Positions 1-64,000 of a DNA stretch of 64,000 nt are shown here, piece after piece. The notes under the pieces are model-generated. The model searched no databases. It was not told where the DNA came from and saw only the letters and a list, made by a program, of their open reading frames with translations. Source of the DNA: Polynucleobacter finlandensis (GTDB taxonomy: Bacteria > Pseudomonadota > Gammaproteobacteria > Burkholderiales > Burkholderiaceae). The DNA is taken from the NCBI RefSeq assembly GCF_018881755.1, contig NZ_JACVPS010000003.1:124001-188000 (forward strand), read 5' to 3'. A program made the translations under genes and the position numbers. Each line of letters starts with the position of its first letter. The stretch's first letter is position 1.

Positions 1-419
1 TGGGCAACCTCGGCGACGTAGTACGCGTTAAAGACGGTTTCGCTCGTAACTTCTTAATCCCGCAACGCAAAGCGCGTCGTGCAACTGAAGCGGCTATTGC
101 AGACTTCGCAACTCGTCGTGCTGAGTTGGAAAAGTTGGCTGCTGAGAAATTAGCTGCTGCTGAAGCTGTTGGTGCGAAGTTGAAGGACCTGGTTCTCGAA
201 ATCGGTCAAAAAGCGGGTGTTGACGGTCGTTTGTTTGGTTCTGTAACCAACCATGACATCGCTGATGCTTTGAAAGCAAAAGGCTTTGTGATTGAAAAAG
301 CTTCTGTGCGCCTGCCTACTGGCCCATTAAAAATGGTTGGTGACCACCCTGTAGCGGTTGCTGTTCATACCGATGTAGTGGTGGATATCACTATTCGTGT
401 AGTTGGCGAGCAAGCTTAA
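1..419 (+). CDS. rplI: 50S ribosomal protein L9 (5' end outside window)
   Basis: This is the C-terminal part of ribosomal protein L9, a two-domain protein of the large subunit that bridges domains of 23S rRNA at the base of the L1 stalk. The reading frame runs from codon position 3. The visible N-domain carries the hallmark [19 protein letters not shown]. It is followed by a long alanine/glutamate-rich helix and the C-terminal domain with [18 protein letters not shown]. About ten N-terminal residues are missing. The gene lies 24 bases ahead of dnaB on the same strand, the usual rpsF-(priB)-rpsR-rplI-dnaB arrangement, so the two are probably co-transcribed. Confidence 0.97.
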
Positions 420-443
420 GTTTTAAAACTGTAAACTAGCCTC

Positions 444-2939
444 ATGGCTGAATCCCGTTCACGTTCCGTTACGCTGAATCCCGGCATGATGGGTTCTGGG
501 GATGCAGTCGTGCAGGCTTTAAAAGTTCCACCGCATTCTGTAGAAGCCGAGCAATCTCTGCTCGGCGGTCTACTGATCGATAACGCTGCCTGGGATCGCC
601 TGGGTGGAGTGTTAACTGACAAAGATTTCTATCGTCCTGAACATGCATTGATCTATAAGGTCATTCAGCGTTTAGTTGGCGACAATCATCCTGCTGACGT
701 CATTACTGTTCATGAGGCTGTTAAGTCCGAACAGGGTGGTGATTTGGTTGGCATTGATTACCTCAATTCCTTAGCGCAAAGTACGCCAAGTGCGGCGAAC
801 ATCAAAGGCTATGCCGACATTGTTCGTGATCGCAGCATTTTGCGTCGCTTGATTGAAGTTTCAGACAATATTGTGAACTCTGCATTCGTGCCAGAAGGTC
901 GTTCAGTCAGAACGCTTTTGGATGAAGCTGAATCACGCATTTTGCAAATTGGTGAAGAGGGTAGCCGCAAAGCTGACTACCTTGAGATTGAACCGCTGCT
1001 GAGAACGGTTGTTGCTCGTATCGATGAGCTCTATAACCGTCAAGGTGGCAGCGACATCACTGGTATTGCCACTGGTTTTATTGATTTGGATAAGCAGACT
1101 AGCGGATTGCAAAAAGGCGACTTAGTCATTGTTGCTGGAAGACCCTCGATGGGCAAAGCGCAGCCGCTTGATGCAAAGATTAAAACCAATGATGGCTGGA
1201 AATTAATGGGCGATTTGCAGATAGGCGATCGCTTGGCATCGGTAGACGATCAGCACTCCATTGTTACTGGCATTTATCCTCAAGGCCTAAAGCAAATCTA
1301 CAAGGTTACTTTTTCAGATGGTCGGCAAGCGGAGTGTTGTGACGAGCATTTATGGCGCGTAATGTATCGCGATTGGTCAGAGCCGAGAGTGATCAATACT
1401 GTGCGTTTAATCGAAATGCTTTCTTGTGTCCGCTACAAAAATCGCCTGTGGATAGATCCTGTCTCGGGTGATTTTGGCCATTCAAATGAATTGCCAATCA
1501 ACCCTTGGGTACTGGGCGCTCTTTTGGGAGATGGCACTTTAGCCTTATCTCACGGTAGTGTTTCATTTTCGACTAACTCTTCTGAGTCGTTGGAACGGAT
1601 GAATGCGCTGGCTGGATACGAGATGGAATTGGTTCATGCTGGCGCCTATGACTGGAGGCTTGTTTCAAAAGCCAGAATTGCTGTTAATGGTCGAAAATCT
1701 GCAGTAACAACCAATTACTTCAGGGCTGCATTAGATGACTTAGGCGTATTGGGTTGCAGGAGTTTTGATAAATTTATTCCCGCACAATACTTAGAATCAG
1801 ATAAAGCCTCTCGCTTAGCCTTATTTCAGGGTTTAATGGATACGGATGGATGGATTGAAAAATGGGGCTCGATTCGCTTCTGTTCCGTGAGCCAGCAATT
1901 AGCAGAAGATGTTGCTTCTTTAGCAAGATCCTTGGGCGGTTTTTGCTCAATCGCCACTAAAAATACTTCATATACCTACAAAGGTGAACGCAAGCAAGGT
2001 CGACTAGCTTATGTTTTAAATATGAGCTTTAAAGCTGGTTTTGATGCGTTTACATTGACTGAGAAAAAAGAACGATTAAGAAGTCATTGGGATCGCCAGC
2101 GCAGGATAACCTTTAAGAGCATCGAAGCTTCGAGGGTTGCCAACGCACAATGCATTTCAGTTAGCCACCCTCAAAGAACTTATGTAACGAACGATTATGT
2201 TGTTACTCATAACACTGCCTTCGCGCTGAACATTGCTGAGAATGTTGCTTTGGCTGAAGGTTTGCCAGTCGTTGTCTTCTCTATGGAAATGTCGGGTGAG
2301 CAGTTAGCATCTCGTTTGCTAGGTTCAGTAGGGCGTGTAGATCAAAGTCGTATGCGTACCGGTAAATTACAAGATGATGAGTGGCCGCGTGTTACTGATG
2401 CGATTGCTAGATTAAGCAATACCCAAATTTTGATTGATGAGACTGGTGCTCTTTCAAGTTTAGAGTTGCGTGCAAGAGCGCGTCGTATCGCCCGAAACTT
2501 TGGTGGCACGCTTGGTTTGGTTGTGATCGACTATTTGCAGTTGATGAGTGGCTCTGGTTCGGAAAATCGCGCAACAGAAATTTCCGAGATCTCACGTTCA
2601 TTAAAGTCCCTCGCAAAAGAATTGCAGTGCCCAGTAGTTGCTTTGTCCCAATTAAATCGCGGTCTAGAACAACGTCCTAACAAGCGCCCCATCATGTCTG
2701 ACTTGCGTGAGTCGGGCGCGATCGAGCAAGATGCCGATTTGATCATGTTCATCTATCGTGATGAGGTGTATCACCCAGATACGACTACTGATAAAGGCAT
2801 GGCTGAGATCATCATTGGTAAACAGCGTAACGGTCCGATTGGTACAGTGCGCTTAAGTTGGCAGGGACCATATACCAAGTTTGATAACTTAGCGATGGGA
2901 TCGGTTGGATACTCTTCAGGTGGTTACGAGCCGTTCTAA
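444..2939 (+). CDS. dnaB: Replicative DNA helicase DnaB containing an intein
   Basis: DnaB is the hexameric helicase that unwinds the replication fork and loads with DnaC/DnaG. The N-terminal domain (PPHSVEAEQSLLGGLL, about residues 29-44) and the RecA-like C-terminal domain (GRPSMGK P-loop, VVIDYLQLM Walker B, LRESGAIEQDAD) are intact. The Walker A motif is split after GK by residues 239-590, and resumes with Thr591 (TAFALNIA). Removing those 352 residues leaves a 479-residue helicase, normal for the family. Activity therefore depends on protein splicing. The ATG at 444 follows rplI closely. The stop is followed by a strong terminator. Confidence 0.96.
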   Translation: MAESRSRSVTLNPGMMGSGDAVVQALKVPPHSVEAEQSLLGGLLIDNAAWDRLGGVLTDKDFYRPEHALIYKVIQRLVGDNHPADVITVHEAVKSEQGGDLVGIDYLNSLAQSTPSAANIKGYADIVRDRSILRRLIEVSDNIVNSAFVPEGRSVRTLLDEAESRILQIGEEGSRKADYLEIEPLLRTVVARIDELYNRQGGSDITGIATGFIDLDKQTSGLQKGDLVIVAGRPSMGKAQPLDAKIKTNDGWKLMGDLQIGDRLASVDDQHSIVTGIYPQGLKQIYKVTFSDGRQAECCDEHLWRVMYRDWSEPRVINTVRLIEMLSCVRYKNRLWIDPVSGDFGHSNELPINPWVLGALLGDGTLALSHGSVSFSTNSSESLERMNALAGYEMELVHAGAYDWRLVSKARIAVNGRKSAVTTNYFRAALDDLGVLGCRSFDKFIPAQYLESDKASRLALFQGLMDTDGWIEKWGSIRFCSVSQQLAEDVASLARSLGGFCSIATKNTSYTYKGERKQGRLAYVLNMSFKAGFDAFTLTEKKERLRSHWDRQRRITFKSIEASRVANAQCISVSHPQRTYVTNDYVVTHNTAFALNIAENVALAEGLPVVVFSMEMSGEQLASRLLGSVGRVDQSRMRTGKLQDDEWPRVTDAIARLSNTQILIDETGALSSLELRARARRIARNFGGTLGLVVIDYLQLMSGSGSENRATEISEISRSLKSLAKELQCPVVALSQLNRGLEQRPNKRPIMSDLRESGAIEQDADLIMFIYRDEVYHPDTTTDKGMAEIIIGKQRNGPIGTVRLSWQGPYTKFDNLAMGSVGYSSGGYEPF
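1158..2213 (+). mobile_element. Class 3-type DnaB intein with LAGLIDADG homing endonuclease
   Basis: This is an in-frame intein of 352 residues between Lys238 and Thr591 of DnaB, inside the P-loop (GRPSMGK/T). It starts with Ala239, not Cys or Ser, and ends in the standard VVTHN before Thr591. Class 3 inteins lack the N-terminal nucleophile and use a Trp-Cys-Thr triad. The matching residues are Trp304 in DEHLW, Cys570 in AQCISVSHP and Thr591 at +1. Two LAGLIDADG-type motifs are present, LLGDG (residues 360-364) and GLMDTDGW (464-471), so the homing endonuclease looks intact. No frameshift or stop is seen. Class assignment rests on motif inspection. Confidence 0.9.
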
Positions 2940-2976
2940 AAGGTAATCCATCAAACACAGATTAAGAATGAATAAA

Positions 2977-3006
2977 TAAAAAGCCTCGCATTGCGAGGCT
3001 TTTTTA
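2977..3006. terminator. Bidirectional intrinsic terminator after dnaB
   Basis: The hairpin AAGCCTCGC / GCGAGGCTT has a three-base loop, preceded by an A-run and followed by a T-run. It can stop dnaB transcription from the left and the minus-strand psiF-like gene from the right. An almost identical stem recurs at 49461-49488. Confidence 0.9.
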
Positions 3007-3027
3007 ATGCAGCTGAGTAAATAGATA

Positions 3028-3303
3028 TTACTTGCCGCCTTCACACTTCTTGATGGAGGCTGCCTTGGCGGCACCATAGAGCGGTTTGCCATCTTTGCTA
3101 ACCGCTTTGGCTTCGCAACCTAAATCTGGTTTTGCATCACCCAGACATTTTTTAACGGAAGCATCTTTAGCTGCGCCATAAATTGGCTTACCGTCCTTGC
3201 TAACCGCTTTTGCTTCACACTCGGATTGAGTAAACGCAAAGGATGATGCTGAAAAACTGAGTGCAATGCCGATAACGCTTAAAGCAATAATGATTTTCTT
3301 CAT
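3028..3303 (-). CDS. Small secreted protein with two PsiF-like repeats
   Basis: This 91-residue protein starts with a clear Sec signal peptide (MKKIIIALSVIGIALSFSASSFA). The mature part contains two near-identical copies of a motif of about 26 residues, CEAKAVSKDGKPxYGAAKxAS(I/V)KKC, each bracketed by two Cys. The motif resembles the PsiF repeat of a phosphate-starvation-inducible periplasmic protein of unknown biochemical role. The two Cys per repeat could form a disulfide in the periplasm. It is monocistronic: a terminator follows and the next gene upstream, an NlpC/P60 gene, ends about 115 bases away. The family assignment is from pattern only. Confidence 0.75.
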   Translation of the reverse strand: MKKIIIALSVIGIALSFSASSFAFTQSECEAKAVSKDGKPIYGAAKDASVKKCLGDAKPDLGCEAKAVSKDGKPLYGAAKAASIKKCEGGK

Positions 3304-3417
3304 GTGACATTCTCCTTTAGTGAAATAGGCGAAGTGCCCAGTTTCCTTACGTTAATGTAACCAAAACTAGAACAGTTTGGTACTTGGTGTTAACTCTATG
3401 TGCCCTTCAGCGTGCTA

Positions 3418-3948
3418 CTAAGGCGTAAATCTTCTCGCCTCAGTAAATCTAGCGGCCCAGTAAGGGTTCTCGATTTGCTCTAGACGTACGGTGCCACCAG
3501 CACTTGGGGCATGTACAAATCTGCCTTGGCCTACATAGATGCCAGCATGGGAGTATTTTTCGCCAGTGGTGTTAAAAAATAGGAGATCACCTGGGGCGGG
3601 AGGCTGATTCTCAATACTCCTCCCTCTGGCGCTCATGAGTTGTATGGTGCGAGGCAACCTGATACCAGCTGCTTTGTTATAGACATAAACGATCAGCCCG
3701 CTGCAATCAAAGCCACCCTTTGGGGTATTGCCACCATAGACATAGGGAACGCCTACGAGACCTACTGCCGCAATAGAAACATCTTCTGTACCGACTGTAG
3801 TGTCTTGCTTAAATTGGACAACCTTGCTGGCGTTCGATTTTGAGCTAAATGTGTTACACCCAGAAAGCGCAAGAAGGGCGCAAATAAAAATGCCGCACCC
3901 CATGAGAGTGCGGCATGTAAGAGCTTGCTTAGAGTGCGTCGGCTGCAT
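3418..3948 (-). CDS. NlpC/P60 (C40) cell-wall peptidase, predicted lipoprotein
   Basis: Predicted lipid-anchored peptidoglycan endopeptidase. With the ATG at 3948 the protein has 176 residues, an n-region with Lys/Arg, a hydrophobic stretch and a lipobox LSGC (Cys31). The NlpC/P60 catalytic residues are visible: Cys82 in FDCSGL, His134 in YSHAGIY and His146 in FVHAPS. A longer frame reaches 3999, but that adds no recognisable signal and lies deeper in phoH. An internal ATG at 3903 would also give a short signal peptide. The gene overlaps the phoH 3' end by 20 bases, suggesting translational coupling. E. coli relatives such as MepS cleave D-Ala-mDAP cross-links; the substrate here is not shown by the sequence. 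Confidence 0.88.
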   Translation of the reverse strand: MQPTHSKQALTCRTLMGCGIFICALLALSGCNTFSSKSNASKVVQFKQDTTVGTEDVSIAAVGLVGVPYVYGGNTPKGGFDCSGLIVYVYNKAAGIRLPRTIQLMSARGRSIENQPPAPGDLLFFNTTGEKYSHAGIYVGQGRFVHAPSAGGTVRLEQIENPYWAARFTEARRFTP

Positions 3949-5596
3949 GATCCGCAAGACGTGAACGCTCACCACGGGCAAGCGTGACATGTCCACCATG
4001 ACGCCAGCCTTTAAAGCGATCCACTACATAAGTGAGGCCTGAAGAGCCTTCCGTTAAGTAAGGTGTATCGATCTGCGCAATATTGCCAAGACAAATAATC
4101 TTTGTTCCGGGGCCTGCACGAGTGACAAGGGTTTTCATTTGCTTTGGTGTTAAGTTTTGCGCTTCATCAATGATCACATACTTGCTCACAAAAGTTCTGC
4201 CACGCATGAAGTTCATGCTCTTCACTTTAATGCGTGAACGAATGAGTTCTTGCGTTGCTGCGCGACCCCACTCACCAGCATTGTCCTCATTGCGATGAAG
4301 CACTTCTAAGTTATCATCAAATGCACCCATCCAAGGCTGCATCTTCTCTTCTTCAGTACCAGGCAAGAAGCCAATATCTTCACCAACAGGAACGGTTGCA
4401 CGGGTAATAATGATCTCGTTATAGCGCTTACTATCAAGCACTTGCTCCAAGCCCGCAGCCAGAGCCAGTAAGGTTTTTCCGGTACCTGCTTGACCTAAGA
4501 GTGTGACAAAGTCGACATCCGGGTTCATCAATAAATTCATCGCAAAGTTTTGTTCGCGATTACGTGCCGTCACACTCCAGACATTATTTTTCTGGTGCGA
4601 GAAGTCTCTCAAGGTTTGCAAGAGGGCAGTCTTGCCGTTGATTTCTCGAACTTGGGCATAGAAAGGGGTCGAGCCATCCGGATTTTCTTGATAGACGAAT
4701 TGATTAATCAACATGCTAGGAACACTTGGTCCTGTAACTCTGTAGAACATGGTGCCGGATTTGCTATCGGCCCAGCTCTCCATTGCCTTGCCATGTTTTG
4801 GCCAAAAATCTGCCGGTAAGCTCATGACGCCCGAGTACATCAGGTCGCGATCTTCTAATACCTGATCATTGAAATAATCTTCAGCAGGTAAGCCTAAGGC
4901 GCGCGCCTTAATACGCATATTGATATCTTTAGATACCAACACCACTTCTTGACCTTTGCGCGTCTGTTGTAGCTCGCTAACCACAGCCAAAATCATGTTG
5001 TCACCCTTGCCTTCAGGCAGGCCTTCGGGGAGGGCCTGGGTGGTCAGTTTGGTTTGAAAGAAAAGGCGTCCTGATACATCCTGATTGCCTAACTTGTTGA
5101 GGGGGATGCCTTCGTCTAATGAGCCGCTAGTCCCAGCCACTAGTTGATCTAAGGATCTGCTAACGGTACGAGCATTACGGGCAACCTCGGTCATGCCTTT
5201 CTTATGATTGTCCAACTCTTCGAGTGTGGTCATCGGCAAGAATAGGTCATGTTCGGAGAAGCGGAACAGAGAGCTTGGATCGTGCATCAACACATTGGTG
5301 TCAAGGACAAATAAGCTTGGAGGACCAGTGCGAATGACGCGCTTTGGTTTCTCTGGGATGTTCAGTGATTTGCCATCAGTTTTATCAGTGCGAGCAGGGC
5401 GACGATCTGCCTTAATTTTTTCGAGAGCTACTTCAGCTGCAGAGAGATCTTCTTGAGTATCGTTAGTCCAATCAGCAGCATGATTTTCCATTACAACTGG
5501 TTTTGCTAGGGCAGGGCGTTTCTTTAAATCTGGCGTATGTTTTTGGCCTAATTTAACTTGGTCAGCAATTTGAGTTGGGATGGGGGGCAATGGCAT
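3929..5596 (-). CDS. phoH: PhoH-family ATPase with N-terminal PIN domain
   Basis: This 555-residue fusion joins a PIN-type ribonuclease domain (FVLDTNVLMHDPSS near residue 97, with conserved acidic residues) to a PhoH/RecA-like ATPase. Walker A is LLGQAGTGKT (about 367-376) and Walker B is VIIDEAQ (about 473-479). PIN-PhoH proteins of this layout are thought to couple ATP-driven RNA unwinding to RNA cleavage. That is family knowledge; the cellular role in this genus is unknown. The first 90 residues are low-complexity and charged. An AGGAG ribosome-binding site lies just upstream at 5604-5608, directly after an intrinsic terminator-like hairpin. Confidence 0.93.
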   Translation of the reverse strand: MPLPPIPTQIADQVKLGQKHTPDLKKRPALAKPVVMENHAADWTNDTQEDLSAAEVALEKIKADRRPARTDKTDGKSLNIPEKPKRVIRTGPPSLFVLDTNVLMHDPSSLFRFSEHDLFLPMTTLEELDNHKKGMTEVARNARTVSRSLDQLVAGTSGSLDEGIPLNKLGNQDVSGRLFFQTKLTTQALPEGLPEGKGDNMILAVVSELQQTRKGQEVVLVSKDINMRIKARALGLPAEDYFNDQVLEDRDLMYSGVMSLPADFWPKHGKAMESWADSKSGTMFYRVTGPSVPSMLINQFVYQENPDGSTPFYAQVREINGKTALLQTLRDFSHQKNNVWSVTARNREQNFAMNLLMNPDVDFVTLLGQAGTGKTLLALAAGLEQVLDSKRYNEIIITRATVPVGEDIGFLPGTEEEKMQPWMGAFDDNLEVLHRNEDNAGEWGRAATQELIRSRIKVKSMNFMRGRTFVSKYVIIDEAQNLTPKQMKTLVTRAGPGTKIICLGNIAQIDTPYLTEGSSGLTYVVDRFKGWRHGGHVTLARGERSRLADHAADAL

Positions 5597-5603
5597 GCAG
5601 ACT

Positions 5604-5608
5604 CTCCT
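5604..5608 (-). promoter_or_regulatory. phoH ribosome-binding site
   Basis: The minus strand reads AGGAG seven bases before the phoH ATG at 5596. It sits immediately after the T-run of the hairpin at 5614-5646, so transcription reaching phoH from upstream must pass that terminator-like structure. Confidence 0.7.
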
Positions 5609-5613
5609 AAAAG

Positions 5614-5646
5614 AAAAAACCGTCAGGCAGAGAGCTTTGACGGTTT
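5614..5646 (-). terminator. Intrinsic terminator or attenuator between bcp and phoH
   Basis: On the minus strand a nine-pair stem AAACCGTCA / TGACGGTTT with a 12-base loop is followed by TTTTTTC. It lies in the phoH leader. It could end bcp transcription, end a separate small RNA, or attenuate phoH. Confidence 0.75.
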
Positions 5647-5785
5647 GTGATGAAACTGGTTTTCAAGCGGTTATTGGTAAAACGAAGGGGGTTGCTCGCC
5701 GTGCCTGCTGTATATCCAGGCTCTTGAATCAAACGGATTGTTAGTCTTTCCCGTCGGTTACGGTGCATATGACTTTACTTTACCC
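5614..5785 (-). ncRNA. Candidate structured RNA or leader between bcp and phoH
   Basis: This gap of about 170 bases has no ORF. On the minus strand it shows a possible promoter (TTGCAA, 16 bases, TAAAGT around 5775-5802), then hairpin-forming segments CCGT-AACCG-ACGG and GCCTG-GATATACAG-CAGGC, complementary TTCAAG/CTTGAA blocks, and the terminator at 5614-5646. The length and the terminal hairpin fit a stand-alone small RNA or a cis-regulatory phoH leader. I could not match it to a known RNA family, so identity is open. Confidence 0.4.
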
Positions 5786-5831
5786 CAAATTTTGGGCTTT
5801 GCAAGCACCTAGCCAAAAATTATTAAAAAAA

Positions 5832-6299
5832 TTAACTAATGGCTTGGGCGGCTTGTAATACCTCTGTCACATGGCCTGCTACCTTAAGTCCGCGCCACTC
5901 TTTTGCCAGTTTGCCAGAGGAGTCAAAAAGGAAGGTGCTGCGTTCTACACCGCGCACTTGCTTGCCATACATATTTTTCATTTTCATGACGCCAAAGAGT
6001 TGGCATAACTTCTCTTCGGTATCGGCCACCAATTCAAATGGCAACTCTAATTTGCTACGGAAGTTGTCATGGGATTTGAGGCTATCTCGTGATACTCCCA
6101 CGATCAAGGTATTCGCCTTAGTGAAGGCTTCAATGTTATCGCGGAACTCTCCGGATTCAGCAGTGCATCCAGGAGTCATGTCTTTTGGATAAAAGTAAAT
6201 AACCAATTTCTTGCCTTGGGCAGAAGCTGGTGTAAATGTTAGGCCTGATGTCGCAGGAATTGCACACTCCGGAATAGATTGTCCGATAGCTACTGTCAT
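5832..6299 (-). CDS. bcp: Thioredoxin-dependent peroxiredoxin, BCP type
   Basis: This 155-residue thiol peroxidase reduces H2O2 and organic hydroperoxides in the cytoplasm using thioredoxin. The peroxidatic Cys45 is in YPKDMTPGCTAES, typical of the BCP/PrxQ group, with a supporting Thr two residues earlier. The resolving Cys that PrxQ enzymes usually carry five residues later is absent, so it probably works as a 1-Cys-type enzyme or uses another partner; Cys12 and a Cys in KLCQLFGV are the only others. It follows arnD on the same strand by about 40 bases but has no functional tie to that pathway. Confidence 0.93.
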   Translation of the reverse strand: MTVAIGQSIPECAIPATSGLTFTPASAQGKKLVIYFYPKDMTPGCTAESGEFRDNIEAFTKANTLIVGVSRDSLKSHDNFRSKLELPFELVADTEEKLCQLFGVMKMKNMYGKQVRGVERSTFLFDSSGKLAKEWRGLKVAGHVTEVLQAAQAIS

Positions 6300-6340
6300 G
6301 ATGATCCCTTTAATAAATGAATGTCTCTACTGCTTATTGC

Positions 6341-7258
6341 TTAATGATTCTGCACAATCAACTCACCGCTGCGGTTTGCTATTTCACCCCAGCTCACGGG
6401 TAATACCGCTATTTTATCGAGTTGTTTGGTGATATCCCAAGATTGGTGTAATTGACCCATGGTGACCAAGTCATGACCTTGATTTAGCCAGCCTATTAGC
6501 AGCTGCTCAAAGGCTGGCAGGAGCTTTTGGCCCTCTAGTTCAGCATGCAATGTAAAGACTTGGTCGTTTGGGTTGCTTTGGGTAATTTCTAGGAGCTTTT
6601 TGACTGCCCCGAATTCATCAGCACCATCTATGCCAATAAGTTCATCAAAAGTCGGGAGGGTAGTTGGGTATTGGACGTGTTTAGCCTTCCCAGAAGGAAG
6701 TGCTAAGCGGTAAGGCATGAGGTTGGCTTCAGCGCGGCCATCGGATGAGTATTTCATGCCCCATTGATCGAGTTGCTCAAACGCTGCTTCATTCATTTGC
6801 CACCCAGCCGCACCGTAAGTGGCTGGTGGATGTCCAAAGATTTCTACAAAGCGATCCCAAGACTTTTGCATCTGGGCTTTTGTCCATACGGCATCCTTGG
6901 TACGTACGGCATCTTGCCATGCCACATGGTCCCAAGTATGAATACCGGTTTCATGACCAGCCTGGTCAATCGCACGCATTTCTGTTGCAGCCTTTTTACC
7001 AATATCCGGTCCAGGAAGGAGTACGCCATATAGCAATGTTTTGATGCCGTAATGCTCGACAACGGAAGTGCGACTGACCTTCTTCAAAAACCCCGGACGA
7101 AAGACCCGCTTGAGAGCCCATCCAGTGTGATCGGGGCCAAGGCTAAATAAGAAGCTAGCCTTTAGGCCAAAGCGCTCCAGAGTGCGAGCTAAATTGGGAA
7201 CACCTTCTTGGGTGCCGCGTAAGGTATCAACGTCTACCTTGAGTGCGATCTTTGCCAT
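6341..7258 (-). CDS. arnD: 4-deoxy-4-formamido-L-arabinose-phosphoundecaprenol deformylase
   Basis: ArnD removes the formyl group from undecaprenyl-phosphate-L-Ara4FN at the inner membrane, the step before transfer to lipid A. The 305-residue protein begins with ALKVDVDTLRGTQEGVPNLA and has the polysaccharide-deacetylase fold motifs, including the metal-binding Asp pair near residue 9 and GHETGIHTWDH. The length is normal. It is the last arn gene of the operon, 12 bases downstream of the ArnA decarboxylase gene. No anchor helix is obvious besides the hydrophobic LLYGVLLPG stretch. Confidence 0.92.
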   Translation of the reverse strand: MAKIALKVDVDTLRGTQEGVPNLARTLERFGLKASFLFSLGPDHTGWALKRVFRPGFLKKVSRTSVVEHYGIKTLLYGVLLPGPDIGKKAATEMRAIDQAGHETGIHTWDHVAWQDAVRTKDAVWTKAQMQKSWDRFVEIFGHPPATYGAAGWQMNEAAFEQLDQWGMKYSSDGRAEANLMPYRLALPSGKAKHVQYPTTLPTFDELIGIDGADEFGAVKKLLEITQSNPNDQVFTLHAELEGQKLLPAFEQLLIGWLNQGHDLVTMGQLHQSWDITKQLDKIAVLPVSWGEIANRSGELIVQNH

Positions 7259-7270
7259 GAACCTCGGAGC

Positions 7271-8317
7271 TTATTCTTTGTCGACTAGGTGACGTGCTTT
7301 TTCAACATCCTCACGATAGGCTTCAAAAATATTCTTGAGCGCATCGGTCATGGTAGTTGTTGGCTTCCAGCCTAATTCCTGCATAGTGTTATCAATGGCA
7401 GGAACGCGGTTCTGTACGTCTTGATAACCTTCACCATAGTAAGCGCCTGAAGTTGTTTCTTGAATCTTCACTTGGTTAGCAGTCTTTGCATACTCCGGAA
7501 TGCTTCTAGCAATCTCTAACATCTGCGTAGCGAGATCACGCACAGAGTGATTGTTGATTGGATTGCCAATGTTGTAGATCTTGCCGTCAGCGATACCATC
7601 TTTGTTATCAATAATCTTCATCAAAGCATCAATGCCATCATCAATATAAGTAAAGGCACGTTTTTGAGCGCCGCCATCCACCAAGTTGATTGGCTCACCG
7701 CGAACAATATGGCCCAAGAACTGGGTCACTACGCGTGAAGAACCCTCTTTTGGTGTGTAGATACTGTCAAGTCCAGGCCCAATCCAGTTAAATGGGCGAA
7801 AGAGGGTAAAACGTAGACCTTCCATGCCGTAACCCCAAATGACGCGATCCATTAATTGCTTAGAGCAGGCATAGATCCAGCGTGGCTTGTTGATTGGCCC
7901 GTAAACCATATTCGATGCTGCAGGATCAAATTCACCATCTTCACACATGCCATAGACTTCGGATGTAGATGGGAATACCAAATGTTTTTTGTATTTCACG
8001 GCTGAGCGAACGATGGGAAGATTCGCTTCAAAGTCGAGTTCAAATACTTTTAATGGCTGCTGTACATAAGTAGCTGGAGTAGCGATTGCTACCAAGGGCA
8101 AAATCACATCACATTTGCGGATGTGGTATTCAACCCATTCTTTGTTGATGGTGATGTCACCTTCAAAGAAGTGCATACGTGGATGCTTAACCAAATCACC
8201 TAAGCGATCGTTTTGCATATCCATGCCATAGACATCCCAATCGGTCGTCTCCAAAATGCGCTTTGAAAGGTGATGGCCAATGAAGCCATTAACGCCAAGA
8301 ATGAGTACTTTTTTCAT
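7271..8317 (-). CDS. arnA: UDP-glucuronate decarboxylase (ArnA C-terminal-domain homologue)
   Basis: A free-standing homologue of the dehydrogenase/decarboxylase half of E. coli ArnA, which oxidises and decarboxylates UDP-glucuronate to UDP-4-keto-pentose. The 348 residues contain the NAD-binding GVNGFIG (8-14). Ser119-Glu120 in STSEVYG replace the usual SDR Ser and match ArnA's catalytic Ser-Glu pair, and Tyr149/Lys153 (IYACSKQ) form the SDR dyad. In enterobacteria this domain is fused to a formyltransferase; here that partner is the next gene upstream, with a gap of about 55 bases. ArnB takes its product. Confidence 0.92.
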   Translation of the reverse strand: MKKVLILGVNGFIGHHLSKRILETTDWDVYGMDMQNDRLGDLVKHPRMHFFEGDITINKEWVEYHIRKCDVILPLVAIATPATYVQQPLKVFELDFEANLPIVRSAVKYKKHLVFPSTSEVYGMCEDGEFDPAASNMVYGPINKPRWIYACSKQLMDRVIWGYGMEGLRFTLFRPFNWIGPGLDSIYTPKEGSSRVVTQFLGHIVRGEPINLVDGGAQKRAFTYIDDGIDALMKIIDNKDGIADGKIYNIGNPINNHSVRDLATQMLEIARSIPEYAKTANQVKIQETTSGAYYGEGYQDVQNRVPAIDNTMQELGWKPTTTMTDALKNIFEAYREDVEKARHLVDKE

Positions 8318-8372
8318 CTTTACTGCCTCGTTTTAATCTAATGAGTATGTTGCTAGTTCGTTGCTGAATTCG

Positions 8373-9245
8373 TTACTGAGTTGGCTGCAGGAACCATTCT
8401 AAAATTTCAACTACCTGGTGGTCGCCGCAAATGCCGAATACCCGATTATCAACCACTTGGATGCCCAGTGCCCCGAGATCGAGATTGTCTGGAAAGGGTC
8501 CTTTGAGGGTGGAGCGCGCCACAATCATCTTCCGACCCTGATTTTCGGTAAATGCGCCTGGATACGGGGGTGCTACGGCGCGCACAAGGTCGTGGACCTG
8601 TTTGGCAGTTTGTTCCCAATGAATGCGCCCATCTTCCGGTTTGCGACCGCCAAAATAGCTCCCTTTACTCAGCGCATTCGGCTTTTTGGGAACTCGCCCT
8701 TGAATGAGTTCTGGGAGCGCTTGGTGGATGACCTCGACAGCAGCTTTGCTGACCTTGCCAAAGACATCGGTGGCGGTTTCATCTGGCCCAATGGTGACTG
8801 CGGATTGACCAACAATGTCGCCTGCGTCAGGCTTGACCTCCATGATATGCAGGGTGGCACCAGTTTGAGTTTCTCCGTGAAGAATGGCCCAGTTCACTGG
8901 AGCGCGACCACGATATTTAGGTAGAAGGGAGCCGTGCATATTGAGAGCGGCAATCTTGGCACAAGCAAGTAGCTCGGCCGGAATCATATGGCGATAGTAG
9001 AACGAGAAAAGATAGTCTGGTGCTAGCTTCCGAATTCTAGGAATAAGTCCCGTCAACTCGCTTGCTGTTGGGGTGAGGTAGGGAATCTGTTGATCTTCAC
9101 AGAGTTTGGCAACACTACCAAACCACACATTTTCATTGGGATCATCTTGATGGGTTAATACCAAATCAATCTGAATACCGGCACCGATCAAGGCCTTTAA
9201 GCAATTGACGCCTACGTCATGATAGGCAAAGACGACTGCGTGCAA
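8373..9245 (-). CDS. arnA: UDP-L-Ara4N formyltransferase (ArnA N-terminal-domain homologue)
   Basis: This free-standing 290-residue formyltransferase is equivalent to the N-terminal half of ArnA and uses 10-formyl-tetrahydrofolate to formylate UDP-L-Ara4N. The catalytic triad Asn102, His104 and Asp140 (LNMHGSLLPKYRG and KPDAGDI) has the same numbering as E. coli ArnA. The apparent start is a rare TTG directly abutting the arnC stop (TAATTG on the minus strand); the N-terminus HAVVFAYHDVG aligns with ArnA from its start, so a later start is unlikely. Reinitiation from arnC probably drives translation. Confidence 0.92.
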   Translation of the reverse strand: MHAVVFAYHDVGVNCLKALIGAGIQIDLVLTHQDDPNENVWFGSVAKLCEDQQIPYLTPTASELTGLIPRIRKLAPDYLFSFYYRHMIPAELLACAKIAALNMHGSLLPKYRGRAPVNWAILHGETQTGATLHIMEVKPDAGDIVGQSAVTIGPDETATDVFGKVSKAAVEVIHQALPELIQGRVPKKPNALSKGSYFGGRKPEDGRIHWEQTAKQVHDLVRAVAPPYPGAFTENQGRKMIVARSTLKGPFPDNLDLGALGIQVVDNRVFGICGDHQVVEILEWFLQPTQ

Positions 9246-10208
9246 TTATTTTTTCTCTAAAACAGTTTGCACCACATAGCGTGGACGTTGTCTGACTTGT
9301 TGGTAGATGCGGCCAATGTATTCACCTAGTAAACCGAGCCCAAAGAGCATCACGCCAATGAGGAAGAAGGTAAGCGCGAAAAGTGTAAACACACCCTCAA
9401 CTTCAGCTCCTAATACAAAGCGGCGTATCAGCAAGTAGACAAACAGGCTTCCCGCAGCTAAAGATAAAAGCATCCCGAGTGCAGAGAAGATCTGCAGCGG
9501 CATGACCGAGAAGCCGGTCACCAAGTCAAAGTTCAAACGAATCAGTTGATACAAGCTGTATTTAGATTCACCAGCAAAGCGCTCCTCGTGTTTGACAGTG
9601 ATTTCAGTTGGGTTGGCAGCGAAGGTATAGGCCAGTGCCGGAATAAAAGTATTGCTTTCATCACATTGACGTACCAGGTCTACGATGCGGCGACTATAGC
9701 CACGCAACATACAGCCTTGGTCGGTCATGGTGATGTGGGTAATGCTTTGGCGCAGTTGATTCATAGCGCGTGAGGCAAATTTTCTGAAGAAGCTATCGCG
9801 ACGATTTGCGCGGATAGTGCCCACGTAATCATGACCCTTTAATAACTCATTTGTCAGAGCATCAATCTCTTCAGGAGGGTTTTGCAAATCCGCATCGAGC
9901 GTGATGATGTATTCGCCACGAGCGTATTCAAAGCCGGCCATGATGGCCATATGCTGACCAAAGTTACTGTGAAACAGTACCGCACGAGTAACGTCTGGGC
10001 GCAGCTCAACTTGTTTTGCTAATAATCCAGCGGAGCGATCTTTGCTGCCATCATTCACAAAGACTACTTCGTAACTAATATTGCGTTTTGCTGCCAAAGT
10101 ATCTAGCGCTGGATAGAGGCGATCAAACAGCGCCTGAAGTCCATCTTCCTCGTTGTAAACAGGAATAACGATGCTAAGCGTTGGGGTAGCGGCTAAATTG
10201 GCAGTCAT
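9246..10208 (-). CDS. arnC: Undecaprenyl-phosphate 4-deoxy-4-formamido-L-arabinose transferase
   Basis: This family 2 glycosyltransferase moves L-Ara4FN from UDP to undecaprenyl phosphate on the cytoplasmic face of the inner membrane. The N-terminal GT-A domain shows SIVIPVYNEEDGL, VNDGSKD and the DAD-type metal motif TLDADLQNPPEE. The C-terminal part has two membrane segments followed by GEYIGRIYQQVRQRPRYVV, typical of ArnC/GtrB/DPM1 enzymes. I prefer the ATG at 10208 (320 residues) over the upstream in-frame TTG at 10238, because the extra ten residues carry no conserved signal. Confidence 0.93.
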   Translation of the reverse strand: MTANLAATPTLSIVIPVYNEEDGLQALFDRLYPALDTLAAKRNISYEVVFVNDGSKDRSAGLLAKQVELRPDVTRAVLFHSNFGQHMAIMAGFEYARGEYIITLDADLQNPPEEIDALTNELLKGHDYVGTIRANRRDSFFRKFASRAMNQLRQSITHITMTDQGCMLRGYSRRIVDLVRQCDESNTFIPALAYTFAANPTEITVKHEERFAGESKYSLYQLIRLNFDLVTGFSVMPLQIFSALGMLLSLAAGSLFVYLLIRRFVLGAEVEGVFTLFALTFFLIGVMLFGLGLLGEYIGRIYQQVRQRPRYVVQTVLEKK

Positions 10209-10257
10209 GGTGCAATTTTGCCTGATCTTACTGATCAAGCCTATTTATTGTGTATAG

Positions 10258-11418
10258 CTAGTTTTTACGGTGTTTTTTCAGGATGCCACATAAGCCCTGG
10301 GCGATACGAGGCACATCCCCATCAGTCATTCCAGGAAAGAGGGGGAGGGTCAAAATAGAGCGGCCGATACGTTCCGCGGTCGGAGTATCAATGGCTTGGT
10401 ATCCTAAATTCTTGTAGAGGGTAAAGCCAGTAATAGCGGGGTAATGTACGCCGGTACCAATACCCAAGTCTTTAAGTGCGGTCATCACTTGGGCGCGATC
10501 TACATTGAGTTGGTCTAGTGGCAGGATGATTTGAAACATATGCCAATTACTCTCTGTGAAATTCTCAGGAGGTAGTTCTAATTGAAGATCTTCGATGCCA
10601 GCGGATTTCATTTCAGCGCGAATGACATCAAAGTACTGACGCGCTAAATTGCTTCTACGGGTTTGAAACGCAGGAAGCTGTTTGAGTTGATGAAGACCAA
10701 TGACCGCATTAACATCAGTCAAATTATCTTTACCACCGAGCACGTCTACATCCATGCCATCCATGCCTTGGCGGGTTAAGCCTTGCAAGCGAAATTTCTC
10801 GGCAAGCTTTGCTTCATCCAGATTATTAAAAACCAAGCAACCACCTTCAACCGTAGAGAGGTTTTTGTTGGCCTGAAAGCTAAAGCTCACTAGATCCCCA
10901 ATGGCGCCAATCTTTTGGCCTTTCCACTGCGAGCCAAAGGCTTGCGCAGCATCTTCAACCACCCGCAAATTGTGTTGCTTGGCTAGCGCATAAAGTTGAT
11001 CCATGTCTACAGGCAAGCCAGCCAAATAGACCGGCATGATGGCACGTGTCTTAGGGGTAATGGCAGCGCTCACTTTACTCAGATCAATATTGCGAGTGAT
11101 TGGATCAATATCCACGAATACCGGTTTTGCTCCGACACCTAAAATGACATTGGAAGTAGCGACCCAAGAAATTGGAGTGGTAATGACTTCATCGCCTTCA
11201 TCGATACCCAGTACTTGAAGAGCAATCTTCATGGTAGCAGTGCCGTTGGCAAAGCAGCGCACAGGACGTCCGCCAAAATATTCACTTAATGCGGCTTCAA
11301 ATTCAGCGAGCTTAGGACCAGAGGTCACCCAACCCGAACGAAGTACTTCGCCAACGGCATCAATCGTTGCTTGATCGAAGCTGGGTCGAGTAAAAGGAAT
11401 GAATGGCAGTGCTGACAT
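10258..11418 (-). CDS. arnB: UDP-4-amino-4-deoxy-L-arabinose aminotransferase
   Basis: This PLP-dependent DegT/DnrJ/EryC1-family aminotransferase converts the UDP-4-keto-pentose made by the ArnA decarboxylase into UDP-L-Ara4N with glutamate as donor. The 386 residues show the family N-terminus (FTRPSFDQATIDAV), the PLP-contacting VEDAAQAFGS, and the Schiff-base lysine Lys185 in QANKNLSTVEGG. It lies between arnT (upstream) and arnC. A related sugar aminotransferase role would be possible in isolation, but the surrounding genes make ArnB the clear choice. Confidence 0.92.
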   Translation of the reverse strand: MSALPFIPFTRPSFDQATIDAVGEVLRSGWVTSGPKLAEFEAALSEYFGGRPVRCFANGTATMKIALQVLGIDEGDEVITTPISWVATSNVILGVGAKPVFVDIDPITRNIDLSKVSAAITPKTRAIMPVYLAGLPVDMDQLYALAKQHNLRVVEDAAQAFGSQWKGQKIGAIGDLVSFSFQANKNLSTVEGGCLVFNNLDEAKLAEKFRLQGLTRQGMDGMDVDVLGGKDNLTDVNAVIGLHQLKQLPAFQTRRSNLARQYFDVIRAEMKSAGIEDLQLELPPENFTESNWHMFQIILPLDQLNVDRAQVMTALKDLGIGTGVHYPAITGFTLYKNLGYQAIDTPTAERIGRSILTLPLFPGMTDGDVPRIAQGLCGILKKHRKN

Positions 11419-11426
11419 AGATGGCC

Positions 11427-13121
11427 TTATTGTTTTGTGGGGCTTGCTGTATCTGGGTGCTTCACAATGACTCTGCGCGAGTCTCTGCCGATCTCTTGCA
11501 TTGGCAGGCCTTGTTTTTGTAACTCAATGTATTGCTCTGGAACCATGAGGGCATATGCGGTGTCATCCTCTTTCCAGCGCGCGGTAAATGCCTCGAGAGT
11601 TGGCATCCATAACTGAGGCTCTTGTTGCACGCCAAACTCGAGTTCATCTGGAGATGCCACCATGATCATGGTTTTACCTAAATAGAAGGGAACTGTATGG
11701 TCCAAAATATTCACGGAATAGAAGTTCACCTTTTCTGGGATGTCTACTTTTACTTGTTCGACTAAATCTATTCCTGATACGGCGCGACCGAGAGTTTCGT
11801 GACCAGTGCCGGCGATGATGGCGCACAGAAAAAAGCCTCCAGCAAAACTCGTGAGGCTGAGTAGCCCGTTGCGTTTACTTTTCCATGCGGCCAATAAGCT
11901 AAAGATTATCAGGGCTACTAATGCTGCAATGATCCACAGGGTGTACTGCGCATACGCAATGATTTCATCAGGTCTTGCTTGTCGGCTAATTTCTGAGAGG
12001 AAGAAGAAACCAACTGCTCCCAAGACCGCAAAAGCAAGTACTTGCAATCTCCAATCCAATCCAAGTGAGTTGTGTTCGCCCAGGAGTTGATCAAGTCGGG
12101 CTCCAATCAGTATTGCCAACGCTGGGAAAATCGGAATAATGTAACCCGGTAACTTAGAGTGTGAAACGCTAAAGAATGCGAAGATCACGACAGACCAACA
12201 CACCAATAACCAGCTACTGGAGAACCCACGCCAGCGCTCACCCCATGCTTTAGCCATAGCTCCTGGCAGCTGTAATACCCAAGGCAGCAAACCAATCATC
12301 AGGAGGGGGGCAAAATAATAAATAGGACCTGTTCGACTGTGAGCATCTTGTGTGAAGCGTTGCAAATGTTCGTGAATAAAAAAGAATTCTAAAAATTCAG
12401 GATTGCGTTGCGACACCAAAACAAACCATGGCGCAGAGATGATGAGGAAAATAATAGCGCCACTTAAAAGATGCAGACGTTTCCAAATCTTCCAATCCCA
12501 ATTGGTCAATGAGTAAGCAATAAACACCATGGCTGGAATAGCTGCACCAATCAGACCTTTGGATAGCGTCGCTAGCGCCATGAAACCCCAGCAAAGCCAC
12601 ATCCAATGACGCGTAGACGATTTACTTTGTGGGGACTGCGCTAACAATAGACTGCACAGCGCCGCCACTAAAAATGCTGACAGACCCATGTCCAGGGAGT
12701 TCATGTGCCCACTGATGACCCACATAGGGCTGGATGCCAAAACGACTGCGGATAAAAATCCTGCTCGTGCGCCATATAACTTGGCACTGGTAAGGCCGAT
12801 GGCAATGATGGTTAAAAATCCAGTCAGCGCAGTCCATAGTCTGGCTTGCCAATCCCCAATACCGAATGCTTTGAAAGCAATGGCAGTAGCCCACACTTGC
12901 AGTGGTGGTTTCTCAAAATATTTATAGCCGTTGTAACGCGGAGTGACCCAGTCGCCCGTGACTAACATCTCGCGCGCGATTTCTGCATAACGTCCTTCAT
13001 CCGAAGGAATTAAATGCCGGTAATTTAAAGTGCCAAACCAGAGGAGCGCATAAACCAAAGCCAGCAGGAGAATCTTGCTGGGGTTTAAGAGGTTCAACTG
13101 CTTGGTTTGGCCTAATTGCAT
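11427..13121 (-). CDS. arnT: Lipid A L-Ara4N transferase-like glycosyltransferase (GT83)
   Basis: This integral membrane GT-C enzyme of 564 residues moves L-Ara4N from undecaprenyl phosphate to lipid A in the periplasm, reducing negative charge. The first periplasmic loop contains DEGRYAEIAREM and YFEKPPLQVW, the catalytic-loop motifs of ArnT/PMT proteins, followed by about a dozen hydrophobic helices and a soluble C-terminal domain. It is the second gene of the operon and overlaps the Mth938-like gene by ten bases. Some relatives modify other acceptors, so the acceptor is inferred from context. Confidence 0.9.
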   Translation of the reverse strand: MQLGQTKQLNLLNPSKILLLALVYALLWFGTLNYRHLIPSDEGRYAEIAREMLVTGDWVTPRYNGYKYFEKPPLQVWATAIAFKAFGIGDWQARLWTALTGFLTIIAIGLTSAKLYGARAGFLSAVVLASSPMWVISGHMNSLDMGLSAFLVAALCSLLLAQSPQSKSSTRHWMWLCWGFMALATLSKGLIGAAIPAMVFIAYSLTNWDWKIWKRLHLLSGAIIFLIISAPWFVLVSQRNPEFLEFFFIHEHLQRFTQDAHSRTGPIYYFAPLLMIGLLPWVLQLPGAMAKAWGERWRGFSSSWLLVCWSVVIFAFFSVSHSKLPGYIIPIFPALAILIGARLDQLLGEHNSLGLDWRLQVLAFAVLGAVGFFFLSEISRQARPDEIIAYAQYTLWIIAALVALIIFSLLAAWKSKRNGLLSLTSFAGGFFLCAIIAGTGHETLGRAVSGIDLVEQVKVDIPEKVNFYSVNILDHTVPFYLGKTMIMVASPDELEFGVQQEPQLWMPTLEAFTARWKEDDTAYALMVPEQYIELQKQGLPMQEIGRDSRRVIVKHPDTASPTKQ

Positions 13122-13504
13122 TCGTTGGCTTCCACAATCAGGGCTAATAAGACTTGCCGACCTTCACCAACCAATATGTTGTATGTCCGGCAGGCTGCCT
13201 GAGAGTTCATGATCTCAAACCCAATCTTGGCTGCAATGAGGGCTTTTAGGAGTTCTGGCTTGGGAAAGCGCTGTTTAACGCCTGTGCCAATCAGGATTAA
13301 TTCTGGCTTTAGAGCAAGCATTTGCTCAAAATGGCCCGGTTCTAGGGCTTCAAATGCCTTGACGGGCCATTCTGAGATAGCCCCGTCTGAGCTAATCAAG
13401 ACTGCGTGTCTATAGGGAGTCTTATTGATCTCGACGTAGCCGTCACCATAGCCGGTGATCGTATTGGCTCCGGAATGGGGGTCAGATTGAAGCTTCACAT
13501 GCAC
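13112..13504 (-). CDS. Mth938-like domain protein (DUF498 family)
   Basis: This 130-residue protein belongs to the Mth938/NDUFAF3-like family. Recognisable segments are ITGYGDGYVEIN, the ISEWPV stretch, ELILIGTG and the conserved end EIMNSQAACRTYNILVGEGRQV. Members are widespread, and mitochondrial relatives help assemble complex I, but a bacterial reaction is not established. It starts at a GTG, overlaps arnT by ten bases and is therefore the first gene of the arn transcript, divergent from alaA. Nothing in it suggests a lipid A role; co-transcription may be incidental. Confidence 0.88.
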   Translation of the reverse strand: MHVKLQSDPHSGANTITGYGDGYVEINKTPYRHAVLISSDGAISEWPVKAFEALEPGHFEQMLALKPELILIGTGVKQRFPKPELLKALIAAKIGFEIMNSQAACRTYNILVGEGRQVLLALIVEANECN

Positions 13505-13576
13505 TCTCTGTCATAATTATATGGATTATAGCTAGCTGTTTTTTCTCAGATTTCAAGAACTTACCTTTAATTTATT

Positions 13577-14833
13577 GTGAAACCGATCCTAAAGTCCGAA
13601 AAACTCAATAACGTCTGTTATGACATACGTGGGCCAGTGCTCGAGCTTGCTCAGCGCATGGAGGAAGAGGGTCAAAAGATCATCAAATTGAATATCGGCA
13701 ATGTGGGGGTATTTGGCTTCGACCCTCCCGAAGAGATACAACGCGACATGATCCGCAATTTGAGTAATGCATCAGCGTACTCCGATTCCAAGGGAATCTT
13801 TGCAGCCCGCAAGGCAATCATGCAGTACTCCCAGGAAAAAGGCATTCAAGGCGTGACTTTGGACGATATTTACACCGGTAATGGCGTTTCTGAGCTCATT
13901 GTGATGTCAATGAATGCATTGCTCAACAATGGTGATGAGGTGCTGGTTCCCGCTCCGGATTATCCGCTTTGGACTGCTGCTGTGAGTTTGTCTGGTGGAT
14001 TGCCAGTTCACTACCTTTGTGATGAATCAAAAGAATGGGCACCTGATTTAGCAGACTTGCGCAAAAAGATTACGCCGCGCACCAAAGCGATTGTGGTGAT
14101 TAATCCCAACAATCCAACAGGTGCTATTTATTCCAAAGAAGTATTGGTCGAATTAACTGAGATTGCGCGCGAACATGGTTTGATTTTGTTTGCCGATGAG
14201 ATTTACGACAAGATGCTGTATGACCAAGAGAAACATCTTTCCTTGGCGTCTTTATCTACTGATGTCGTCATCATTACTTTCAACGGTCTATCCAAGAACT
14301 ACCGTTCCTGCGGCTATCGCGCTGGTTGGATGGTGGTATCTGGTGATAAAGAAATGGTGCGCGACTATATTGAGGGGCTCAATATGCTCTCCTCAATGCG
14401 CCTGTGCGCCAACGTGCCAGGGCAATATGCGATTCAAACGGCGCTTGGTGGCTATCAAAGTATTAATGATTTAGTAGGCGAGGGTGGTCGTTTAGCAAAA
14501 CAGCGCGATCTTGCTTGGAAACTCATTACAGAAATTCCGGGTGTGACTTGCGTCAAACCTAAATCTGCTTTGTATCTCTTTCCAAAATTGGATGCAGAGA
14601 TGTATCCGATTGAGGATGATCAGCAATTCATTGCTGATTTTCTGAAAGAAGAAAAAGTGTTATTAGTTCAGGGATCTGGATTTAATTGGGCAAAGCCTGA
14701 TCATTTCCGTGTTGTGTTCTTGCCCCATGAAGATGTGTTGAAAGAGGCTATTGGCCGGCTTGCACGTTTTCTGGAGCGTTATCGTCAAAGGCATGGTCGT
14801 AAGACTTCTTCAACTGCAGCAAAGGCATCATGA
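13577..14833 (+). CDS. alaA: Alanine/glutamate-pyruvate aminotransferase
   Basis: This PLP-dependent class I aminotransferase makes alanine from pyruvate and glutamate. It follows E. coli AlaA nearly along its whole length: NVCYDIRGPVLE at the start, GNGVSELIV, VPAPDYPLWTAAVSLSGG, NPNNPTGA, ADEIYDKMLYD and the PLP lysine in NGLSKNYRS, then MRLCANVPGQYAIQTALGG. The start is GTG at 13577, supported by alignment to AlaA's N-terminus. The last codons overlap hom (ATGA), so alaA-hom-thrC probably form one amino-acid operon, divergent from the arn genes. Confidence 0.94.
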   Translation: MKPILKSEKLNNVCYDIRGPVLELAQRMEEEGQKIIKLNIGNVGVFGFDPPEEIQRDMIRNLSNASAYSDSKGIFAARKAIMQYSQEKGIQGVTLDDIYTGNGVSELIVMSMNALLNNGDEVLVPAPDYPLWTAAVSLSGGLPVHYLCDESKEWAPDLADLRKKITPRTKAIVVINPNNPTGAIYSKEVLVELTEIAREHGLILFADEIYDKMLYDQEKHLSLASLSTDVVIITFNGLSKNYRSCGYRAGWMVVSGDKEMVRDYIEGLNMLSSMRLCANVPGQYAIQTALGGYQSINDLVGEGGRLAKQRDLAWKLITEIPGVTCVKPKSALYLFPKLDAEMYPIEDDQQFIADFLKEEKVLLVQGSGFNWAKPDHFRVVFLPHEDVLKEAIGRLARFLERYRQRHGRKTSSTAAKAS

Positions 14834-16140
14834 AACCGATTCAAGTAGGTCTGTTGGGTATTGGCACTGTTGGTGGTGGTGTATTCACCGTTCTCGAGCG
14901 TAATCAAGATGAGATTCAACGCCGCGCTGGCCGTGGTATTCGCATTCATACTGTTGCAGATCTCAATGTAGAAAAAGCTAAAGAGTTGGTCAAGGACCAT
15001 GCATTGGTTGTGAATGACGCGCGTGCCGTGATTAACAATCCTGAGATTGATATCGTAGTTGAGTTGATCGGTGGTTATGGCATTGCTAAAGATTTAGTGC
15101 TTGAAGCGATTGCTGCTGGCAAGCATGTAGTCACTGCCAACAAGGCATTGATTGCAGTACATGGCAATGAGATTTTTAAGGCCGCACATGAAAAAGGTGT
15201 CATGGTTGCATTTGAAGCTGCAGTGGCTGGCGGTATTCCTATTATTAAAGCCTTGCGTGAAGGCTTAACAGCAAATCGTATTGAGTGGATTGCCGGCATC
15301 ATCAATGGCACTACGAATTTCATTCTTTCAGAGATGCGTGACAAAGGCTTGGACTTTGCTACCGTTTTAAAAGAGGCGCAACGTTTAGGTTACGCCGAGG
15401 CTGATCCTACCTTTGATATCGAAGGTGTTGATGCTGCCCATAAAGCAACCATCATGAGTGCGATTGCATTTGGTATTCCGATGCAGTTTGAAAAAGCACA
15501 CGTAGAAGGTATTACCAAGTTAGATGCCATCGATATTAAATATGCTGAGCAGCTGGGCTATCGCATTAAGTTATTAGGCATCGCTAAAAAGACAACTACT
15601 GGTGTTGAGTTGCGCGTACATCCAACCCTGATTCCGACAAAGCGTTTGATTGCTAACGTTGAAGGCGCCATGAATGCGGTGCAAGTATTTGGTGATGCTG
15701 TTGGTACCACCCTCTACTACGGTAAAGGTGCAGGTTCTGAGCCAACCGCTTCTGCGGTGATTGCGGACTTGGTCGACATTGCCCGCTTGCTGAGCGCTGA
15801 CCCTAAGAATCGTGTTCCTTACTTAGCTTTCCAGCGTGATTCTGTCCGTGATACACCAGTACTGCCAATGGGTGAGATCACCACAAGTTACTACCTGCGC
15901 ATGCGTGTTGCTGACCAGGCTGGTGTGCTGGCTGATATCACTAAGATCCTGGCGTCGCATGGTGTTTCAATCGATGCACTCTTACAAAAAGAGGCGGATG
16001 AGGGGGAAAGTCAAACTGACTTGGTTGCGCTCACACACGAAACTAAAGAAAAAAACATGCTTGCGGCGATTGATGAGATTCAGAATCTTAAAACAGTCGA
16101 CGGTGAAGTGGTCAAAATTCGTTTAGAAAATCTGTCTTAA
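14830..16140 (+). CDS. hom: Homoserine dehydrogenase
   Basis: It reduces aspartate semialdehyde to homoserine with NAD(P)H, the branch point to threonine and methionine. The 436-residue protein has the dinucleotide-binding GIGTVGGG near the N-terminus, the catalytic-domain signature with GGIPIIKALREGL and IINGTTNFILSEM, and a C-terminal ACT domain (YYLRMRVADQAGVLADITKIL) for feedback regulation. It is monofunctional, without an aspartokinase domain. It overlaps alaA by four bases and is followed six bases later by thrC. Confidence 0.96.
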   Translation: MKPIQVGLLGIGTVGGGVFTVLERNQDEIQRRAGRGIRIHTVADLNVEKAKELVKDHALVVNDARAVINNPEIDIVVELIGGYGIAKDLVLEAIAAGKHVVTANKALIAVHGNEIFKAAHEKGVMVAFEAAVAGGIPIIKALREGLTANRIEWIAGIINGTTNFILSEMRDKGLDFATVLKEAQRLGYAEADPTFDIEGVDAAHKATIMSAIAFGIPMQFEKAHVEGITKLDAIDIKYAEQLGYRIKLLGIAKKTTTGVELRVHPTLIPTKRLIANVEGAMNAVQVFGDAVGTTLYYGKGAGSEPTASAVIADLVDIARLLSADPKNRVPYLAFQRDSVRDTPVLPMGEITTSYYLRMRVADQAGVLADITKILASHGVSIDALLQKEADEGESQTDLVALTHETKEKNMLAAIDEIQNLKTVDGEVVKIRLENLS

Positions 16141-16146
16141 TACACA

Positions 16147-17589
16147 ATGCGTTACCAATCAACACGCGGTAATAGCCCGCAGCAATCCTTCCTAGAAATT
16201 CTGCTGGGCGGTTTAGCTCCAGATGGGGGCTTGTATTTACCTGCGCACTATCCGAAGGTAACACCAGTACAACTCGATTCTTGGCGCGGCCTGTCTTATG
16301 CTGACTTGGCTTATGAAGTATTGAGCTTATATTGCGATGACATTCCAGAGAATGATTTACGTGCCTTGTTGCGTAAAACCTATACCGAGCAGGTCTACTG
16401 CAATGGGCGCTCACAAGACAATGCGAAAGACATTACACCTTTACATTGGCTGGGTGAAGAGGGCGGCACTCGCATTGGTTTATTAAGCCTATCCAATGGA
16501 CCAACATTAGCGTTCAAAGATATGGCCATGCAGTTATTGGGCAATCTTTTTGAATATGCATTAAAGCGCGCCGGGCAAAAGCTCAATATCCTGGGTGCTA
16601 CCTCTGGCGATACTGGCAGTGCGGCTGAATATGCCATGCGAGGCAAAGAAGGCGTGAAAGTGTTCATGCTTTCACCTCGTGGCAAGATGAGCGCCTTCCA
16701 ATCTGCGCAGATGTACTCCTTACAAGATCCCAATATTTTTAACTTGGCAGTTGCCGGTGTGTTTGATGATTGCCAAGATATTGTGAAGGCCGTGAGCAAT
16801 GACCACGCCTTTAAAGCAAACAACCAAATTGGCACAGTGAATTCCATTAACTGGGGGCGCGTGGTTGCTCAGGTGGTGTATTACTTCCAAGGCTATTTAC
16901 TAGCGACTAAATCTAGCGCTGAAAAAGTATCCTTTACCGTCCCGTCAGGCAACTTCGGCAACATTTGCGCTGGGCATATTGCCCGTATGATGGGTCTGCC
17001 AATCGAGCATTTGGTGGCTGCCACCAATGAGAATGATGTGCTCGATGAGTTCTTCCGCACAGGTGTGTACCGTGCGCGCAAGTCTGCTGAAACGCTTCAT
17101 ACTTCTAGCCCATCAATGGACATCTCCAAAGCTAGCAACTTTGAACGCTTTGTTTTTGATCTCTTAAGTCAAGACGGTAAGGCCACTGCTGAGAAATTTA
17201 GGCAAGTTGATGAAGCTGGTGGATTTGACATCTCCAAAGAGGCGATCTTTAAAGAAATGGGCAAATACGGCTTTCAATCTGGCCGCAGTACCCACGAGGA
17301 CCGTTTAGAAACTATTCGCAATATCTATCGGCAGTATGGAACCATGATTGATACGCACACCGCTGATGGTGTCAAGGTTGCGCGCGAACATTTGCAGGTA
17401 GGCATTCCGATGATCGTCTTGGAAACCGCATTGCCTGTCAAGTTTGAAGAGACTATTGAAATCGCTCTAGGGCGTCCTGCTGAATGTCCTGCTGCATTTA
17501 AAGATATCAAGTCCTTGCCGCAGCGCGTAGAAAATATTGATGCTGATATCAATCAGGTTAAAAATTTCATCACGACGCATCTGAATTAA
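16147..17589 (+). CDS. thrC: Threonine synthase
   Basis: This PLP enzyme converts O-phosphohomoserine to threonine. The 480 residues start with MRYQSTRG, contain the PLP-lysine motif LAFKDMAMQLLG, the phosphate loop ATSGDTGSAAEYAM and VPSGNFGNICAGHIARMMGLP. This is the longer gamma/betaproteobacterial form of the enzyme. It follows hom directly, so threonine synthesis from aspartate semialdehyde is nearly complete here; homoserine kinase (thrB) is not in the window. Confidence 0.96.
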   Translation: MRYQSTRGNSPQQSFLEILLGGLAPDGGLYLPAHYPKVTPVQLDSWRGLSYADLAYEVLSLYCDDIPENDLRALLRKTYTEQVYCNGRSQDNAKDITPLHWLGEEGGTRIGLLSLSNGPTLAFKDMAMQLLGNLFEYALKRAGQKLNILGATSGDTGSAAEYAMRGKEGVKVFMLSPRGKMSAFQSAQMYSLQDPNIFNLAVAGVFDDCQDIVKAVSNDHAFKANNQIGTVNSINWGRVVAQVVYYFQGYLLATKSSAEKVSFTVPSGNFGNICAGHIARMMGLPIEHLVAATNENDVLDEFFRTGVYRARKSAETLHTSSPSMDISKASNFERFVFDLLSQDGKATAEKFRQVDEAGGFDISKEAIFKEMGKYGFQSGRSTHEDRLETIRNIYRQYGTMIDTHTADGVKVAREHLQVGIPMIVLETALPVKFEETIEIALGRPAECPAAFKDIKSLPQRVENIDADINQVKNFITTHLN

Positions 17590-17626
17590 CTAACCTATAA
17601 AAAAGAAGTTTCTAAAAAATATTGCT

Positions 17627-18868
17627 ATGACTAAGCCACCGATGTTGACAGCTCAGCAGGCTATAGATCATTTACTCTCACATGCTCAGACTGTGACTGA
17701 GAGTGAAGAGGTGAAAACTCAAGCAGCGCTCGGCCGAATATTGGCAGAGAATGTGAATAGCTTGGTAGATGTGCCTCCGCTCGACAACACGGCAATGGAT
17801 GGTTACGCTGTTCGCATTGCAGATGTTCATGTTCCCGGAGCTATTCTGAGGATTGCCCAACGCATTCCCGCTGGATCCATTGGTACTCAATTAGAGCCTA
17901 GTACTGCAGCACGCATTTTTACTGGTGCACCAGTTCCATCTGGTGCTGATGCAATTGTCATGCAAGAAGACTGCACTCTTCCTGAAGGTCAGGTTGAGCA
18001 GGTGCAAATTAATGTCACTCCAGCAGTGGGGCAGTGGATTCGTCGCAAGGGCGAAGATTTAACAGCGGGTAAAACAGCCTTAGTTGCGGGAACATTTTTG
18101 CGCCCTCAAGAATTGGGCGTTGCCGCCTCAGCAGGCTTAACGCATTTGAGTGTTAAACGCCGTGTCAGAGTGGCAGCATTCTTCACGGGTGACGAGCTGG
18201 CTTTACCGGGTGAGCCTTTGAAGCCCGGTGGTATTTACAACTCCAATCGCGATACCCTGTTGGCATGTCTTAAATCTTTAGGATGCGATGCTACCGACTT
18301 AGGAATTGTTCCTGATCGCTTAGATGCAACCAGACAAGCTTTGCGTCAAGCAAGTAAAGGCCATGATTTGATCATTACCTCTGGTGGCGTATCTGTCGGC
18401 GAGGAAGATCACATTAAACCTGCTGTTACTGCAGAAGGACGTTTAGATCTTTGGCAAATCGCCATTAAACCTGGCAAACCATTGGCCTTTGGTGCGGTAC
18501 GTAAATCTGACAAGCCAGAAGATGGTGAGGCGTGGTTTATTGGTTTGCCTGGTAATCCAGTTTCAAGCTTTGTCACCTTTCTATTGTTTGTTCGCCCCTT
18601 TATCCTGAAATTACAGGGGCGTGATGTAATTGCGCCTCAGTCATACCCGATGCGAGCTGATTTTGATTGGTTAAAAGCAGATCGTCGTAATGAATTTCTG
18701 CGTGTCAAAATCAATTCTCAAGGCGGTCTTGATTTATTCCCCAATCAAAGCTCAGGCGTTCTCACTAGCGCCTCTTGGGGGGATGGTTTAGTAGATTGCC
18801 CGCCAGGAGAGGCCATTAAGGCGGGTGATATGGTCAAGTACATTCCATTTAGTGCACTTCTGAGTTAA
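17627..18868 (+). CDS. moeA: Molybdopterin molybdenumtransferase MoeA
   Basis: MoeA inserts molybdate into adenylylated molybdopterin, the last step of Moco synthesis. Motifs: VPPLDNTAMDGYAVR near residue 50, IFTGAPVPSGADAIVMQED, the MPT-binding STGDEL-like segment FFTGDELALPGEP, IITSGGVSVGEEDH and GLPGNPVSSFVTF. The length (413) is standard. It follows thrC by about 37 bases and leads a moeA-moaD-moaE group. No molybdoenzyme is encoded in the window. Confidence 0.95.
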   Translation: MTKPPMLTAQQAIDHLLSHAQTVTESEEVKTQAALGRILAENVNSLVDVPPLDNTAMDGYAVRIADVHVPGAILRIAQRIPAGSIGTQLEPSTAARIFTGAPVPSGADAIVMQEDCTLPEGQVEQVQINVTPAVGQWIRRKGEDLTAGKTALVAGTFLRPQELGVAASAGLTHLSVKRRVRVAAFFTGDELALPGEPLKPGGIYNSNRDTLLACLKSLGCDATDLGIVPDRLDATRQALRQASKGHDLIITSGGVSVGEEDHIKPAVTAEGRLDLWQIAIKPGKPLAFGAVRKSDKPEDGEAWFIGLPGNPVSSFVTFLLFVRPFILKLQGRDVIAPQSYPMRADFDWLKADRRNEFLRVKINSQGGLDLFPNQSSGVLTSASWGDGLVDCPPGEAIKAGDMVKYIPFSALLS

Positions 18869-18886
18869 TCGGACTACGATTCCCTG

Positions 18887-19144
18887 ATGAAACTCGAATT
18901 ACGATTCTTTGCATCCTTACGTGAGGCGCTTGGCGTTCCGCAAGAGAGCATCACTATTCCTGCGCAAGTAAAAACGATTGCAGACCTACGCAGCCACCTC
19001 GCTCAGCGAAGTGATGTGTGGGCAGAAGTGCTGGGGAGTAACAAAGTGATTCGTTGTGCCTTAAATCAACAAATGGTTGATGCCGGCACTCTTCTAGAAG
19101 ATGGTGCTGAAGTCGCCTTCTTTCCGCCGGTGACTGGTGGATAA
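18887..19144 (+). CDS. moaD: Molybdopterin synthase sulfur carrier subunit MoaD
   Basis: This 85-residue ubiquitin-like protein ends in the obligatory Gly-Gly (FFPPVTGG). Its C-terminus is adenylylated and thiocarboxylated and donates sulfur to precursor Z within the MoaD-MoaE synthase. It begins MKLELRFFASLREALG, typical for MoaD. The gene lies 18 bases after moeA, and its stop is followed at once by the preferred moaE ATG. Confidence 0.95.
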   Translation: MKLELRFFASLREALGVPQESITIPAQVKTIADLRSHLAQRSDVWAEVLGSNKVIRCALNQQMVDAGTLLEDGAEVAFFPPVTGG

Positions 19145-19145
19145 G

Positions 19146-19610
19146 ATGGTAAACACTTTTATTCGCATTCAGGAAGCTGATTTTGACCTCACTACGGAGA
19201 TTACGAATCTTCGTCAGGGTGATCTTCAGGTCGGCGCAGTGGTGAGTTTTTTGGGTACAGTGCGCGATATGAATGAGGGTAGTCAAGTTAAAGCGATGAC
19301 GCTAGAGCATTACCCAGGGATGACCGAGAAGGCCCTCCATGACATCATTGATCAGGCTAAAACCCGCTGGGATATTCGCAAGACTTTGGTGATTCACCGA
19401 GTTGGCCCACTTTTGCCCGAAGATCAAATCGTATTGGTGGCTGTGACAAGTGCACATCGTGGTGAAGCTTTCGCTGCATGCGAGTTCATCATGGATTACC
19501 TAAAAACCGCTGCGCCATTTTGGAAAAAAGAAGAGACGCCAGAGGGTGGGCGATGGGTGGATGCCCGCATTACAGACGAAGCTGCAATGGCTCGCTGGGA
19601 AAAGAAGTAG
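19146..19610 (+). CDS. moaE: Molybdopterin synthase catalytic subunit MoaE
   Basis: The large subunit of molybdopterin synthase converts cyclic pyranopterin monophosphate to molybdopterin using sulfur from MoaD. Motifs: VSFLGTVRDMNEG, LEHYPGMTEKAL, HRVGPLLPEDQIVLVAV, SAHRGEAFAACEFIMDYLKTAAPFWKKE; the lysines in the last block belong to the active site. I place the start at the ATG at 19146, one base after the moaD stop; a GTG at 19137 inside moaD would add three residues. It ends convergent with the DUF1345 gene, with only seven bases between them. Confidence 0.94.
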   Translation: MVNTFIRIQEADFDLTTEITNLRQGDLQVGAVVSFLGTVRDMNEGSQVKAMTLEHYPGMTEKALHDIIDQAKTRWDIRKTLVIHRVGPLLPEDQIVLVAVTSAHRGEAFAACEFIMDYLKTAAPFWKKEETPEGGRWVDARITDEAAMARWEKK

Positions 19611-19617
19611 AAAGCAT

Positions 19618-20295
19618 TTAATGCAACGCCACTACCCCTGAGATGAGGTTGATGGCCAGCGCTAGTAGTGATGCATTGAAAATAAATGCTGTCATACCCT
19701 GAATCATCACCCAAAATCGCATTCTGGAGTTCGCAATATTGACATCAGCGGTTTGGCAAGTCATGCCAATTACCATTGAAAAATACAGAAAGTCTATATA
19801 GAGTGGTTTCAGCTTTGCTGCAAAAAGCAAGGGGGCACTTTTGGTTTTTTCAAACTCTATGTAGTAGGCGTGGGCGTAGTGCAATGCAAAAGCAGTGTGC
19901 ACTACAAGCCAAGAAACGGTGTAAGTTGAAAGTACTATGGCAATCTGCCAGAAAGCATCCGTAGCAGAAAGCAATCTAACGCTAGATAGAATAATCACAA
20001 TAGCGACCAGGCTGGCTGTGGCTGCCAATATTGTGATCAGCAAAATAATGGCAGCGCCAGCGTCTTCTTTTTTGGAGAGGGTTAAGATATTTTCTTCTCT
20101 TGAAAAATACATCATCATGTAAGTCAAGAAAAGGTAAATACATCCAGAGACAACCCAAGAAATTGCCACACAAACTGGAATGGAGAGCCCGGTCGGTAGT
20201 AGAAAAAATGTCGCAATGCCAGACATGCCGATAATCAATAGACGATGGCTAGTGCTGATACGATGCCAATGTTGGGACCAGTGGTGTGAAATCAT
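19618..20295 (-). CDS. DUF1345 family integral membrane protein
   Basis: This 225-residue protein has about five or six predicted membrane helices and the conserved C-terminal stretch LYIDFLYFSMVIGMTCQTADVNI typical of DUF1345. No biochemical function is established for the family. The frame is open to 20376, but the ATG at 20295 has an AAGG ribosome-binding site and starts MISHHWSQHWHRIS; the upstream extension looks non-coding. It appears monocistronic. Confidence 0.85.
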   Translation of the reverse strand: MISHHWSQHWHRISTSHRLLIIGMSGIATFFLLPTGLSIPVCVAISWVVSGCIYLFLTYMMMYFSREENILTLSKKEDAGAAIILLITILAATASLVAIVIILSSVRLLSATDAFWQIAIVLSTYTVSWLVVHTAFALHYAHAYYIEFEKTKSAPLLFAAKLKPLYIDFLYFSMVIGMTCQTADVNIANSRMRFWVMIQGMTAFIFNASLLALAINLISGVVALH

Positions 20296-20395
20296 ATGGA
20301 CCTTAGTATGCACGCAAAACTGTAAGCTCGAACCAGGTGCTTGCCTTGCATTTATTTTGATGCAAAATGTACACAATCAAATTGAAAGAGTGGCC

Positions 20396-20503
20396 ATGCA
20401 AAAAAATCAAAAGGGCTGGATCCTAGCTATCGGATTGCTATTAATTCTGATTGCCTGTGTAGTTGCCTATGTTGGCACCATGCCCGCCGAAGCCAATCTA
20501 TAG
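20396..20503 (+). CDS. Possible 35-residue single-helix membrane peptide
   Basis: A short ORF opens with MQKNQKGW, then has one strongly hydrophobic helix (ILAIGLLLILIACVVAYVG) and ends TMPAEANL. It occupies most of the gap between the divergent DUF1345 gene and the convergent GIY-YIG gene. A purine-rich GAAAGAG lies upstream at a slightly long distance. The Lys-rich N-terminus and single helix fit an inner-membrane small protein. I recognise no family; conservation in related genomes would decide it. Confidence 0.4.
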   Translation: MQKNQKGWILAIGLLLILIACVVAYVGTMPAEANL

Positions 20504-20548
20504 TTTGTAACGAGGATGGGACTTGCTGGAGGATGTGTTATCCAAGAC

Positions 20549-20851
20549 TTAAGCCTTCTCATCCTTAAAAAATCCCAATTTCTGAACTCTTGGAAGCTTC
20601 TTTAATTTAGCTTCCGCCTTAGAGGCCTCAGATCTATCTGGATGGTCTTGCGTTGCCAAAAGGACGACTGGTCTGCGAGACCTGGTGTAGCGGGCGCCTT
20701 GCCCTGAATTATGAGCTTCCAGGCGATGTTCTAGCCGATTGGTAATACCGGCGTATAGGGTGCCATCGGAGCATTCAAGAAGGTAAACAAGCCAGGTCAA
20801 AATAGGGGTAAATCCGCTTAAAAAGGGTGATAAAGCCTTGAAATCTGCCAC
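20549..20851 (-). CDS. GIY-YIG domain nuclease-like protein
   Basis: This 100-residue protein of the UPF0213/YhbQ type has a GIY-YIG domain. The paired motifs are VYLLECSDGTLYAGITN (GIY equivalent YAGIT) and GARYTRSRRPVVLLA, followed by EASKAEAKLKKLPR. Such single-domain proteins may act in DNA repair or recombination but functions are largely uncharacterised. The start appears to be GTG at 20851, about 20 residues upstream of the domain; a later start is possible. The 5' end overlaps the putative clpB heat-shock promoter on the other strand. Confidence 0.85.
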   Translation of the reverse strand: MADFKALSPFLSGFTPILTWLVYLLECSDGTLYAGITNRLEHRLEAHNSGQGARYTRSRRPVVLLATQDHPDRSEASKAEAKLKKLPRVQKLGFFKDEKA

Positions 20852-20864
20852 ATTGCCCTTATAT
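20837..20864 (+). promoter_or_regulatory. Sigma-32-like promoter for clpB
   Basis: CTTGAAA at 20837-20843 matches the heat-shock -35 consensus exactly. After 12 bases comes CCCTTATAT at 20856-20864, close to the CCCCATNT -10. The elements lie about 40 bases before the clpB start, inside the 5' end of the opposing GIY-YIG gene. Confidence 0.6.
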
Positions 20865-20902
20865 TCTATAGATAGATATACATAGAGTAGATGGGTACAA
20901 AA

Positions 20903-23506
20903 ATGAGAATAGATAAATTAACAACTAAATTTCAAGAAGCGCTCAGCGAGGCTCAAAGCCTAGCCTTAGCCAAAGACAATCAGTACATTGAGCCAGCCCA
21001 TTTATTGCTGGCTATGTTGCGCGATTCTGATGGTGGGGCTAAGAGCTTATTAACCAGAGCTGGGGTCAATGTATCTGGCTTAGAAAAAGGCCTTGAGAAG
21101 TTGATTGGCAACTTACCTGAAGTTCAAGGCACTAGTGGCGAAGTTCAGGTTGGACGTGACTTAAGCAATTGGTTGAACTTATGTGAAAAAGAAGCGAACA
21201 AGCGTAATGACCAATTTATTGCCGGCGAACTTTTTTTGCTGGTGGCGTCTGATGACAAGGGCGAGCTAGGCAAACTTGCTCGTGAAAATGGATTAAATCG
21301 TAAATCATTAGAAGCGGCTATTGATTTAGTGCGCGGAGGAGAATCGGTGAATAGTGCGGATGCTGAAGGTCAACGTGAAGCCTTAAAAAAATACACGATC
21401 GATTTAACTGAGCGCGCTCGTATGGGTAAGCTCGACCCTGTTATTGGTCGTGATGATGAAATTCGTCGCACTATCCAGATTCTGCAACGTCGCGGCAAAA
21501 ACAATCCAGTGTTGATTGGTGAACCTGGCGTAGGTAAAACTGCCATTGTGGAAGGCTTAGCGCAGCGGATTGTGAATGGCGAAGTACCTGAGACTTTAAA
21601 AAACAAGCGCGTCTTAGTTTTGGATATGGCTTTGCTGTTGGCGGGCGCTAAGTATCGGGGTGACTTTGAAGAGCGTCTGAAGGCGGTGCTAAGTGATGTC
21701 GCCAAAGATGAGGGTCAAACTATTATCTTCATCGATGAGATTCATACGATGGTGGGTGCCGGCAAGGGCGATGGCGCAATGGATGCTGGCAATATGCTTA
21801 AGCCAGCTTTGGCCCGTGGCGAATTGCATTGCATTGGCGCGACCACTTTAGATGAATATCGTAAGTACATTGAAAAAGATGCTGCTTTAGAGCGTCGCTT
21901 CCAAAAGGTGATGGTTGAAGAGCCCAGTGTAGAGGCAACCATTGCTATCTTGCGTGGTCTGCAAGAGCGCTATGAACTGCATCATGGAATTGAAATTACC
22001 GATCCAGCGATCGTGGCTGCTGCAGAGCTATCCCATCGTTACATCACTGATCGTTTCTTGCCAGATAAGGCAATTGATTTGATTGATGAAGCGGGTTCAC
22101 GCATTCGGATGGAGATTGATTCCAAACCAGAGGTGATGGATAAGATGGAGCGCCGCTTGATTCAGTTAAAAATTGAGCGTGAAGCTGTTAAAAAAGAGAA
22201 GGACGAGGCTTCTCAAAAACGCCTTGGTCTTATCGAAGATGAAATCAAACGTCTTGGAGCTGAGTATGCTGACCTAGAAGAAATCTGGAAGGCTGAAAAG
22301 GGCGCTGTTCTGGGTGCTGCCAATATTAAGGAGGAGATCGAGAAGATCAAGACCGACATTGTGAAGCTCCAACGCGAAGGTAAATTAGAAAAAGTCGCTG
22401 AATTGCAATATGGCAAATTGCCTGAGCTTGAGGCTAAGCTGAAATCCGCTGCTGCTGCTGAAGCAAAGGGCGATAAAGACGGTGTTGTGAAACACAAGCT
22501 CCTGCGTACCCAGGTTGGCGCCGAAGAAATAGCTGAAGTAGTTTCTCGCGCGACAGGCATTCCTGTTTCTAAAATGATGCAAGGTGAGCGCGATAAATTA
22601 CTCAAGATGGAAGAGTTGCTTCATCAGCGCGTGGTTGGTCAAGAAGAGGCTATTCGTGCGGTATCAGATGCCATTCGTCGCTCACGCGCAGGCCTAGCTG
22701 AAGAAAATCGGCCTTATGGCTCATTCTTATTCCTTGGGCCTACTGGCGTTGGTAAAACTGAACTCTGCAAAGCTTTGGCTGGCTTCTTGTTTGATAGTGA
22801 AGAGCACTTAATTCGCATTGATATGAGTGAGTTCATGGAGAAGCATAGTGTTGCCCGCTTAATTGGGGCGCCTCCAGGTTATGTTGGTTACGAAGAGGGT
22901 GGCTATTTGACAGAAAAAGTACGTCGCCATCCATACAGCGTGATCTTGTTCGATGAAATCGAGAAGGCGCACCCTGATGTTTTTAACGTCTTACTGCAAG
23001 TGTTGGATGATGGTCGTTTAACGGATGGTCAAGGTCGTACTGTTGACTTCAAGAATACCGTCATTGTGATGACCAGCAACATTGGATCGCATTTGATTCA
23101 GTCAATGGCCGATAAAAAACAGTCTGAAATTAAAGAGGCTGTTTTTGGTGAGTTGAAGAATCATTTCCGTCCAGAATTCTTGAATCGTATCGACGAGATC
23201 GTAGTGTTCCACGGTCTTGATAAGGCCAATATTGCCAATATTGCAAAGATTCTTCTCAAGAACTTGTCGGATCGTCTGGCTAGAGTAGATATGCAGCTTG
23301 AGGTTAGTGATGCCGCTTTGAATAAGATTGCTGAAGTAGGTTTTGATCCAGTTTATGGAGCTAGGCCACTCAAGCGTGCTATTCAGCAGTACATTGAGAA
23401 CCCAGTTTCTAAAATGATCCTGGAAGGTACCTTCGGTCCTCAGGATGTTGTGCCCGTAGATGTGGATAAAAAAGGTGAATTTAGCTTTACCCGTCAAGTT
23501 CACTAG
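20903..23506 (+). CDS. clpB: ATP-dependent disaggregase ClpB
   Basis: ClpB is a hexameric AAA+ chaperone that with DnaK rescues aggregated proteins. All parts are present: the N-domain ([21 protein letters not shown]), NBD1 with Walker A GEPGVGKT (about residues 206-213), the coiled-coil middle domain (about 400-520, rich in Lys/Glu), NBD2 with GPTGVGKT (about 611-618), and the C-terminal domain. There is no ClpP-binding IGF loop, as expected for ClpB. I start at the ATG at 20903, matching the family N-terminus; an in-frame ATG at 20891 adds four residues. A heat-shock-like promoter precedes it. Confidence 0.96.
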
Positions 23507-23523
23507 CGTCGAATAGAAAGCAA

Positions 23524-23539
23524 GCAGGAAAATTCCTGC
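23524..23539. repeat. Short inverted repeat between clpB and the MFS gene
   Basis: Arms GCAGGAA and TTCCTGC are separated by two bases, 18 bases before the MFS start. There is no following T-run, so it is not a classical terminator. It could be an operator or part of the ribosome-binding region. Confidence 0.4.
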
Positions 23540-23556
23540 GCCAGTACACTCGAGAC

Positions 23557-24789
23557 ATGACTGATGCGCAATTAAATCGGCGTGCCAGTGATGTCCGGGT
23601 GATTGCTTTGATTAGCCTGGCTCACGGTAGCTCCCATTTCTTTCATTTAATTCTGCCACCCATGTTTCCATGGTTAAAGAATGAGTTCGCCGTTAACTAT
23701 GCTGAGCTTGGTTTGCTCATGTCGATATTCTTCGTGGTTTCTTGCATCGTGCAGGCTGCATCCGGATTTTTGGTTGATAAAGTGGGGGCTCGGCCAGTGT
23801 TGTTCTCTGGCATGGGCTTATTGATTCTGGCGGCATTGATGTATTCCCAAAGCAATGGATACACCATGTTAGTTTTGGCTGCGATCGTTGCTGGGTGCGG
23901 TAACGGCATCTTTCATCCAGTTGATTACACCCTCATCAATCATAAAATTTCACCCCCAAATTTGCCTTATGCGTATTCGGTTCATGGCGTTACTGGCTAC
24001 TTAGGCTGGGCTGCTGCACCTGCTTTTATGGTGGCGATAGCGACTGTGACTGATTGGCGCATTGCCTTTGTGGCTGCCGCTGCTCTCGAAGCTCTAATTC
24101 TGTTGTTCCTTTGGATGAATCGTGGGCTGCTGCTAGATAACGCTCAAGAGCGGCATGAGGAATCCAGAAAGAGTCATGCAGCGAGCAACCCTAGTGGTGT
24201 TCCCATGACTACCTATGGATTTTTGAAATTACCAGCAGTATGGCTCTGTTGGATTTTCTTTTTGTTTAGTGTTGCTGCCACTACAGGTCTTCAATCATTT
24301 GCACCAACAGCACTTTTCCAAATCTACACGCTCGATGTCAGCACAGGAAATTACTTTTTGACTCTCATGGCTTTAGGCGGTGCAGGGGGGATGCTACTGG
24401 GTGCTTACATAGCTACCCGCTTTAAATCTCCTGAAGGCATCATCACCATCAGTTTTGTCATCAGTATTGTGATGAGTCTTTTATTGGCCACTGGTTGGGT
24501 GCCGATAGATCTTGTCGTTATCCCATTTGTTGTGATTGGCCTTGGAATTGGGGTGGCGGCCCCATCGCGTGATTTGATGATTCGCGCAGCAACCCCAGCC
24601 GGCGCATCTGGAAGAGTATATGGAATTGTTTATTCTGGAATCGATCTGGGTGCAGCGCTTGGCCCACTCATCTTTGGAATATTTATGGATGCGAATCTAC
24701 CCAAATTACTCTTTATTGGGGTGGCCTTATTTCAGCTACTCATTATCCTTACAGCATTTAAGGTTTCGAGTCAGGCTAAAGCTGCCTGA
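23557..24789 (+). CDS. MFS transporter, fosmidomycin-resistance-like
   Basis: A 12-helix major facilitator of 410 residues. The N-terminus HGSSHFFHLILPPMFPWLKNEF, the cytoplasmic loop GFLVDKVGARPVLFSG and GNGIFHPVDYTLINHK resemble the FSR branch of drug or small-molecule exporters. The substrate cannot be read from sequence. The 3' end overlaps the convergent pxpA gene by 19 bases. It follows clpB by 50 bases but probably has its own control. Confidence 0.85.
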   Translation: MTDAQLNRRASDVRVIALISLAHGSSHFFHLILPPMFPWLKNEFAVNYAELGLLMSIFFVVSCIVQAASGFLVDKVGARPVLFSGMGLLILAALMYSQSNGYTMLVLAAIVAGCGNGIFHPVDYTLINHKISPPNLPYAYSVHGVTGYLGWAAAPAFMVAIATVTDWRIAFVAAAALEALILLFLWMNRGLLLDNAQERHEESRKSHAASNPSGVPMTTYGFLKLPAVWLCWIFFLFSVAATTGLQSFAPTALFQIYTLDVSTGNYFLTLMALGGAGGMLLGAYIATRFKSPEGIITISFVISIVMSLLLATGWVPIDLVVIPFVVIGLGIGVAAPSRDLMIRAATPAGASGRVYGIVYSGIDLGAALGPLIFGIFMDANLPKLLFIGVALFQLLIILTAFKVSSQAKAA

Positions 24790-25475
24790 ATTTTTCGAGC
24801 AAATTCCACGGCGTGTGGATTGTCTCCATGAATACATAAAGTATCTGCTTGTATCTTGATGATGCTGCCATCGATCGCAGTCACCTGACCCTTTTTAGCC
24901 ATTTGCATCACCTGTTCAAGTGCCGCTGCCTCATCTTCAATCACAGCACCAGCTTGAGTGCGTGGAACCAGAAAGCCTTCTTTGGTATAGCGGCGGTCAG
25001 CAAAAACTTCTTGCCATACCGGGACCTTCAGTTCATTTGCGGCATCAACTAAGCAGCTACCAGCTAACCCGTACAAAATCACTTCCCGACCTAAATCTTT
25101 GACTGCTCGCGCAATTCCCCTAGCTAACTGAATATTTTTTGCCGCTTGGTTATAAAAAGCACCATGGGGTTTTACGTGATGGAGTTTGGTGCCAGCAGCA
25201 TTTGCAAAACCCTGCAAAGCTCCAGCTTGATATATAACGTAGTTATAAGCATCTTCTTCTGAGATCTCCATCTCGCGACGGCCAAAGCCTTCTAAGTCAG
25301 GAAAGCCAGGATGTGCACCGATCAGGACATTCTTTTGAATAGCTTGTTCAACTAACTGTTTCATGGTGGCGGGATCGCCAGCATGCCAGCCACAGGCAAT
25401 ATTGGTAGAGCTAATGTAATGAAGCAGTTCAGCGTCATTACTCATGCCTTCGCCCATGTCGCTATTAATGTCCAT
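24771..25475 (-). CDS. pxpA: 5-oxoprolinase subunit A (LamB/YcsF family)
   Basis: PxpA works with PxpB and PxpC in ATP-dependent opening of 5-oxoproline (pyroglutamate) to glutamate, removing a spontaneous damage product. The 234-residue protein has the family's DINSDMGEG start and the motifs IACGWHAGDP, IGAHPGFPDLEGFGRR, VKPHGAFYN and FADRRYTKEGFLVPR. It is slightly shorter than most homologues (about 245-255) at the C-terminus, where it runs into the convergent MFS gene. Its ATG shares a base with the stop of the upstream pxpBC gene. Confidence 0.93.
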   Translation of the reverse strand: MDINSDMGEGMSNDAELLHYISSTNIACGWHAGDPATMKQLVEQAIQKNVLIGAHPGFPDLEGFGRREMEISEEDAYNYVIYQAGALQGFANAAGTKLHHVKPHGAFYNQAAKNIQLARGIARAVKDLGREVILYGLAGSCLVDAANELKVPVWQEVFADRRYTKEGFLVPRTQAGAVIEDEAAALEQVMQMAKKGQVTAIDGSIIKIQADTLCIHGDNPHAVEFARKIQAALA

Positions 25476-27223
25476 TAAGTCCTCTTGATGCCCGTCTGAA
25501 GCAGTAATTCAATTGAGTTCATCGTTGATTCTTGCAGTTGTAAGGATTCTAAATTCAAATGATCGGCCTTTTCTAAATCAATTGGCATAAATTGAATTTG
25601 ATTGCCTGGTTTTACCTGCGCTAATTTTGCCCGATCTGCTTTGATCACTTCGGCTAAACGGGGATACCCGCCAGTCGTTTGATGTTCTGAGAGCATGACG
25701 ATCGGCTCTTGTGATGGTGGAAATTGCACCGTTCCAAAGGTAATCGCTTGGGAGGGAATGTTAGGCAATGCTTTCTTGACCTGAAAGTCACTCTCCAGTC
25801 GAATACCCATGCGGTTACTTTGATTGCTCACCTTCCATATTGTTGACCAGAAGATCTCGCGATCCTTGACAGATAAAAATGGCAGGTGAGGGCCAGGCAA
25901 GCAATAAATGGGGGTAATTTTTTGAGTGGGCAAGTAGGGAGATCGTACTTGCCACTTTGGAAAGCAGGGCAAAGCATGCGCGTGATAGAGATCTCGCAGA
26001 TAAGGGGATTCCAGGGCTGCATTTGGATGCTCTAAAAACAGGATGTCGCCTTTTTGCAATCTCTTTGGACCGATATCCGCGCTAATGTGGGAGCCGTTAC
26101 TGCCCAGAATGGTGGGTAAATTGATTCCACCACCTATCGCGAGTACACAGCGTAAGCCAGGATTGAGTGGCGAGAACTGCAGAGTCGAATCTTTGGCAAT
26201 CCAGACTGGTCGGTTGCCGGGTATCCGTTTACCGTTGACGATGCCACTACAGGTAGCACCAACCCAAGCTACGCAAGTGTCTTCGCTAAAGAGAAGGCTT
26301 GGGCCAGTCGCTGTAATCTCTAAAGCAGCCGTATGAAGTGCATTGCCAACAAGTGTATTTGCTAACTCTAGAGAGTAAAGGTCGCTAGCGCCACCAGGCC
26401 CTACTGCCCAATGAGAGAGTCCCGATCGCGGCTGATCTTGAATGGTAGTAAAAGTGCCTGACTGTTTAATTTCTATGGAGGCTTGATTTTTTTTCTGTGT
26501 ACGCAGAGGCAGGATGATTTCTGCTACTTGGTTAGATGCATCAAGCTTGTTAAATTGATCAAGACTGATTTCTTGTATATGCATCTCATCTCCCGGCATA
26601 AATAAGCCCGGTGGTTCTTTTTGGACATCAAATAATACGTTTGGAGATCGACCAATGAGATTCCAGCCTCCAGGGGTCGACCGCGGGTAGATGGCCGTTT
26701 GCAATTCCGCTATGGCGACGCTCCCTTTGGGCACCGACGGTCTTGGCGATGTAAGGCGAGGCAAACTTAACTTCGGGTTGAGGCCACTAAAGTAAGCAAA
26801 CCCAGGCATAAATCCCAGAATATCTGCCGTATAAATATTTTTCTTGTGAAGTTTGATAGTCTCCTCTACTGAGAGACCGCATGCTTGAGCAATTTGCTTG
26901 AGATCTAGAGCTAATTCAGAGTGATAGCAAACTTGTATTTGATGGGTTTGGCTTGCCACTACTTTTGCACTTCTTTGTTTTTGTAATTGAGTGCTGATTT
27001 TTTCAAGATCTTTGATGGCTTGTTCACGTACCTGTTTTGGAGTTTGGTCTCTGTAATTCAATTGAATGACTAGGGTGCTAAGTCCAGGTACGATTTCTGC
27101 TGCCCAGGCTGGTTTATTTGTAAACAGCAGTTTGCTCAAGCCGTGGATTTCTTTCAGCGGGTTCTTGGACTCCGAGAAATCAATTAATAGACTGTGATCA
27201 CCTAATGGTGTGCAATGCATCAT
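25475..27223 (-). CDS. Fused 5-oxoprolinase subunits B and C
   Basis: A single 582-residue protein combining PxpB (KipI-like, about residues 1-215) and PxpC (KipA-like, about 250-560). The B part shows GDHSLLIDF, GFMPGFAYFSGL and RSTPGGWNLIGRSP. The C part shows QDQPRSGLSHWAVGPGGASD, the biotin-carboxyltransferase-like entry, and VMLSEHQTTGGYPRLAEV near the end. In E. coli and Bacillus these are separate genes; fusion fixes their stoichiometry. It is translated ahead of pxpA with a TAATG junction, so the two form a complete PxpABC set. Confidence 0.92.
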   Translation of the reverse strand: MMHCTPLGDHSLLIDFSESKNPLKEIHGLSKLLFTNKPAWAAEIVPGLSTLVIQLNYRDQTPKQVREQAIKDLEKISTQLQKQRSAKVVASQTHQIQVCYHSELALDLKQIAQACGLSVEETIKLHKKNIYTADILGFMPGFAYFSGLNPKLSLPRLTSPRPSVPKGSVAIAELQTAIYPRSTPGGWNLIGRSPNVLFDVQKEPPGLFMPGDEMHIQEISLDQFNKLDASNQVAEIILPLRTQKKNQASIEIKQSGTFTTIQDQPRSGLSHWAVGPGGASDLYSLELANTLVGNALHTAALEITATGPSLLFSEDTCVAWVGATCSGIVNGKRIPGNRPVWIAKDSTLQFSPLNPGLRCVLAIGGGINLPTILGSNGSHISADIGPKRLQKGDILFLEHPNAALESPYLRDLYHAHALPCFPKWQVRSPYLPTQKITPIYCLPGPHLPFLSVKDREIFWSTIWKVSNQSNRMGIRLESDFQVKKALPNIPSQAITFGTVQFPPSQEPIVMLSEHQTTGGYPRLAEVIKADRAKLAQVKPGNQIQFMPIDLEKADHLNLESLQLQESTMNSIELLLQTGIKRT

Positions 27224-27330
27224 TTGCTTATCTTAAGGGTTTTCGCTAGTTAGCTATAAAAGACAATTTTTTAAGGTATAAAGGTGCTACTCATGTAGTA
27301 ATTTAAAGCCTAAAAATAAAGGGAGACAAA

Positions 27331-28593
27331 ATGAGTCAACAGACTGATACCAGCTTGACTGGTTTTTATAAAGTCATGAACGCAAAAGAGAAGAAAACCT
27401 TCTGGGGTTGCTTCTTGGGCTGGGCATTAGACGGCATGGATTTCATGATCTACCCATTAGTGATTGGAACCATTATTGCTGTTTGGCAGGTTGACCGCGG
27501 CATGGCTGGTCTAGCCGTAACCGGTACCTTATTGGCCTCCGCCTTTGGTGGCTGGTTTGCAGGCTATTTAGCCGACCGAATCGGGCGTGTTCGCACACTC
27601 CAGTTCACGATTCTGTGGTTCTCAACCTTTAGTTTGATCTGCGCCTTTACGCAAGACTTCAATCAGCTCATGATCTCTCGTGCACTGCTTGGGTTTGGTT
27701 TTGGTGGTGAGTGGGCGGCTGGCGCTGTGTTGATGGGTGAAACCATTCGCGCTGAATATCGTGGCCGTGCGGTGGGATCTGTGCAATCGGCATGGGCGGT
27801 AGGTTGGGGCGCCGCTGTTCTCTTACAGGCGATCATGTTTAGCTTGTTGCCTCCCGATATGGCGTGGCGTGCAATGTTTGTTGTTGGATTCTTCCCTGCA
27901 TTGTTATTGCTCTATATCCGTCGCCATGTTGAAGAGCCAGAGATTGCTAAGGTTGCTCGTGCAAAAGTGGTGGCAGCAGGTGACTCCCCTTCTATTTTTG
28001 AAATCTTCAAACCAGGCATTCTTAAAACAACTATCTTGGCATCGCTGTTAACGATGGGTGCACAAGGTGGCTACTACGCCATTACCACTTGGGTTCCAAC
28101 CTTCTTGAAGACTGAGCGCAAGTTAACGGTTGTAGGGTCGACAGGTTATTTAGCCTTCTTGATTGTTGGTAGTTTTGTGGGTTACTTGGTTGGCGCATGG
28201 ATGGCTGATCGTTATGGTCGCCGGAAGTTGTTTATGACCTTCTCGATTGGTGCAATTGTTCTGGTGCTGGCGTATACCCAATTAGACATTACCAATGAGA
28301 TGATCATGTGGCTTGGATTCCCATTGGGGTTCTTTGCCAGCGGCTACTTCTCTGGTATGGGGGCATTCCTCACTGAATTATTCCCAACGCGCTTACGTGG
28401 ATCTGGCCAAGGCTTTTGTTATAACTTTGGTCGCGGTATCGGCGCGCTATTCCCAGCTTTAGTGGGTTACTTCTCAGCTCAATATGGATTGGCAATGGCA
28501 ATCGCAATCTTTGCAGTGGTTGCGTATGGCGTCTTCTTTATTGCTGCAGTGATTCTTCCAGAAACGCGTGGACGAGAGCTGCAGGCAAACTAA
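27331..28593 (+). CDS. MFS transporter, sugar/acid symporter type
   Basis: A 12-helix MFS protein of 420 residues with GWALDGMDFMIYPLV, the loop GYLADRIGRVRTLQ, GFGFGGEWAAGAVLMGE and the second-half loop ADRYGRRKLF. These resemble NanT/AAHS-type proton symporters for organic acids. A good ribosome-binding site (AGGGAG) precedes the ATG. Only ten bases separate it from the amidohydrolase that follows, suggesting it imports that enzyme's substrate or a precursor. The substrate is unknown. Confidence 0.87.
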   Translation: MSQQTDTSLTGFYKVMNAKEKKTFWGCFLGWALDGMDFMIYPLVIGTIIAVWQVDRGMAGLAVTGTLLASAFGGWFAGYLADRIGRVRTLQFTILWFSTFSLICAFTQDFNQLMISRALLGFGFGGEWAAGAVLMGETIRAEYRGRAVGSVQSAWAVGWGAAVLLQAIMFSLLPPDMAWRAMFVVGFFPALLLLYIRRHVEEPEIAKVARAKVVAAGDSPSIFEIFKPGILKTTILASLLTMGAQGGYYAITTWVPTFLKTERKLTVVGSTGYLAFLIVGSFVGYLVGAWMADRYGRRKLFMTFSIGAIVLVLAYTQLDITNEMIMWLGFPLGFFASGYFSGMGAFLTELFPTRLRGSGQGFCYNFGRGIGALFPALVGYFSAQYGLAMAIAIFAVVAYGVFFIAAVILPETRGRELQAN

Positions 28594-28603
28594 GAAAATA
28601 TTA

Positions 28604-29476
28604 GTGTCAGAAGTAGATATTCCGTTTTGCCCGGGACCGCCTGAACATCAGAGCGGTCCCTTTCCTTTTGTGATGCCCAAAGGTGCAGTCGATACGCATG
28701 CCCATGTCATTAGCGCCGCCAGTTTTGTTCCCGATCGATCCTATACATCACCTGAAGCCACTGAAGAGCAATATATCCGCATGTTGGATGAAGTCGGTAT
28801 GACCTATGGTGTACTGATCCAAGTGAGCGTGAATGGTCAAGATAATGCGCCGATGTTGAAGGTGCTGGAGAGGCATCCACAGCGTTTGCGTGGCGTAGCA
28901 GTACCATTACTCAATCAGCCCGATGCTTATTATCAAAATATGAAAGACAAAGGGGTAGTTGGCATCCGCATGAATGTGATGTTCTCTGGCGGCGGCTTAG
29001 ATTTGTCAAAGCTGGAGGAGTGCGATGCCCTCGCAAGAGATTGGGGTTGGCATATCCAGTTCTTGTTAAATGCAAATGATCTACCAACGTTGATGCCGCG
29101 TATGCAAAAAATGCAATCTACCTTGGTGATTGATCACATGGGATATTTAAGAACAACAGTTGGGCTGAGTTCTCCTGGCTTTAAAGCACTCCTCGATTTA
29201 GTGAGAGAGCGTGCTTGGGTAAAAGTTTCCGGTGCTTATCGTTTAACTGATCAAGCGCCCCCGTACAACGAAGTAGTGCCCTATGCAACGGCTTTAATTG
29301 AAGCTGCTCCTGATCGCTGCATATGGGGCTCAGACTGGCCTCATGTTGCTAACTGGGGTGTTATGCCCAGCGTTGCGCAGATGTTGGAGAGTCTTGCTCT
29401 ATATGCTCCGGATGAGCACACTCGCAATCGAATCTTGTGCACTAACCCTCAACGCCTTTACGGATTGAATGTCTAG
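28604..29476 (+). CDS. LigI-like amidohydrolase (2-pyrone-4,6-dicarboxylate hydrolase family)
   Basis: This TIM-barrel amidohydrolase of about 290 residues belongs to the COG3618 group, whose best-known member LigI hydrolyses 2-pyrone-4,6-dicarboxylate lactone in aromatic degradation. Visible catalytic segments are the HxH motif in GAVDTHAHVIS, VIDHMGYL, KVSGAYRL and the Asp motif IWGSDWPH. The frame is open into the MFS gene, but the GTG at 28604, ten bases after the MFS stop, is the sensible start. Other lactonase substrates are equally possible. It forms a transporter-enzyme pair with the preceding gene. Confidence 0.83.
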   Translation: MSEVDIPFCPGPPEHQSGPFPFVMPKGAVDTHAHVISAASFVPDRSYTSPEATEEQYIRMLDEVGMTYGVLIQVSVNGQDNAPMLKVLERHPQRLRGVAVPLLNQPDAYYQNMKDKGVVGIRMNVMFSGGGLDLSKLEECDALARDWGWHIQFLLNANDLPTLMPRMQKMQSTLVIDHMGYLRTTVGLSSPGFKALLDLVRERAWVKVSGAYRLTDQAPPYNEVVPYATALIEAAPDRCIWGSDWPHVANWGVMPSVAQMLESLALYAPDEHTRNRILCTNPQRLYGLNV

Positions 29477-29751
29477 GCTGTAGTGGGTTAGTTATTTTCA
29501 CGATATGAAACGTCGTTTCCCTGCGTAAAATGCAGTGCAGCAAGATCCCTATATATTCATTTCAAGCAGTGAATATACATTCCATATTATAAAATTACAT
29601 ATTTAAGTCATTGAATTTAAATGATTAAATATTTTATAAATTATTTTCTAAATAGCTTGTTTGCTTTTTTAATATCCCTAAACTCTTATATAAGACATAA
29701 GACTTAAATGTCTCAATTTTTGAATTACTTGTTTAACTTAGGGAGAAAAAC
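29477..29751 (+). promoter_or_regulatory. AT-rich control region upstream of aceA
   Basis: This gap of 275 bases has no credible ORF. It contains a perfect 13-base palindrome GAAACG-T-CGTTTC (29507-29519) and an inverted repeat AGACAT...ATGTCT (29693-29713) about 40 bases ahead of the aceA start. An AGGGAGA ribosome-binding site precedes the ATG. The repeats are candidate operators; no specific regulator can be named. Confidence 0.5.
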
Positions 29752-31050
29752 ATGTCAGATCGCAAAGCAGAAATCGCAGCTCTACAAAAAGATTGGGATA
29801 CCAATCCACGCTGGAAAGGTATTACCCGTGGCTACACCGCAGAAGATGTTGTACGTCTTCGTGGCTCATTAAAAATTGAGCACACTTTAGCTAAGCACGG
29901 CGCTGAAAGACTTTGGAATTTAGTGAATAACGAAGCTTATGTAAATTGCTTGGGTGCTTTGACCGGTGGTCAAGCAATGCAGCAAGTTAAAGCCGGCGTT
30001 CAAGCAATTTATTTATCCGGTTGGCAAGTGGCTGCTGATGGTAATTCTTCTGCAGCAATGTACCCAGACCAATCTTTATACCCAGTGGATTCAGTTCCAA
30101 AGATGGTTGAGCGTATTAACAACTCATTCCAGCGCGCAGATGAAATTCAAACCTCTAAAGGCATTCAACGTGGTGATGCTGGCTTCGTTGAATATTTTGC
30201 GCCAATCGTTGCTGATGCCGAGGCTGGTTTCGGTGGCGTACTAAATGCTTTTGAATTGAGCAAAGCGTTAATTAAGCAAGGTGCTGCTGGTGTTCACTTT
30301 GAAGATCAATTATCTTCGGTTAAAAAATGTGGTCACTTGGGCGGAAAAGTATTGCTGCCAACAGCTGAGTCAGTACAGAAATTGATTTCTGCACGTTTGG
30401 CTGCCGACGTAATGGGTGTTTCGACTATCATCTTGGCCCGGACTGATGCTGAAGCTGCTGACTTATTGACCTCTGACTATGATGAAAACGATAAGCCATT
30501 CTTGACAGGTGAGCGTACTCCAGAAGGTTTCTACAAAACACGTAAGGGCTTAGATCAAGCAATCTCCCGTGGTTTGGCATACGCTGCATACGCTGATATG
30601 GTTTGGTGTGAAACAGGTACACCGGATCTTGATTTTGCTCGTGCATTTGCTGAAGCAATTCGTGCGAAGTTCCCAGGCAAGATGTTGGCATACAACTGCT
30701 CACCATCTTTCAACTGGAAGAAGAACTTGGACGATGCAACGATTGCGAAGTTCCAGCGCGAATTGGGTGCGATGGGTTACAAGTATCAATTTATTACCCT
30801 CGCTGGTATTCACTCTATGTGGTACAACATGTTCGATTTGGCCCAGGATTATATGAAGCGCGGCATGACGGCTTATATCGAAAAAGTACAAGAGCCAGAA
30901 TTTGCTGCCCGTGATCGTGGATACACCTTCGTTTCACATCAGCAAGAAGTTGGCACCGGTTACTTTGATGATGTAACAACGGTTATTCAAGGTGGTAAAT
31001 CATCAGTAACAGCTTTGACTGGTTCTACTGAAGAAGAGCAGTTCCACTAA
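29752..31050 (+). CDS. aceA: Isocitrate lyase
   Basis: It cleaves isocitrate to glyoxylate and succinate, the first step of the glyoxylate shunt used for growth on acetate or fatty acids. The 432 residues carry the signature [11 protein letters not shown] with catalytic Cys193, the metal-binding [10 protein letters not shown]-like stretch ([17 protein letters not shown]), EDQLSS and [10 protein letters not shown]. The length matches the E. coli type. It has its own long promoter region and a terminator behind it. Malate synthase is not in the window. Confidence 0.96.
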
Positions 31051-31096
31051 TCGAATCCCTAAGTAGTTCGTAGTAGCAGTAGTACCAGTACTGCCG

Positions 31097-31140
31097 CGGC
31101 ACCTAAATTACCTCACAAGGGTGACTTAGGTGCCGTTTTC
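31097..31140 (+). terminator. Intrinsic terminator after aceA
   Basis: A ten-pair stem CGGCACCTAA / TTAGGTGCCG with a loop of about 19 bases is followed by TTTTC. It lies about 45 bases after the aceA stop and just ahead of the HIT gene. Confidence 0.85.
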
Positions 31141-31155
31141 GTATACATTTATTCC

Positions 31156-31596
31156 ATGAAAAATTGCATACTCTGTGCCGATAGCCTAAAACCTGAAGAG
31201 GGCGAACTGATTTGGCGTGGCGATGACTGTCGCGTTATTTTAGTAAACGACCCTGATTTACCAGGATTTTGCAGAGTCATTTGGAATGGTCACGTAAGCG
31301 AGATGTCTGAGCTCACCTTTGGCGAGCGAGATATGTTCATGGCGCTAGTCTTTGCGGTTGAGGGGGCTGTGCGTCATGTGATGCAACCAGCTAAGGTGAA
31401 CTTGGCTTCACTGGGTAACCAAGTCCCCCATCTTCATTGGCACGTGATCCCCCGTTATCAAGATGATGCTTTTTTCCCAGGCTCTGCATGGTCTGTAAAA
31501 GTTCAACAAACTCCCAGCTCGATTTTGGAGGCTCGCAAACAGAAGGCTCAAGCCCTGCCAACGGCAATTCGGGCTGCAATTTCACAATTGCATTAA
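31156..31596 (+). CDS. HIT family nucleotide-binding hydrolase/transferase
   Basis: This 146-residue histidine-triad protein has the motif HLHWHVIPR preceded by NLASLGNQVP. Two Cys near the N-terminus (NCILCADSL) fit the HIT-like families that bind zinc. Such enzymes hydrolyse nucleotide phosphoramidates or dinucleoside polyphosphates. The substrate is unknown. It is probably expressed alone, being flanked by the aceA terminator and about 60 bases before the CoA-transferase genes. Confidence 0.9.
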   Translation: MKNCILCADSLKPEEGELIWRGDDCRVILVNDPDLPGFCRVIWNGHVSEMSELTFGERDMFMALVFAVEGAVRHVMQPAKVNLASLGNQVPHLHWHVIPRYQDDAFFPGSAWSVKVQQTPSSILEARKQKAQALPTAIRAAISQLH

Positions 31597-31659
31597 ATTA
31601 ATGGTGTTGCAGCTACAAAGCTGATTCGTTGTACCCATAATTAAAAAGACGGAGATTTT

Positions 31660-32331
31660 GTGATTCAAAAAATCATTCCTAGCGTGGCTGAGGCTTTGCG
31701 GGATATTGCTGATGGCTCAACCATCTTCATTTCTGGATTTGGTGGAGCAGGTTTACCGATCCTCCTATTGGATGCGCTTCTTGAGCAAGGCGCAAAGAAC
31801 CTGACTTTAATTAGCAATAATGCTGGAGCTTCAGGGGTAGGTATCGCTAAGCTGGTAAGTGCTGGGCGTGTTAAAAAAATGGTGTGCTCTTTTCCGCGTC
31901 AACCCGAGTCCGGCGCTTTTGATGAGCTCTATCGCGCAGGCAAGATTGAGTTGGAGTTAGTTCCACAAGGCACCCTTGCCGAGCGGATCCGAGCTGGTGG
32001 TGCTGGCATTGGTGGCTTTTACACGCCTACTGGCTTTGGTACTGAGTTGGCTAAAGGAAAAGATACGCGCGAGATTGATGGCGTGAATTATATTTTTGAG
32101 AAGGCGATCAAGGCCGACTATGCCCTGATTAAGGCGGATAAAGGGGATCGCTGGGGGAATCTCACCTATCACGGTACTGCCAGAAATTTCGGCCCGGTCA
32201 TGGCAACTGCTGCACGTTGCACCATCGCTCAGGTTAGAGAAGTGGTTGAGCTTGGAGCTCTCGATCCAGAGAATATTGTGACCCCTGGCATTTTTGTAAA
32301 ACGGATTGTGCAAATGGGGGCAGCATCATGA
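31660..32331 (+). CDS. 3-oxoacid CoA-transferase subunit A
   Basis: The alpha subunit (223 residues) of a heteromeric family I CoA-transferase. Motifs: DGSTIFISGFGGAGLPILLLDALLEQG near the start (the CoA-binding GGFG-type segment) and GGAGIGGFYTPTGFGTELAKGK. Such enzymes move CoA from succinyl-CoA to acetoacetate, 3-oxoadipate or similar acids. The start is a GTG at 31660. It overlaps the B subunit by four bases. The neighbouring thiolase-like/DUF35 pair suggests a CoA-dependent carboxylic acid catabolic route; the exact acid is not determinable. Confidence 0.92.
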   Translation: MIQKIIPSVAEALRDIADGSTIFISGFGGAGLPILLLDALLEQGAKNLTLISNNAGASGVGIAKLVSAGRVKKMVCSFPRQPESGAFDELYRAGKIELELVPQGTLAERIRAGGAGIGGFYTPTGFGTELAKGKDTREIDGVNYIFEKAIKADYALIKADKGDRWGNLTYHGTARNFGPVMATAARCTIAQVREVVELGALDPENIVTPGIFVKRIVQMGAAS

Positions 32332-32990
32332 TTGATCTATCTAAAGTCAAAAAGCGCTCAACCGCTGATATTGCCAAACGGATTGTTCAAGATATTCCTG
32401 ATGGCGCGAGCGTGAACTTAGGCATAGGACAGCCTATGACTATCTCAAACTACTTGCCGCATGATCGGGAGATCTTGCTTCATAGTGAAAACGGTTTACT
32501 TGGCATGGGGCCGTTGGCGACTGGCGACCAAATTGATCCAGATATTGTGAATGCGGGCAAGCAGTCAGTAACGATGCTGTCTGGAGCCTCACTTTGTCAT
32601 CACGCAGATTCATTTGTCATGATTCGTGGTGGTCATATTGATATTTGTGTCCTGGGTGCATTTCAGGTTTCTATAAAAGGTGACATTGCCAATTGGCGTA
32701 CCAGCGATCCCAATGCTATTCCAGCTGTAGGCGGAGCAATGGATTTGGCATTGGGCGCAAAGAAATTATTTGTCATGATGGAACATCTCACCAAATCCGG
32801 TGAATCGAAATTGGTGCAGGAGTGCACTTATCCACTGACTGCACTTGATGCAGTGAATTGTGTCTATACAGATTTAGCCACCATTGCGGTAACACCCCAA
32901 GGTTTGCTTGCGGTTGATTGGGTTGAGGGCTTGAGCTTTGAAGAGCTGCAAGAAATTAGCAACGTAGCATTGATTAACTCCCAATCATGA
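32328..32990 (+). CDS. 3-oxoacid CoA-transferase subunit B
   Basis: The beta subunit (220 residues) of the same CoA-transferase. The catalytic glutamate is in HSENGLLGMGP, the characteristic SENG motif, and GGHIDICVLGAFQVSIKGDIANW is a further family hallmark. With subunit A it resembles PcaIJ, AtoDA and ScoAB equally. The stop overlaps the start of the next gene by four bases, so A, B and the binding-protein gene form one transcript. Confidence 0.93.
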   Translation: MIDLSKVKKRSTADIAKRIVQDIPDGASVNLGIGQPMTISNYLPHDREILLHSENGLLGMGPLATGDQIDPDIVNAGKQSVTMLSGASLCHHADSFVMIRGGHIDICVLGAFQVSIKGDIANWRTSDPNAIPAVGGAMDLALGAKKLFVMMEHLTKSGESKLVQECTYPLTALDAVNCVYTDLATIAVTPQGLLAVDWVEGLSFEELQEISNVALINSQS

Positions 32991-33964
32991 AATTCTTCTC
33001 ACTAGTAGTTTTCTTAGGGTCCATTCTTTTGGGTGGCGGTATTGCTAATGCTGCAGATGCTGCAAGCACCTATCCCAATAAACCCATTCATTTAATTGTG
33101 GGATTTTCTCCTGGAGGTTCGGCTGATACAGTTGGTCGCGCCTTGGCCGAAGGGCTCTCAACCCGACTTGGGCAGCCAGTGATTGTTGAAAATAAGGCTG
33201 GAGCCAATGGCAATATTGCAGCAGAGTTGGTTTCGCGTGCTGCACCCGATGGCTATATGATCTACTTTCCATCAATCGGCCATGCAGTCAATGCATCTCT
33301 CTATAAGAACTTGCCGTATGACCCTGTGAAAGATTTCACGGCGATTGGCGGCGTCTTCTCAGCACCAAACATGTTAGTGGTGCCTATGAATTCACCTTAT
33401 AAGTCCGTATCGGATGTGATTAACGCTGCTAGAGCAAATCCTGGTAAGTTGACTTTTGCCTCTAGCGGTAGCGGTACATCCGTACATCTTTCCGCGGAAT
33501 TATTTGAGAAGATGGCAAAGATTGAGATGATCCACGTTCCTTATAAAGGCACGGGTAATGCCATGCCGGATGTGATTTCTGGTCAAGTGGATATGAGTTT
33601 CCCAAATTTACCAAGCGCTGTTCCGCAAGTGAAGGCAGGCAACTTACGTGCACTGGGTATTACTACCGCAAAACGCTCTGATGCTGCCCCAGGTATTCCT
33701 ACTATTGCCGAATCAGGTTTACCAGGTTACGAGATGGCTACTTGGTATGGCCTAGTTGCGCCTGCAAATTTACCAATTAGTATTCGCAACCGCCTCAATA
33801 AGGAGCTACAAAGTATTTTGTCGGATCCAAAATTTAAGGACAAATTAATTGCACAGGGAGCCGATCCGATGCCAGGTACGCCAGAGCAATTTTCTCAATT
33901 GATTAAGACTGAAATTGAGAGATGGCGTAAGTTGATTGCGCAATCTAAAATTACCATTGAATAA
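32987..33964 (+). CDS. Bug/TctC-family periplasmic substrate-binding protein
   Basis: This 325-residue extracytoplasmic receptor has a Sec signal peptide that ends at about ANA/AD (residues 20-24). The family motif YPNKPIHLIVGFSPGGSADTVGR and the internal YKGTGNAMPDVISGQVDMSF are present. Bug proteins bind carboxylates, many without a dedicated transporter nearby; no TctA/TctB membrane genes are seen here. Its position inside the CoA-transferase operon suggests it captures the acid degraded by these enzymes. The ligand is unknown. Confidence 0.92.
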   Translation: MKFFSLVVFLGSILLGGGIANAADAASTYPNKPIHLIVGFSPGGSADTVGRALAEGLSTRLGQPVIVENKAGANGNIAAELVSRAAPDGYMIYFPSIGHAVNASLYKNLPYDPVKDFTAIGGVFSAPNMLVVPMNSPYKSVSDVINAARANPGKLTFASSGSGTSVHLSAELFEKMAKIEMIHVPYKGTGNAMPDVISGQVDMSFPNLPSAVPQVKAGNLRALGITTAKRSDAAPGIPTIAESGLPGYEMATWYGLVAPANLPISIRNRLNKELQSILSDPKFKDKLIAQGADPMPGTPEQFSQLIKTEIERWRKLIAQSKITIE

Positions 33965-33987
33965 TTTGTCGACCCCCTGGGAGAACT

Positions 33988-35157
33988 ATGTCATTTTCTA
34001 ACAATGCCTGTATAGCTGGTATTTATGAGCACCCATTGCGCGTTGCCCCAAACCATACGGTTGCGCAATTGCATGCTGAAGTTGCTTATGGTGCTTTACA
34101 GGATGCTGGATTGACATTGAATGATGTCGATGGATATTTTTGCGCTGGTGATGCACCTGGCATGGGCCCAGTTGCCATGGTCGACTACCTTGGACTCAAA
34201 AAAGTGAGTTACTTAGATTCCACTGATCTTGGGGGTGCTTCTTATTTAGCCCACGTCGGTCATGCAGCGCGAGCAATTGCTACGGGGCAATGTAAAGTTG
34301 CCTTAATCACTTTAGCCGGACGCCCTAAGTCAGAAGGTTCTAGCGGTACTCAAGTTCGTAGTCACCATGCGAGCGCACCGGATTTTGCTTTTGAAAAGCC
34401 TTATTCACCAGCACCATTAAATACCTATGCAATGTGCGCTATGCGTCACATGCATGAGTTTGGAACGACAAGCGAGCAGCTGGCTTGGATAAAAGTGGCA
34501 GCCTCACATCATGCCCAACATAACCCGAATGCATTATTAAAAGATGTTTTAACTGTCGAGGATGTCTTAGCATCGCCGATGATTGCTGATCCATTGCACC
34601 GGGCGGATTGTTGTGTAGTAACAGATAGCGGTGGCGCACTGTTAGTCGTTCATCCTGATATTGCCAAGTCATTAAAGAAACCGGTCGTTACCATTATGGG
34701 TGCAGCAGAGTCTGCCAAAGGTCAGATTGGTGGCAAAGTCGATTTAACGTACTCAGGGGTCGCTTGGACCGGCCCGCGCGCGTTTGCGGAAGCAAAACTT
34801 ACTCCAGCCCAAATTCGATACGCATCCATTTACGATAGTTTCACCATTACGGTATTGATTCAGCTTGAAGATTTAGGGTTTTGTAAAAAGGGTGAGGGTG
34901 GGAAGTTTGTTGAGAACGGCCAATTGATTTCCGGTAAAGGGACGCTTGCTTTTAATACTGACGGCGGTGGCTTGTGTAATAACCATCCCGCAAACCGGGG
35001 CGGCATGACAAAAGTCATTGAAGCGGTAAGGCAGTTACGCGGTGAGGCTCATCCCGCCGTGCAAGTGCCCCATCTTGAATTTGCCTTGGCTTCTGGCATT
35101 GGCGGCGCCTTGGGCACTCGGCATGGTGCCGCCACTTTGATTATGGGGAGACTGTAA
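33988..35157 (+). CDS. Thiolase-like enzyme lacking the usual nucleophilic cysteine
   Basis: This 389-residue protein has the SCP2-type thiolase fold. The segment where thiolases carry the acyl-accepting Cys (usually CASG) reads STDLGGAS, so the nucleophile is missing. The C-terminal NNHPANRGG keeps the catalytic His, followed by RQLRGEA and SGIGGALGTRHGAATLIMGR. Proteins of this kind, always paired with a DUF35 partner as here, include Ltp2-like retro-aldolases that release a ketone from a hydroxyacyl-CoA. A similar role is plausible but not proven. It overlaps the DUF35 gene by one base. Confidence 0.85.
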   Translation: MSFSNNACIAGIYEHPLRVAPNHTVAQLHAEVAYGALQDAGLTLNDVDGYFCAGDAPGMGPVAMVDYLGLKKVSYLDSTDLGGASYLAHVGHAARAIATGQCKVALITLAGRPKSEGSSGTQVRSHHASAPDFAFEKPYSPAPLNTYAMCAMRHMHEFGTTSEQLAWIKVAASHHAQHNPNALLKDVLTVEDVLASPMIADPLHRADCCVVTDSGGALLVVHPDIAKSLKKPVVTIMGAAESAKGQIGGKVDLTYSGVAWTGPRAFAEAKLTPAQIRYASIYDSFTITVLIQLEDLGFCKKGEGGKFVENGQLISGKGTLAFNTDGGGLCNNHPANRGGMTKVIEAVRQLRGEAHPAVQVPHLEFALASGIGGALGTRHGAATLIMGRL

Positions 35158-35552
35158 TGTCAGAGCCACACCGCTTACCGAGTCCCATTGTGAATGCAGA
35201 AAATCAGGCGTTTTGGCAGGCAGCGCAAGAAGACAAGCTCATTTTGAAGCTATGCCATGCTTGTAAACAGGTTCACTACTATCCCCGTACTATTTGCCCC
35301 CACTGCGGCAGTAATGACACTACTTGGGTGAGCTCAGAAGGCCTTGGCGAAATCTATTCGTTCACCGTGATGAGACGTGGAGTAGAGTTTCCGTTTGCAA
35401 TGGCCTATGTTCTCTTGAAAGAGGGCATTTCATTGCTCACTCATTTAACAAATTGCGATTTCAATGAGATTCGCATTGGGCAAAAAGTGAAGGTGGTGTT
35501 TCAAGTAACTCAAGATGGGCAAAATACCCATCTGTTTGAGCCGCTCAATTAA
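35157..35552 (+). CDS. DUF35 zinc-ribbon/OB-fold acyl-CoA-binding protein
   Basis: This 131-residue protein has a rubredoxin-like zinc ribbon (CHACKQVHYYPRTICPHCGS, four Cys) followed by an OB-fold (GLGEIYSFTVM to KVKVVFQVT). DUF35 proteins bind acyl-CoA and pair with thiolase-like subunits, stabilising them and forming part of the active complex. The gene follows its partner with a one-base overlap. Its 3' end overlaps the convergent cupin gene by four bases. Confidence 0.9.
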   Translation: MSEPHRLPSPIVNAENQAFWQAAQEDKLILKLCHACKQVHYYPRTICPHCGSNDTTWVSSEGLGEIYSFTVMRRGVEFPFAMAYVLLKEGISLLTHLTNCDFNEIRIGQKVKVVFQVTQDGQNTHLFEPLN

Positions 35553-36106
35553 GTTAAATCAAATTCCCCATCGATTAAAACAAATAGCATTTTGCAAGGC
35601 CTGCCAGAGCGATTACTCCAAGCATGATTTGTTCCGCGCTCCACCAGAAAGTCGCCATGTTTCATCAGTTTCTCTTCTTTATCCAGCACGATATAGATCT
35701 CACCCTCAAGCACTAGAGCGTAATCCACTGTTTCAGTTCTATGCATCAGTGGGTGACCACCTTCTTTGAAGGTGGAGGCTTTTTCGGTGCCAAGTGCCCC
35801 AAAGGCGACTTGTGCATCTGAAGCACTTAAATTCTTGGTCCACTCGCCCTCGGGGCCAAACTCTACAATTCTGACAACGGTACCATTTTTAGGTGGTATC
35901 AGTTCTAAAAGGCGGCTGGTCGGATCTGGATTGTTATTAATCTTTGCTGGAGTTTCATCGGTGATCCAAAGATTAGTCAAATAGTAGCCAACGCGCTTAG
36001 GGTTGTCATGAACACTCGGTGCATTTCCATCTTCGGTAAAGATAGCATTGCCGTCAACATCATGCCCCGTCACAATTCTGCGTACGATTCCTTTTTGATC
36101 CGTCAT
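35549..36106 (-). CDS. Cupin domain protein
   Basis: This 185-residue single-cupin protein has the first cupin motif around GHPLMHRTETVDYALVLEGEIYIVLD and the second around HGDFLVERGTNHAWSNRSGRPC, with histidines positioned to bind a metal. The N-terminal 60 residues form a conserved extension (NPKRVGYYLTNLWITDETPA). Enzymatic and regulatory cupins share this fold, so no reaction can be named. It is 16 bases upstream of the DUF1841 gene's end and transcribed against the catabolic cluster. Confidence 0.85.
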   Translation of the reverse strand: MTDQKGIVRRIVTGHDVDGNAIFTEDGNAPSVHDNPKRVGYYLTNLWITDETPAKINNNPDPTSRLLELIPPKNGTVVRIVEFGPEGEWTKNLSASDAQVAFGALGTEKASTFKEGGHPLMHRTETVDYALVLEGEIYIVLDKEEKLMKHGDFLVERGTNHAWSNRSGRPCKMLFVLIDGEFDLT

Positions 36107-36122
36107 TATTGGGTAGTCTCGC

Positions 36123-36554
36123 TTAGTTTAATTTTTGGAGTGCTTCTATATATTTTTCGGGGCTTAATGGAACGCCATCACGTTGGGACTCCCACATCAC
36201 TTGGCCTAGACATTCCATGATGCGATGTTGTGCCTCATGCTCTGATCCCAGTTTCCCTGCAAGGTTTTCTGCAATTTTTCTGATGCCAGGTGGTTGATCA
36301 ATCGAGATCTGCTCACTAATTGATAAGTGCATCGATAGATGCAGGAAAGGATTGGTTTCGCCACGCTCTGGCGTGTAATCCTGGGCTAGGGCGCCGTCAG
36401 AATCAGTTAGAAGAGTGTGATATTCCGGATGTTGTTCCATCCAATCCCCTGCAATCGTTTCTAAGAGCGTCAGGATATGAGACTCAGTTTTTTTCTTCCA
36501 GGTATCGCAGAAAAATCGACGCACATCTTCGCGAGTGGGGTTAAATATCGCCAC
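36123..36554 (-). CDS. DUF1841 family protein
   Basis: This 143-residue conserved betaproteobacterial protein has no known function. It shows the family start VAIFNPTREDVRRFFCDTW and the motif GETNPFLHLSMHLSISEQ. The open frame extends to 36677, but that part overlaps nth deeply. The GTG at 36554 has a clear ribosome-binding site (AAAGGA) and matches the usual N-terminus, so I start there. It overlaps nth by 14 bases and belongs to an rsxB-nth-DUF1841 transcript. Confidence 0.85.
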   Translation of the reverse strand: MAIFNPTREDVRRFFCDTWKKKTESHILTLLETIAGDWMEQHPEYHTLLTDSDGALAQDYTPERGETNPFLHLSMHLSISEQISIDQPPGIRKIAENLAGKLGSEHEAQHRIMECLGQVMWESQRDGVPLSPEKYIEALQKLN

Positions 36555-37197
36555 GAACTTTTCCTTTACCTGTTTTTTGTTTGAAGCTGCATAAGGGTTC
36601 CACAATGCATTGCGCACAATCAGGGTTGCGTGCCTTGCAGGTATATCTGCCATGCAGAATAAGCCAATGGTGAGCATCTTGCAAAAACTCTTTTGGAACC
36701 CGCTTTAATAGCTGCTCTTCCACTTTAACCACATCTTTACCAGGTGCTAGTCCAGTCCGATTCGAAACCCGAAATATGTGAGTATCGACAGCAATCGTTG
36801 GTTGTCCAAAAGCGGTATTCAGAATGACGTTGGCTGTTTTTCTGCCGACGCCAGGAAGCGCCTCTAAAGCTTCACGGTTTTGCGGAACTTCACCGCCGTG
36901 CTTTTCTAAAAGGAGGCGACAGGTTTCTTGGATGTGTCTGCCCTTGGAGTTAAATAAGCCAATGTGCTGGATAAAAGGCTTGACACCTTCTTCCCTCAAA
37001 TCTAATAGGGCTTGCGGCGTGTTGGCAATTTTAAAAAGTTTACGCGTACCTTTATTCACTGAGACATCCGTTGCTTGTGCTGATAGCAAGACGGCAATGA
37101 GCAATTCAAAAGGAGAGCTGTACTCTAGTTCAGTTTCTGGATGAGGATTATTGGCTTTGAGTTGCTCAAAGAATGCCCGTCGCTTGTCGAGATTCAT
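36541..37197 (-). CDS. nth: Endonuclease III
   Basis: This bifunctional DNA glycosylase/AP lyase removes oxidised pyrimidines. The helix-hairpin-helix LPGVGRKTANVIL contains catalytic Lys120, and Asp138 follows in AVDTHIFR; both match E. coli numbering. The C-terminus carries the 4Fe-4S loop C-x6-C-x2-C-x5-C (CKARNPDCAQCIVEPLC). The length is 218 residues. It overlaps rsxB by four bases, a neighbour pair also seen in other proteobacteria (rsx-nth). Confidence 0.96.
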   Translation of the reverse strand: MNLDKRRAFFEQLKANNPHPETELEYSSPFELLIAVLLSAQATDVSVNKGTRKLFKIANTPQALLDLREEGVKPFIQHIGLFNSKGRHIQETCRLLLEKHGGEVPQNREALEALPGVGRKTANVILNTAFGQPTIAVDTHIFRVSNRTGLAPGKDVVKVEEQLLKRVPKEFLQDAHHWLILHGRYTCKARNPDCAQCIVEPLCSFKQKTGKGKVRGDI

Positions 37198-37895
37198 AAT
37201 TGTGACTTTGCTTTTGCCGCTCTTTCCATTGCCGCAGCAATAATGGCGCGTTTACGCTCTTGCTCTTTTTTCTCTGCATCAGAGGAGGGGGATTCGGCAT
37301 TAATAGCCGCCAGTTTGGTTGTCGCTTTTTTAGCGAGACGTTCATCGTTATCGCGTTTTTCGCGATCAAGACGCAGTGCTCTAGATTGATAGCGATCTCG
37401 CGCTTCATCTGCGAGCTCTTGCGACCAGGCATTCCAACCAGTTTGATGATCAGTTACATCAATCATGGTGATGCAGTCAACAGGGCATGGTGGGATACAA
37501 AGATCACAACCAGTGCACCACTCAGGCAAAACAATATGCATTTGTTTCGAAGCGCCAACAATCGCATCAACAGGGCAGGCCTGAATACAAAGAGTGCAGC
37601 CAATACATTTCTGGGGATCAATGAAGGCTACAGGCCGTGGTCGTTCCGGGCCACACTCAGGGTCAATAGTCGAGTTGAGTACAAAAGCATCTTGTGGATA
37701 TACCGATTCAAGAACAGCGCTGAGTCTTACTATGCCCTCAACGCCACCAGGTGGGCAGCGATTGGGTTTGGCCTCTCCTGAGGCCAGGGCTTGCGCATAC
37801 CCTCTGCAATCAGGGTAGCCGCATTTAGTACATTGTGTTTGGGGAAGAAGATCCTCTAGGCGATCGATTAGTTCACTGGCCTGTTTGATCTTCAT
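37194..37895 (-). CDS. rsxB: RsxB/RnfB-like ferredoxin subunit (orphan)
   Basis: A 233-residue iron-sulfur protein with an N-terminal four-Cys 4Fe-4S domain (CTKCGYPDCRGYAQAL ... CPPGG), and two bacterial ferredoxin clusters (CIGCTLCIQACPVDAI and CTGCDLCIPPCPVDCI). The C-terminal 70 residues are Lys/Glu/Ala-rich. In the full Rsx/Rnf complex RnfB passes electrons to membrane partners, but no rsxA/C/D/G/E is nearby and the usual N-terminal membrane helix is missing. It may act as a soluble electron carrier, perhaps for Nth. That role is inference. Confidence 0.87.
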   Translation of the reverse strand: MKIKQASELIDRLEDLLPQTQCTKCGYPDCRGYAQALASGEAKPNRCPPGGVEGIVRLSAVLESVYPQDAFVLNSTIDPECGPERPRPVAFIDPQKCIGCTLCIQACPVDAIVGASKQMHIVLPEWCTGCDLCIPPCPVDCITMIDVTDHQTGWNAWSQELADEARDRYQSRALRLDREKRDNDERLAKKATTKLAAINAESPSSDAEKKEQERKRAIIAAAMERAAKAKSQL

Positions 37896-37917
37896 TACGT
37901 ATCAGATCCTGAAAGAA

Positions 37918-37940
37918 TTAGAAGCCACAAGGGCTTCTAA
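37918..37940 (-). terminator. Possible terminator after phaZ
   Basis: A nine-pair stem TTAGAAGCC / GGCTTCTAA with a five-base loop lies just downstream of the phaZ stop on the minus strand. The T-run is weak (AATTCTTTC), so efficiency is doubtful. Confidence 0.45.
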
Positions 37941-37950
37941 TGATTACGGA

Positions 37951-39240
37951 TTATTTGGCATCCAGTTTAGGAAGTCTTGCTTTAGTCTTTCGCTGGGCTG
38001 GTTGATGGTCGCGAATGAAGGATTTAATTTTTGGATAAACCTTATCTCTCCAGCGACGACCTGCAAAGATGCCGTAGTGACCGGCGCCTGCAACTTCGTA
38101 ATGATCTTTATCGGTTTTTGGAATACCAAGGCAAAGACCATGTGCAGAACGCGTCTGACCGCTGCCAGAGATATCGTCCAACTCACCTTCAATAGTAAGT
38201 AAGGCGGTTTTCTGAATGTCTTGTGGCTTGACTAATTTGCCAGCAACTTCCCATGTCCCATTTGGCAATGCATAGTCTTGGAATACTGTCTTGATGGTAT
38301 CTAAGTAGTACTTGGCGTCCATATCCAATACTGCGTTGTATTCGTCGTAGAAGCGGATATGCGATTCAGCATCTTGTTCATCGCCACGCACTAGGTTTTG
38401 GAAGTAATCCCAGTGAGATTGCAAATGATTTTGCGGGTTCATCGCAATAAAGCCAGTGTGCTGCAAGAAGCCAGGGTAAACCTTGCGGCCAGCACCAGGA
38501 TAGCCGGGTGGCACCTTGTAAACCACATGACTTTCAAACCAATCGTACGATTTTTGATCAGCCAAATTGTTGACTGCAGTTGGTGATTTACGTGCGTCAA
38601 TTGGACCGCCCATCATGATCATCGAAGCGGGAGTTTCTTCTCCCGCAGAAGCCATAAGAGAGATGGCGCCCAAGGTAGGGACGGTTGGCTGACATACAGA
38701 GATCACGTGCAAGTCTTTTGCACCAATGGTTCTAATGAATTCTTGAATGTAATGAACGTAATCATCTAGGCTAAAGCTGCCATCTTCAGCGGGAACGACG
38801 CGGGCATCGATCCAGTCGGTGATATACACCTTGTGATCTTGCAGTAATGTCTTAACAGTATCGCGCAATAGCGTCGAGTGGTGACCAGAAAGCGGGGCAA
38901 CTAGAAGCACTACTGGATCTTCTTTTAATTTTTTGATGACTTCAACATCATCAGAAAAACGTTTAAAGCGAATGAGTTTGCAGAAAGGCTTGGCTATTGT
39001 GGTCATCTCATGAATGGCAACTTCACGACCATGGGCCTGCACAGAGCGGATACCAAACTCAGGTTTTTTATAGTCCTTACCTAAGCGGTAGAGTAATTCA
39101 TAGCTGGCGGCTAAGCGCTCAGAACCGGGAACCTTTGAAGCAGGATTTGAGGCATTAATAAAAGCCTCAGAAGCAGCGCGAGCCCACGAACTAACAGGTT
39201 GAAGTAATGCTTTTTGAAACTCGTGCAATTGGTATAGCAT
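37951..39240 (-). CDS. phaZ: Intracellular polyhydroxybutyrate depolymerase
   Basis: This 429-residue enzyme degrades stored PHB granules. It has the intracellular depolymerase N-terminus (MLYQLHEFQKALLQPVSSWA) and an alpha/beta-hydrolase core in which the nucleophile is Cys183 in VISVCQPTVP rather than Ser, as is typical of the Cupriavidus-type PhaZ group. The catalytic Asp is probably in EGELDDISG and the His in GAGHYGIFAGRRW. It indicates that the organism makes PHB. It stands alone on the minus strand. Confidence 0.93.
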   Translation of the reverse strand: MLYQLHEFQKALLQPVSSWARAASEAFINASNPASKVPGSERLAASYELLYRLGKDYKKPEFGIRSVQAHGREVAIHEMTTIAKPFCKLIRFKRFSDDVEVIKKLKEDPVVLLVAPLSGHHSTLLRDTVKTLLQDHKVYITDWIDARVVPAEDGSFSLDDYVHYIQEFIRTIGAKDLHVISVCQPTVPTLGAISLMASAGEETPASMIMMGGPIDARKSPTAVNNLADQKSYDWFESHVVYKVPPGYPGAGRKVYPGFLQHTGFIAMNPQNHLQSHWDYFQNLVRGDEQDAESHIRFYDEYNAVLDMDAKYYLDTIKTVFQDYALPNGTWEVAGKLVKPQDIQKTALLTIEGELDDISGSGQTRSAHGLCLGIPKTDKDHYEVAGAGHYGIFAGRRWRDKVYPKIKSFIRDHQPAQRKTKARLPKLDAK

Positions 39241-39271
39241 GGTGCCTCCAGTAAATCAGTGTAACCGCTTA

Positions 39272-40471
39272 TTACGCTAGAACGCGGGCGATAGCTTTCG
39301 CCACCTTATCAATATTTTTGGTATTGAGTGCAGCAACGCAAATACGTCCAGTAGAGAGGGCATAAATACCATCTTCTTTTTGCAGGCGTTCAACTTGCTC
39401 GACAGTTAAGCCGGAGTAAGAAAACATTCCTCGCTGCGCTTCGATGAAAGCAAAGTCTTGCTGAACACCAGCAGCGGCGAGTTTTTCGACGAGTGCATGA
39501 CGCATCGATTTAATTCGATCGCGCATCTCAGCTAATTCATCCTCCCAGAGTTTTCTGAGCTCTGGAGAGTTCAGTACGGTAGCGGCAATTGCTGCACCAT
39601 GAGTCGGTGGGTTTGAGTAATTGGTACGGATGACGCGCTTCAATTGTGAGAGCACACGAGTGGATTCATCTTTGCTTTGAGTCACGATAGACAGGGCGCC
39701 AACGCGCTCGCCGTAGAGTGAGAAAGACTTCGAGAATGAGCTCGATACAAAGAAAGACATGCCAGATTCTGAAAAGAGACGAACTGCAATACCGTCTTGC
39801 TCAATCCCAGCAGCAAAGCCTTGATAAGCCATATCCAAGAAAGGAATAAATCCTTTCGCTTTGCAGATCTCAATGACTTGGCGCCATTGCGCTTCGGTAA
39901 TGTCTGCGCCGGTTGGGTTATGACAGCAAGCATGCAACAAGACTGTAGTGTTCTTTGGGAAGGATTCTAAAGATTTCACCATGCCGTCGAAATCAACACC
40001 GCGCGTTTTGCCATCGAAGTAGGTGTACTCAACAACATCAAACCCAGCAGATTCAAAAATGCCGCGATGGTTTTCCCAAGTTGGATTACTGATAGCGCAG
40101 GGAGCATTTAAATTGAGGCGCTTAATAAAGTCAGCGCCAACGCGCAGGGCACCAGTACCACCAAGACACTCGGCCGTCACAACGCGACCGTCTTTAATCA
40201 AAGAAGAGTCTGCACCAAACAACAGGTTTTGGACGGCACTGTTATAGGGATTTGGACCTTCGATAGGAATGTAGCTACGTGGTGAGCGCTTTGCAACGAT
40301 ACCTTCTTCAGCCTGAATAACTGCCTTTAAAAGAGGTACCTTGCCTTCGTCGGTGTAATACACGCCCACACCTAGATTTACCTTATCTGGACGCTGATCA
40401 GCAACGTAGGCTTCTGTGAGGCCGAAAATAGGGTCTTTTGGGGCTAGCTGGACTGAGGAAAACAAGGTCAT
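39272..40471 (-). CDS. tyrB: Aromatic/aspartate aminotransferase
   Basis: This 399-residue PLP aminotransferase of family Ia transfers amino groups between aspartate or aromatic amino acids and 2-oxoglutarate. Motifs: NLGVGVYYTDEGKVPLL, HACCHNPTGADITEAQW and the PLP lysine in SSSFSKSFSLYGERVG. The sequence is close to both AspC and TyrB, so substrate range is uncertain. It is divergent from uvrB across about 150 bases that hold both promoters. Confidence 0.9.
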   Translation of the reverse strand: MTLFSSVQLAPKDPIFGLTEAYVADQRPDKVNLGVGVYYTDEGKVPLLKAVIQAEEGIVAKRSPRSYIPIEGPNPYNSAVQNLLFGADSSLIKDGRVVTAECLGGTGALRVGADFIKRLNLNAPCAISNPTWENHRGIFESAGFDVVEYTYFDGKTRGVDFDGMVKSLESFPKNTTVLLHACCHNPTGADITEAQWRQVIEICKAKGFIPFLDMAYQGFAAGIEQDGIAVRLFSESGMSFFVSSSFSKSFSLYGERVGALSIVTQSKDESTRVLSQLKRVIRTNYSNPPTHGAAIAATVLNSPELRKLWEDELAEMRDRIKSMRHALVEKLAAAGVQQDFAFIEAQRGMFSYSGLTVEQVERLQKEDGIYALSTGRICVAALNTKNIDKVAKAIARVLA

Positions 40472-40619
40472 TTGGAGGTCGTATACGATAGTTAAAAGGA
40501 TCTTTTGATACTAAAAAACGTTCAATTCTGTTTAATTTGGCTTAATTGTTGGGTTTTGAGGCTAGATTCAACTTTTTTCCAATAAAAACGGCAAAATCAT
40601 CGTTTGTACAAAATTCGCT

Positions 40620-42794
40620 GTGAAAAAACTCACAGATGAAATGATAGCTGAGATGCCCCCTAAGTTGCCTAAAACTGCTCCAAAAACCCAAGCTGTTGAT
40701 CTCCCAAAAGCACCTGTGGCCGACCCCTTGGGCGAGGCAGGTCACGACCTAGATCCAGCCAAGTTTGTTTCATTTCCGGATTCCCCGTTTCAGTTGTATC
40801 AGCCATTCCCGCCAGCAGGCGATCAACCAGCGGCAATTGACGCTCTAGTTGCCGGAATTGATGATGGTTTGACTTTTCAGACCCTTTTAGGGGTTACCGG
40901 CTCTGGCAAGACTTTCACGATGGCCAATGTGATTGCCAGAACCGGACGGCCAGCTATCGTTTTTGCCCCAAATAAGACCTTAGCAGCGCAGCTTTATAGC
41001 GAATTCCGAGAGTTTTTCCCACGCAATGCAGTGGAGTACTTCGTCAGTTACTACGATTACTACCAACCTGAGGCATACGTCCCTACGCGGGATTTGTTTA
41101 TTGAAAAAGATTCATCCATCAATGAGCACATCGAACAGATGCGACTGTCTGCTACAAAAAGCTTATTAGAGCGACGTGATGTCATCATCGTTGCGACTGT
41201 GTCTGCGATTTACGGTATCGGCAATCCTGGTGACTATCACAGCATGGTGATGACTTTGCGTCCTGGCGACAAGATGAGCCAGCGCGATATTTTGATGCGC
41301 TTGATCGCCATGCAATACGACCGCAATGAAATTGACTTTAAACGTGGTGTATTTCGCGTGCGAGGCGACACGATTGATATTTTCCCAGCCGAACATAATG
41401 AGTTAGCTGTGAGAGTGGAATTGTTTGATGATGTAGTTGAAAGCTTGCAATTCTTTGATCCGCTCACTGGAAGAATTCGCCAGAAAATTCCTCGCTTTAC
41501 TGTCTACCCAAGCTCTCACTATGTAACCCCACGCGAGACAGTTCTCAAAGCCATTGAAACCATCAAGACTGAACTGCGTATTCGCTTAGATGAGTTTGTC
41601 AAAGATGGCAAGTTGGTTGAGGCGCAACGCCTTGAGCAACGTACCCGCTTTGATCTAGAGATGCTCAACGAGTTGGGCTTTTGTAAAGGAATTGAGAACT
41701 ACTCCCGCCATCTCTCAGGCGCCATGCCTGGAGAGGCGCCGCCTACCTTAGTGGATTACTTGCCCAATGATGCGTTGATGTTTTTAGATGAGAGCCACGT
41801 TTTAATTGGACAACTCAACGCGATGTACAACGGCGATAAATCACGTAAAAGTACCTTGGTTGAATTTGGTTTCCGTTTGCCTTCTGCGATGGATAACCGA
41901 CCACTCAAGTTCTCTGAATTCGAAACGAAGATGCGTCAAACCGTTTTTGTTTCTGCAACGCCTGCTGATTATGAAAATACACATACCGGCCAAGTAGTGG
42001 AGCAAGTTGCTAGACCGACTGGTTTGGTTGATCCTGAAATTGAAGTCTTACCCGCTAGCTCACAAGTTGATGACTTGTTGGGTCAGATTCATGAGCGCGT
42101 CAAAGTACGCGAGCGCGTTTTAGTGACCGTGCTGACAAAACGCATGGCAGAACAGTTAACCGACTATCTCTCGGATCATGGTGTGAAGGTACGTTATGTC
42201 CACTCTGATATCGATACTGTTGAGCGAGTAGAAATTTTGCGAGACCTCCGTCTGGGAGTATTCGATGTTTTGGTAGGTATTAATCTATTGCGCGAAGGCC
42301 TGGATATTCCGGAGGTTTCTTTGGTGGCCATTTTGGATGCCGATAAAGAAGGTTTCTTGCGCTCTGAACGTAGTTTGATTCAGACCATCGGCCGTGCCGC
42401 CAGAAATATACGCGGCAAAGCCATTTTGTACGCCGATCGCATTACCGACTCCATGAAGCGTGCGATGGGGGAAACAGAGCGCCGCAGAACTAAGCAAATT
42501 GCCTTTAATAAACTTCATGGCATAGAGCCCAGAGGTGTGACCAAGCGGATTAAGGACATTATTGATGGCGTTTATGACGTCAATGAGAAGCGCTCAGAGA
42601 TGCAGGTAGCCGAGGAGAGGGCTCGGTATGAAGATATGAGCGAGAAGGACCTGTCGGGCGAAATTAAGCGCTTAGAGAAGCAAATGAACGCCGAGGCTAA
42701 GAATTTGGAGTTTGAAAAGGCGGCTGCTACCCGAGACCGCCTCACAAAGGTCAAAGAAATGGCTTTTGGAGCCCGTTCCCGGGATGGCCTTTAG
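40620..42794 (+). CDS. uvrB: Excinuclease ABC subunit B
   Basis: UvrB verifies damage and with UvrA and UvrC carries out nucleotide excision repair. The helicase core has Walker A GVTGSGKT (near residue 91), the beta-hairpin [22 protein letters not shown] and helicase motifs through QTIGRAARN. The C-terminal UVR motif ([22 protein letters not shown]) that binds UvrC is intact. The start is GTG at 40620; the first 50 residues are a Pro/Ala/Lys-rich extension before [14 protein letters not shown]. No clear LexA box was seen upstream. Confidence 0.96.
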
Positions 42795-42836
42795 TTTTTT
42801 GGGATAATTCCTGAGCGGATTGGTGGGGTATATGGT

Positions 42837-42861
42837 ATAGTTGACTGGAATAGTCGGGTAT
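42837..42861 (+). promoter_or_regulatory. Type 1 IscR binding site
   Basis: The 25 bases read ATAGTTGACT, then GGAA, then TAGTCGGGTAT. They match the E. coli type 1 IscR consensus (ATASYYGACTRwwwYAGTCRRSTAT) at all but one degenerate position. The site lies 51 bases before iscR, so the [2Fe-2S] form of IscR probably represses its own operon. Confidence 0.85.
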
Positions 42862-42911
42862 TACCGATTCGACTGTTAGCTGTCCATAACAATCCATTAC
42901 CAAGGTGACAT

Positions 42912-43481
42912 ATGAGACTTACAACTAAAGGCCGTTTTGCTGTAACTGCAATGATCGATTTAGCCCTGCGCGAAACGCATGGCCCTGTAACGCTGGCTGG
43001 AATTAGCCAAAGACAAAAAATTTCCCTCTCTTACTTAGAACAGTTATTCGGCAAATTACGCCGTTTCAATATTGTGGAGAGCACTCGCGGTCCTGGCGGT
43101 GGTTATACCCTGGCGCGTAAAGCTAATGAAATCAGCGTAGCCGACATTATTGTTGCCGTTGACGAACCATTAGATGCAACCCAATGTGGTGGCAAAGGAA
43201 ATTGCCATAGCGATGAAGAAAATCATGGCCTCTGTATGACGCATGACCTCTGGACGAATCTCAACTCTAAAATGGTTGATTACCTAAGTTCCGTGTCTTT
43301 GCGTGATTTAGTTCAGCAACAAGAGGGTCGCGGCATTGTGCTGCATGACCTGCGTCATAAGAAAATCAAAATTGAAGGCGTGAAGTCTGAGAAGACTGCG
43401 CCAGTAGTAGCAGCGAAAAAAGAGGTCGCCCCCAAGAAACCTCTCGTGAACTCCGTTTTTAATCTGGCTCAGCAAAGCTAA
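42912..43481 (+). CDS. iscR: Iron-sulfur cluster regulator IscR
   Basis: This Rrf2-family transcription factor senses Fe-S status through a [2Fe-2S] cluster. The winged-helix domain (MRLTTKGRFAVTAMIDLAL ... RGPGGGYTLAR) is standard. The cluster ligands are Cys92, Cys98 and Cys108, with His111. E. coli has Cys92/98/104 and His107, so four extra residues sit between the second and third Cys. The C-terminus is a Lys/Ala-rich tail. It is the first gene of the isc operon, behind a type 1 IscR site. Confidence 0.95.
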   Translation: MRLTTKGRFAVTAMIDLALRETHGPVTLAGISQRQKISLSYLEQLFGKLRRFNIVESTRGPGGGYTLARKANEISVADIIVAVDEPLDATQCGGKGNCHSDEENHGLCMTHDLWTNLNSKMVDYLSSVSLRDLVQQQEGRGIVLHDLRHKKIKIEGVKSEKTAPVVAAKKEVAPKKPLVNSVFNLAQQS

Positions 43482-43512
43482 ACACTAGCAAGCCAATTTT
43501 TATAAGTAAATC

Positions 43513-44772
43513 ATGAACGCACCACAAGACATTCCAGCACAAGCGGTTCCGATGTTTAGTCCTAAGCACTTTCCGGTGTATATGGATTACTCAGCTACAA
43601 CGCCGATTGATCCACGCGTGGTGGATAAGATGTTGCCTTATTTGCGTGAGCAATTTGGTAATGCTGCATCCCGTAGCCATGCTTATGGCTGGGCTGCGGA
43701 AGAGGCGGTTGAGTGGGCGCGTTCAGAAGTAGCTCTATTAGTACATGCTGATCCAAGAGAGATCGTATGGACTAGCGGCGCTACTGAAAGTATTAATTTG
43801 GCATTAAAAGGCGCCGCCCATTTCTACAAAGATAAGGGTAAGCACATCATCACCGTAAAGACTGAGCACAAGGCCACTTTAGATACTTGTCGTGAGTTAG
43901 AGCGTGAAGGCTACGAAGTCACTTATTTAGATGTATTGCCCAACGGCATGATCGACATTGAGCAGCTCGAAAAAGCAATGACTCCTGGCACCATCATTGT
44001 GTCAGTGATGTTTGTGAATAATGAAATTGGCGTAGTACAAGACATTCCGAAAATCGGTGACTTGTGTCGTTCACGGGGTGTCATTTTTCATGTGGATGCA
44101 GCGCAAGCTACTGGCAAAGTAGAAATTGATTTAGAAAAGCTCAAAGTAGACCTCATGAGTTTTTCTGCTCACAAGACTTATGGCCCTAAGGGGATTGGCG
44201 CTTTGTTTGTGCGTCGTAAACCGCGCATTCGGATTGAGGCGCAGATTCATGGTGGCGGTCATGAGCGCGGGATGCGTTCTGGCACCTTGGCGGTTCACCA
44301 AATCGTTGGTATGGGGGAAGCCTTCCGCATTGCCCGTATTGAAATGGCTGAAGAAAATAAACGCATTCGTGCCTTACGTGATCGTTTATTAGCTGGCTTG
44401 AAAGATATTGAAGAGGTTTATGTCAATGGCGACATGGATCATCGCGTTCCACACAACCTCAACATCAGCTTTAATTATGTTGAAGGTGAATCGATGTTGA
44501 TGGCCTTGAAAGATTTGGCGATCTCATCAGGCTCTGCTTGTACCTCTGCTTCATTAGAACCTTCTTATGTATTGCGCGCCTTAGGCCGTAACGATGAATT
44601 AGCCCATAGCTCCATTCGTTTTACATTGGGCCGTTTCACAACTGAAGAGGAAGTGGATTTCACGATCAAGTTGGTAAAAGAGAAGATCGCCAAGTTGCGT
44701 GAGCTCTCACCATTGTGGGAAATGTTTAAAGATGGAATCGATCTGAGCACGATTCAGTGGGCTGCACACTAA
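43513..44772 (+). CDS. iscS: Cysteine desulfurase IscS
   Basis: This PLP enzyme takes sulfur from cysteine and passes it as a persulfide to IscU and tRNA-thiolation partners. Motifs: [29 protein letters not shown], the PLP lysine in [14 protein letters not shown] and the mobile-loop Cys343 in [20 protein letters not shown]. At 419 residues it has about 15 more at the N-terminus than E. coli IscS; the ATG at 43513 is the first in frame. It lies 31 bases after iscR. Confidence 0.96.
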
Positions 44773-44801
44773 GAATATTGAAAAGATAAAGAGAAAATAT
44801 C

Positions 44802-45188
44802 ATGGCATATAGCGAAAAAGTAATCGATCATTATGAAAATCCCCGCAACGTAGGTTCATTTGCGAAGGGTGACGACAACGTAGGCACTGGCATGGTCGGT
44901 GCACCGGCATGCGGCGATGTAATGAAATTACAAATCCGTGTGAATGATCAAGGCGTGATTGAGGACGCAAAATTTAAGACCTACGGTTGTGGTTCTGCGA
45001 TTGCCTCCTCATCCCTTGTGACTGAATGGGTCAAGGGCAAGACCTTGGATCAAGCTTTAGAGATTAAGAACTCTTTGATTGCTGAAGAATTGGCTTTGCC
45101 GCCTGTGAAGATTCACTGCTCGATTTTGGCTGAAGATGCCATCAAGGCAGCGGTAGCGGATTACAAAGAAAAACATCCGGCGAAATAA
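44802..45188 (+). CDS. iscU: Fe-S cluster scaffold IscU
   Basis: This 128-residue scaffold assembles new [2Fe-2S] clusters. The three ligand cysteines Cys37, Cys63 and Cys106 have the same numbers as in E. coli, with the Asp after Cys37 (ACGDV). The HscA-recognition motif appears as LPPVKIH, equivalent to LPPVK. It lies between iscS and iscA with short spacers. Confidence 0.97.
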   Translation: MAYSEKVIDHYENPRNVGSFAKGDDNVGTGMVGAPACGDVMKLQIRVNDQGVIEDAKFKTYGCGSAIASSSLVTEWVKGKTLDQALEIKNSLIAEELALPPVKIHCSILAEDAIKAAVADYKEKHPAK

Positions 45189-45207
45189 GTAAAAAACGAA
45201 CGACATC

Positions 45208-45531
45208 ATGGCAATTACCTTAACCGATAAAGCAGCGCAGCACGTTCAACGTAATTTAGATAAGCGCGGCAAGGGCTGTGGCTTACGCTTAGGCGTACGC
45301 ACTACCGGCTGCTCTGGGTTGGCTTATCAATTGGAATATGTTGATGAGTCCGCTCCTGAAGATACGATGTTTGAGTCCAATGGTATTAAGGTCTTTATTG
45401 ACCCTAAGAGCTTGGCTTATTTAGATGGAACAGAATTAGATTTTGTGCGTGAGGGTTTGAACGAAGGATTTAAGTTTCAAAATCCAAACGTAAAAGATGA
45501 GTGTGGTTGTGGCGAATCCTTCCGCGTCTGA
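45208..45531 (+). CDS. iscA: A-type Fe-S carrier IscA
   Basis: This 107-residue A-type carrier delivers clusters or iron to apoproteins. Cys35 ([17 protein letters not shown]), Cys99 and Cys101 (DECGCGESF) match E. coli IscA exactly. The 3' end overlaps hscB by 35 bases, tying their translation. Confidence 0.96.
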
Positions 45532-46036
45532 CGATTACTTTCGCTTTTTTGGTTTAAATCAGCAATTCAACATCGATTTGCCTGTCTTAGATCAGGCTTA
45601 CCTTGCTATTCAGAAGGAGGTACATCCCGATCGCCATGCTCGTGGCAGTGATACCGAACAGCGCCTAGCAATGCAGATGGCGACTTTTGCTAACACGGCA
45701 TTTCAAACTCTAAAGAACCCAATTCAGCGTGGCCTTTATCTATGCAAATTGCATGGTGTAGACGCTAAGCTGGAAACCAATACCGCGATGCCAGCTGCTT
45801 TCTTAATGAAGCAGATGGAATGGCGTGAGAGCTTGGATGAACAGGCTGAAGATCTACCTGGCCTTGAAGTGCTAATGGATGAAGTCAACCAAGTCAAGCA
45901 AGAAACCATTGCCGAAGTGGTTCAAGCCATTGATGCTGCTAAGAACTATGTGCGGGCTGCCGAGTTATTAAGAGGCCTGCTATTCATCGATAAGTTTGCT
46001 ATTGAACTCGATGACGCTATTGCGGCTTTGGCTTAG
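45497..46036 (+). CDS. hscB: Co-chaperone HscB
   Basis: This J-domain co-chaperone guides IscU to HscA and stimulates its ATPase. The J-domain HPD is in [11 protein letters not shown] near residue 43, and the C-terminal three-helix part binds IscU. The ATG at 45497 lies inside iscA; no later ATG precedes the DDYFRFFGL start of the domain. The length is 179 residues. Confidence 0.95.
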
Positions 46037-46053
46037 CTTTAAACTAACAGATC

Positions 46054-47919
46054 ATGGCCTTATTACAAATCTCGGAACCCGGTAAGTCTCTTGCCCCCCA
46101 TCAGCGACGCATTGCTGTAGGCATTGACTTGGGAACTACCAATTCATTGGTGGCGATTGTTAGAGATGCATTGCCTAAAGTATTGCCAGATTCCCAGGGG
46201 AGAGAGTTACTTCCTTCGGTGGTCCGCTACCTGCCAAATGGTAGAACTCAGGCTGGCTTTGAAGCCTTAGCGAGTGTGGTTTTAGATCCAAAGAATACGA
46301 TCGTCTCAGTAAAGCGTTTCATGGGGCGTGGCTTACTCGATGTCGAGCATATTGAAAGTGCTCCTTACGATTTCGTGGATGAGCCCGGCATGTTGAAGTT
46401 GAGAACAGTTGCTGGAGATAAAAGCCCCATTGAAGTTTCTGCAGAAATTCTGGCGCGCTTACGTCAGTTGGCTGAAGACTCCGTTTCTGATGACATTGTT
46501 GGAGCAGTGATTACTGTTCCCGCTTACTTTGATGACGCACAGCGCCAAGCCACTAAAGATGCAGCAAAGTTGGCCGGCATTGAGGTATTGCGTTTATTAA
46601 ATGAACCAACTGCAGCCGCCATTGCTTATGGTTTAGATAATGCCTCTGAAGGTATCTATGCTGTCTATGACTTAGGTGGAGGCACCTTTGATATTTCTAT
46701 TTTGCGTATGAGCAAGGGAGTATTTGAAGTTCTGTCTACCGGTGGCGACTCTGCTTTAGGTGGCGATGATTTTGATCACCGTTTGTATTGCTGGGTGATA
46801 GAGCAAGCCAAACTGCCACCATTGTCGGTGTATGACCATTCCACTTTATTGCAATCTTGTAGACACGCTAAAGAGTTACTGAGTCATAACCCTCTGGCAC
46901 GCGTTCATGAGACGCTGGCTGATGGTACGGTAGTGAATGTTGGCGTGAGTCAGGCCCAGTTCTTTGAGATTACTCAGAACCTCGTAAATAAGACATTGGT
47001 TGCAGTCAAGAAAGCCTTGCGTGATGCAGGCCTTAAGGCTGATGAGGTTAAAGGTGTCGTGATGGTGGGTGGTGCAACCCGTATGCCCAACGTCCAGCGC
47101 GCTGTTGGTGAATTATTTGGCACTAAACCTTTAAACAACCTCAATCCTGATCAAGTAGTGGCCTTAGGCGCCGCCATGCAGGCTGACCTGCTAGCTGGTA
47201 ATCAAAGCAAAGATGATGAGTGGTTGTTGTTGGATGTCATTCCGCTATCTCTTGGTATTGAAACCATGGGTGGTTTGGTAGAAAAAATTATTCCTCGTAA
47301 CACACCTATTCCGGTTGCCCGTGCACAGGATTTCACAACATTCAAAGATGGTCAGACTGCATTAGCTATTCAGGTGGTGCAGGGTGAGCGTGAGTTGGTG
47401 CAAGACTGTCGCTCCTTGGGTCGCTTTGAATTGCGTGGCATTCCAGCAATGGCCGCTGGTGCAGCACGAATTCGAGTGACCTTCCAAGTGGATGCCGATG
47501 GTTTGTTATCAGTGAGCGCCACGGAGCAGGGCTCTGGGGTTCAAGCCTCGATTGATATCAAACCTTCCTATGGTTTGACTGACGCAGAAATTACTCGCAT
47601 GTTGCAGGATGGGTTTGCTTCTGCCAAAGAGGATTTATTGTCTAGGTCTTTACGTGAAGAACAGGTCAATGCGCAGCGTTTATTAGATGCTGTACAGACT
47701 GCATTAGATAGTGACCGTGCTTTACTCAACACAGAAGAGCAATCGACCATCGATCAAGAGATGGCAATCCTGCAAAAGATCCTGGCAGAAGAAGTTGATA
47801 GCGCTGTGGTTCGCAAAGCCGTTGACCGCGCAGCCAAGGCAACTGATGAATTTGCCCAAATGCGTATGAATGCAAGCATTCAGAAAGCATTAGCCGGTAA
47901 GAACGTTGCCGAAATTTAA
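46054..47919 (+). CDS. hscA: Hsp70-type chaperone HscA
   Basis: This specialised Hsp70 (621 residues) releases clusters from IscU in an ATP-dependent cycle. It has the ATPase signatures [28 protein letters not shown] and [17 protein letters not shown], the linker [13 protein letters not shown] and a substrate domain. It is shorter than DnaK because it lacks the disordered tail. It follows hscB by 17 bases. Confidence 0.96.
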
Positions 47920-47959
47920 TACCAGTACATAGCAATTAAAACTAAGCAGAAACTAAGTC

Positions 47960-48298
47960 ATGACCCAAATTGTTGTTCTTCCTCATAGTGAATATTGCCC
48001 AGAAGGCGCTGTAGTTGAAGTGGCGCCAGGCACCTCGATATGTGAGGCCTTATTGGAGAATGACATTCCCATTGAACACGCCTGCGATATGGTTTGTGCC
48101 TGCACCACCTGTCATGTGATTGTTAGGGAAGGGCTTAATAGCCTCAATCCCCCAGATGAAAACGAGGAGGATATGCTCGACCGCGCTTGGGGCTTAAACC
48201 CCCAGTCACGCCTTTCCTGCCAAGCAATCGTGTCGCGCGAGAACTTGGTAATTGAAATTCCGAAGTACTCGATTAACCACGCCAAAGAGAATCACTAA
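47960..48298 (+). CDS. fdx: Isc-type [2Fe-2S] ferredoxin
   Basis: This 112-residue adrenodoxin-type ferredoxin supplies electrons for cluster assembly. The ligands are in EHACDMVCACTTCHVIV plus the distal RLSCQAI. The C-terminal IPKYSINHAKENH end is typical. It closes the isc operon; no iscX is seen downstream. Confidence 0.95.
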   Translation: MTQIVVLPHSEYCPEGAVVEVAPGTSICEALLENDIPIEHACDMVCACTTCHVIVREGLNSLNPPDENEEDMLDRAWGLNPQSRLSCQAIVSRENLVIEIPKYSINHAKENH

Positions 48299-48314
48299 AG
48301 CAGAACTCACTGTA

Positions 48315-48331
48315 TGCATCAAATTGGTGCA
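48315..48331. promoter_or_regulatory. NtrC-like dyad downstream of fdx
   Basis: TGCATC, five bases, GGTGCA closely resembles the NtrC consensus TGCACC-N5-GGTGCA. No matching sigma-54 -24/-12 element and no nitrogen gene are close by. It may be fortuitous or a relic of a lost promoter. Confidence 0.3.
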
Positions 48332-48432
48332 TTAGGCACCTTAATCACACAATTGTCATAAATTGCTGATACGTACAGGACTAATATGATCCTGTAGTTC
48401 ATTTTTTAGCAGTGCCTCCATAGATTTTCTTT

Positions 48433-48458
48433 AAGCCATCCTCCGGGGTGGCTTTTTT
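48433..48458 (+). terminator. Intrinsic terminator between fdx and the arsR-type gene
   Basis: The nine-pair stem AAGCCATCC / GGGTGGCTT (one T-G pair), with a four-base loop, is followed by a TTTT run. It lies about 135 bases after fdx, and could end the isc transcript or a short RNA started from a possible promoter around 48363-48390. Confidence 0.8.
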
Positions 48459-48487
48459 CTTGCTTATTTCCTAAATAGTATGTTAAA

Positions 48488-48500
48488 TTACATAATGTAA
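48488..48500. promoter_or_regulatory. Candidate operator for the ArsR-type regulator
   Basis: The perfect palindrome TTACAT-A-ATGTAA lies 29 bases before the regulator start in an AT-rich stretch. ArsR-family repressors usually bind such AT-rich dyads over their own promoters. Binding is inferred. Confidence 0.5.
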
Positions 48501-48528
48501 ATACACATAATAAATAGTAAATAGATAA

Positions 48529-48846
48529 ATGACATCAGCGGCTCAAAAACTAGACTTGAAGAAGATGCGCAACTCTGCAGACTCCGCCTGTAAGTTGATG
48601 AAGGCATTAACTCACCGAGATCGTTTGATGCTCTTGTGTGAAATAAGTCAAGGAGAGAAGTGCGTTGGAGAATTGGAAGAGATTTTGGATATTCATCAGC
48701 CAATGTTGTCTCAGCATTTAACTAGCTTGAGAACAGCAAAGCTAGTGAAGACTCGCAGGGAGGGTAAGCAGATTTATTACTCGCTGGGGAGTGATTCAGC
48801 GATGGCAGTCATCGAGGTTTTGTATCAGCAGTTCTGTAAGAAATAA
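48529..48846 (+). CDS. ArsR-family regulator, BigR/SqrR-like
   Basis: This 105-residue winged-helix repressor has the helix-turn-helix LEEILDIHQPMLSQHLTSLR and the wing KTRREGKQIYYSL. It lacks the metal-site CxC of ArsR/SmtB. Cys37 (LLC in RLMLLCEIS) and Cys103 near the C-terminus (QQFCKK) are 66 residues apart, the same spacing as the redox cysteines of SqrR (41/107) and BigR (42/108), which sense persulfides. Cys21 and Cys45 are extra. It leads a three-gene set with a DUF2892 protein and an AhpD-like protein. Confidence 0.85.
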   Translation: MTSAAQKLDLKKMRNSADSACKLMKALTHRDRLMLLCEISQGEKCVGELEEILDIHQPMLSQHLTSLRTAKLVKTRREGKQIYYSLGSDSAMAVIEVLYQQFCKK

Positions 48847-48860
48847 AAAAGGGGAATCAA

Positions 48861-49073
48861 ATGAAATGTAACGTTGGCGGTATCGATCGCGTATTACGCA
48901 TCGTTGTTGGTTTGGTGCTGGTTGGCCTAGCTGCAAGTAATGAAGTTGGCGTATGGGGATGGATTGGGATTATTCCGTTGGCTACGGGCCTATTCAAGTT
49001 CTGCCCGCTATATCCAATGCTTGGCATTAATTCATGTGGAACAGGTTGTGGTGGCAGCGGTTGCTGTAAGTAA
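48861..49073 (+). CDS. DUF2892 small membrane protein
   Basis: This 70-residue protein begins MKCNVGGIDRVLRIVVG, has two hydrophobic helices, and ends in the Cys-rich tail SCGTGCGGSGCCK. DUF2892 is the membrane module found at the C-terminus of rhodanese proteins such as YgaP, here without a rhodanese. It lies 15 bases behind the ArsR-type gene with a good ribosome-binding site (AGGGG), so it is probably controlled by it. A link to sulfide or persulfide handling is inference. Confidence 0.85.
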   Translation: MKCNVGGIDRVLRIVVGLVLVGLAASNEVGVWGWIGIIPLATGLFKFCPLYPMLGINSCGTGCGGSGCCK

Positions 49074-49098
49074 ACGCGCATAAATAAAGGAAATTGAA

Positions 49099-49440
49099 AT
49101 GCCAAAAGATTACAAGCAAATTACCAAAGATATTTCTGGATCGCTTGCCAAGTTGAGAGCCGAGGCTCCTGAAATGATGAAGGGCTTTAGCGATTTAGCG
49201 GCAGCTGCCACTAAAGGTGGCGCCTTGGATAAGAAAACTAAAGAATTGATCGCTTTGGCTTTAGGTGTAGCGGCACGATGCGATGGCTGCCTAGGCTTTC
49301 ATACTCAAGCCTTAGTGAGACTAGGAGCCACAAAGCAAGAGATAGTTGAAACCTTAGGTATGGCTACTTATATGGGCGGCGGACCTTCTTTAATGTATGC
49401 GGCTGATGCACTCACTGCTTTTGAGCAAGCTCAGGCGTAA
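49099..49440 (+). CDS. Carboxymuconolactone decarboxylase/AhpD-like protein
   Basis: This 113-residue protein of the CMD family has the AhpD-type redox motif ARCDGCLGFHTQALVRLGAT, with Cys-x2-Cys and His. Such proteins can be alkylhydroperoxidase-type reductases or, lacking redox chemistry, decarboxylases; the CxxC with His favours peroxide/disulfide chemistry. It follows the DUF2892 gene by 26 bases with an AAGGAAA ribosome-binding site and ends before a strong terminator. Confidence 0.88.
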   Translation: MPKDYKQITKDISGSLAKLRAEAPEMMKGFSDLAAAATKGGALDKKTKELIALALGVAARCDGCLGFHTQALVRLGATKQEIVETLGMATYMGGGPSLMYAADALTAFEQAQA

Positions 49441-49460
49441 TTACAGTGGCCATAGAAAAG

Positions 49461-49488
49461 AAAAAGCCTCGCAGAAGCGAGGCTTTTT
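49461..49488. terminator. Bidirectional terminator between the AhpD-like gene and cysN
   Basis: AAAAAGCCTCGC and GCGAGGCTTTTT form a perfect 12-pair stem with an AGAA loop. The symmetric A- and T-runs let it serve both convergent transcripts. Its stem core equals that of the dnaB terminator near 2980. Confidence 0.93.
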
Positions 49489-49517
49489 ATTCCCTTATTA
49501 ATAAAGTTAAGCCTAAC

Positions 49518-50867
49518 TTATTGCGCAACAGCCTCACGAATCATGCCAGCAGCAACGGTGTGGTTGGTGGCTTCATCAATCAAAATGAAAGCACCAGTAC
49601 GCTGAGACTGATCAAATAAATCGGAAACGATTGGCTTTTGCAACACCAAGTCAATGCGACCAATCTCGTTGGCGGTTAAGGGGTGGGTATCGCTAGCATG
49701 GGATAGAGTTTCCACATCCAGTACTTGTTTAATCTCTTTCACTTTTGCGCCAACGGTATTAGTGGTATGACGCAAAGCATATTTACGGCTGAGTGAAAGC
49801 GGTTCACTATCAAGCCAGCAAAGATCTGCAGAAATTTGCTTGCTGAGAGTGGGTGGCGTCGCATCATCAGCACCCACGAAGAGGCAGCCTCTCGACACAT
49901 CAATATCTTCAGCCAAGCGAATGGCAACAGCTTCTCCGGTTTGCGCGGACTCTACTTCGTTATTAGCATTGGCTTGATCGCGGTTTGAGCGATTGCCCAA
50001 ATAGATCTCTGCAACCGTAGCTTCAGTATTTCCAGGAAGTACTCTGATCTTTTGTCCTTTGCGAATGCTGCCAGATTCAATTTGACCAAGGTAGCCACGG
50101 AAGTCATCAGAAGCGCTCCCGTCTTGACGGGCGACATACTGAACAGGGAAACGCAATTCTGTTTTTTCAGACTGAGGACTGGTATCTAAACCTTCTAACC
50201 ATTCCAAGAGGGTGGGGCCTTTATACCAAGGCATATCTTTGCTGGCAGTAACCACGTTCGCACCCAGTAAAGCAGAAATTGGCATCAAGATTGGTTTTGG
50301 TAAACCAATCTTTTGGGATAAATCTTCAATAGCAACTGAGATGGCATTAAAAATCTTCTCATCAAAGTTCAATAGATCCATCTTATTAACCGCAAAGACC
50401 ACATGACGCAGGCCGAGTAAATGAACAATGGCAGCATGACGTTTGGTTTGCGCTAAAAGAGTAGCTGGTGAGGTAGTTAAATCCACGCGACTCGCATCAA
50501 CCAGAATCACAGCTACATCCGATTGGGATGCACCAGTAACAAGGTTACGCGTGTACTGCACATGCCCAGGGGCATCAGCCACGATGAACTTACGTTTTGG
50601 TGTAGAGAAGTAGCGGTAGGCGACATCAATGGTGATGCCTTGCTCACGCTCAGCCTCAAGGCCATCGGTTAAGAGCGCTAAATCTACGCCAGCATCTGAA
50701 GAAGTGACGCGGGCATGCTTGGTTTTGGAGAGTGACTCCAACTGATCAACCAAAATAGATTTAGTGTCATAGAGTAAGCGACCTATGAGGGTGCTTTTGC
50801 CATCATCAACGCTACCAGCGGTGATAAAGCGTACGACGTTTTGATGTGGATGTGTTGTTTGAGTCAT
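49518..50867 (-). CDS. cysN: Sulfate adenylyltransferase subunit CysN
   Basis: The GTP-hydrolysing subunit of ATP sulfurylase, which with CysD makes APS from sulfate. The EF-Tu-like G-domain shows GSVDDGKSTLIGRLLYD, DAPGHVQYTRN and NKMDLL, then two beta-barrel domains. At 449 residues it has no fused CysC kinase, consistent with a pathway that reduces APS directly. Its ATG shares a base with the cysD stop. It is the last gene of the transcript. Confidence 0.95.
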   Translation of the reverse strand: MTQTTHPHQNVVRFITAGSVDDGKSTLIGRLLYDTKSILVDQLESLSKTKHARVTSSDAGVDLALLTDGLEAEREQGITIDVAYRYFSTPKRKFIVADAPGHVQYTRNLVTGASQSDVAVILVDASRVDLTTSPATLLAQTKRHAAIVHLLGLRHVVFAVNKMDLLNFDEKIFNAISVAIEDLSQKIGLPKPILMPISALLGANVVTASKDMPWYKGPTLLEWLEGLDTSPQSEKTELRFPVQYVARQDGSASDDFRGYLGQIESGSIRKGQKIRVLPGNTEATVAEIYLGNRSNRDQANANNEVESAQTGEAVAIRLAEDIDVSRGCLFVGADDATPPTLSKQISADLCWLDSEPLSLSRKYALRHTTNTVGAKVKEIKQVLDVETLSHASDTHPLTANEIGRIDLVLQKPIVSDLFDQSQRTGAFILIDEATNHTVAAGMIREAVAQ

Positions 50868-51802
50868 CAGAAGTAACCTTCTTTCTTACGGCGCTCCATC
50901 GAGGCCTCATTGGTTTGATCGTCCATGCGAGTAGCGCCACGCTCAGTAATCTCGGTAATGGCGGTTTCGGCAATGATGTCGATAGGATTCGCTGCAGTGC
51001 TCAGTACTGGGCAGGTGCAGCTGATATCGCCAACAGTGCGGAAGCGTACGTCCAATATTTCACTAACGTCGTCAGGAGCTTTTGGTGTGACATCGGTTAC
51101 TGGGAGTAACAGACTATTTTTTCTAACCACTTCACGTTTGTGGGTGTAGTAAATACTTGGAAGTTCTAATTTCTCACGAGCAATGTATTGCCAGATATCA
51201 AGCTCAGTCCAGTTCGAGATCGGGAACACGCGCATATTCTCACCCTTAGCAATGCGAGCGTTATAGAGGTTCCAGAGTTCTGGGCGCTGAGCTTTCGGAT
51301 CCCATTGGCCAAAATCATCGCGGAAGGAGAAAATGCGCTCCTTAGCACGGGCTTTTTCTTCGTCGCGACGGGCGCCACCCATGAGGGCGTCGAATTCATA
51401 TTCGGCAATCGCTTCAAGCAAGGTAACAGCTTGAGCAGCATTGCGTGAGTCGGTTTCTTTGCGTAGGCGCACTGTGCCCTTTGCAATGGAGTCTTCCACG
51501 TGACCAACAATCAGCTTTACACCAGTCTTTTCAACCACAGAATCACGATAGGCAATGACTTCTGGATAGTTATGGCCAGTATCAATGTGCAGAATTGGGA
51601 ATGGTAGTTTTACAGGGCGATTGCCAAACTGAAAAGCCTTACGAGCTAAATGAAACATGACGATTGAGTCTTTGCCACCAGAGAACAGCATAGCTGGATT
51701 GGAGCACTGCGCTACTACTTCGCGAATGATATAAATGGATTCAGCTTCAAGCCAATCCAAATGATCATCTAATAATTGGTTTTCTTGCATTCTGTACTTC
51801 AT
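50867..51802 (-). CDS. cysD: Sulfate adenylyltransferase subunit CysD
   Basis: The catalytic subunit of ATP sulfurylase (311 residues), a PP-loop enzyme: LFSGGKDSIVMFHLARKAF binds ATP, and LPFPILHIDTGHNYPEVIAYRD, GGARRDEEKARAKERIFSFRD and the C-terminal FRTVGDISCTCPV are family hallmarks. The ATG at 51802 is used; a second ATG lies four codons later. It lies 16 bases after cysH. Confidence 0.96.
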   Translation of the reverse strand: MKYRMQENQLLDDHLDWLEAESIYIIREVVAQCSNPAMLFSGGKDSIVMFHLARKAFQFGNRPVKLPFPILHIDTGHNYPEVIAYRDSVVEKTGVKLIVGHVEDSIAKGTVRLRKETDSRNAAQAVTLLEAIAEYEFDALMGGARRDEEKARAKERIFSFRDDFGQWDPKAQRPELWNLYNARIAKGENMRVFPISNWTELDIWQYIAREKLELPSIYYTHKREVVRKNSLLLPVTDVTPKAPDDVSEILDVRFRTVGDISCTCPVLSTAANPIDIIAETAITEITERGATRMDDQTNEASMERRKKEGYF

Positions 51803-51818
51803 TCTTCTTTGGTATTAA

Positions 51819-52547
51819 TTATTTGTTAACGTGTAGACCACATTCTTTACTATCGCTTTGTAACCACCACCAGCGACCGGCTCGAATGTCTTCACCTTTT
51901 TTGACTTGGCGCGTGCAGGGCTCGCAGCCAATGCTGGGGTAGCCCTTTAAATGTAGCGGGTGAATCGGTACATTTTCTTGTTTGATATAAGCCCAGATAT
52001 CTTCTTCAGTCCAATCAAATAAAGGATTGAACTTAGTAATACCTCTTGCATCATCATGCTCTTCAAAATTGAGCTCAACGCGAGTAGTGGATTGTTCACG
52101 TCTTTGACCGGTCAGCCAGGCATCTGCACCAATCAGTGCAGCGTTTAATGGCTTGATCTTACGGGCGCCGCAGCACGCTTTCTTAGCCTCTTCACCATCA
52201 TAAAAGCCATTCATGCCATATTGATCAATAAAGGCTTGAACATCAGACTCTTCAGGGTAAGCCCTGGCAATAGAAATGCCATAGCAATCTTCAGTAGTCT
52301 TGGTCATGTCGACCGTCTCTTGATGCAAGCGACCAGTTTCTAGTGTGAATAAAGCAATCTTTGCCTTGGACTGTGCAATCGCATCAGTCATCACCATATC
52401 TTCAGCAGCCAAGCTAGTAGCAAAACGCACGTCTGAGAACTTCTCAGTAATGCTCAGTAATCTATGCCTTAGGGTAGAAGTCTTTTCTGCAAGTTCAGCG
52501 GTTGTTAGGGTGCTATCTGGTATTGACCAAAATTCAGGAGTCATCAT
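51819..52547 (-). CDS. cysH: Assimilatory APS reductase (4Fe-4S type CysH)
   Basis: It reduces adenylylsulfate to sulfite with thioredoxin. The 242-residue protein has the cluster-binding pairs Cys125-Cys126 (KKACCGARKIKPLN) and Cys208/Cys211 (IGCEPCTR), the mark of APS rather than PAPS reductases, and the catalytic Cys236 in SKECGLH. A PAPS enzyme would lack the CC/CxxC pairs. No APS kinase gene is nearby, which agrees. The start ATG overlaps the end of tauE by four bases. Confidence 0.94.
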   Translation of the reverse strand: MMTPEFWSIPDSTLTTAELAEKTSTLRHRLLSITEKFSDVRFATSLAAEDMVMTDAIAQSKAKIALFTLETGRLHQETVDMTKTTEDCYGISIARAYPEESDVQAFIDQYGMNGFYDGEEAKKACCGARKIKPLNAALIGADAWLTGQRREQSTTRVELNFEEHDDARGITKFNPLFDWTEEDIWAYIKQENVPIHPLHLKGYPSIGCEPCTRQVKKGEDIRAGRWWWLQSDSKECGLHVNK

Positions 52548-53338
52548 GAGGAAACGAGTTTAATTCCAACTAAAAATAAAGTTGCCGCAAGTGTGGTTCT
52601 CGTAGCTCGTTCGGATAGCGTGCTGGACAACTTAGCCCCGAGCCAGATAGCTGGAACAGATCCAAGTAAAAGGCCAAACAGTAAATCAAAATGGACGTTA
52701 CCAAGCCACCAGTGACCCAAGCCAGCTAAGGCAGTTAGAGGAACTGCGTAGGCGATATCTGTGCCTGCTACTTGTGCGGGTTTTAGATAAGGGTAGAGGA
52801 CTAATATCAATGTTGCACCAATGGCGCCTGCACCAATGGATGAAACGGTTACCAACACTCCGATGACAGCACCAACTGAAATGGTCGCTATTTTTAAATT
52901 GGATCCGCTTGGTAAAAAATCAGGATTATCTTGCACCCACTTTAAAATCTTAGCTCTGAATAAAAGTGATCCAGCTGTGAGAAGAACTGAAATGCCGATT
53001 GATATGCTAATCAGGTGATTAAAGTTTTTTGAAACTGGTCCTACATATTTAAGTGCGAGGATCGATAGAATCGCTGTAGTCAGACTTCCAATGCAAAGCA
53101 GTCTCACGATGTCCCATCGAACATTCCCATGCAACCTATGTGCAGCAGTGCCAAATCCTTTGGTGATTGCTGCAAATGCTAAGTCGGTCCCAACTGCAGT
53201 CGTGGGAGCAACCCCAAAAATGATTGTCAACAAAGGCGTCATTAAGGAGCCGCCACCAACACCGGTCATTCCCACTAGGAGACCAACTAGTGCGCCAGAA
53301 ATAATGAATTGAGTAGAGTCTAGAAAAAATTGGATCAT
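52544..53338 (-). CDS. TauE/SafE-family sulfite/organosulfonate transporter
   Basis: This 264-residue membrane protein has eight or so helices and the family motifs LVGMTGVGGGSLMTPLLTIIFG near the N-terminus and IGAGAIGATLILVLYPYLKPAQVAGTD in the second half. TauE/SafE proteins export or import sulfite, sulfate-like or sulfoacetate ions. Sitting directly ahead of cysH-cysD-cysN with a four-base overlap, it probably imports sulfate or protects against sulfite made by CysH. The direction is not known. Confidence 0.87.
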   Translation of the reverse strand: MIQFFLDSTQFIISGALVGLLVGMTGVGGGSLMTPLLTIIFGVAPTTAVGTDLAFAAITKGFGTAAHRLHGNVRWDIVRLLCIGSLTTAILSILALKYVGPVSKNFNHLISISIGISVLLTAGSLLFRAKILKWVQDNPDFLPSGSNLKIATISVGAVIGVLVTVSSIGAGAIGATLILVLYPYLKPAQVAGTDIAYAVPLTALAGLGHWWLGNVHFDLLFGLLLGSVPAIWLGAKLSSTLSERATRTTLAATLFLVGIKLVSS

Positions 53339-53356
53339 TTTGAGTATTTATCCTGC

Positions 53357-53521
53357 TTATGCGAATGACTGTTCAAACTCTTCGAGTTTGATGGCATTCA
53401 TGAGAAATAGGATTTGACGCTGAAATCTTTTGCGCTCGTCAACCTTATCGTGTGGCAGACGATCGTGCTCACGTAATAAGTTGGTTATAACGGGGTTGTA
53501 ATGCTCTCTGACTGGGGACAC
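53357..53521 (-). CDS. Small 54-residue protein ahead of tauE-cysHDN
   Basis: The ORF starts at a GTG with an AAGGA ribosome-binding site six bases upstream and ends 18 bases before tauE. The product begins SPVREHYNPVITNLL, is charged and rich in Arg/Glu/Lys with no hydrophobic helix, and ends KLEEFEQSFA. The central RLPHDKVDERKRFQRQ looks helical. I know no family for it. The spacing, good ribosome-binding site and absence of in-frame stops favour a real gene, possibly the first gene of the sulfate operon. Confidence 0.6.
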   Translation of the reverse strand: MSPVREHYNPVITNLLREHDRLPHDKVDERKRFQRQILFLMNAIKLEEFEQSFA

Positions 53522-53528
53522 TTCAATT

Positions 53529-53565
53529 CCTTGGTAAATATCTCGTTAGAGACAATGTACCAAGG
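53529..53565 (-). promoter_or_regulatory. Leader hairpin covering the small-ORF ribosome-binding site
   Basis: On the minus strand CCTTGGTA (53565-53558) pairs with TACCAAGG (53536-53529). Between them lies a nested TCTC-TAAC-GAGA hairpin. The second outer arm includes the AAGG of the ribosome-binding site of the ORF at 53521, so folding would block its translation. This is a candidate RNA switch or thermosensor; a ligand is unknown. Confidence 0.5.
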
Positions 53566-53568
53566 GGT

Positions 53569-53593
53569 CTATATATCTACAAGGAATATATAG
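53569..53593. repeat. AT-rich inverted repeat in the cys operon promoter region
   Basis: CTATATAT and ATATATAG flank nine bases between fpr and the sulfate operon, upstream of the leader hairpin. It may be an operator, or simply overlap a promoter -10 region. Confidence 0.4.
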
Positions 53594-53630
53594 CGATATC
53601 TAAATTACTTTTAGGTATATAGACTATCTA

Positions 53631-54407
53631 TTACTTCTCTACGAAAGCACGTTCGTAGACGTAGTCACCTAGTTGACCAAGGCTTGGAGAGACCTTAAAG
53701 CCTTTGGCATCTAGCATCTCAGAAGTTTCTTTAAGCATTGATGGGCTGCCGCAAATCATCGCACGATCTACTGCTGGATCTAAAGGCGGCAGACCGATAT
53801 CTTGAAAGAGTTGACCAGACTCAATCGCAGTAGTTAGGCGACCCGTGTGTGTGAAAGCTTCACGAGTCACGGTTGGGTAGTAGATTAATTTCTCACGAAT
53901 GATTTCACCTAAGAACTCATCTTGCGTAAGTTCATTTTTAAGGTAGTCAGCATAAGCAAGCTCGCTTACCAAACGGACACCATGAATGAGTACGACTTTT
54001 TCAAACTTGTCGTAAGTTTCTGGATCACGAATGATGCTCATGAATGGCGCAAGGCCTGTGCCGGTGCTAAACAGGTAAAGATGTTTGCCTGGGTTCAAGT
54101 CATCGATTACCAATGTGCCAACAGACTTCTCGCTCACCAAGATGGGATCGCCAACTTGGATTTTTTGTAAGCGTGAGGTGAGTGGACCATTTTGAACTTT
54201 AATGCTCAAGAACTCGAGATGCTCTTCATAGTTGGGGCTCGCAACGCTATAAGCTCTGACGAGAGGCTTACCTTCAACCTCTAAGCCAATCATCAAGAAA
54301 TGGCCGCTACGAAAGCGTAAGCCTTTATTTCTGGTGGTGGTGAAGCTAAATAGGGTGTCGTTCCAGTGGTGAACGGTGAGAACGGTTTCAGTCTGATATG
54401 CGGCCAT
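53631..54407 (-). CDS. fpr: Ferredoxin/flavodoxin-NADP+ reductase
   Basis: This FAD enzyme of 258 residues moves electrons between NADPH and ferredoxin or flavodoxin. It has the FAD-binding RAYSVASPNYEEHLEF, the NADP motif STGTGLAPFMSIIRD, and the C-terminal GQLGDYVYERAFVEK of the subclass I bacterial FNR type. The ATG at 54407 is preferred; an upstream TTG adds nine residues without signal. With fdx and the sulfate genes it may supply reductant for sulfite reduction or Fe-S work, but that is inference. Confidence 0.93.
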   Translation of the reverse strand: MAAYQTETVLTVHHWNDTLFSFTTTRNKGLRFRSGHFLMIGLEVEGKPLVRAYSVASPNYEEHLEFLSIKVQNGPLTSRLQKIQVGDPILVSEKSVGTLVIDDLNPGKHLYLFSTGTGLAPFMSIIRDPETYDKFEKVVLIHGVRLVSELAYADYLKNELTQDEFLGEIIREKLIYYPTVTREAFTHTGRLTTAIESGQLFQDIGLPPLDPAVDRAMICGSPSMLKETSEMLDAKGFKVSPSLGQLGDYVYERAFVEK

Positions 54408-54541
54408 AAATACGGATTCGTTTGAGGATTGCAAAACGATGATTATCCCATTCTTGAGGGGGGAATTTGATGGGAATCACGCAAAAAGTAGGACTCACTC
54501 GTGATATAGATCAGACTTTTGGTAATAAGGAGGTGATTTAG

Positions 54542-54562
54542 ATGGTATTCCCAGCCCTTTAG
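54542..54562 (+). CDS. Six-codon mini-ORF with strong Shine-Dalgarno before dsbB
   Basis: AAGGAGGTGAT at 54527-54537 is a near-perfect anti-16S match. It precedes an ATG by five bases that starts a six-residue peptide, MVFPAL, ending 13 bases before the dsbB ATG. This resembles a translational coupler or leader peptide, since dsbB itself has no good ribosome-binding site. Whether the peptide matters is unknown. Confidence 0.4.
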   Translation: MVFPAL

Positions 54563-54575
54563 CTATCATCTCTAT

Positions 54576-55055
54576 ATGAAAAGAAGCCAATACCTATTCC
54601 TGTCTCTCATTAGCCTAGGTTTGGTTGCTTTCGCAGTCATCCTCCAGCAGGTGGGCTATCAGGGCGTGAGTTTTCTGCCATGCCCTTTATGTATTTTGCA
54701 AAGAGTGGGCTACTTAGGCATTGCGGTCGCCTGCGTTATGGCTGCCAGTTTTAATCCTCTGAGAAAGCTATTCCATGCCTTGGCAATTTTGGCCGCTGGA
54801 TATGGGGCAGCAGTTGCAGGACATCATGTGTGGCTCTTATCTCATCCGGGCGCTTCTTGTGGAATTGATCCTCTAGAGCTCTGGATTAATCAATTTCAAG
54901 TAGTGCAGGGCTTGCCTTGGTTATTTAAGGCGGACGGCCTTTGCTCTGCTCAATTACCCGCCATACTGGGTCTACAAGTACCAGAGTGGTCTTTATTGTG
55001 GTTTAGTGTTCTGCTGATTGTTCTAGTAGTGACATTCTTCAAAAAGTCTCGTTAG
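54576..55055 (+). CDS. dsbB: Disulfide bond formation protein B
   Basis: This inner-membrane protein reoxidises DsbA using quinones. The 159 residues have four membrane helices, Cys36-Cys39 in LPCPLCILQRVGY (the first periplasmic pair) and Cys95/Cys123 in the second loop (SCGIDPLEL and DGLCSAQLP), matching the two redox pairs. The length is slightly short for the family but complete. Confidence 0.93.
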   Translation: MKRSQYLFLSLISLGLVAFAVILQQVGYQGVSFLPCPLCILQRVGYLGIAVACVMAASFNPLRKLFHALAILAAGYGAAVAGHHVWLLSHPGASCGIDPLELWINQFQVVQGLPWLFKADGLCSAQLPAILGLQVPEWSLLWFSVLLIVLVVTFFKKSR

Positions 55056-55155
55056 AACTTAAAGTACTGACCTTATGACGAGAACTTCTTTGGCTAAATG
55101 AAGACATTCCCATAAGATCTATTCATTATTCTTTTCTTTGATTTAAGGAAGCCGC

Positions 55156-56142
55156 ATGACTTACTTTACCGATAATTCACAAACGATTGGTCACACACCT
55201 TTAGTGCGATTGAACCGCGTCACCGATGGCGCCAAGGCAACTGTTCTAGCAAAGATTGAAGGGCGCAACCCTGCTTACTCAGTCAAGTGTCGAATCGGTG
55301 TAGCAATGATTAATGACGCACAAGAAAAAGGTTTGCTCGGGCCTGGAAAAGAGTTAGTTGAGCCTACTAGTGGCAATACAGGCATTGCTTTGGCGTTCGT
55401 GGCTGCTGCGCGCGGCATTCCGCTGACCCTAACAATGCCTGAGACTATGAGCTTAGAGCGTCGCAAGTTATTAACTGCTTTGGGTGCGAAGATTGTTTTG
55501 ACTGAAGGTCCCAAGGGAATGAATGGCGCCATTGCCAAAGCAAAAGAGATTGCTGAGTCTGATCCTGGTAAATATGTTTTGCTACAGCAATTTAGCAATC
55601 CATCTAATCCAGCGATTCATGAAAAAACCACCGGCCCAGAAATCTGGGATGACACTGAAGGCAAGATTGATGTGTTTGTAGCCGGTGTTGGTACTGGCGG
55701 CACAATTTCTGGTGTTGGTCGTTACATCAAACACACCAAAAAGAAAGCCATTGAAGTCGTGGCAGTGGAGCCAACCGCAAGTCCAGTGATTACGCAAAAA
55801 CTCAATGGTGAAGAAATCAAGCCGGCCCCACATAAGATTCAAGGAATTGGTGCAGGCTTTGTGCCAGAGAACCTCGATCTGTCGCTGGTGGATAAGGTTG
55901 AGCAAGTTACCAATGAGGAAGCCATCGAGTTTGCCCGCCGCATTGCCAAAGAAGAGGGTATCTTGGTTGGCATCTCCTGTGGTGCTGCAGCTGCTGTAGC
56001 AGTGCGCCTGGCTAAGAGACCAGAGTACGAAGGTAAAACCATTGTGGTGATTCTGCCGGATACGGCTGAGCGTTATTTAAGCTCCGCTTTATTTGAAGGC
56101 GTCTTTGATGAAAAAGGTTTACCTACCCAAGTAGCTACTTAA
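55156..56142 (+). CDS. cysK: Cysteine synthase A
   Basis: This PLP enzyme makes cysteine from O-acetylserine and sulfide. It follows E. coli CysK closely: [17 protein letters not shown], Lys44 in [28 protein letters not shown], the phosphate loop [14 protein letters not shown] and [18 protein letters not shown]. The length is 328 residues. It stands apart from the cysHDN operon but completes the sulfur-to-cysteine route with it (sulfite reductase is not in the window). A terminator follows. Confidence 0.95.
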
Positions 56143-56169
56143 GTAAGAGAATAAGTAGTGCCGTAATGA

Positions 56170-56193
56170 AAAAGCCACCCTAGGGTGGCTTTT
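56170..56193. terminator. Terminator between cysK and lysS
   Basis: A perfect palindrome with arms AAAAGCCACC and GGTGGCTTTT and centre CTAG lies between the convergent cysK and lysS genes. Runs of A and T on both sides allow use in both directions. Confidence 0.92.
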
Positions 56194-56236
56194 ATTTTGC
56201 ATTCAAACTTTCATTTGAAAATTAATTCGATAGAAC

Positions 56237-57793
56237 TTACTCTTCTTCGCGACGCAGGTGAGGGAAGAGAATCACGTCACGGATATTCGGCACATCGGTG
56301 AGGAGCATGACCAAACGGTCAATACCAATACCGCATCCACCGGTTGGAGGCATGCCGTATTCAAGGGCGCGGATGAAGTCATGATCGAAGTACATTGCTT
56401 CTTCGTCACCAGCTTCTTTTTGCTCTACTTGTTTACGGAAACGATTAGCCTGGTCTTCAGCATCATTTAATTCTGAGAAGCCGTTAGCAATTTCACGTCC
56501 GGTAATGAAGAGTTCAAAACGCTCAGTAATACCTGGGCGTGTATCGGATTCACGGGCTAAGGGGCTGACTTCAATTGGGTAATCAATGATGTAAGTTGGT
56601 TCCCAGAGATGTTCTTCTGCGACTAATTCAAACAAGGCCAATTGCAAAGCGCCAATGCCGGCGTTCTTTAGTGTCGGGCTGTCTGGGTTTTCGCCACCTT
56701 TTTTCAATTCAGAACGAATGAAATCAGCATCTTCTAATTGCGCTGGCTCATAGGCCTTATTGGATTGGGGTCCGTACTTCAGAATGGCTTCAGTAATCGT
56801 TAAACGGTGAAATGGCTTGCTGAGATCTAGTTCACGACCTTGGTGAGTTAAGACTGCAGTACCTTGAGAGTCCATTGCTGCTGCACGGATCATATTCTCA
56901 GTGAAATCCATCAGCCAGTTGTAGTCTGTATAGGCTGCATAGAATTCCATCATTGTGAACTCTGGATTGTGACGTGGACTCACACCTTCATTGCGGAAGT
57001 TGCGGTTAATTTCAAAGACACGCTCAAAGCCACCTACTACTAAGCGCTTGAGGTAAAGCTCAGGGGCGATACGCAAGAACATCTGCATATCTAAAGCATT
57101 GTGGTGGGTGATAAAGGGCTTAGCAGTTGCTCCACCAGGAATCGGGTGAAGCATTGGTGTTTCAACTTCCATGAAGTCAGCATCAAGCATATGGCGACGC
57201 AATGAAGCGATGGCATTACTACGCGCTTTAAAGACATTGCGACTTTCTGGATTGACAATCAAATCCACATAACGCTGGCGATACTTAGTCTCTAAATCGG
57301 AGAGGCCGTGGAATTTGTCAGGCAGAGGGCGCAGTGATTTGCTGAGTAAGCGCAGGTTGCTACATTCAACTGAGAGCTCACCCTTGTTTGTTTTGAAGAG
57401 ATTGCCTTCAGCAGAAATGAAGTCACCCATATCCCAGTGCTTAAACGCACCATGGGTATCCGCACCGCTCAACTCATCACTAATATAGAACTGAATCTGT
57501 CCGCTACGGTCTTGGATGGTCGCAAAACTTGCTTTACCCATGACGCGCTTGAGGACCATACGGCCTGCGACCTTCACATGAATCTTCTTAGCAGCCAATT
57601 CTTCTTTAGTGAGGCTGTCGTAGTGAGTATGTAGATCTGCCGCTAGATGGGTGGGGACAAAGTCGTTAGGGAAGGCGACACCTGCTTCGCGTAACTTGGC
57701 TAACTTTTCACGACGCTCCGCAATGATGTGATTCTCATCAACTACTTCAGTAGCGGGGGAGGGCGTAGTGCCTAAATTCGTTTTATCGTTCAT
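56237..57793 (-). CDS. lysS: Lysyl-tRNA synthetase (class II)
   Basis: This class II synthetase attaches lysine to tRNA-Lys. The OB-fold anticodon domain ([23 protein letters not shown]) is followed by the catalytic core with motif 2 ([20 protein letters not shown]) and motif 3 ([13 protein letters not shown]). The length is 518 residues, including a short non-conserved N-terminal tail. prfB lies 25 bases upstream, a common pair. Confidence 0.96.
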
Positions 57794-57818
57794 ATTTTTT
57801 TGATGGTTGCAGTTAAGG

Positions 57819-58923
57819 TTAAACGCCTTGCTTTAAGCTGGCTTCAATGAAGGCATCGAGGTCGCCATCCAATACTTTCTGGGTATTGGAGATCTCAACG
57901 TTGGTGCGTAAGTCTTTAATACGGCTTTGATCCAAGACATAGGAGCGGATCTGATGACCCCAACCCACATCCGTTTTGGTAGCCTCAAGCTTATCCTGCT
58001 CAACCCGACGCTTTTGCATTTCGTGTTCGTATAAGCGGGACTTCAACATCGTCATGGCTTCAGCGCGGTTACGGTGTTGGCTACGATCGTTCTGACACTG
58101 CACCACGATACCGGTTGGTAGATGGGTTAAACGTACGGCTGAGTCGGTTTTATTAATGTGCTGACCACCAGCACCAGAGGCGCGATAGGTATCAGTGCGA
58201 ATATCCGCTGGATTGACGTCAATCTCAATCGAGTCATCAATTTCTGGATAGACATAAATACTGGCGAAAGAGGTATGACGACCATTTGAAGAATCAAAAG
58301 GTGATTTACGGACCAAGCGATGCACACCAGTTTCGGAGCGAAGGTGTCCGTAAGCGTACTCACCATCAACCTTAATGGTGGCGCTCTTGATGCCGGCAAC
58401 GTCGCCATCAGATTCTTCAAGAATTTCTGTTTTATAGCCTTTGCGTTCACAGTATTTCAGATACTGGCGATAGAGCATGCTTGCCCAGTCGCAAGCTTCA
58501 GTACCACCTGCACCTGCTTGAATATCAATAAAGCAGTTGCATGGATCCATTTCGTTATGGAACATGCGACGGAATTCTAAATCTCCAATGACCTTGCTAT
58601 AGCCTTCAACATCTGTTTTGATCGCGCCGATGGTCTCAAAATCACTTTCTTCTTTGGCCATATCGAAGAGTTCGAGGGCACTAGTGATATTGGTATTTAA
58701 ATCAGTGAGGGTAGAGACCACGCCATCGAGCAATTTTTTCTCTTTGCCGAGTGCTTGAGCCTTCTTTTGATCGTCCCAGATGGTGGGATCTTCAAGAATA
58801 GAGTTAACTTCAGTAAGACGTCGTGACTTTACTTCGAAGTCAAAGATACCCCCGAAGTGCTTGCTCACGGGTGAGCAGGTCAGATAGGGTATTCGAAATA
58901 GTGTTTAGTTGTTCAGCTTCCAT
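57819..58923 (-). CDS. prfB: Peptide chain release factor 2 with programmed +1 frameshift
   Basis: RF2 ends translation at UGA and UAA. The gene starts at the ATG at 58923, runs 27 codons to CTT and reaches an in-frame TGA at 58842-58840. The sequence GGGGGTAT-CTT-TGA-C, with the internal ribosome-binding-like GGGGG upstream, is the classical +1 shift signal. After slipping it continues as [10 protein letters not shown] to give 367 residues. The SPF tripeptide (RKSPFDSSN) and the GGQ at residues 252-254 (GAGGQHINK) are intact. Low RF2 levels favour the shift, giving autoregulation. The 58868 ATG frame alone would be a fragment. Confidence 0.95.
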
Positions 58924-58973
58924 GCCCTAATTATAGGGGGGTTATTACTCCATAGCCCCTAAGTCTGGACTCT

Positions 58974-60719
58974 TTAGCTCTCGTCGTGCGCTTCGATCAT
59001 GAGCTGAACCCTAGCTCGCCCTTGGTAGCGGTCGGTTACGAGGCGGTAGGCCAGATTGGCTTTTTCTGGCAGGGTCTGGGTGCGGTTAAACCAAACCCCA
59101 GTAAATGGTTTGCTAGCAAGCGAGCCCTCTCCGAGAGGGCGCAATTGCAGGCGTAGGTGCTTGTCTTTCATCAGGCTTTGTTGGCTGATCTCAAATTCGC
59201 CATAAAAGATGGGCTGAGGAAAGCCTTGCCCCCAGATTTCTTCGGCGAGGAGGTCCCCAGTTTCTGGAGTGAATTCAGATAAGGCTAGAGCGCCATCGTG
59301 GATGTGCCGACGCTCTAATAGCTCATCGTTTAAGAGCTCACTAGCGACCTTCTGAAACACAGCAGAAAACTTTTCAAAGTCGGCTTTGCGAATCGTGAGG
59401 CCAGCCGCCATGGCATGGCCACCAAACTTTAGGATCAGACCAGGCTCGCGTTTGGAAACCAAATCCAATGCATCCCGCAAATGAAAGCCCGTCAACGACC
59501 TACCTGAGCCTCTAAGCTCTTCACCGGTAGCGCCTTCTGCGGGGGCAAAAACAATCGCGGGGCGATTGAAGCGCTCTTTTAATCTCGAGGCAACAATGCC
59601 AACGACACCTTGGTGCCATTCTGGATTCCAAAGGCAAATGCTAGTGCGCTCTGCCATAGTCCCCGCCAATTGATCTTCGGCGAGATGGGCTAGAGCGGCT
59701 TCTTGCATCCCAGTTTCAATGACGCGGCGTTCGCGATTAATGCGATCAAGTTCTTGAGCAAGTTCTAGCGCTTGCTCAGCGTTATCACTCAGAAGCAAAC
59801 GAATGCCCAGTGTCATATCAGCAAGTCGACCAGCTGCATTCAGACGAGGACCGATAGCGAAACCGAGATCAAACGTATTTGCACTGCGCGGATCTCGCCC
59901 CGCCGCCTGAAATAAAGCACCTATACCTGCCTGGCAAATACCTGCACGAATGCGCTTCAAGCCATTGGAAACCAGAATGCGATTGTTGCGATCAAGTTGC
60001 GCAACGTCAGCAACAGTGCCTAATGCAACGAGATCTAAAAGATTTTCAATCTTAGGTTGATTCTCATTCGTAAATTTTCCGCGATTGCGCAACTCTGCAC
60101 GCAAGGCAACCAATAAATAAAACATCACACCAACTCCGGCTAAAGCCTTGCTAGGAAAACTGCATCCCGGTTGATTGGGGTTCACAATCGCAGTGGCTTT
60201 AGGAAGTTGATCGCCTGGTAGGTGATGATCGGTAACAATCACCTCCATACTGAGTTCGCGGGCGCGATCTACACCGGCTTCGCTGGCAATACCGTTATCA
60301 ACGGTAATGAGATATTTGGGCTTAGGATTTTGTTGCGCAGCCAATTCCACAACCTCAGGCGTGAGGCCATAACCCATGGTGAAACGATTGGGTACTAAAA
60401 ACTGAATGAGGGTTTCTGGACCACCCAGCATCTTTAAGCCACGAACTGCTACCGCACAGGCGGTTGCGCCATCGCAGTCATAGTCAGCAACCACCAGCAT
60501 GGGTTCTTTTTTCTCAAGAATGTCCGCTAACAGACTTGCTGTGCTTAAACAGTTTTTGAGCTCCGTTGGGGAAAGCAATTTTTTGAGATCAAGCGACAAC
60601 TCATCGGGCGATTGCACACCGCGTGCCGCAAAGAGCCTCGCTAGCAGTGGGTGTAAACCACTTTGTTCTAGCCAGGCGCTGGTTCTTTCCGAAACGGGGC
60701 GTTGAGAAAATTGACTCAT
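58974..60719 (-). CDS. recJ: Single-stranded DNA exonuclease RecJ
   Basis: This 5'-3' exonuclease of the DHH phosphoesterase family acts in recombination and mismatch repair. It has VVADYDCDGATACAVAVRGL, the DHH motif in VIVTDHHLPGDQ near residue 161, ALAGVGVMFYLLVAL, FAIGPRLNAAGRL and the DHHA1-type GGHAMAAGLTI. The 581 residues are complete. Its ATG overlaps the stop of the upstream RpfE-like gene. Confidence 0.95.
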   Translation of the reverse strand: MSQFSQRPVSERTSAWLEQSGLHPLLARLFAARGVQSPDELSLDLKKLLSPTELKNCLSTASLLADILEKKEPMLVVADYDCDGATACAVAVRGLKMLGGPETLIQFLVPNRFTMGYGLTPEVVELAAQQNPKPKYLITVDNGIASEAGVDRARELSMEVIVTDHHLPGDQLPKATAIVNPNQPGCSFPSKALAGVGVMFYLLVALRAELRNRGKFTNENQPKIENLLDLVALGTVADVAQLDRNNRILVSNGLKRIRAGICQAGIGALFQAAGRDPRSANTFDLGFAIGPRLNAAGRLADMTLGIRLLLSDNAEQALELAQELDRINRERRVIETGMQEAALAHLAEDQLAGTMAERTSICLWNPEWHQGVVGIVASRLKERFNRPAIVFAPAEGATGEELRGSGRSLTGFHLRDALDLVSKREPGLILKFGGHAMAAGLTIRKADFEKFSAVFQKVASELLNDELLERRHIHDGALALSEFTPETGDLLAEEIWGQGFPQPIFYGEFEISQQSLMKDKHLRLQLRPLGEGSLASKPFTGVWFNRTQTLPEKANLAYRLVTDRYQGRARVQLMIEAHDES

Positions 60720-61678
60720 TGCTTGGCAATCTCTTTCCAGTTGAGCTCCTCAGCTTTGCGCCAAAACAGTAGAGATTTTTTCTGAAGATCTCGTGTTGTG
60801 AAAGTACGGTCACGCTTTTCTCCCTTGGGAAAATCAATGATCGTCACTTCATCAAGCACCTTATCAACCAATGCTTGCTTCAGTGTTGGCCAAATCGATT
60901 CGGGATGACTAAACCAGCCAAAGCCATTGGCTAAATCAGAAGAGTTGGCTAAAGGAAGTTTTTTTTGATGGGCAATGTTGAGCAATTTTGAGAGCCCTGC
61001 TAGGAGAGGGTGCTCCCCATAAATATTCTGAGCTTGCTTTAATAGCTCTGGCGCTTGTACATCATTCAGTTTTCCAATACCACTAATCCAAATCGAATTG
61101 ATCATAGGGGCGCCGCGTTGCTCACGAATCTCATTGACGGGGTCAATATGCCAAAGCATCTGAATTTCATTCTGGAGTTTGCGCCATGTTTTGGCTACGC
61201 CATCTTCATGCGTATCGCGGGGCATCCACCAATCAATATTGCGACCATGAGCTTGATCAATGCTGTGGCTTGCTAGACTAGCAAATGGGCCGGCAGCAAT
61301 GAACCAATAATGCTGACCTTGCAAAAGTACTGGACCCTGAAAATCTTCCTCGATAAAAGGGAGTGCCACTTTAAGTAATTTTGCTGATTCCTCATGGTTG
61401 AGATCAACTTGGCCTTGACTCATCAGAACTAGATGATCGCGGGTGGCATGGAGGTGGACTGGCTGTAAACAAGCAACCATTTCGTCGGGGTTGACTGTCA
61501 GTTGAGATTGACCCAAAAGTAGGATGGGTGCTGCAGGCACCTTTTCACCCAAGAGGAAGCGCTCATGGGGTAAGCCATTGAGTGGCGCGCTCCTGATCGG
61601 GTGGTCATCAAGCTCCAATGCATCCTCCCCCGAGAGCATCAGGGTAAAGCGCTTTTCGTGGGTCATATTGGCAGTCAT
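60716..61678 (-). CDS. Conserved hypothetical protein, RpfE-like
   Basis: A 320-residue cytosolic protein with no membrane segment or clear enzyme motif. Segments such as PHERFLLGEKVPAAPILLLGQSQLTVNPDEMVACLQPVH (shown only in part here as VACLQPVHLHATRDH), WWMPRDTHEDG, LQNEIQMLWHIDPVN and NSIWISGIG resemble a conserved betaproteobacterial protein often named RpfE-like after a Xanthomonas gene of unclear role. It always neighbours recJ here and in relatives as far as I recall. The preferred start is the ATG at 61678; a TTG at 61699 is in frame. No function can be stated. Confidence 0.7.
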   Translation of the reverse strand: MTANMTHEKRFTLMLSGEDALELDDHPIRSAPLNGLPHERFLLGEKVPAAPILLLGQSQLTVNPDEMVACLQPVHLHATRDHLVLMSQGQVDLNHEESAKLLKVALPFIEEDFQGPVLLQGQHYWFIAAGPFASLASHSIDQAHGRNIDWWMPRDTHEDGVAKTWRKLQNEIQMLWHIDPVNEIREQRGAPMINSIWISGIGKLNDVQAPELLKQAQNIYGEHPLLAGLSKLLNIAHQKKLPLANSSDLANGFGWFSHPESIWPTLKQALVDKVLDEVTIIDFPKGEKRDRTFTTRDLQKKSLLFWRKAEELNWKEIAKQ

Positions 61679-61745
61679 TCCCCTGATTTTAGGTGGCAAT
61701 TGAGTATTCCATCAGTATGCCCGCCAGATTCACTAAACTGTGGCT

Positions 61746-63008
61746 ATGTTGAGACTTCCTATTGAGCTAGAAATTGGCCTGCGCTACACCCGATCCAAGC
61801 GTCGTAAGACGGTCGGAAAGCGTGATGGTTTTCTATCTTTTATCTCAGGGATCTCTACCGCAGGGATAGCTCTTGGCGTTGCTTCGCTGATTGTGGTGCT
61901 TTCTGTGATGAATGGTTTTCAAAAAGAAGTTCGCGATCGGATGCTCTCCGTTTTATCCCATGTGGAAATTACCGCACCTGATGGGCTTGCTAATTGGGAG
62001 CCACTTGCCCTAAAAGTAGCTGCTCAGCCTCACGTCATTGGTGTTGCGCCGATGGTTAGCTCTCAAGGTTTATTGAGCCGCGAAAGTGTGATGCGTGGCG
62101 TTGCTATTCGGGGCGTCTTGCCCGAAGAAGAAGGTAAGGTTTCAGACTTACCAAAACAATTTGTTGCTGGCAGTATCAAGGATCTTCAGCCGGGCAAATT
62201 TGGTGTTGCCTTGGGTGCCCAACTTGCCTCAATGGTGGGTGCACGAGTGGGCGATCGCATCAACATGATCGTTCCCGAGAGTGATCTGACGCCAGCAGGT
62301 GCCATGCCCAGAATGCGCACGCTTCAGGTGGTTGGCATTGTCGATAGTGGTCACTATGAATATGACAGCTCTTTAGCCATCATGCATTGGAAGGATGCCG
62401 CTGCCTTATTGCGCTTGCATGAGCCTACAGGCTTACGTGTGAAAGTGGATGACATGCAGCGCGCTCCAGAGGTGGCTGCTGAGTTAGCTCAAGTCGTGCC
62501 CCAAGCTTTATGGGTTACAGACTGGTCAAGATCAAATCGCAATTGGTTTGCCGCAGTTCAGACTGAAAAGAAAATGATGTTCATTATTCTGACTTTGATT
62601 ATTGCCGTTGCTGCCTTTAACTTGGTCTCCACTTTAGTCATGACTGTGAATGAAAAGCAGGCAGACATCGCCATCTTAAGAACAATGGGCGCAAGCCCCG
62701 GACTGATTCAGCGAATTTTCTTAGTGCAAGGTTTGGCAATTGGATTGCTCGGGTCTCTGGCTGGCGTTGGTTTGGGTCTGCTGATTGCACTGAATATTGA
62801 TGTCATTGTTCCGGCGATCGAAGCTATTTTCCGCGTGCGCTTCTTGCCGCGGGATGTCTACTTCATCAGCGAACTTCCATCAGACGTGAGATTTTCAGAT
62901 GTACTCACCGTCGGCCTCATGGCATTTGGGCTTTCCGTTTTAGCAACCTTATATCCAAGCCGTCGCGCTGCTAAGGTGCAACCAGCGGAGGCCCTACGTT
63001 ATGAGTGA
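61746..63008 (+). CDS. lolC: Lipoprotein-releasing ABC transporter permease LolC/E
   Basis: A 420-residue inner-membrane permease of the LolCDE system, which extracts lipoproteins from the inner membrane for the periplasmic carrier LolA. It has one N-terminal helix ([30 protein letters not shown]), a large periplasmic loop, and three C-terminal helices in FtsX-like order. A single permease gene here suggests a LolC/E hybrid (LolF) used as homodimer. The ATG at 61746 is preferred over the in-frame GTG at 61740. It overlaps lolD by eight bases. Confidence 0.93.
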
Positions 63009-63708
63009 GGCTATCAATAACTCAAACAGCTTGGTGCTGAGCGCTAGAGATTTGGCTAAAACCTATGGCCAAGGTCCCTCAGCAGTTGAGGTTCTCAAGG
63101 GCATCCATTTGGATGTGTCCCCGTCAGAGAAGGTGGCGATCGTTGGCTCATCTGGCTCAGGTAAAAGTACTTTGTTACACCTTTTGGGCGGTTTAGATAC
63201 CCCAAGTGCAGGTTCTGTTGTTCTAGCTGGATCCAATCTAAGCAAGTTATCGGTTGCCAAATTAGACCAATTGCGCAATCACAGTCTTGGTTTCATTTAT
63301 CAATTCCATCACCTCTTAGATGAATTCAGCGCTCAGGAGAATGTAGCTTTGCCGTTGCGCATTCGTGGATTGAGTAATGAAGAGTCCATGGATAGAGCCA
63401 GCAAGATTCTAAAAGCCGTTGGTTTGGGCTCGAGAGAGCTTCATACCCCAGGAGAGTTATCTGGTGGAGAGCGTCAGCGGGTTGCGGTTGCGCGTGCTTT
63501 GGTGGGTAATCCCGCTTGTGTCTTAGCAGATGAGCCCACAGGTAATCTTGATACAGAGACGGCTGATAGTGTGTTTGATTTGATGTTGGATATAGCGCGT
63601 GAGCAGGGCACAGCCTTCGTGATCGTGACCCATGACCCCATTCGCGCCAAACGTTGTGATCGTATTTTGCATTTAGAGCGTGGAGTATTAAAGAACCTCG
63701 CTGCATGA
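63001..63708 (+). CDS. lolD: Lipoprotein-releasing ATP-binding protein LolD
   Basis: The ABC ATPase of LolCDE (235 residues). Walker A is GSSGSGKST, the signature [15 protein letters not shown], Walker [12 protein letters not shown], and the switch histidine is in VIVTHD. The [22 protein letters not shown] region matches LolD. It overlaps tatD by four bases (ATGA). Confidence 0.95.
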
Positions 63709-64000
63709 GTCAGCCCCAATCGTGGGTTGACACCCATTGCCATCTGGACGCGCCCGAGTTTGAGAGAAATTTTCCTCAAGTCATCGAAGCCGCAGCTCAG
63801 AATGGCGTTAAGGCAATCCTTCTTCCAGCGGTTAAAGCCTCTGACTGTGACCATGTCCGAGCGCTTGCCTCTCAATACGCTGAGAAAATCCCAGGACTGG
63901 TCTATACACTGGGAATCCATCCGCTGTACATTAATCAGGCGCAAGAGTCTGATATCACCATTCTGAAAGACCAGATAGAGCAATCTTTGTCTGATCCTCG
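63705..64000 (+). CDS. tatD: TatD-family metal-dependent hydrolase (3' end outside window)
   Basis: The first 98 codons of a TatD-like metallo-hydrolase/DNase. The metal-binding HxH is in [13 protein letters not shown] and the next motif is GIHPLYIN. The frame is still open at the window edge. The placement after lolC-lolD is common in Burkholderiales. A Ycf/YcfH-type paralogue is equally possible. Confidence 0.9.

Follow-up and report, generated by a model that had tools for sequence, protein, structure and literature searches.

The short reading frame ORF54, which lies on the minus strand of the window (the whole 64,000-nt stretch of Polynucleobacter finlandensis DNA analysed here), is a genuine, strongly conserved small-protein gene. 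With somewhat better than even confidence, we regard its product as a small sulfur-associated protein that is translated from a start site closed by default, the gate being primarily that of ORF54 itself. What had the appearance of a leader ORF proves to be a conserved small protein whose gene context is well defined and which about half of the searched genomes of freshwater Polynucleobacter encode; its start would constitute a simple translational gate. A preliminary description of the region, made from the window, had seen in the same frame a possible sensory leader of a sulfate operon; its observation was confirmed, while its interpretation is partly supported.

ORF54 is a conserved small-protein gene

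The frame, described earlier as a GTG-started ORF of 54 residues ahead of tauE-cysH-cysD-cysN, was recovered at that place (Table 1); the start codon is GTG in the window and ATG in most relatives. Conservation of the frame, proposed as a check on its reality, is pronounced: 77 of 79 leader-bearing copies are open across 52 codons, the mean pairwise differences at codon positions 1, 2 and 3 are 10.2, 5.3 and 27.5 (79 copies), and the median dN/dS is about 0.08 (70 usable of 300 sampled pairs). An AlphaFold2 model of the protein consists of two long helices (residues 3-21 and 27-52) with a mean pLDDT of 95.7. Sequence searches of Pfam, NCBIfam and PDB assigned ORF54 to no family; seven Pfam families appeared at E 0.04-0.22, each matching just one or two of 32 ORF54 members, and none was accepted. 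Helical hairpins are a common fold, and Foldseek returned 56 matches to the model at E <=10 and none at E <=0.001. No description of ORF54 or its leader element was found in open-licence PMC papers.

Table 1. Features of the ORF54 region (window coordinates)
Feature	Position	Strand	Remarks
fnr, FAD/NAD-binding, ferredoxin-NADP-reductase-like	53631..54434	(-)	longest ORF, start uncertain
Element A, dyad ATACCTAAAAGTAATTTAGATAT, T-N11-A core	53596..53618	(-)	conserved in canonical loci
Element B, AT-rich palindrome CTATATATTCCTTGTAGATATATAG	53569..53593	(-)	conserved; single place in genome
5' arm of start-site stem, CCTTGGTA, anti-SD	53558..53565	(-)	by eye and fold
Nested hairpin GTCTC-TAAC-GAGAT	53540..53553	(-)	poorly conserved as helix
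3' arm of start-site stem, TACCAAGG, overlaps SD	53529..53536	(-)	by eye and fold
Shine-Dalgarno (SD) AAGGA, occluded	53528..53532	(-)	opening energy 8.3 kcal/mol
ORF54	53357..53521	(-)	54 aa small protein, GTG start
tauE, sulfite exporter TauE/SafE family	52544..53338	(-)	3' of ORF54 in some lineages
cysH	51819..52547	(-)	PAPS_reduct family
cysD	50867..51802	(-)	PAPS_reduct family; name presumed from gene order
cysN	49518..50867	(-)	name presumed from sequence and gene order

ORF54 is carried by 33 of the 61 Polynucleobacter genomes (G000-G060) and by none of the 40 others in a search of 101 genomes. A family-level search of 299 genomes recovered 32 genomes of the genus; its single match elsewhere, a weak one (E 3e-4) within a frame of 308 aa from a different genus, was taken as chance. 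An order-level search was positive in seven of 399 genomes, all of them Polynucleobacter. The 59 loci of named relatives come from Polynucleobacter strains or from bins labelled only by a higher taxon, and relatives at 52-57% identity occur in three Comamonadaceae/Burkholderiales bins (L099, L100, L102). One genome (G002) has two copies with leaders, one 5' of tauE-cysHDN and the other stand-alone behind fnr (L031, L032). Two further copies are broken with the leader kept: in L101 (1435 onward) the frame stops early beside a cysN-like gene, and that of L118 is interrupted by an internal stop.

In the window, ORF54 is followed by a tightly packed series of sulfur genes, with gaps of 18 nt between ORF54 and tauE and 16 nt between cysH and cysD, and overlaps of 4 nt between tauE and cysH and 1 nt between cysD and cysN. 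Directly upstream on the same strand lies fnr, a gene on which the preliminary description was silent. This arrangement, fnr upstream and tauE downstream, was found in 22 of 58 named loci, a count that excludes L101. In 25, fnr is upstream and the 700 nt that follow ORF54 contain no probed sulfur gene on the same strand; several such stand-alone copies have a terminator-like hairpin directly 3' when inspected by eye (e.g. L057, L066, L090). The remaining loci have tauE upstream and sbp downstream (four), tauE upstream only (three), cysA upstream (one), neither (two) or a flank that is too short (one). The fullest order is that of L084, in which fnr, tauE, ORF54, sbp, cysT, another permease-like gene, cysA and a gene for a CysB-family regulator follow each other. 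In L035 sbp comes after ORF54, in L099 ORF54 stands behind a cluster running from sbp to cysA, in L100 sbp is nearby on the opposite strand, and in L102 ORF54 has a taurine-dioxygenase-like gene on one side and an O-acetylhomoserine sulfhydrylase gene on the other. As read from gene content, sulfur uptake and assimilation is the common thread of the ORF54 neighbourhoods in both groups. As judged only from its neighbour genes, ORF54 probably has a role in sulfur uptake or in the response to sulfur limitation.

The association does not extend to a fixed partnership with sulfate reduction. When cysH was searched for in the same 101 genomes (E 1e-40), the 61 genomes of the genus fell into 19 with both genes, 14 with ORF54 and no cysH, eight with cysH and no ORF54, and 20 with neither. 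Thirteen of the 14 carriers lacking cysH are at least 99% complete (the other, G050, is 80% complete), and the leader was detected by a covariance model in all 14. Leader, hairpin and ORF54 are therefore kept without cysH in 14 of 33 carriers, and the element is unlikely to be primarily a sulfate-reduction leader. The distribution of cysH is itself patchy (27 of the 61 genomes), and CysH is 57-70% identical to that of the window in the eight carriers without ORF54, as opposed to 72-100% in those with ORF54.

The start-site stem and the Shine-Dalgarno sequence

The two arms of the inverted repeat form eight pairs on the minus strand, and AAGGA sits four bases into the 3' arm, at a distance of six bases from the GTG; a nested pairing joins GTCTC (53553-53549) with GAGAT (53544-53540). 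The positions were read by eye and the pairing was taken from the fold, and both repeat and hairpin are present as described earlier. A 76-nt segment around the repeat folds at -18.8 kcal/mol compared to -10.95 +/- 2.59 for dinucleotide shuffles (z -3.0), with one of 200 shuffles folding equally well, and leader and ORF54 together (284 nt) reach a folding z of -5.1. The accompanying claim that folding sequesters the ribosome-binding site is borne out by calculation: opening the SD costs 8.3 kcal/mol, whereas the median is 3.0 among 304 control starts taken from the other genes of the window and related loci, a number that overstates their independence because homologues from related genomes are included. 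Among these controls 2.0% reach 7.3 kcal/mol and 15% require at least 5 kcal/mol; within the window, one of 26 control starts is costlier than ORF54 (9.3 kcal/mol). The stem was also considered as a terminator, which was rejected as no T-run follows it.

Among relatives, 120 ORF54 matches were reduced to 93 distinct leader/protein records, from which twelve with non-canonical leaders (L022, L026, L029, L030, L035, L076, L082, L083, L096, L099, L100, L102) were excluded; the resulting alignment A3 holds 81 leaders, 79 of them distinct over 61 nt. A recognisable SD is present in all but L074. With 58 nt of upstream sequence, SD opening requires at least 5 kcal/mol in 65 of these 80 canonical leaders and less than 3 in eight; the corresponding numbers are 56 and nine with 45 nt, and 67 and four with 105 nt. 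The longest fold hides the SD in L016, L017 and L114, while shorter leaders do not. Alternative stems cover the SD in some loci, namely CCTCT/AGAGG in L034 and L124, two of the 80, and CCTAAA/TTTAGG in the divergent L022, L082 and L083. Strong occlusion is absent in L030, L076 and L096, L100 is near the control level, and L026 has no clear SD. In a shuffle test on 24 chosen leaders of the 93 (all divergent and ten canonical; no result for L026), the observed occlusion was reached by one to four of 60 shuffles each for L022, L029, L082, L035 and L083, by five for L124 and by 12 for L034, and it was not beyond shuffles in the canonical L016, L017 and L019.

Two leaders deserve separate mention. 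In L074:5943-6003 (Polynucleobacter necessarius isolate PPGSP2) the stem is kept and the SD is altered, with CCAAGAAAG in place of CCAAGGAAT, so that no recognisable SD of at least four bases is present. In L122:1443-1503 an alternative stem, CTTGATA/TATCAAG, recognised by eye, could replace the SD stem and free the SD.

In canonical loci, the stretch from fnr to the start codon is conserved at most of its bases and comprises element A, element B and then the start-site stem, the commonest form of which is CCTTGGTAAAT...ATTTACCAAGG with the start codon close behind. A covariance model built on the final 61 nt of the leader, searched with strict filters that may lose weak matches, identified 29 places in 28 of the 101 genomes, all at ORF54 starts; the five carriers without a match (G020, G023, G032, G051, G052) have divergent leaders. 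In the genome from which the window is taken, the leader was found once, alongside a 15-base chance match.

Across the 79 leaders, 89.4% of the cells of the outer stem are paired and 62.9% of those of the nested hairpin, and double changes occur at four of the 11 outer-stem pairs. Both helices together pair in 81.2% of cells, compared to at most 48.3% when slid by one to three columns. The covariation score of the helices exceeds that of all 500 column shuffles; when doubly changed pairs are counted instead, the helices do not surpass such shuffles, 132 of 500 reaching the observed value. On a tree built from flanking coding sequence, with a null preserving the changes per column (null model and parsimony counts were simple custom scripts), the outer stem acquired five double substitutions compared to 1.1 expected, a number reached in one of 500 simulations. 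The paired fraction, 89.2% compared to 85.1% under the null, is marginal (30 of 500), and pair-breaking branch events (46) are set against 22 single changes that keep the pair. Thirty-seven one-sided transversions disrupt pairing, for the most part at columns 18-56, 26-48 and 28-46. One-sided transitions, in turn, kept a G-U pair in 19 cases and broke pairing in five (one-sided binomial 0.003), and outside the SD-facing pairs in 13 and four cases (0.02). The check on covariation proposed in the preliminary description is thus moderately favourable overall: the double substitutions and the G-U bias speak for the stem, while RNAalifold predicted no common structure for the 79 leaders.

In an alternative reading, the inverted repeat would be a DNA operator bound by a dimeric regulator, with the overlap of the SD being incidental. 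The empty RNAalifold prediction would fit this, as would the conservation of sequence in both arms and the two palindromes further upstream, which look like DNA sites. However, a DNA operator gives no reason to favour G-U, and the predominance of G-U-keeping transitions, which persists off the SD-facing pairs, therefore favours RNA. In several leaders, among them L049, L105 and L107, the loop also differs in length by one base, and the SD is hidden by unrelated arms in L034/L124 and in L022/L082/L083, the support from shuffles being weak for L034 and L124. We accordingly regard an operator as unlikely, and hold with fair, not overwhelming, confidence that the start-site stem acts as RNA, as judged from its pattern of substitutions.

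Upstream elements and the reach of the proposed gate

The interval between fnr and ORF54 contains two further conserved palindromic elements that are absent from the preliminary description. Element A has a T-N11-A core and is what we take to be a LysR-type site; the 3' half of element B appears to resemble a -10 region that is suitably spaced from the 5' arm. No consensus promoter was found at the ORF54 leader and no terminator-like site in the fnr-ORF54 interval. When other loci were scanned for elements A and B with weight matrices, hits were weak at best among the matches listed, which cover ranks 51-119 and from which the promoters of ORF54 itself had not yet dropped out. At L054:4994, L047:4997 and L084:4196, upstream of fnr, element A has weak, low-scoring matches (TTACTAAAAGTC...TATATCACTAC), again among the matches listed; thus, fnr and ORF54 may have a regulator in common.

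Taken together with the stem, these elements suggest how ORF54 might be expressed. The gene has its own conserved promoter-like region, in which an activator of the LysR/CysB type would act through element A and transcription would start near the 5' arm from the -10-like element B. In the mRNA leader, the SD would then be taken up by a stem that comprises 8 to 11 pairs, and with the SD so paired the start would be closed by default in the cell and synthesis of ORF54 be low or dependent on conditions. In longer transcripts that read through from fnr, a second anti-SD could come from the element B loop, which is complementary to the SD region (AUUCCUUG with CAAGGAAU, matched by eye). As to what might open the gate, a fixed throttle or autogenous control would rank first, followed by a small RNA or an RNA-binding protein, and then by temperature or a metabolite. 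The gate would act first on ORF54 itself, and any effect on tauE-cysHDN through coupling would be at most secondary and specific to certain lineages.

The model of the preliminary description is that the leader could sense temperature, a metabolite or ribosome flow and mainly control tauE-cysHDN by translational coupling. Such a relay would be in line with the occluded SD, with the tight packing of the genes and with the position of tauE close behind ORF54 in the window and in the 22 named loci. As a main role it does not agree with a protein under selection at the protein level, with tauE being the next gene in just 22 of 58 loci, or with the 14 of 33 carriers, nearly all of high completeness, in which cysH is absent. 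The SD of tauE is moreover accessible by itself (opening energy 2.2 kcal/mol), and coupling is therefore possible and not required. With regard to temperature, the calculated energy for opening the ORF54 SD falls smoothly, from 11.7 kcal/mol at 4 C over 10.1 at 20 C and 8.3 at 37 C to 7.7 at 42 C; these calculated values give a slope in place of the melting within the temperature range of the organism that characterises an RNA thermometer, and temperature is an unlikely opener in this model. The leader has one hairpin in which no metabolite aptamer is visible, and Rfam gave no match at the gathering score and nothing credible up to E 10, which speaks against metabolite sensing. We thus consider a sensory leader directed at tauE-cysHDN quite unlikely. 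A cysteine attenuator was also considered and rejected: the window ORF has no Cys among its 54 residues, and the protein is under purifying selection.

A transcript beginning at the base of the hairpin might be produced from the -10-like half of element B, which would fit a hairpin that stabilises the mRNA 5' end, with pairing of the SD as a by-product. We consider this very unlikely, as such a function does not call for the SD to be part of the structure, yet the SD lies in the 3' arm of all canonical A3 leaders except L074.

Comparison with known systems

In RNA thermometers and other leaders that sequester the SD, the SD is paired in a stem just 5' of the start codon. Similarly, the SD of ORF54 is held in a local stem beyond chance that is kept by moderate compensatory change; in contrast to RNA thermometers, its opening energy shifts smoothly between 4 and 42 C. 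By its predicted fold, the ORF54 leader may thus be placed with the SD-sequestering kind of translational control, and no named RNA family was found for it. Polynucleobacter-1 RNA (RF01718) is described in part of PMC2864571 as a candidate cis-regulatory RNA of the same bacterial group; its covariance model had no match in the window or its genome, the control genomes of the genome search being likewise without a match. Intergenic regions of Polynucleobacter have been screened before, and the passages of PMC8632094 on Polynucleobacter RNAs report icd-II, carA, HRC-28-1 and PBC-28-3 and make no mention of the ORF54 leader element. Of these, PBC-28-3, which was found from Beta proteobacterium CB at the start sites of ahpC-like genes, is similar according to these passages in that a covarying stem lies by the start codon and has a proposed translational role, perhaps with protein binding (PMC8632094). 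It differs in its downstream gene, its long stem and its conserved pyrimidine loop, a distinction drawn from the published description only (PMC8632094).

At the protein level, the closest parallel is OscA, a small protein of sulphur starvation in Pseudomonas corrugata 28, as described in parts of PMC2996968 and PMC3596284. The phenotype reported for OscA is one of chromate sensitivity. Like ORF54, OscA is small, of unknown function and located beside sulfate transporter genes (the oscA-sbp unit), and ORF54 precedes sbp in L082-L084, L091 and L035. Adjacency to sbp or sulfate transporter genes as in OscA is limited to these loci and L099 and L100, and does not include the window. ORF54 differs in that no sequence relation was found and it lacks a Pfam match, in that it also occurs in genomes without cysH, and in its occluded start. 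PF10055 (DUF2292), which we take to be the OscA family, had no match in the genome of the window. ORF54 is accordingly OscA-like in position only, as gene order indicates, and represents an OscA-like candidate where PF10055 was not found, that is, in the genome of the window. For the calling of leader peptides the lesson is a general one, as a single genome was insufficient to recognise the nature of an ORF that leads an operon. It might even be speculated, as an improbable extension, that ORF54 founds an undescribed family of small sulfur-response proteins which takes the place of OscA in Polynucleobacter as well as in some Comamonadaceae and which binds the hairpin at its own start site, forming a self-regulating unit placed ahead of cysHDN, sbp-cysTWA-cysB or metY.
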